DNA of 19,456 nt from Halieaceae bacterium (lineage in GTDB: Bacteria > Pseudomonadota > Gammaproteobacteria > Pseudomonadales > Halieaceae): assembly GCA_009886815.1 (NCBI GenBank), contig QXYP01000023.1:1-19456 (forward strand). The letters run 5' to 3'. The position numbers were made by a program, and so were the translations under genes. This document shows, piece after piece, positions 1-19,456 of this stretch. Each line of letters begins with the position of its first letter. The first letter of the stretch is position 1. A model generated the notes under the pieces. The model was not told where the DNA came from, made no database searches, and saw only the letters and a program-made list of their open reading frames with translations.

Positions 1-24
1 TAGCCACTGTCGGTTTACGGTCAT
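1..24 (-). CDS. 5' end of a gene running off the left edge, probably MDR-family NADP-dependent oxidoreductase
   Basis: Only eight codons are inside the window, reading MTVNRQWL on the minus strand from an ATG at 24-22. A GGAG Shine-Dalgarno core (complement of 31-34) lies 6 nt upstream of the ATG, which is ideal spacing. The opening NRQWLL is, from memory, the usual start of zinc-independent medium-chain NADP oxidoreductases related to curcumin/dihydrocurcumin reductase CurA and to 2-alkenal reductases. The gene would follow the TetR gene in the same direction after a 179-nt gap. The start is well supported by its ribosome site. The product is inferred from eight residues only and could be wrong. 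Confidence 0.45.
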
Positions 25-203
25 AGCAGTCTCCGGGGGTTAAGTGGGAAAAAGGTGGGCAAGGTATTCACGCCCAGTCTAAAGCCGGTCTTAAAGTGGT
101 GGTAACTGTGGGCTGTCTCGGCGTGACTTCAACGGCCCTTGCAGAATGAGCGCAGTAATGTCGAGGTGCGTTAGCTCTGCAGTGAGATGCGCAGATCAAG
201 GAC

Positions 204-851
204 TTACTGACCGCGACGAATGCCCGCAAGAATGCGCCGGCCGTTGGTGACAAAAATGCGCTGGGAAGACAGGCTGTCGATAAATTCAAGCACGTCTTGG
301 GGTAGCACCTCTCCCTCCAGCGATGGACCCTGATCACTTTGGGATGCTCCCGAGAGCAATACCCCCAAGGTCAAGATGAGTTCACGGGCTTGTTCCGGTG
401 CCAGGCCAAGGGCGCTTTGTGTTTTGTCGGCAATACCCGCGAAGCAGGCTTGAAAGTGACGCTTGGCTTCTACCAGCAGTTCAACCGATATGTTGTGTTC
501 AATCACATGTTCAAGTCGCGTCAGTATGGGTATCAGTATGGGGTCGGCGATGGCGGTGTCATAGAACAGCTGGATAAAGTCGTCGCCGGCTATTGGCGAC
601 GCCAGCTTCACCTTCATCACCTCGCACCAGTCCTCGAGGGCCCGGGCGTACAGCGCCAGGATAATCGCCTCCTTGGTGGGGAAATACAGATACAGCGTGC
701 CTTTAACAATGCCCAGCCGAGTGGCCAGTTGGGTCATGGTAAACCCTTCATAGCCTGCGGCTTCAAAATAGGCCCGAGCCCCGTCGAGTATTTCTTGCCT
801 GCGAAACTGCTTTTGCGCGTCAGTAACCGCGCGACGTTTCAGTTCAGCCAT
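204..851 (-). CDS. TetR/AcrR family transcriptional regulator
   Basis: The product is a 215-aa protein of normal TetR length. The N-terminal DNA-binding domain spans about residues 15-62. The helix-turn-helix lies in TMTQLATRLGIVKGTLYLYF (about 39-57), followed by the KEAI stretch typical of the family. The rest is the variable ligand-binding and dimerisation domain, so the inducer cannot be read from it. The ATG is preceded by AGGAG at 6-nt spacing. The gene lies 74 nt downstream of the aldehyde dehydrogenase gene on the same strand, so the two are probably co-transcribed. The likeliest role is repression of that operon, and hence of itself, with relief by an aromatic or aldehyde-related ligand. 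That role is inferred from position. Confidence 0.93.
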   Translation of the reverse strand: MAELKRRAVTDAQKQFRRQEILDGARAYFEAAGYEGFTMTQLATRLGIVKGTLYLYFPTKEAIILALYARALEDWCEVMKVKLASPIAGDDFIQLFYDTAIADPILIPILTRLEHVIEHNISVELLVEAKRHFQACFAGIADKTQSALGLAPEQARELILTLGVLLSGASQSDQGPSLEGEVLPQDVLEFIDSLSSQRIFVTNGRRILAGIRRGQ

Positions 852-925
852 GGAGGGCTCCTGCTATTGGGGCCAGCGAACTGGCCCCAGTGACAACGAG
901 TGATAGCACCGGTAGAGGCAGCGGC

Positions 926-2386
926 TTAGCGCTTAACCTGAGCTTTAATCGCTTTTTCAGCGGCGTCGCCATAAGGGGGAAGGAAACCACCGAGCTTCGA
1001 AACATTAAAGGACAAGGTTTGCTTATACACCGACTTGGCGTGGCTGAAGGTCTTAAAGCCTTCAATGCCGTGGTAAGCCCCCATGCCGCTGGGGCCGACG
1101 CCGCCAAAGGGCAGGTCTTTCTGCAGCATGTGGAACATGACGTCGTTAACGCAGGCGCCCCCGGAGGTGGTGCGCTTGAGGAAGTTCTCTTCCTCGGCGG
1201 CATCAGTGCCAAAGTAATAAGCCGCCAAGGGGCGGGGGTGGCTGTTGATGTAGTCAATGGTGTCGTCAAAGCTGCGATACGTCACGATCGGCAAAATCGG
1301 GCCAAACATTTCTTCCTGCATACACTGGGCGTCATCTGTGGGGTTAATCACCATGGTCGGCGGAATCTTCATGCTCTTCGATGTCTCAAAGGACTCATCT
1401 GCCGGGTTTATGGGAATCACTTGCAGGCCCTGGCTTTCAGCGTCGGCAAGGTAGCCCGACAGTCGGTCGTGGTGGCGCTGGTTAATGACCGACGTGTACT
1501 GCGGGTTATCAAGGAGGGTGGGGTACATTTGCTCCACCACTGACTGCGTGATTTTAATGACTTCATCCAGAGACTCCTCGGGCACCATAAGGTAGTCGGG
1601 GGCAATACAGATCTGGCCGGCATTGAGACACTTGCCGCTCATAATTCGCTCGAGACTCAGCGCGAGGTCGGCGCTGCGAGAGATCACGGTAGGCGACTTG
1701 CCCCCTAGCTCTAGGGTCACAGGCACCAGGTTCTTCGCCGCAGCCGCCATAATGTGCTTGGCAATGCTCGTAGCGCCGGTGAAGATCATGTGGTCAAAAG
1801 GCAGCGATGAAAATGCCTGGCCCACATCGGGCCCGCCGGTAATCACGGTCACTTCATCGGGGTCAAAGGCTTCAGCAATAATTTCAGCCAGTAAGTTGGC
1901 GGTTTGTGGCGTGAATTCTGAAGGCTTAATCATGGCACGGTTGCCCGCCGCCAAAATGCTGGCCAGGGGTTCAAACACCATGGCAACGGGGAAGTTCCAG
2001 GGGGCGATAATGCCCACGACACCTTTGGGTTGATACTCAATCTTTGAGCGGCTGCCCAGTAGGCCCAGTGGAAACTTGCTGGGTCGTGATTCAGATTTCA
2101 TCCAGCGCTTGAGGTGCTTTTTGTTGTGCTTAATGCAATCGATAGACCCGGCGACGTCGGTCATCATATTGATCTGTCGAGGGCGGCAAACGAAGTCAGC
2201 GTTCATGGCTTCACTAATACGCTCGGCGTGACGCACCAAAATATCGAGAGCACGATCGAGTCGATCCATGCGCACCTCGGCACTGACAGCGCCCTCGGCG
2301 AGATAGCTCTGTTTCTGGCTGTTCAGAGTGGCGTTGAGTTGTGTCAGTACATCAGCGGTGGTGAGTTGGGGTTCAGATGCAGTCAT
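926..2386 (-). CDS. calB: Coniferyl aldehyde dehydrogenase-type NAD(P)-dependent aldehyde dehydrogenase
   Basis: The product is a 486-aa cytoplasmic aldehyde dehydrogenase of the class-3-like branch that includes coniferyl aldehyde dehydrogenase CalB. It would oxidise an aldehyde to its acid with NAD(P)+. Visible residues are Asn131 in the PWNFP motif, the general base Glu226 in LELGGKSP, and the nucleophile Cys260 in NAGQICIAPDY, a motif typical of this subgroup. The C-terminal LPFGGVGPSGMGAYHG is the usual family ending. Length matches CalB (about 480 aa). The ATG has a GAGG ribosome site about 8 nt upstream. The TetR gene follows after 74 nt. The real substrate may be any medium- or long-chain or aromatic aldehyde, because CalB-like annotations in non-lignin degraders are often generic. 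Confidence 0.9.
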   Translation of the reverse strand: MTASEPQLTTADVLTQLNATLNSQKQSYLAEGAVSAEVRMDRLDRALDILVRHAERISEAMNADFVCRPRQINMMTDVAGSIDCIKHNKKHLKRWMKSESRPSKFPLGLLGSRSKIEYQPKGVVGIIAPWNFPVAMVFEPLASILAAGNRAMIKPSEFTPQTANLLAEIIAEAFDPDEVTVITGGPDVGQAFSSLPFDHMIFTGATSIAKHIMAAAAKNLVPVTLELGGKSPTVISRSADLALSLERIMSGKCLNAGQICIAPDYLMVPEESLDEVIKITQSVVEQMYPTLLDNPQYTSVINQRHHDRLSGYLADAESQGLQVIPINPADESFETSKSMKIPPTMVINPTDDAQCMQEEMFGPILPIVTYRSFDDTIDYINSHPRPLAAYYFGTDAAEEENFLKRTTSGGACVNDVMFHMLQKDLPFGGVGPSGMGAYHGIEGFKTFSHAKSVYKQTLSFNVSKLGGFLPPYGDAAEKAIKAQVKR

Positions 2387-2414
2387 GGCGTTGCCCTCTT
2401 TTAAGAATGTGGCG

Positions 2415-2430
2415 CTGTTAAATTGTACAG
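2415..2430 (-). promoter_or_regulatory. Candidate promoter -10 and imperfect operator upstream of the aldehyde dehydrogenase
   Basis: On the minus strand TACAAT (2427-2422) matches five of six bases of the -10 consensus and lies about 35 nt before the aldehyde dehydrogenase ATG. No good -35 was found at the right distance. The box sits inside the imperfect inverted repeat CTGT-N8-ACAG (2415-2430), a plausible but weak binding site for the TetR protein encoded downstream. Confidence 0.25.
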
Positions 2431-2538
2431 GCCGTAGAGATTAAATGTCCCTCAGTCATTTGTAAAACCCTAGGCGATGACAAAGGTCAGCCATGGCCTA
2501 CTTGGGTAGACCATGACATTGTTCGCGGTGTCGGGCTT

Positions 2539-4359
2539 TTAGGAGCCGGCTTGTTGCGCGATCCAGTTTTCCACCTGCTCACGCAGCAGGGCCAGGGGCA
2601 TCGCGCCATTCATGAGCACCAGCTCATGAAACTCTCGCACGTCAAAACGGTCACCCAACTGGGCCTCGGCTTCGGCACGCAAATCGAGCAGGGCCATCTG
2701 CCCGGTTTTGTAAGCGGTTGCCTGGCCCGGTATCACCACATAGCGTTCAATCTCGCGGGTGACCTCGTCTTCGGTCATGCCCGTATTGGTCACCATGTAC
2801 TCAATGGCTTTTTCACGGCTCCAGCGTTTGGCGTGCAGGCCGGTATCTACAACCAACCGCACGGCACGAAACATCTCGGCCTGAAGGCGTCCCAAATCAC
2901 CGAGGGGGTCATCGTCATATAGGCCCATATCGGTTTTGGCAATGCGTTCCGAATACAGTGCCCAGCCTTCTGCAAACGCCGTAAAGGGTGACAGCTTGCG
3001 CAGCATGGGCACGTCTTCAATCAGTTGTGCCGCAGATATTTGAAAGTGGTGACCCGGAGAGCCCTCGTGAATCATTAGGGTGGGCAGCTTCCAGCGCGGG
3101 TTGTCAGCGGTATCTTTCAGGTTGATATAAAACCGGCCTGGCCGTGAACCATCGAGAGCTGGCCCACTGTAATAGCCACCGGGTGAGGCGTCCTCTCTTT
3201 CAGGAGCCACTCTAATAATGTCCAGGGGCTGGGGCGGAATGGTAATAAAAAACTGGTCAGCCTGGGCCAATACCTTGGCATCGAAGGCCTTTAGGTACGC
3301 GATCATCTCCTCGCGACCTTCGTCGGTATTAGGAAACTGTTGGCTGGGGTCCTCCATAACCACCTGCACGCGCTCGCCCAGAGCACCCTCGGGCACGCCT
3401 TGGGCATCCATAATGGCGTGCATTTCAATAGCAATGCGGGCCACCTCGGCGAGCCCGGTATTGTGAATCTCTTCGGGACTGTAATCGGTAGAGGTACTCG
3501 AAAGCAGTCGGTCTTTATAAATGGCTTCGCCGTCGGGCAAACGCCAAACCCCGGCATCGTGATTAGCCGTTAGGGCCATGTCTTCAAAGAGGGCAATAAT
3601 GCCCTCGTAGCCTGGAATCACAGCTTCGCTCACAACCGCTTCGGCCGCGGCCTGAAGCTGGGCTCGGCTGTCGTCATCAAGTTCCTCTACTGAGGCTAAG
3701 CGCTCGGGTAAAGAGGTGATAAGAATATTTTCCGAGACGCCGCCCGCGACGAATTTACGCATACCAACCAGAGCACTTTCGATAATAAAGTCGGGGGGTA
3801 CCACGCCATGGTCACGGTCATCGATCACGCGCTCGCGACTTTCGCGCAGTACACGGCCAAACTCTTTCAGGCGCGCTACATAACGCTCGGCGCTGCGCTG
3901 GTCGATAATGGCGTGGGTGTCGGTGAGAAATTCGGGCAGGTTTACGGTAACGCCGCTCAGCTGGTTAATGCGGTAACCACTGTATTCTCGCTCCGATTGC
4001 CGCAGTATATCGTCGAAGAACCAGGCAGCGATTTGCCAGCTCAGCAGCTCCTGTCCCTCAAGGCCTTCGGGTCCATAGGCATCAAGCCCTGCTCGAGCCT
4101 GCCTCAGGGTCTCGAGAGATTCATCCTCACCGGCCTGCGTGTAGTCACTCAATTTGCCACTGTGGAAATCAAGAAAGGTGTTATCGATAAGGCCAATGCT
4201 GGTGAGTAACTCCGGGGAATCAGTAGCCAGTTGCAGCGATACTTTGTTGACGTAGTTGTTAACGCCCACGGGGGTAATCCAGAACCAGAAGGCAGCGCCT
4301 GTGGTAACAGTGATAACCAGTAACAGGGCGCCAATGGCAATTCGCTTAAAAATGCGCAT
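2539..4359 (-). CDS. DUF885 family membrane-anchored metallopeptidase-like protein
   Basis: The frame is open up to 4497, but I start it at the ATG at 4359. That start puts an N-terminal Arg/Lys followed by a hydrophobic segment (about residues 7-27) at the very beginning, as a signal anchor. The upstream extension is Arg-rich and crosses a tandem repeat, so it is probably not translated. The resulting 606-aa protein has the DUF885 hallmarks: HEGSPGHH at 431-438 and EGWALYSE at 464-471, resembling the HExxH plus downstream Glu zinc site of gluzincin peptidases. No lipobox Cys is present, so it is likely periplasmic and tethered to the inner membrane. DUF885 proteins are presumed peptidases without a settled substrate. 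The next gene upstream is a proline iminopeptidase, which hints at peptide use, but a 281-nt gap separates them. Confidence 0.9.
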   Translation of the reverse strand: MRIFKRIAIGALLLVITVTTGAAFWFWITPVGVNNYVNKVSLQLATDSPELLTSIGLIDNTFLDFHSGKLSDYTQAGEDESLETLRQARAGLDAYGPEGLEGQELLSWQIAAWFFDDILRQSEREYSGYRINQLSGVTVNLPEFLTDTHAIIDQRSAERYVARLKEFGRVLRESRERVIDDRDHGVVPPDFIIESALVGMRKFVAGGVSENILITSLPERLASVEELDDDSRAQLQAAAEAVVSEAVIPGYEGIIALFEDMALTANHDAGVWRLPDGEAIYKDRLLSSTSTDYSPEEIHNTGLAEVARIAIEMHAIMDAQGVPEGALGERVQVVMEDPSQQFPNTDEGREEMIAYLKAFDAKVLAQADQFFITIPPQPLDIIRVAPEREDASPGGYYSGPALDGSRPGRFYINLKDTADNPRWKLPTLMIHEGSPGHHFQISAAQLIEDVPMLRKLSPFTAFAEGWALYSERIAKTDMGLYDDDPLGDLGRLQAEMFRAVRLVVDTGLHAKRWSREKAIEYMVTNTGMTEDEVTREIERYVVIPGQATAYKTGQMALLDLRAEAEAQLGDRFDVREFHELVLMNGAMPLALLREQVENWIAQQAGS

Positions 4360-4462
4360 ATTCGGACTCAATTTGAAAAAAGAGAGAATACCACAGTGCT
4401 TTATTTGAAGGGCCCTAGAGTCAGCCATGCGCGAGATTGCTGAGTATTCGCAGTTGCTGGGG

Positions 4463-4486
4463 CGGCGCCTATGTCGGCGCCTATGT
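4463..4486. repeat. Perfect tandem duplication of a 12-bp unit
   Basis: The unit CGGCGCCTATGT occurs twice head to tail (4463-4474 and 4475-4486) in the intergenic region upstream of the DUF885 gene, about 105 nt before its chosen start. Each copy contains the palindrome GGCGCC. It could be a replication-slippage duplication or a paired protein-binding site. Confidence 0.85.
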
Positions 4487-4640
4487 ATATGCTGCACGAA
4501 TAGGCCGCGCCAAGGTGGCAGCTCATGAGAAGCCGGTGTGTCGTTGTAAATACGGGTCTAAAAGCTAAAAGTGAGCTCAGCCCTGCCGCAAGTAAAGGGC
4601 CGGGGCTGGTTGAGAGAAGCTCTGGACCACCGCGTTGGGT

Positions 4641-5585
4641 TTAGGCAGCAAATCCGTCAGTTGCCGCCACCAGGGCTTGGGTATTGGCGGGGTCGAAGGC
4701 CGAATGCCCAGCATTGGGTATGAGATTAAACTCGGCTTCGGGCCAGGCGTTGTGCAAATCCCAGGCGGTTACGGGGGGGCACACAACGTCGTAACGCCCC
4801 TGCACAATCACCGTGGGTATGTGGCGTATGCGATCGATATTTTCCAGCAGCTCATTGGGGGAGTCGAAGAAACCGTCGTTAATAAAGTAGTGACACTCAA
4901 TGCGGGCCATGGCGAGGGCCGCATCGGGAGCATCAAGCTTCTCCATGAAGTCCTGATTTTGAATCAGAAAGCTTGCCGAAGCTTCCCATACCGACCAGGC
5001 TCGGGCCGCGGCTAGGCGTGTCGCCTCATCGTCGCTGGTTAGGCGTTTATGGAAGGCTTGCAGCAAATTGCCGCGTTCAGCTTCGGGGATCGGTGCCAAA
5101 TAATTTTGCCAGGTGTCGGGGTACAGCGCGCTGGCACCCTCTTGATAAAACCAGTGAATCTCTTGCGGACGTAATAGAAAAATACCGCGCAGGACCAGCT
5201 CGGTGACGGCTTCTGGATGCGTTTGTGCATAGGCGAGGGCGAGGGTGCTTCCCCATGATCCGCCAAATACTAGCCATTGCTTAATATTCAGGGATTCCCG
5301 TAGCCGCTCTATGTCGGACACCAAATGCCAAGTCGTGTTGGCCTCTAGTGAGGCATGGGGACGTGACCGACCGCAGCCCCGCTGGTCAAACACGATAATT
5401 CGATACCGCTCGGGATCAAAAAATTGCCGACCTTCGGGCGATGACCCGCCTCCCGGACCGCCGTGTACGAAGACGCAGGGCTTGCCATCGGGGTTGCCCG
5501 ACTCCTCAAAATAGATTTCATGGCCGTCGCCCACGTCTAGCCAACCGTGATGTCGCGGTTCTATTGGGGGATAGAGAAACTCCAT
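4641..5585 (-). CDS. pip: Proline iminopeptidase (peptidase family S33)
   Basis: The product is a 314-aa alpha/beta-hydrolase of standard length for bacterial prolyl aminopeptidase, which removes N-terminal proline from peptides in the cytoplasm. The oxyanion-hole motif HGGPGGG is at 41-47, and DQRGCGRS at about 67-74 is typical of S33. The catalytic triad can be placed as Ser110 in GGSWGS, Asp266 in GRYDVVCP and His294 in AGHSA. No signal peptide is present. The ATG has AGGA at 6-nt spacing. It probably has its own promoter in the 251-nt gap upstream (5627-5653). S33 members with other amide or ester substrates exist, but the motif set here is the classic Pip one. Confidence 0.95.
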   Translation of the reverse strand: MEFLYPPIEPRHHGWLDVGDGHEIYFEESGNPDGKPCVFVHGGPGGGSSPEGRQFFDPERYRIIVFDQRGCGRSRPHASLEANTTWHLVSDIERLRESLNIKQWLVFGGSWGSTLALAYAQTHPEAVTELVLRGIFLLRPQEIHWFYQEGASALYPDTWQNYLAPIPEAERGNLLQAFHKRLTSDDEATRLAAARAWSVWEASASFLIQNQDFMEKLDAPDAALAMARIECHYFINDGFFDSPNELLENIDRIRHIPTVIVQGRYDVVCPPVTAWDLHNAWPEAEFNLIPNAGHSAFDPANTQALVAATDGFAA

Positions 5586-5626
5586 GATGAATCCTTGAAT
5601 TTTGTGCGGCTGATTGGCGTCGCGTA

Positions 5627-5653
5627 AGTATAAACGGGTTATCCCGTGGTCAG
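5627..5653 (-). promoter_or_regulatory. Candidate promoter with operator-like palindrome, upstream of pip
   Basis: On the minus strand TATACT (5632-5627) is a five-of-six match to the -10 box. A weak -35, CTGACC (5653-5648), lies 15 nt upstream. The spacer is almost entirely occupied by the perfect inverted repeat ACGGG-ATAA-CCCGT (5647-5634). A palindrome between the two promoter boxes is a typical repressor site. The 15-nt spacer is shorter than optimal, so the promoter call is tentative. Confidence 0.35.
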
Positions 5654-5836
5654 TTTAATCTGCACAAGTTTGTGCGTCGGCAACAGGCTAAAGTGCCACC
5701 TTCGCAATCGAGCCTTGCAGGTTGCATTGGTACCCGCGCAGGCTGTGCCACTAGCAAAGGTTTTTGCCTACAACAGTTGCGTTACTTTTGGCCTCGACGA
5801 TTGTTTGTATCGCTGGGTGCTTTCAAGGCTGCCGTT

Positions 5837-7738
5837 TTAACCTTTAGCCACTGCTGCTGTCTGATTGGGCAATTCACTAATGGCCCGGTAGGCTTCATCA
5901 ATGGCGACATGGGTATAGGCCGACGCCCCCGCATCGGAGTTGGCAATGGCAATAGCGCCAAAGGGCTGCCTAGCGATTTCATGGGGGGCCTCTCCCTCCG
6001 CCCAATCAGGATCCCACAAATCCATATACTCATAGGCGTAGCCGTGGGGCCAACGGTTGACGGTAATGGCCAATATGTCTTCATTAACGTCAAAGCCTTC
6101 GGGGCCTAACAGGTCATTGAGGACGGTGCGCACTTCCCGCTCAAAATCTTCAAAGGACAAATCGAGCAGCTTCTGCCGCGATGCACGCAACTGGCTCTTG
6201 AGATCAATGGCGTTGTCGGGGGGCGATACAGAACCCCAAAATACCAGTGATACTGGCCCAGAATCGTCCGCGTCGTGTTCGTAGCCGCCATTATTAATGC
6301 CCTTAAATAAGAACAAGCGTGCATGGAGGCGACCGGGGCAATCAATACCATCAACGCCCAGTTTGTCGAGGGCATTGGTATTGCGAATCAGTACGTTGGT
6401 GAGTATCAGCGGTATTTTCACCTGATACTTGAGCGCGTCTTTTTGCTGTTCAGATAGCGACGGGCACAGATGGGGAATCACGCTGTGGTAACAGGCAAGG
6501 ACGGCATGTTTTGTTGCGACTCTCTTGAGAAGCCCCCCCTCGGCATAAGTGACGCTTGCCCCCGTCTCGGTATTTTCTGCGTTGACGACGGTGGCATTGA
6601 GGCGCAGCCGCACCGGCTGCTCGGGTTCATCAAGGGCGCCGTAGTTAAATTTGGCGAGTGCCACGTTGTCCGGGGTAACGTTCGGTGCAACGTGGGGCAG
6701 CAGGCCCGCCACCATGAGGCGTACCAAGCTGGCATTGCCGTCGGGCCACAGCGCGGCGGGATAATCACGGCCTTCGTAAGACCAGTCTTTACCGAGTAAA
6801 TGCAGGCCGGGGTTTTCCTCCCAAAGCGCATCGTTGGCAGACAGTGCGCGCATCTCAATACCCCAGGAGCCGTGCACTTTTTTATCGAACAGCTGTACGG
6901 CGTCTTCGGTAAGGCCACCATACTGTCGTAAAAAGTCAGGATAGCTAATGCTAGACAGTAGCGCGTCGGTCTCAGATTCGCTGAGCTCCGACAGCAGGTT
7001 GTCGCGGCGGCCATAAAAGGCCTTGAGCGATTCCCGGCCGGCTTCAGAAATGGGGATTTGGTCAATCACCTCGGGCGTCAGCTGTTCGTTGAGATCGAGG
7101 TTGGACACGAGACGATTAACGCCATAAGTGTCTTCGTCAAACCACATGGCCGGGCTATTGGGGGCGTCATGACCGTAGGTAAAGTCCATATTTTTACGCA
7201 TGGCTTTTACATCAACACCAAACGCATCCATAAACCCTTTTACGGTGTCACTAAATTGCCACCACTCAAGGTTGTGGGTGCCTCCCAGTGACAGCACCAT
7301 GCTGCCGCCTTGGTGAAACTCATTGCGTTTGGCATGCCCGCCAAAGTCATCGTGGTTGTCTAGCAGTAAAATACGGGCATCTTTGCCAAAGCGCTCTTGA
7401 TAGTAGTGCGCGGCCGCAAGGCCCGAGATGCCAGCACCCACCACCACAAGGTCGAATTCCTCTTCGGTTTCTATGGGGTTATCAAAGCGTGCACCCTGTC
7501 TCGCCAGAGCATGGGCCACCTCATAGGCCCCGTTATGAGAGCCTCGCATCCCCGTTTTGGTCGGCGGGTAATAACCGTCAGTTGAAAGTGCTGAGGCTGT
7601 GTTTTCTGCCGCCGTTGTGGTGACACTAATAGCACCCGAGGTGACAGCGCCCAGCACTGCTAGGCTGCTGCCCTGAACGAAATCCCTGCGTGTAATGGCG
7701 CGATGCATGCCCAACTGCTTATCGGTCTTCCGTGTCAC
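5837..7738 (-). CDS. Tat-exported FAD-dependent oxidoreductase, spermidine dehydrogenase-like
   Basis: The product is a 633-aa flavoprotein starting at a GTG (7738-7736), supported by a GAGG site 8 nt upstream. The next internal ATG (residue 11) has no such site. The twin-arginine signal ITRRDFVQGSSLAVLGA (Arg17-Arg18) indicates folded export to the periplasm. The FAD-binding Rossmann motif is DLVVVGAGISGLAAA (GAGISG at 101-106), followed by LLLDNHDDFGGHAKRNEF. A C-terminal flavin-contacting stretch, FGAIAIANSDAGA, ends the fold. From memory this arrangement and length match the family of Pseudomonas SpdH, which cleaves spermidine to 1,3-diaminopropane and 4-aminobutanal. Many homologues are annotated only as FAD/NAD(P)-binding proteins, so the amine substrate is uncertain. 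The gene is 79 nt downstream of the small secreted protein gene. Confidence 0.85.
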   Translation of the reverse strand: MTRKTDKQLGMHRAITRRDFVQGSSLAVLGAVTSGAISVTTTAAENTASALSTDGYYPPTKTGMRGSHNGAYEVAHALARQGARFDNPIETEEEFDLVVVGAGISGLAAAHYYQERFGKDARILLLDNHDDFGGHAKRNEFHQGGSMVLSLGGTHNLEWWQFSDTVKGFMDAFGVDVKAMRKNMDFTYGHDAPNSPAMWFDEDTYGVNRLVSNLDLNEQLTPEVIDQIPISEAGRESLKAFYGRRDNLLSELSESETDALLSSISYPDFLRQYGGLTEDAVQLFDKKVHGSWGIEMRALSANDALWEENPGLHLLGKDWSYEGRDYPAALWPDGNASLVRLMVAGLLPHVAPNVTPDNVALAKFNYGALDEPEQPVRLRLNATVVNAENTETGASVTYAEGGLLKRVATKHAVLACYHSVIPHLCPSLSEQQKDALKYQVKIPLILTNVLIRNTNALDKLGVDGIDCPGRLHARLFLFKGINNGGYEHDADDSGPVSLVFWGSVSPPDNAIDLKSQLRASRQKLLDLSFEDFEREVRTVLNDLLGPEGFDVNEDILAITVNRWPHGYAYEYMDLWDPDWAEGEAPHEIARQPFGAIAIANSDAGASAYTHVAIDEAYRAISELPNQTAAVAKG

Positions 7739-7817
7739 TGGTCGATCCTCGTTTTAATCAGGTTTTAAAAAGTAGTCACTTCGATCGTAAAGGTCTCGCT
7801 GTTTTTCTGCTGCTAAA

Positions 7818-8270
7818 TTAGGAGCAGGGCGTGTCGGCGTAATGGGTGATTTTCCATTCGCCGTTGATCGCATCCACCAAATACCAGCCGCAGCTTGTTT
7901 CGGTAACATCACCTGCGTAGTAGTCGGTCCAAACCGTCATCACGCCAGAAGTTGTGGCGTTGATCGTTGTTGCGGTCATGTCGGTTAGCTCGGCTCGAAC
8001 CCAGCCTTCTTCCCGCCAGCTGTCCATGGGGGCTGTAAGCCATTCCCGGCTGGGCGTGGTGCTGAGCGAGCCGTCCGAGCCATGAGTCACGATCTCGCTA
8101 TGGTAGTGCGTCAAAATCGCTTCAATATCTTGATAGGGGGTGTCTGCCCATAAGGGACCGTAAGAATTCTTAAACCAAGCTCCCGCGGTCTGGTCGCTAT
8201 TAGCGCTGGCAATTAGCGGGGAGACCAGTACTACGCCGGTCAGTAATAAGGTGTGAAAGATATTTCTCAT
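7818..8270 (-). CDS. Small secreted NTF2/SnoaL-like protein
   Basis: The 150-aa product has an N-terminal signal peptide (about residues 1-23, hydrophobic core TLLLTGVVLVSPLIA, probable cleavage after ASA). The mature part has the cone-fold pattern of NTF2-like/SnoaL/DUF4440 proteins: a helical start with a DIEAILTHYHSEIVTHG segment, and beta strands ending GWYLVDAINGEWKITHY. The only two mature cysteines (CGWYL and the C-terminal PCS) could form a disulfide in the periplasm. The fold often serves as a small-ligand binding or isomerase pocket, but no catalytic residues can be assigned. It sits between the 3-HIBADH-family gene and the Tat flavoprotein on the same strand, with gaps of 122 and 79 nt. 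It could therefore assist the flavoprotein in the periplasm, which is speculative. Confidence 0.82.
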   Translation of the reverse strand: MRNIFHTLLLTGVVLVSPLIASANSDQTAGAWFKNSYGPLWADTPYQDIEAILTHYHSEIVTHGSDGSLSTTPSREWLTAPMDSWREEGWVRAELTDMTATTINATTSGVMTVWTDYYAGDVTETSCGWYLVDAINGEWKITHYADTPCS

Positions 8271-8392
8271 GGGGTCATAGATCCTAAGTCAGAGATAGAG
8301 GTGCCGTATCTGTTGGGCCTACCTTAACAAACTCGCTGATTTGCGTACTCGCGCTTATAGGGTAGGAATAGCCCATAGGTGGCGAGGTGCCT

Positions 8393-9367
8393 TCACTCAT
8401 AGGCGCTATTGCCCTTGCCCGGCGGTACCACTTCATAACCCGGCTCCTCGGGTTCGTCATCAGTCATTTCCGGGGGAAAGCCCTCTGCAAGCACTTGCGT
8501 CTCACAGGCTTCCTCCAAACGTCGAATAATATTGGGCGACCACTCCCGTTCACCAAACCTGGCCTGTCCGTCTTCAAAGATCTTGATCAGCTGGGGAGAG
8601 ATTTCCAGAGGTACGCCGGCCTGGTCGGCCATGCTTTGAAATAGGCCGATGTCTTTTAATACCAGGTCCATGGTGAAGTTAATGTCACGACTGCCATTTA
8701 AAATAACCTGACTTTCGGTTTCATGGACAAAGGAATTGCCCGACGAAATGCGAATGGCTTCGTAAACGGTGGCTAGGTCGAGGTCAGACTGTTGGGCCGT
8801 CACCAGCGCCTCACAAAGGGTGACCAAATTGGCCGTTGCCAGGTAGTTGGTCATCACCTTTATTTTCGATGCGCTGCCCAAGGACCCACTGTGTAAAACC
8901 CGCCGCCCCAGCACGGTTAATAACGGCAAGATTTTTTCGAACACCGGCCGTTCACAGCCCGCCAAAATGGCGATGTTGCCGGTGGCGGCACGATGACAGC
9001 CACCAGAAACCGGGCAGTCAGCGGGGGCTGCACCAGTCTGCGCGACCTTGTGCCCCAAGCGCTGCACCTCACGGTAGTCGGTGGTGCTCATTTCTATCCA
9101 TATTTTCCCGGGTTTTAGGCCGGCAATCACCCCGTCTTTGGCCTCCATAACCTCCGCGCAGGCCTTTGGGCTCGGCAAACAGGTAATGATCACGTCAGCG
9201 GCTTCTGCCATTTCAGCAGGGGAGTTGGCCCATTGCGCGCCGCCGTCCAGAAACGGTTGTGCCAGCGCCTGATCGAGATCGCGAACGATTAAGGGAATGT
9301 CATTGCGGAGCAGGCTACCCGCCAGCTTTGATCCCACATTACCCAATCCAATAAATCCTACTCGCAT
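8393..9367 (-). CDS. 3-hydroxyisobutyrate dehydrogenase family NAD(P)-dependent oxidoreductase
   Basis: The 324-aa cytoplasmic beta-hydroxyacid dehydrogenase has an N-terminal Rossmann motif GFIGLGNVGSKLAG (GLGNVG 7-12). The substrate-binding DCPVSGGCHRAATGN lies at about 118-131 (Ser121-Gly122-Gly123), and the catalytic lysine is probably Lys170 in KIKVMTN. Members oxidise 3-hydroxyisobutyrate, tartronate semialdehyde, hydroxybutyrate or related acids. The exact substrate cannot be read. It is somewhat longer than the usual 290-300 aa, because an acidic Pro/Glu-rich tail (TDDEPEEPGYEVVPPG) follows the second domain. It is divergently transcribed from the alcohol dehydrogenase/enolase-superfamily operon across 94 nt, so it may share their regulation and pathway. 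Confidence 0.92.
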   Translation of the reverse strand: MRVGFIGLGNVGSKLAGSLLRNDIPLIVRDLDQALAQPFLDGGAQWANSPAEMAEAADVIITCLPSPKACAEVMEAKDGVIAGLKPGKIWIEMSTTDYREVQRLGHKVAQTGAAPADCPVSGGCHRAATGNIAILAGCERPVFEKILPLLTVLGRRVLHSGSLGSASKIKVMTNYLATANLVTLCEALVTAQQSDLDLATVYEAIRISSGNSFVHETESQVILNGSRDINFTMDLVLKDIGLFQSMADQAGVPLEISPQLIKIFEDGQARFGEREWSPNIIRRLEEACETQVLAEGFPPEMTDDEPEEPGYEVVPPGKGNSAYE

Positions 9368-9461
9368 GGCGGTGTTATCCTTCTAGCCAATAAAAAAATT
9401 GATAACTTCAGTACGTTAAAGTGCGTAAATTACTGGATTCAACGCCTAAGGAAAACGAAAA

Positions 9462-10541
9462 ATGAAAGCGGCAGTTTGTCGGGCTTTTGGGCGCCCTTTA
9501 ACCATTGAAGATGTCGATATTGCAGAGCCCGGCGCGGGTGAGGTCAAGGTTCGGTTAACCGCTTGCGCCATTTGTCACAGCGATGTCATTTTAGTGGATG
9601 GCGGTTGGGGTGGTGATTTACCCGCAGTGTACGGTCACGAGGCCGCAGGTATCGTGGCATCAATCGGCCCAGGCGTCACAGGTTTGAAGCCGGGGGATCC
9701 TGTGGTGGTAACACTTATTCGCTCTTGCGGCAGTTGTCACTATTGTAATCAGTCAATTGAAACCCAGTGCGACGGTGTTTTTCCTTTAGACCAGCAAAGC
9801 CCATTATCGGATAGCAGCGGCCAAGTTGTGTCCCAAGGGCTTAACAGCGGCGCTTTTGCTGAGCAGGTGGTTGTAGAGCAAAGTCAGGTTTGTGTCATTC
9901 CCGAGGATATTCCATTGGACGTTGCATCAATTTTAGCCTGCGGTGTACTGACGGGTTTTGGTGCGGTGGTTAATACGGCGCAGGTCAAGGCGGGTAGTAC
10001 GGTAGCTGTCATAGGCTGCGGCGGTGTCGGGATTAACAGCATTCAGGGTGCGGTTCATGCCGGTGCCTCACAGGTTATTGCGCTCGATTTGCTCGATGAA
10101 AAGTTGGAGCTTGCCCAGCAGTTCGGAGCGACACACGCTGTTAATAGCGCTGAAAAAGACTGTATCGAGCAGGTTATTGCACTGACAGGTGGTCGCGGCG
10201 TTGACTATGTATTTGTCACTGTGGGTGCGAAGGCGGCCATTGAGCTGTCAGTCAATTTGCTGGGGAAGTCTGGCACTGCTGTTATTGTTGGAATGCCAGC
10301 ATCGGGTGTTATGGCACAGTATGACCCCGGCGAGTTGGCAGCTCGAGGTCAGTCTGTTCTGGGATCTAAGATGGGGTCAGGGTCGGTGAAGCGCGACATT
10401 CCTAAGTTAGCGGCTTTGTACCAGAGCGGTGAGCTCAAGCTGGATCAGATGATCAGTGGGCGGTACGCATTAGAGGAAATTAATGAAGCCATTGCTTCGG
10501 TCAAACGGGGCGAGGCATTACGTAACGTGGTCATTTTTTAA
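9462..10541 (+). CDS. Zinc-dependent alcohol dehydrogenase (MDR superfamily)
   Basis: The 359-aa enzyme has both zinc sites intact. Catalytic ligands are Cys38, His59 (GHEAAG) and Cys160 (ACGVLTG). Structural ligands are Cys89, Cys92, Cys95 and Cys103. The NAD-binding motif GCGGVG is at 185-190, and ALDLLDEK provides the acidic residue expected for NAD preference. It resembles the class III/aryl-alcohol branch of zinc alcohol dehydrogenases, so the substrate may be an alcohol, an aldehyde or a sugar/hydroxy-acid derivative. The ATG follows AAGGA with a 9-nt spacer. The TAA stop overlaps the ATG of the next gene (TAATG at 10539-10543), so the two are translationally coupled and probably act in one pathway. 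The promoter must lie in the 94-nt divergent gap, but no convincing boxes were found there. Confidence 0.94.
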   Translation: MKAAVCRAFGRPLTIEDVDIAEPGAGEVKVRLTACAICHSDVILVDGGWGGDLPAVYGHEAAGIVASIGPGVTGLKPGDPVVVTLIRSCGSCHYCNQSIETQCDGVFPLDQQSPLSDSSGQVVSQGLNSGAFAEQVVVEQSQVCVIPEDIPLDVASILACGVLTGFGAVVNTAQVKAGSTVAVIGCGGVGINSIQGAVHAGASQVIALDLLDEKLELAQQFGATHAVNSAEKDCIEQVIALTGGRGVDYVFVTVGAKAAIELSVNLLGKSGTAVIVGMPASGVMAQYDPGELAARGQSVLGSKMGSGSVKRDIPKLAALYQSGELKLDQMISGRYALEEINEAIASVKRGEALRNVVIF

Positions 10542-11749
10542 TGGTGATTAAAGAGTTCGAAACTTTCGTCGTTGGCAACCCACCCCCACGCTTTGGTGGG
10601 CGTTATTTTATTTTTGTGAAGCTGGTAACCGATACGGGCATTGTCGGTTATGGCGAAGTCTACTGCGCCACTTTTAGTGCCGAAACGGTCGAAGTGATGC
10701 TCAGAGATACCGCAGAGCGGTTTGTCGTTGGTCACGACCCTTTTCATATTGAGAGGCTTTGGCGTCGAATCTACGGTGCGGGCTACAACCTGCGTCCTGA
10801 CGTCTCGTTGGTCAGCGTTCTGTCTGCCTTGGAAATGGCTTGCTGGGACATTGTTGGCAAGGCCTGTGATAAACCGGTTTATGAGCTATTGGGTGGAAAG
10901 GTTCATGAGCGCCTGCGCAGCTACACCTATATTTACCCTTCTTCGGGTGACGTTTATCCCGAACCCGGCGACACGGATAATGTTTATGTTAACCCCGATA
11001 GGGCGGCACAGCGTGCGCTTGATTACGTGAAGCAAGGTTTTACTGCGGTTAAATTTGATCCTGCCGGTCCGTACACGATTTTTGACGGAGGCATGCCTAC
11101 GGGGCAGGAACTAGACCGCTCTGAAAAGTTTACTCGCCGTATTCGGGAGGCGGTGGGCCCCGATGTCGATTTGTTGTTTGGCACTCACGGACAATTTTCT
11201 CCGGCCGGGGCTATTCGGCTCGCTAAGCGACTCGAGCCCTACGACCCCCTTTGGTTCGAAGAGCCCACGCCTCCTGAAAATACCGCGGCCATGGCTCGTG
11301 TGGCTCGAGCAACCTCTATTCCGGTGGCTACGGGTGAGCGCCTTTGCACCAAGTACGAATTTGCCAGGGTCTTAGAAGACGGTGCCGCTTCGATTTTGCA
11401 GCTTAACCTCGGGCGTGTTGGCGGCCTGTTGGAGGCCAAAAAAATAGCGGCATTAGCCGAGGTGCACTACGCCCAGCTTGCGCCTCATATGTACTGTGGC
11501 CCGATTGTGGGGGCGGCTAACATTCAGTTGGCCACCTGTTCGCCGAATTTCCTAATACTCGAAGGTATTGAAACCTGGGGCGGCTTTCAGGCGGAGTTAC
11601 TCAATACGCCTGTTATGTGGGAGGCGGGATACGTGATTCCCTCTACCGAGCCAGGACTCGGTGTTTCACTCAATGAGGCGGTTGCCCGTGCTAACCCATG
11701 GCGGGGTGATGAGCTCCACTTAGAAATGGGCGTGGAGCCTGTTCGATAA
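10541..11749 (+). CDS. Enolase superfamily protein, mandelate racemase/muconate lactonizing type (sugar-acid dehydratase-like)
   Basis: The 402-aa protein has the enolase-superfamily N-terminal cap (about residues 1-125, with the ALEMACWDIVGKA and PVYELLGGK motifs) and a C-terminal barrel. The closest recognisable group is D-galactonate/mannonate dehydratase-like MR proteins, which take a proton from the carbon next to a carboxylate and eliminate water. Recognisable barrel residues are Lys171, His216, Glu241 in WFEEP, Glu266 in TGERL and His316 in LAPHMYCGP. At the end of the third strand the sequence is LLFGTHGQFS (211-220). Gly214 sits where a metal-binding Asp is normally found, and that could alter or abolish classical metal binding. 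The start overlaps the alcohol dehydrogenase stop by one base. Substrate is unknown. A sugar acid or hydroxy acid shared with the dehydrogenases on either side is the simplest guess. Confidence 0.92.
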   Translation: MVIKEFETFVVGNPPPRFGGRYFIFVKLVTDTGIVGYGEVYCATFSAETVEVMLRDTAERFVVGHDPFHIERLWRRIYGAGYNLRPDVSLVSVLSALEMACWDIVGKACDKPVYELLGGKVHERLRSYTYIYPSSGDVYPEPGDTDNVYVNPDRAAQRALDYVKQGFTAVKFDPAGPYTIFDGGMPTGQELDRSEKFTRRIREAVGPDVDLLFGTHGQFSPAGAIRLAKRLEPYDPLWFEEPTPPENTAAMARVARATSIPVATGERLCTKYEFARVLEDGAASILQLNLGRVGGLLEAKKIAALAEVHYAQLAPHMYCGPIVGAANIQLATCSPNFLILEGIETWGGFQAELLNTPVMWEAGYVIPSTEPGLGVSLNEAVARANPWRGDELHLEMGVEPVR

Positions 11750-11993
11750 CCCAAGCGGCACCTCAGATAGACGCCTTTATGAGGCTCTAGCCCTTGGAGC
11801 CGCTGCTCAAAATAGCGAATGACGCCAATCCTCGCCTCGGTAACTGAGCCTTCTGTGAGCGGGTCGGATTCGTAAAGAGGGGTCGCGGCCGGTTGTTAGT
11901 GACAGCGAAGGGCAAAAGCGCGATATTGCTCTCGTTACCGTTACCGGGAACATGAGCTACTGAGTTTTAATCCCCTAAGAGGTGCCGACCCAA
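11750..11993. other. Intergenic region between the enolase-superfamily gene and agmatinase gene
   Basis: The 244-nt gap holds no credible reading frame. It contains a weak hairpin, GGCTC (11783-11787) with GAGCC (11797-11801) and a 9-nt loop with no T run, and a short direct repeat CGTTACCGTTACCGG near 11935-11946. The agmatinase promoter presumably lies here, but no convincing -35/-10 pair could be picked by eye. Confidence 0.4.
11977..11982 (+). promoter_or_regulatory. Ribosome binding site deciding the agmatinase start
   Basis: AAGAGG lies 11 nt before the ATG at 11994. The alternative GTG at 11982 shares its first G with this site and would have no ribosome site of its own, so the ATG is preferred. 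Confidence 0.55.
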
Positions 11994-12938
11994 ATGTCGT
12001 TAGAAACAGATTTCGCCATGACTCGTGAGAGCCTAAAAGGAGTTCAAGACGAGTCGACCTACGGTGGCATTACCAGTTTTATGCGCCGTCGCTACTCCCG
12101 TGATCTGTCCGGGGTCGACGTTGCGGTTCTCGGTGTGCCCTTTGACCTTGCGACCACCAACCGTGCTGGAACTCGGTTAGGGCCAAGGGGCATTCGTACC
12201 GCCTCTGCGAGCTTGTCTTGGGAGAATCAGGTTCAGGGGTGGGATTTTTCGCCTCTGGAAGAACTCGCGATTGTTGATTACGGCGACTGCCCCTTCGATG
12301 CCGGGACCCCGGACAAAGTACCCGAGCAAATTTATCAGCAGGCCCGGGATATTTTGGCGACTGACACGGCCTTGTTGTCACTCGGTGGCGACCACTTTGT
12401 GTCGTACCCCCTGTTGCGGGCCCACGCGGAAAAATATGGCCCTCTGGCGCTGATTCACTTCGACGCCCACTCCGATACCTGGGAAGACGACGGCCCACGC
12501 ATTGACCACGGCACCATGTTTTATCATGCCGCCAAAGAGGGGTTAGTGGTGCCTGAGCATTCGGCCCAAATAGGCCTGCGTACTTACAACGAATCGACCA
12601 TGGGTTTTAATATTTTTGATGGCCCCACGGTGCATGAGCAAGGTGCGGTTGCTATTGCGCAGCAGGTAAGAGGTATCGTGGGTGACAGACCCTGCTACCT
12701 CACTTTCGATATCGATTGTCTCGACCCGAGTTTCGCTCCGGGTACGGGAACACCGGTTGTGGGTGGGCTCTCTACCCACCAAGCTCTGCAGCTTTTACAA
12801 AACTTGCGGGGTGTCAATTTGGTGGGCATGGATGTGGTTGAGGTGGCGCCACCTTACGATGTCAGCGAGATTACGGCTTTGGCAGGGGCCACCATGGCAC
12901 TGCAGCAGTTGTGTTTGTGGGCTTATTGCCGGCGCTAA
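11994..12938 (+). CDS. speB: Agmatinase (ureohydrolase family)
   Basis: The 314-aa binuclear manganese enzyme would hydrolyse agmatine to putrescine and urea. All six metal ligands are visible: His134 in GGDHF, Asp157/His159/Asp161 in HFDAHSDTW, and Asp239/Asp241 in TFDIDCLDPSFAPG. The stretch DHGTMFYHAAKEGLVVPEHS strongly resembles E. coli SpeB, which favours agmatinase over arginase. Guanidinobutyrase and guanidinopropionase of pseudomonads are close relatives of the same length and remain possible. A GTG at 11982 would add four residues but collides with the ribosome site. No arginine decarboxylase gene is in the window. The gene stands alone, 244 nt after the enolase-superfamily gene and convergent with the outer-membrane protein gene. 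Confidence 0.92.
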   Translation: MSLETDFAMTRESLKGVQDESTYGGITSFMRRRYSRDLSGVDVAVLGVPFDLATTNRAGTRLGPRGIRTASASLSWENQVQGWDFSPLEELAIVDYGDCPFDAGTPDKVPEQIYQQARDILATDTALLSLGGDHFVSYPLLRAHAEKYGPLALIHFDAHSDTWEDDGPRIDHGTMFYHAAKEGLVVPEHSAQIGLRTYNESTMGFNIFDGPTVHEQGAVAIAQQVRGIVGDRPCYLTFDIDCLDPSFAPGTGTPVVGGLSTHQALQLLQNLRGVNLVGMDVVEVAPPYDVSEITALAGATMALQQLCLWAYCRR

Positions 12939-13067
12939 AGCCGCTCGCCTGACGGGGCTGTAGCGCGGCTGCTGTGAAGGTTGTGGTGACTAAAAAGCAA
13001 CGCAGTGGCTAATACGGCAGTGACCATTTTTGCACTGACTGTTAAACCTTTTGTTCCCCAAAACTGT

Positions 13068-13082
13068 CGTTGAGGATCAACG
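13068..13082 (-). terminator. Weak hairpin between convergent genes
   Basis: CGTTGA-GGA-TCAACG is a perfect 6-bp stem with a 3-nt loop between the convergent agmatinase and outer-membrane protein genes. On the minus strand it is followed after four bases by TTTT. Low stem GC and the short T run make it a weak terminator candidate for the outer-membrane protein gene. Confidence 0.3.
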
Positions 13083-13093
13083 TTGCCCATTAG

Positions 13094-13119
13094 CGCCTCA
13101 AAAATTACGCCTCAAAAAT
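13094..13119. repeat. 14-bp-spaced tandem duplication at the stop codon of the outer-membrane protein gene
   Basis: CGCCTCAAAAAT occurs at 13094-13105 and again at 13108-13119, separated by TA. The right copy includes the stop codon (13112-13114) of the outer-membrane protein gene. The left copy is an exact downstream echo of that gene end, consistent with slippage duplication of a 14-bp unit. Confidence 0.85.
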
Positions 13120-13876
13120 CGAATCTCACGCCCACAGCCGGGCCGTACTGTTTCATATCGAATTTGAAACGATCGGCGCCTTCGCCGTCTTCGTAGTCAA
13201 AATCGAGGTAACGATAGCCCAATGTCAGGCTTGACCAGTGATTAAATCGATAGGCGAAACTGCCACTGACTACCATGACCATATCCGAGCCCACACCGAA
13301 GCCGCCCACGAGGGCCGAACCGGTGAAGTCCCAATGCGCACCAAGGGGTGTTTCGTACGCCATGCCAACAACGGGATCTACCCAGTCGTCGCCAGCGCTC
13401 TGTTGGCGGGTTTCAGACGGCCCGGTAAGAGAAACGCCGGTCGTTAAGTCGTTAAAAAGAGCGCCGCCCAAAAGCCGAAATTCTTTGTTAAGGCGGTAGG
13501 ATGCCGTGGTGATGACCGTTGTTTGTTCGACATTGACCTCGCCACTTAAAGCCCCGCGGTCACCTTCGCCGTCCATTTTAAGGTCCATACTGACGATATC
13601 GAGCTGCACACCCCAGCGCTCGCCTTCACCCCGGTACAGGCCTAAAAATGCGCCGTCGAGGGCATCAAAAACGTCCCCAGCATCCATATCTACGGCGGTG
13701 TCGAAGGGGCCAATACCGCTGGTGCCGTCGAGGGTCGGCGCCAAAATATAAATTAACGCCTGATTGGACCAGGCCTTATTGTCGGCCGCCGCGACACTGA
13801 GCGCGCTGCAAAGCAGCAGCATGGCTGCAAAAGGTTTAGCAATGTTGGTGAGGGGTGGCAATCCTTGTGACCTCAT
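13112..13876 (-). CDS. Outer-membrane beta-barrel protein of unknown function
   Basis: The 254-aa product has a signal peptide (hydrophobic AAMLLLCSALSVA, likely cleavage after AAA near residue 31). The mature part alternates polar and hydrophobic residues with Gly- and aromatic-rich strands, for example WGVQLDIVSMDLKM, ASYRLNKEFRLLGGALF, WDFTGSALVGGFGVG and SSLTLGYRYLDFDYEDG. It ends in VGVRFDF. A terminal Phe with alternating hydrophobics is the classical assembly signal for outer-membrane barrels. About eight to ten strands fit the length, so it is a small barrel and not a TonB receptor or large porin. The start is backed by a near-perfect AAGGAGG at 6-nt spacing, which suggests strong expression. 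Function and ligand are not recognisable. The Asp/Gly-rich loops (DMDAGDVFDALDGA) could bind cations. Confidence 0.88.
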   Translation of the reverse strand: MRSQGLPPLTNIAKPFAAMLLLCSALSVAAADNKAWSNQALIYILAPTLDGTSGIGPFDTAVDMDAGDVFDALDGAFLGLYRGEGERWGVQLDIVSMDLKMDGEGDRGALSGEVNVEQTTVITTASYRLNKEFRLLGGALFNDLTTGVSLTGPSETRQQSAGDDWVDPVVGMAYETPLGAHWDFTGSALVGGFGVGSDMVMVVSGSFAYRFNHWSSLTLGYRYLDFDYEDGEGADRFKFDMKQYGPAVGVRFDF

Positions 13877-14053
13877 AACATTCCTCCTTGGGAATAAACA
13901 TGGGTTCGTTGTGTGGGTATGGGCTCGTTAACATGATGGCTGCATGGCAAAACATTAAAGCGCTCTGCTGGCAGCGGCTTTTTGGCAGACTCGATGCTTA
14001 ATAAAACACCATGCCTCAATAAGAGACGCCGCCTAACTCAGCTCCCTAAGCCC

Positions 14054-14080
14054 CGGGCAGGCTACTGCCCGTACATTTTT
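14054..14080 (+). terminator. Hairpin followed by T run in the 294-nt gap between minus-strand genes
   Basis: CGGGCAG-GCTA-CTGCCCG is a perfect 7-bp GC-rich stem with a 4-nt loop (14054-14071), followed after four bases by TTTTT (14076-14080). It has intrinsic-terminator form on the plus strand, although both flanking genes are on the minus strand. For minus-strand transcripts it would be a stem without a U tract, lying about 100 nt past the copper monooxygenase stop. The rest of the 13877-14170 gap holds no credible gene. Confidence 0.45.
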
Positions 14081-14170
14081 GTGCCTATGATACCCACTCA
14101 AACACGCTGAGATTGTCTGAGGCTTTATCAAATCCCGTCAGTGCCAGAGCTTCCGTTTAACCTGTGATCG

Positions 14171-15967
14171 TTAGCGTCCCGCTTGCCCACCGTCTATCGT
14201 CGCTTTGGGTCTCGCTGCCAAGCTCTCCGGCGTATCCCCCAAATAGCGGTAGGTGGTAAAGCCAAAAAACATTTCGTGCATGGTTTGTAAGCCAAACCGC
14301 ACGGGCATGTTGGGGTTGGGGTTGTAGGGGTTGCGGTCAGAGTTATCCATAGCACCCTGGGCAATGAGGCGAGTTCCTGCGGGCAGGAGCACGGGCTCTT
14401 CCAACTGATAATTAAACTGCCAGTTAAAGTCGTACTTGGGCACCGACAACAACACTTCCGAGCTGCCGTCGGGGTATTCGGCAATATATTTCATATGCTT
14501 GCCGCGGTAGTGCATGTGGGGCATGAGGCTGTAGAGCAGGGCATCGCGTTCAATTTCTTGCACGCCCTCAAGGGGATACTCTTTGGCATTGGGTGGAATC
14601 AGGAATCGACGCTGGCCAGCAGAGCCTCCAGACATCACGTACTTGGGGGGCTTGTCATGCAGGTAAATACCGATCTTGGTCTCATCGGTGGTTGCTTTGC
14701 CCGTGGTGGTGTAATGCATTTGTAACAACAGGCTAGAGCCCGCGCGTATTAGGGCGCCTGAGTCGTCACGCCAAATATCGGGTTGGCGCCCCGGGGCAAA
14801 GCCGCCAATCGAATCGCCGAGTGCGCCATCGTCGTTGCCCGCCCCAGCGGTACGATCAGCTGGGCTCGAAAGATAGGTGATGACATGGTGTAACACTTTG
14901 CGGTCCCCGGGCACGTACTCCACGGCGCGCAGCCAAATGTCTTCGTCCAAATTGAGGGGAACCGGGACATAACGGTAATCAATGACGCCGGTGGCCGGTA
15001 TTTCCTGAGCAGGAACCGTCAGCACAATATCGGGTTCACCCATTGAAAACGTTGCGTCGCTAAATGCTAGGGCCTTCAAAGGATCGGGCTGATCATCGCC
15101 CGGTGCCCCGGCATCAATCCAGTGCACCAGCGTTTGCAGCTCCTCAGTGGATAGTCCGGCCGCTTCCTGAACGGGGCGCCCTACATGGGGGTCAAGTTGG
15201 CCGGGAGGCATGCGTCGGGTCAGCAGCACTTCTTTCATCATGCGCGACCACCCACGGACCATGGCGTGCTCGGTCATGGCCCAGGGACCAATGCCGCCTA
15301 CGTGATGGCATTTCACGCAGTGTTGCTCGAGTATGGGGGCGATATCGGCCGAATAACTGGGCGGTGCCTTTGCATGAGCGTCTTTGGCAGCGAAGGTAAT
15401 CAGGCAGCCGGGAGCTTCGGGAACGTTTTCGGGCAGGGGGCTTCCCGCTAGGTGGGCATCAAGGGCGTCGCGCAAGTAATGATTGGCCGCTTCAGCTTTT
15501 TGGGTTTCATAGTGCAGGCGGTCATCAATAGGGCCGCGATACACCACTTTCTGAGTCTGTGGGTTAATGATAAAAACTTCAGAGGTGCGATCAACGCCCA
15601 ACGACTCAGCGATCAGTTGGGTTTCATCAATGAGTATGGGGAAGTCGAAACTAAAATCGGTGGCTTCGGCCACAATGCTCGCGCGATTGTCCTGGGGCTG
15701 GGGGTTGAGCATAAAAAACTGCACCCCCTGATCGGCATACTGGTCACGAATCGCGCTTAGCTGAGGCACGCTGTTACGAACAATGGGGCAGCCGTTGCCC
15801 TGCACAAAAATAACAATGGCCTTTTGGTCGCCATACCAGCTCAGCTTGTGGTGTTTTCCGGTCTGGTCCAACAGCGCAAAGTCACCAATGCGCTGCGACT
15901 CGGCAGCGTGAACTAACTGCGCCATCAAAATACCCATTGCCATCGCAATGCTAAAGACTACTTTCAT
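14171..15967 (-). CDS. Exported fusion: redoxin + cytochrome c + PHM-like type II copper monooxygenase
   Basis: The start is the ATG at 15967-15965, with GGAGG 5 nt upstream and a signal peptide right after it (residues 1-21, cleavage near VHA-AES). A longer frame to 16030 is unlikely. The 598-aa product has three parts. Residues about 25-175 are a redoxin/AhpC-TSA fold with a single Cys60 in GNGCPIVRNSVPQL. Residues about 200-290 are a cytochrome c segment with heme motif CVKCH (217-221) and probable axial Met253 in RRMPPGQ. Residues about 310-580 resemble peptidylglycine/dopamine beta-monooxygenase: His360-His361 (LHHVITY), His418 (LLQMHY), His484 and His486 (MPHMHYRG) and Met566 (MHEMFFGF). 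These match the two copper sites in order. It is probably periplasmic and oxidises an unknown C-H substrate. The divergent neighbour is an RND/MMPL transporter. Confidence 0.9.
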   Translation of the reverse strand: MKVVFSIAMAMGILMAQLVHAAESQRIGDFALLDQTGKHHKLSWYGDQKAIVIFVQGNGCPIVRNSVPQLSAIRDQYADQGVQFFMLNPQPQDNRASIVAEATDFSFDFPILIDETQLIAESLGVDRTSEVFIINPQTQKVVYRGPIDDRLHYETQKAEAANHYLRDALDAHLAGSPLPENVPEAPGCLITFAAKDAHAKAPPSYSADIAPILEQHCVKCHHVGGIGPWAMTEHAMVRGWSRMMKEVLLTRRMPPGQLDPHVGRPVQEAAGLSTEELQTLVHWIDAGAPGDDQPDPLKALAFSDATFSMGEPDIVLTVPAQEIPATGVIDYRYVPVPLNLDEDIWLRAVEYVPGDRKVLHHVITYLSSPADRTAGAGNDDGALGDSIGGFAPGRQPDIWRDDSGALIRAGSSLLLQMHYTTTGKATTDETKIGIYLHDKPPKYVMSGGSAGQRRFLIPPNAKEYPLEGVQEIERDALLYSLMPHMHYRGKHMKYIAEYPDGSSEVLLSVPKYDFNWQFNYQLEEPVLLPAGTRLIAQGAMDNSDRNPYNPNPNMPVRFGLQTMHEMFFGFTTYRYLGDTPESLAARPKATIDGGQAGR

Positions 15968-15972
15968 ACCTG

Positions 15973-15977
15973 CCTCC
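15973..15977 (-). promoter_or_regulatory. Ribosome binding site fixing the start of the copper monooxygenase fusion
   Basis: GGAGG on the minus strand lies 5 nt upstream of the ATG at 15967. It supports this start over the frame extension to 16030, which would place 21 Cys-rich residues ahead of the signal peptide. Confidence 0.75.
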
Positions 15978-16054
15978 TGCAGATTTTCTGCGCCTTTACA
16001 GCAGCACAGTGCCCAATATTTTACCGACATTAGGCTCAGTTTCCATGTGCTTTA

Positions 16055-16063
16055 TGCTATAAA
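16055..16063 (+). promoter_or_regulatory. Extended -10 promoter element in the divergent gap upstream of the MMPL transporter
   Basis: TGCTATAAA (16055-16063) fits the extended -10 form TGnTATAAT with one mismatch, about 33 nt before the transporter ATG. No good -35 hexamer is at the expected distance, which extended -10 promoters tolerate. The 128-nt gap must also hold the minus-strand promoter of the copper monooxygenase, which I could not place. Confidence 0.4.
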
Positions 16064-16095
16064 ACCGCCGTTAAGAATGGAGCAATACTCGGAAT

Positions 16096-18393
16096 ATGGA
16101 CATAGCAGGTGTTTTGGTAGAGCGGCGGTCGTTGCTCGCGGTTCTTACAATGGTGGTGAGCCTTGCGGTTGGCTGGGGCGTAACGAAAACCAGTATAGAC
16201 CCCCGTTCAGATGCCATTTTGCCGGAAGACGACCCTTATGCTGCGCAGGTCGAGGAGGTGGAGGCCGACTTCCCTCGAAGTCGATCGGCACTGTTTACCT
16301 TCATTGCTCCCGGCGGCAACATCTTTAACCGCGAGGCCCTTACCGCCATGGAGGCGCTGCACGAGCGATTTGGTGAGGTCCAATCGGCTGTGGCGGTGGG
16401 TTCTATGGTGAACTACCGGCTTAACGCCGTCGATGAGACGATTTATGGCCGTCAGTACTTACTGCCACCCGTAGACAGCTTGAGCGATGAAGATTTGGCT
16501 GAGGTGCGGGAGATTGCCCTTGCCGACGAAGACTTGGTCAAGACCCAACTCGCCCGTGATGGCGACATGGCATTAGCGGTTTTCAAATACCGGCCTAGCG
16601 GCGAAGGCTTAACCGAACGCCTTGAAATTGCCCGCTCGGTGGTGGCACTGCGAGATCGGCTACGAGAGGACTACCCCGGTGTTGAAATTTACGCTTTGGG
16701 CAATGACCTATTCGAACTCGACAGTTACAACGCGCAAATCAAAGACAGGAATAATCTGGCGCCGTTGGTGGCACTGGCAACCACCTTACTGCTATGGCTC
16801 TGTCTCAACTCTTTGGTCTATGCCCTGTGTACTTTAGTGGTTTCTTTTCTGGGCATTTTGCTCACCATAGGCGCTGTCGGCTGGTCGGGGTTTGCGTTTA
16901 ACCAAATTTCCAATATGGGACCTTTGGTGGTGTTGACGATTGCCATGGCCCACGGCATTCATATTATTTCTATATATCTGCAGGGCTTGCACGAGGGGCT
17001 CTCAAAGGTCGATGCGCTTGAGCAAAGCCTACGACTTAATTTACAGCCGGTAACCTTAGCAACCGTCACCACGGCCATGGGCTTTCTTAGCCTCAACTAT
17101 TGCTCCTCAGCGGGTATTTATGGCTTTGGTAACGCCGTCGCCATGGGTGTTTTTTGGGCCTACTTGGTCACCCTCACATTGCTACCCGCCTTAATCATGT
17201 GGGTGCCTACCCGCCGTATTCCTCGACCCTTAGGTGTGCGCGGCATGATCCGACGGGCGACAGAGCTGGTCTTACGTCGGGGTAATGCACTCTTTTGGGG
17301 GTTGTCGGTCATTATCGTCGTGTGCCTTGCCATGCTCCCCCTCAACAAAGTTGATTTCGATCGTTTTGAATTTATTGATAAGGACTCCGACTTTCACCTT
17401 GTCATCACGGCACTGGCCCAGAAGATTGGCAACGATCAGTCGCTGGTTTATGCCATTGATAGCGGGCAGTACTACGGCATTGCCGACCCTGCATTTATGT
17501 TGGAAGTTGAGCGCTTTGCGGACTGGCTCGAAGAGCAGCCCGATGTGAGTGTGGTGAACAGCTACGTGGGCATGCTGAAAACCCTCAACGAAGCCGAGAA
17601 CGACAACGATGCGGCTTGGCATGTACTGCCCGATGACAATCTGCAGGTTATCGACTACTTGGTGGGTTATCAGCTAGTCCAAGAGATAGAGCCCCATTTG
17701 GAGCCTATATTTGATCCTGAGTACACGACTGTGCGCGTTGTTGTGGGCACGTCTAACCTAACCAACGTTCAGCTGCTTGAGCTCAATCAGCGCATCGAAG
17801 CCTGGCATGCTGACAACATCAACCCTGACTACCGGGTTATGCATGGCAGCAACACCATCTTGTATGCACGGCTTAACGACACCATTTCACGGCAGTTGCT
17901 CGAGGGTTTTACGGTCAGCTTTTTGTTGATCACGTTAACTATGCTGGTGGGCTTACGCAGTGTGCGCTACGGGTTAATTAGTATTGCCCCCAACCTATTG
18001 CCGCCCGCGGTGGTGTTTGGAGTTTGGGGCCTGTTTGTGGGTCAGCTTAGTCCCTACATTTTAATGCTGTTCTCCATCAGTATTGGTTTGGTCGTCGACG
18101 ACTCGGTACATGTTCTGAGCAAATACATGGCTGCACGTAAGGCAGGAGAACAACCAGAGGAGGCGGTGCGTTATTCCCTCGATAAAGCCGGATCTGCAAT
18201 TACCATTACGACGGCTGCGCTGGCAATGGGTACGTTCATTTTGGTGTTTTCAAATACCTACTATTATCAAAATGTAGCGCTCATGCTCACGCCGATTATT
18301 GTTGTGGCATTGCTATTAGACTTGCTGTTTTTGCCGCCGTTGCTGGTCAAGCTGGATAGGTTTTTTGACCGCCGGACAAAAATCTCAGCTTAG
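16096..18393 (+). CDS. RND superfamily transporter, MMPL type
   Basis: The 765-aa inner-membrane protein has the duplicated RND plan. TM1 lies at about residues 11-29, a large periplasmic loop follows to about 218, and the TM2-TM6 bundle (about 222-370) includes SNMGPLVVLTIAMAHGIHI. TM7 is at about 399-415, a second periplasmic loop runs to about 600, and a last TM bundle ends near 750. The second half carries the RND motif GLVVDDSVHVLSKY with acidic pair Asp668-Asp669, typical of proton-driven members. The equivalent site of the first half is AHGIHI, with no acid. The length fits single-gene MMPL/HpnN-like lipid or hydrophobic-compound exporters better than the ~1000-aa AcrB pumps, and no membrane-fusion partner gene is nearby. 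The start has only a weak, distant GGAG. Being divergent from the copper monooxygenase, it could export that enzyme's substrate or product. Confidence 0.92.
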   Translation: MDIAGVLVERRSLLAVLTMVVSLAVGWGVTKTSIDPRSDAILPEDDPYAAQVEEVEADFPRSRSALFTFIAPGGNIFNREALTAMEALHERFGEVQSAVAVGSMVNYRLNAVDETIYGRQYLLPPVDSLSDEDLAEVREIALADEDLVKTQLARDGDMALAVFKYRPSGEGLTERLEIARSVVALRDRLREDYPGVEIYALGNDLFELDSYNAQIKDRNNLAPLVALATTLLLWLCLNSLVYALCTLVVSFLGILLTIGAVGWSGFAFNQISNMGPLVVLTIAMAHGIHIISIYLQGLHEGLSKVDALEQSLRLNLQPVTLATVTTAMGFLSLNYCSSAGIYGFGNAVAMGVFWAYLVTLTLLPALIMWVPTRRIPRPLGVRGMIRRATELVLRRGNALFWGLSVIIVVCLAMLPLNKVDFDRFEFIDKDSDFHLVITALAQKIGNDQSLVYAIDSGQYYGIADPAFMLEVERFADWLEEQPDVSVVNSYVGMLKTLNEAENDNDAAWHVLPDDNLQVIDYLVGYQLVQEIEPHLEPIFDPEYTTVRVVVGTSNLTNVQLLELNQRIEAWHADNINPDYRVMHGSNTILYARLNDTISRQLLEGFTVSFLLITLTMLVGLRSVRYGLISIAPNLLPPAVVFGVWGLFVGQLSPYILMLFSISIGLVVDDSVHVLSKYMAARKAGEQPEEAVRYSLDKAGSAITITTAALAMGTFILVFSNTYYYQNVALMLTPIIVVALLLDLLFLPPLLVKLDRFFDRRTKISA

Positions 18394-18445
18394 GGCGTCG
18401 TTATGGATTGTGTCGGTTTGTTTCTAAAAAAATCTTAGGACTGTG

Positions 18446-18474
18446 TTGACGGGTGTATTTTCCAATCATGAAAT
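18446..18474 (+). promoter_or_regulatory. Candidate promoter of the glutathione S-transferase-family gene
   Basis: TTGACG (18446-18451, five of six to the -35 consensus) is followed after exactly 17 nt by TGAAAT (18469-18474, four of six to the -10). It lies about 65 nt upstream of the gene start in the 145-nt gap after the transporter gene. The gene therefore probably has its own promoter. Confidence 0.45.
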
Positions 18475-18519
18475 AACCTAAGGTGTTATTGAGGGGCTGT
18501 AGCACATTTGAGTCAACGG

Positions 18520-18531
18520 GCGCCTAGGCGC
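18520..18531. promoter_or_regulatory. Perfect 12-bp palindrome just before the glutathione S-transferase-family start
   Basis: GCGCCTAGGCGC reads the same on both strands and abuts the AGGGAG ribosome site. It may be a protein-binding site or a translation-affecting structure, or it may be chance in GC-rich DNA. Confidence 0.35.
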
Positions 18532-18538
18532 AGGGAGT

Positions 18539-19456
18539 ATGACCGTGAGCCAACAATATCCCATACCTGACCAGTACAACCTCATGGGGCGGCCTGAATC
18601 GGGCTACACCATGAAGGTCTTAGCCGCGTTACGGTACAAGCAGGTTCCCCACCAATGGCTGGACCGCTTCGCGCATAACAAACTGTTTCAACGACATGCC
18701 AAGGTGCAGCTGATACCCCTGTTATTTTTGCCCGACGGCACAGCGATGCAAGATTCGACCCCGATCTTGGAACTTTTGGAAGAACGTCACCCGGAGCCTG
18801 GGATTCACCCTGAAGATCCCGCGCTACACTTTTTATCAGATCTCCTAGAGGAATATGCCGACGAGTGGGGCAATAAGCTTATGTTCCATTATCGCTGGGG
18901 CTACCCTGCCGATCAGAAACGGCGGTCCCGCACTCTGGCTGAGGGCAGCCTTGGCGGGCTCACGGCCCCCTGGTTAGGTAAACTTATGAAGCCGTTGATG
19001 GCGCCCCTACTGGTGCGGCGAATGGTGCCTCGAATGGCCTTTGCCGGCGCTACCGATAATAACCGTCCTATTTTGGTGTCCTCCTTCGACCGGCTGGTAG
19101 AGCTTTTGGAGCTTCACTTGCAATCGCGTCCCTACGTCTTCGGAGGGCGGCCCGCCCTGGCAGATTTTGGTCTGTGGGGTCAGCTGCATCAGGCTTTTAC
19201 CGACCCAAGCTGTCACGATATTTTAGTTAATAAAGGGCCGTCGGTCGTGGCGTGGATCGAACGTATGGAGTCTCCCGAGGGCTTGGGTGACTTCGATACG
19301 CTGGACAATCTGGCGCCAACGCTGCGGCCTATTTTTACCGAGGAGGTGGGTCCACGCTTTTTGGCCTGGACCGCGGCCAACGCCCGGGCCTGGGCGGCGG
19401 GGGAAAAACAAACCGGGCTTACTATGGCGGGGCAGCGCTATTATCAGAAGACGTTT
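18539..19456 (+). CDS. Glutathione S-transferase family protein, 3' end beyond the window
   Basis: The frame is open from an ATG at 18539 to the window edge, giving 306 codons with no stop. An N-terminal thioredoxin-like domain (about residues 12-85) has a SGYTMKVLAALRYKQVPH helix start, the cis-Pro stretch VQLIPLLFLPDG, and QDSTPILELLEE, where Asp72-Ser73 would contact the gamma-glutamyl group of glutathione. A long helical C-terminal domain follows, including RPYVFGGRPALADFGLWGQL, a typical GST capping motif. No signal peptide is present, so it is cytoplasmic. Likely roles are conjugation or reduction of electrophiles, or glutathione-dependent catabolism. The ATG is only 1 nt after AGGAG-like AGGGAG (18532-18537). 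A GTG at 18545 has 7-nt spacing and may be the true start, costing two residues. It is longer than the classical ~210-aa GSTs. Confidence 0.9.
   Translation, partial: MTVSQQYPIPDQYNLMGRPESGYTMKVLAALRYKQVPHQWLDRFAHNKLFQRHAKVQLIPLLFLPDGTAMQDSTPILELLEERHPEPGIHPEDPALHFLSDLLEEYADEWGNKLMFHYRWGYPADQKRRSRTLAEGSLGGLTAPWLGKLMKPLMAPLLVRRMVPRMAFAGATDNNRPILVSSFDRLVELLELHLQSRPYVFGGRPALADFGLWGQLHQAFTDPSCHDILVNKGPSVVAWIERMESPEGLGDFDTLDNLAPTLRPIFTEEVGPRFLAWTAANARAWAAGEKQTGLTMAGQRYYQKTF

Follow-up and report, generated by a model that had tools for sequence, protein, structure and literature searches.

The window, the whole stretch of 19,456 nucleotides analysed here, carries on its minus strand a gene in which a redoxin domain, a cytochrome c domain and a copper module of the PHM/DBM type follow one another in a single frame (Table 1). 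The frame translates with zero internal stops, and the ATG at 15967 is preferred over the start of the longer ORF at 16030 because it is preceded by an AGGAGG stretch. A sequence-only reading had placed the gene at the same coordinates, which are correct, without stating the strand, and all of its residue numbers (C60, M253, H360, H361, H418, H484, H486 and M566) were recovered in the translation. The protein is likely exported, judging from its N-terminal sequence, with signal peptide cleavage presumably after HAA. The predicted structure has a pLDDT of 87 and a pTM of 0.83. A chance assembly or frame error was considered and ruled out by the open frame, the ribosome-binding-like stretch and a database search in which 2691 of 7996 scored candidates match at E ≤ 0.001. 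Between 13850 and 16200, three promoter-like sites were counted against a shuffled mean of 1.7, which is near expectation, and seven terminator-like sites against a mean of 2.6.

Table 1. Features of the fusion gene and its divergent neighbour in the window (residue numbers refer to the fusion protein).
Feature	Position	Strand	Basis or remark
Redoxin / cytochrome c / PHM-type copper monooxygenase fusion gene, 598 aa	14171..15967 (incl. stop codon)	minus	open frame, families, model
AGGAGG ribosome-binding-like stretch ahead of ATG 15967	15973..15978	minus	read from sequence
Likely signal peptide, residues 1-22 (hydrophobic helix 2-18, then HAA/ES)	15902..15967	minus	sequence; helix 2-18 in model
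Redoxin (AhpC/TSA) domain, residues about 25-192	15392..15895	minus	
Cys60 codon	15788..15790	minus	Cys in 99/121 proteins
Cys188 codon, Cys60 partner by co-occurrence	15404..15406	minus	Cys in 97/121 proteins
Cytochrome c domain, residues about 203-290 (approximate boundaries)	15098..15361	minus	CXXCH + Met; weak Pfam match
CVKCH heme c site, residues 217-221	15305..15319	minus	121/121 proteins, 74/74 rows
Met253, probable distal heme ligand, RMPP motif	15209..15211	minus	121/121, 74/74
PHM/DBM-type two-domain copper module, residues 310-583	14219..15040	minus	
His360-His361, CuH ligands	14885..14890	minus	PHM 107/108; DBH 262/263; 121/121, 74/74
His418, third CuH ligand	14714..14716	minus	PHM 172; DBH 333; 121/121, 74/74
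His484-x-His486, CuM ligands	14510..14518	minus	DBH 412/414; H484 120/121, 73/74; H486 121/121, 74/74
Met566, CuM ligand	14270..14272	minus	PHM 314; DBH 487; 119/121, 73/74
MMPL/HAE3-type RND transporter gene, 765 aa, divergent, 128 bp from fusion gene	16096..18393	plus	PF03176, 97 bits

The divergent neighbour also resembles TIGR00921 and HpnN, both under their cut-offs. On the 3' side of the fusion gene, 13112-13876 (minus) encodes a small outer-membrane β-barrel-like protein with weak family matches only, homologues of which adjoin the fusion gene in five other loci (L003, L004, L006, L008 and L009). Farther along, 5837-7738 (minus) encodes an exported-looking protein with a twin-arginine-like start (RRDFVQG, seen by eye) and an FAD/NAD(P)-binding Rossmann domain; a homologue is found in the corresponding locus of HTCC2080 (L003).

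Family and domains

The database search indicates a family of some 2,700 entries. The best 120 of the 2691 matches, which cover 93-100% of the length, were aligned with the query to give 121 proteins, one match being identical to the query. A second alignment of 74 rows, query included, combines 37 of these 121 proteins with 37 gene copies from loci, all chosen by similarity to the fusion, and reaches down to 30% identity. Similar fusions had been expected to sit in databases under redoxin-type names, and this is what is found: they are called “peroxiredoxin”, “redoxin domain-containing protein”, “redoxin family protein” or “hypothetical protein”.

A scan of genome contigs yielded 69 loci, from Gammaproteobacteria and Proteobacteria by title, many of them marine; these and some loci fetched later define the clades. 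Clade A, made up of the window and its relatives at about 52% identity or more, is monophyletic with a support of 0.91. Clade B, at about 40% identity, has a support of 0.51 only, and in clade C, at about 31%, the cytochrome c and PHM parts align without a redoxin. L037 and its like, at 39-47% identity to the window protein, make up a further group. The fusion is patchy within the family, present in 28 of 140 genomes, and was found in 3 of 398 genomes of a phylum sample; the copper module occurs in 23 of 293 genomes of the order at E ≤ 1e-10 (window's genome counted each time). In the window's genome the fusion gene is single-copy. A search for plasmid spread gave matches in 18 of 72,556 plasmid records, none over 80% of the query, and the ten listed cover the redoxin part only. 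One locus, L095 (genome G126, 6608-9118, plus), encodes a longer protein of 836 aa and different architecture that shares only 28% identity with the window protein across 383 columns; the genome search matched it over residues 204-546, where the cytochrome c and copper modules lie.

The redoxin domain matches both Redoxin (53.3 bits, cut-off 26.6) and AhpC-TSA (52.9 bits, cut-off 26) in Pfam over residues 25-154, so that curated profile and thioredoxin fold alike place it in the redoxin/AhpC-TSA superfamily. ResA-like thioredoxin folds are among its Foldseek matches. The context of Cys60, VQGNGCPIVRN, lacks PxxxTxxC, the classical peroxiredoxin motif, and Cys60 itself is missing in 22 of the 121 proteins. 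The CxxxC or CxxC of SCO/thioredoxin-type metallochaperones is likewise absent: C60 is alone at the site, and the next cysteine is 188. The whole protein has four cysteines (60, 188, 217 and 220). The earlier description of a single Cys60 is incomplete, as it misses Cys188, its partner by co-occurrence; neither residue is universal. Across the 65 redoxin-bearing rows of the alignment, which share ancestry and hence are not 65 independent events, both cysteines are present in 37, neither in 28, and one alone in none, a pattern that suggests a disulfide or a peroxidatic/resolving pair. Loss of the pair is seen among members of clades A and B.

Since 28 of 65 rows lack both cysteines, the alignment shows that thiol chemistry is dispensable for the function of the family as a whole. 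The ten MMPL-linked locus rows in the alignment all lack the pair, and the window protein has it, together with 22 others among the 37 database rows; the pair is therefore not tied to the MMPL partner. A general thiol role for the redoxin is not supported, given these 28 rows and the clade that aligns without a redoxin. A working peroxiredoxin, an SCO-like copper chaperone and a general thiol donor were each ruled out as the family-wide role, given the 28 rows and the missing classical motifs. Among proteins of known structure, 3u5r, 2ywi and 2cvb are uncharacterised redoxin-like thiol-disulfide proteins; here, by comparison, the redoxin is fused to cytochrome c and copper modules, and the family, unlike them, can dispense with the cysteine pair.

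The cytochrome c domain is a constant part of the protein. The heme site and likely axial Met253 proposed from the sequence alone are borne out, with C217, C220, H221 and M253 invariant in all 121 proteins and all 74 rows, giving the CXXCH motif and distal ligand of a c-type cytochrome. The model places helices at residues 205-216, 234-239, 241-249 and 274-285. The profile match is weak in the window protein (E 0.096, 13.5 bits against a cut-off of 27), and over the 74 rows PF13442 was found in 14 and PF00034 in 8 at E ≤ 0.01.

The copper module has, in the predicted model, the two-domain jelly-roll catalytic core of the PHM/DBM class. A Foldseek comparison with the model, of the kind that had been proposed as a check, returned DBH as the first match and PHM among the next. 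The three histidines of CuH and the two histidines and methionine of CuM follow in the expected order, each kept in 73 or 74 of the 74 rows; H360, H361, H418 and H486 are invariant in both alignments, and H484 and M566 nearly so. The module with two copper sites claimed by the sequence-only reading is therefore upheld. The register against PHM and DBH was derived from aligned ranges and spacing in the predicted model, and we take His484 and His486 to correspond to PHM 242/244. Altogether, ligand pattern and model leave little doubt that this is a copper-oxygenase fold with both copper sites.

The profile evidence is divided. The suggested search for both Cu2_monooxygenase domains found the C domain (PF03712, residues 452-571) at 23.2 bits, just above the cut-off of 23, and in 66 of 74 rows at E ≤ 0.01, but the N domain (PF01082) had no match in the window protein at E ≤ 1 and is not among the seven families matched in the 74 rows at E ≤ 0.01. 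Since the Foldseek match spans the N domain even so, the protein is a divergent relative rather than a textbook member. A copper-module profile run against PDB sequences had no match at E ≤ 1, so the kinship with the animal enzymes rests on predicted structure and ligand pattern. No cysteine lies in residues 221-598; all four lie outside the copper module, which consequently lacks the disulfides that brace the animal-type core. As the PF01082 profile and the disulfides were both looked for and neither is present, the protein is a divergent bacterial variant, neither PHM nor DBM proper.

Two residues before the CuM methionine, residue 564 (codon 14276-14278) is His throughout clade A (121/121 proteins and 47/47 clade-A rows), Asp in 12 of 17 clade B and 9 of 9 clade C sequences, and Glu in all 13 stand-alone PHMs described below, possibly a clade-specific tuning of the CuM site.

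In animal PHM and DBM, O2 is activated at CuM and the electrons arrive singly via CuH. From sequence and model, the window protein is probably an exported two-copper hydroxylase of this kind, in which a built-in cytochrome c would supply the electrons in place of ascorbate. Other mononuclear copper oxygenases can use peroxide, and with a first domain of AhpC/TSA fold one might imagine CuM as a peroxygenase with H2O2 as co-substrate, the redoxin and heme controlling local peroxide or keeping the copper reduced. This is very unlikely: PxxxTxxC is absent around Cys60, and both copper sites are kept, including the electron-transfer site CuH, which a pure peroxygenase would not need.

Gene neighbourhoods

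The MMPL gene is adjacent and divergent to the fusion gene at 38 of 38 evaluable clade-A places, i.e., those where 353 bases or more are available upstream; some of these places are near-duplicates. Left out were L001 (a second copy of the window), L017, L036, L051 and L055, with at most 84 bases upstream, and L039, whose start is cut and which has no row. In HTCC2080, a cultured relative, a copy 93% identical to the window's has the same MMPL neighbour (L003). Two loci fetched later (L135 and L136) have the same pairing, and in nine clade-A genomes, several overlapping those loci, the best match to the window's MMPL protein is the gene beside the fusion. The other flanks vary between lineages, and it is therefore the fusion-MMPL pair itself that is conserved. 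At loci of 47% identity and below, the neighbourhood survey found no adjacent MMPL orthologue. L094 was rejected as a pairing: its pump gene, 79 bases past the PHM gene and tail to tail, is of AcrB type (PF00873, 593.6 bits) and no orthologue. MMPL-type genes of 21-23% identity lie about 2.3-2.6 kb away in L142 and L143 (family assignment confirmed for L142), and genome G601 has one of 35% identity in tail-to-tail orientation to a PHM match about 140 bases off, a match that reads through one TGA.

It is likely that the MMPL protein is a functional partner of the fusion protein. The description of the enzyme as self-contained is probably wrong, both for this coupling and because the heme itself needs a reductant. 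The constancy of the MMPL partner suggests that the substrate is hydrophobic and dealt with at the inner membrane. A lipid-like substrate is a tentative proposal, and it is perhaps carried by the MMPL transporter.

The sister clade has different partners. Its PHM fusions (L040, L041, L043-L048, L050, L052, L134 and L144) lie beside PAL-like NHL propellers and a HupE/UreJ-type membrane protein. The first Foldseek match of the propeller is PAL (3fvz, E 2.1e-16), and equivalents of Y654, R706 and H786 are present; PAL we take to be a six-bladed propeller with a Zn-binding His triad and a catalytic Tyr and Arg, which would be the roles of the matched residues. No PAL-like gene was found in the window's genome (G000, 86% complete) with one sister-clade protein and a 38-row profile, nor in eight other clade-A genomes with the profile, which did match in four of four genomes of family f123. 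A PHM/PAL pairing for the window itself was dropped, there being no PAL partner in its own genome.

Four f123 genomes (G707, G724, G689 and G571; L130-L133) have the parts on separate genes. Each has one redoxin-cytochrome c gene (287-313 aa) amid three or four PHM genes that stand alone (318-358 aa); in total there are 13 of the latter against 4 of the former. The six copper ligands are kept in all 13, and His40, Cys60, Cys188, the CXXCH and the Met in all four redoxin-cytochrome genes. The eight f123 genomes with matches have 8-9 PHM matches each, only eight candidate stretches being scored per genome. The L130 cluster continues with a flavin oxidoreductase (Oxidored_FMN, PF00724) and a BCCT transporter (PF02028), and L131-L133 look similar by eye; one guess for these arrays is a quaternary-ammonium-type substrate.

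The stand-alone genes show that the copper core can occur without a fused heme of its own. Since the redoxin-cytochrome and PHM parts are fused in the window and co-encoded in L130-L133, they probably work together, and the presence of a single cytochrome gene for several PHM genes favours a module that supplies electrons. The same 13-to-4 excess, with not every PHM having its own heme, would also suit a true copper monooxygenase in which redoxin and cytochrome serve structure or maturation (by loading copper, repairing thiols or sensing) and a separate small molecule, for example a quinol, a thiol or ascorbate from the environment, is the reductant. We regard this as rather unlikely. ResA-like proteins act in cytochrome assembly, and both the ResA-like matches and the loose conservation of the redoxin fit such modules; however, the fusion persists in 74 of 74 rows (rows selected by similarity to the fusion), which an assembly factor and its client would not require, and a redoxin site without CxxC or CxxxC, with both cysteines gone from 28 of 65 rows, rules out copper or thiol handling as a general role.

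Of the 16 clade C loci, 7 have a NosR-like cluster within four genes of the PHM gene, and an eighth has one farther off. The member scanned has FMN-binding and 4Fe-4S domains, and electrons might enter the periplasm through such proteins in this clade. In L056-L071 the cytochrome c-PHM proteins have no redoxin. Near some of them lie a NosR-like protein and an unassigned 330-aa family, c6, which had no Pfam match in the one member scanned and is found beside PHM genes in L140 and L141 as well.

Two loci of 42-43% identity, L089 and L090, lie amid genes for an acyl-CoA dehydrogenase, a short-chain dehydrogenase and an AMP-binding enzyme (families confirmed for L089). Periplasmic dehydrogenases often carry a fused cytochrome c domain, and both observations would accord with a flow in the reverse direction, in which a copper dehydrogenase or oxidase would take electrons from a periplasmic substrate and feed them through heme c into the respiratory chain. 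Of the alternatives weighed this is the least probable, as the enzymes for which a PHM/DBM core with distinct CuH and CuM sites is described are hydroxylases that use O2 (PMC4846438).

Electron supply and substrate

For a hydroxylase reduced by its own cytochrome, the electron path would begin with the periplasmic heme c, drawing electrons one at a time from a respiratory or periplasmic pool and passing them to CuH and from there to CuM, where O2 would bind and a C–H bond of the substrate be hydroxylated. The heme would thereby stand in for the two one-electron donations that animals draw from ascorbate. The redoxin, whose thiol form with the Cys60-Cys188 pair is optional, would be an accessory that serves in redox tuning, docking or repair, and the MMPL protein would probably carry the substrate or product, a hydrophobic molecule, through the inner membrane.

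There is good reason in the sequences to regard the cytochrome as the electron donor to the copper module, although it could instead be needed for folding, or the electrons could run the other way. The earlier proposal of a fused cytochrome as electron supplier stands to that extent: the domain is constant in 74 of 74 rows and occurs as a separate gene amid several PHM genes, as expected of a shared donor. Its extension to the redoxin is not supported as a general thiol role.

Animal enzymes of the PHM/DBM kind finish peptide hormones and make noradrenaline. PHM, DBH, TBH and MOXD1 are described as a small eukaryotic multidomain class, in which DBH is ascorbate-dependent and has a DOMON domain of a type able to bind heme or sugar (PMC4846438). 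Where human DBH (4zel; PMC4846438) combines an N-terminal DOMON domain with ascorbate, the window protein has a c-type heme domain preceded by a redoxin; the two share 16% identity, and the window's copper module has no cysteines. From rat PHM (1phm, 1sdw and 5wja) it differs in its identity of about 15%, in the lack of a PF01082 match and of module cysteines, and in its fused heme. The sister-clade PHM fusions beside PAL-like propellers recall animal PAM (PHM + PAL), which is bifunctional, whereas the bacterial parts are separate genes.

Lytic polysaccharide monooxygenases have a mononuclear copper site, and their donor is a dehydrogenase with a heme domain, outside the oxygenase. The folds differ from those of the window protein; the shared principle is that a redox protein feeds a copper monooxygenase (PMC5960967). 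A search of the open-access literature found no paper on bacterial PHM-type or redoxin-cytochrome-PHM proteins, judged by title and start of the abstract among the matches listed.

A wider picture, which we put forward as doubtful, is that marine gammaproteobacteria have a heme-wired version of animal-type peptide-amidation chemistry, in which an ascorbate-independent PHM is reduced by a fused or co-encoded cytochrome c, with PAL-type lyases in one clade and an MMPL lipid-type transporter in that of the window, acting on a periplasmic lipid or peptide substrate that bears glycine or an N-alkyl group.

If the favoured reading is true, a large bacterial family with a PHM/DBM core and a built-in heme donor would provide a natural single-chain system, in which the electron transfer over 11 Å or more from CuH to CuM could be started from the heme and followed optically. 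It would give meaning to some 2,700 scored entries now named “peroxiredoxin”, “redoxin domain-containing protein” and the like, and it would place this hydroxylation in marine bacteria, in one clade possibly as a PHM/PAL two-step.
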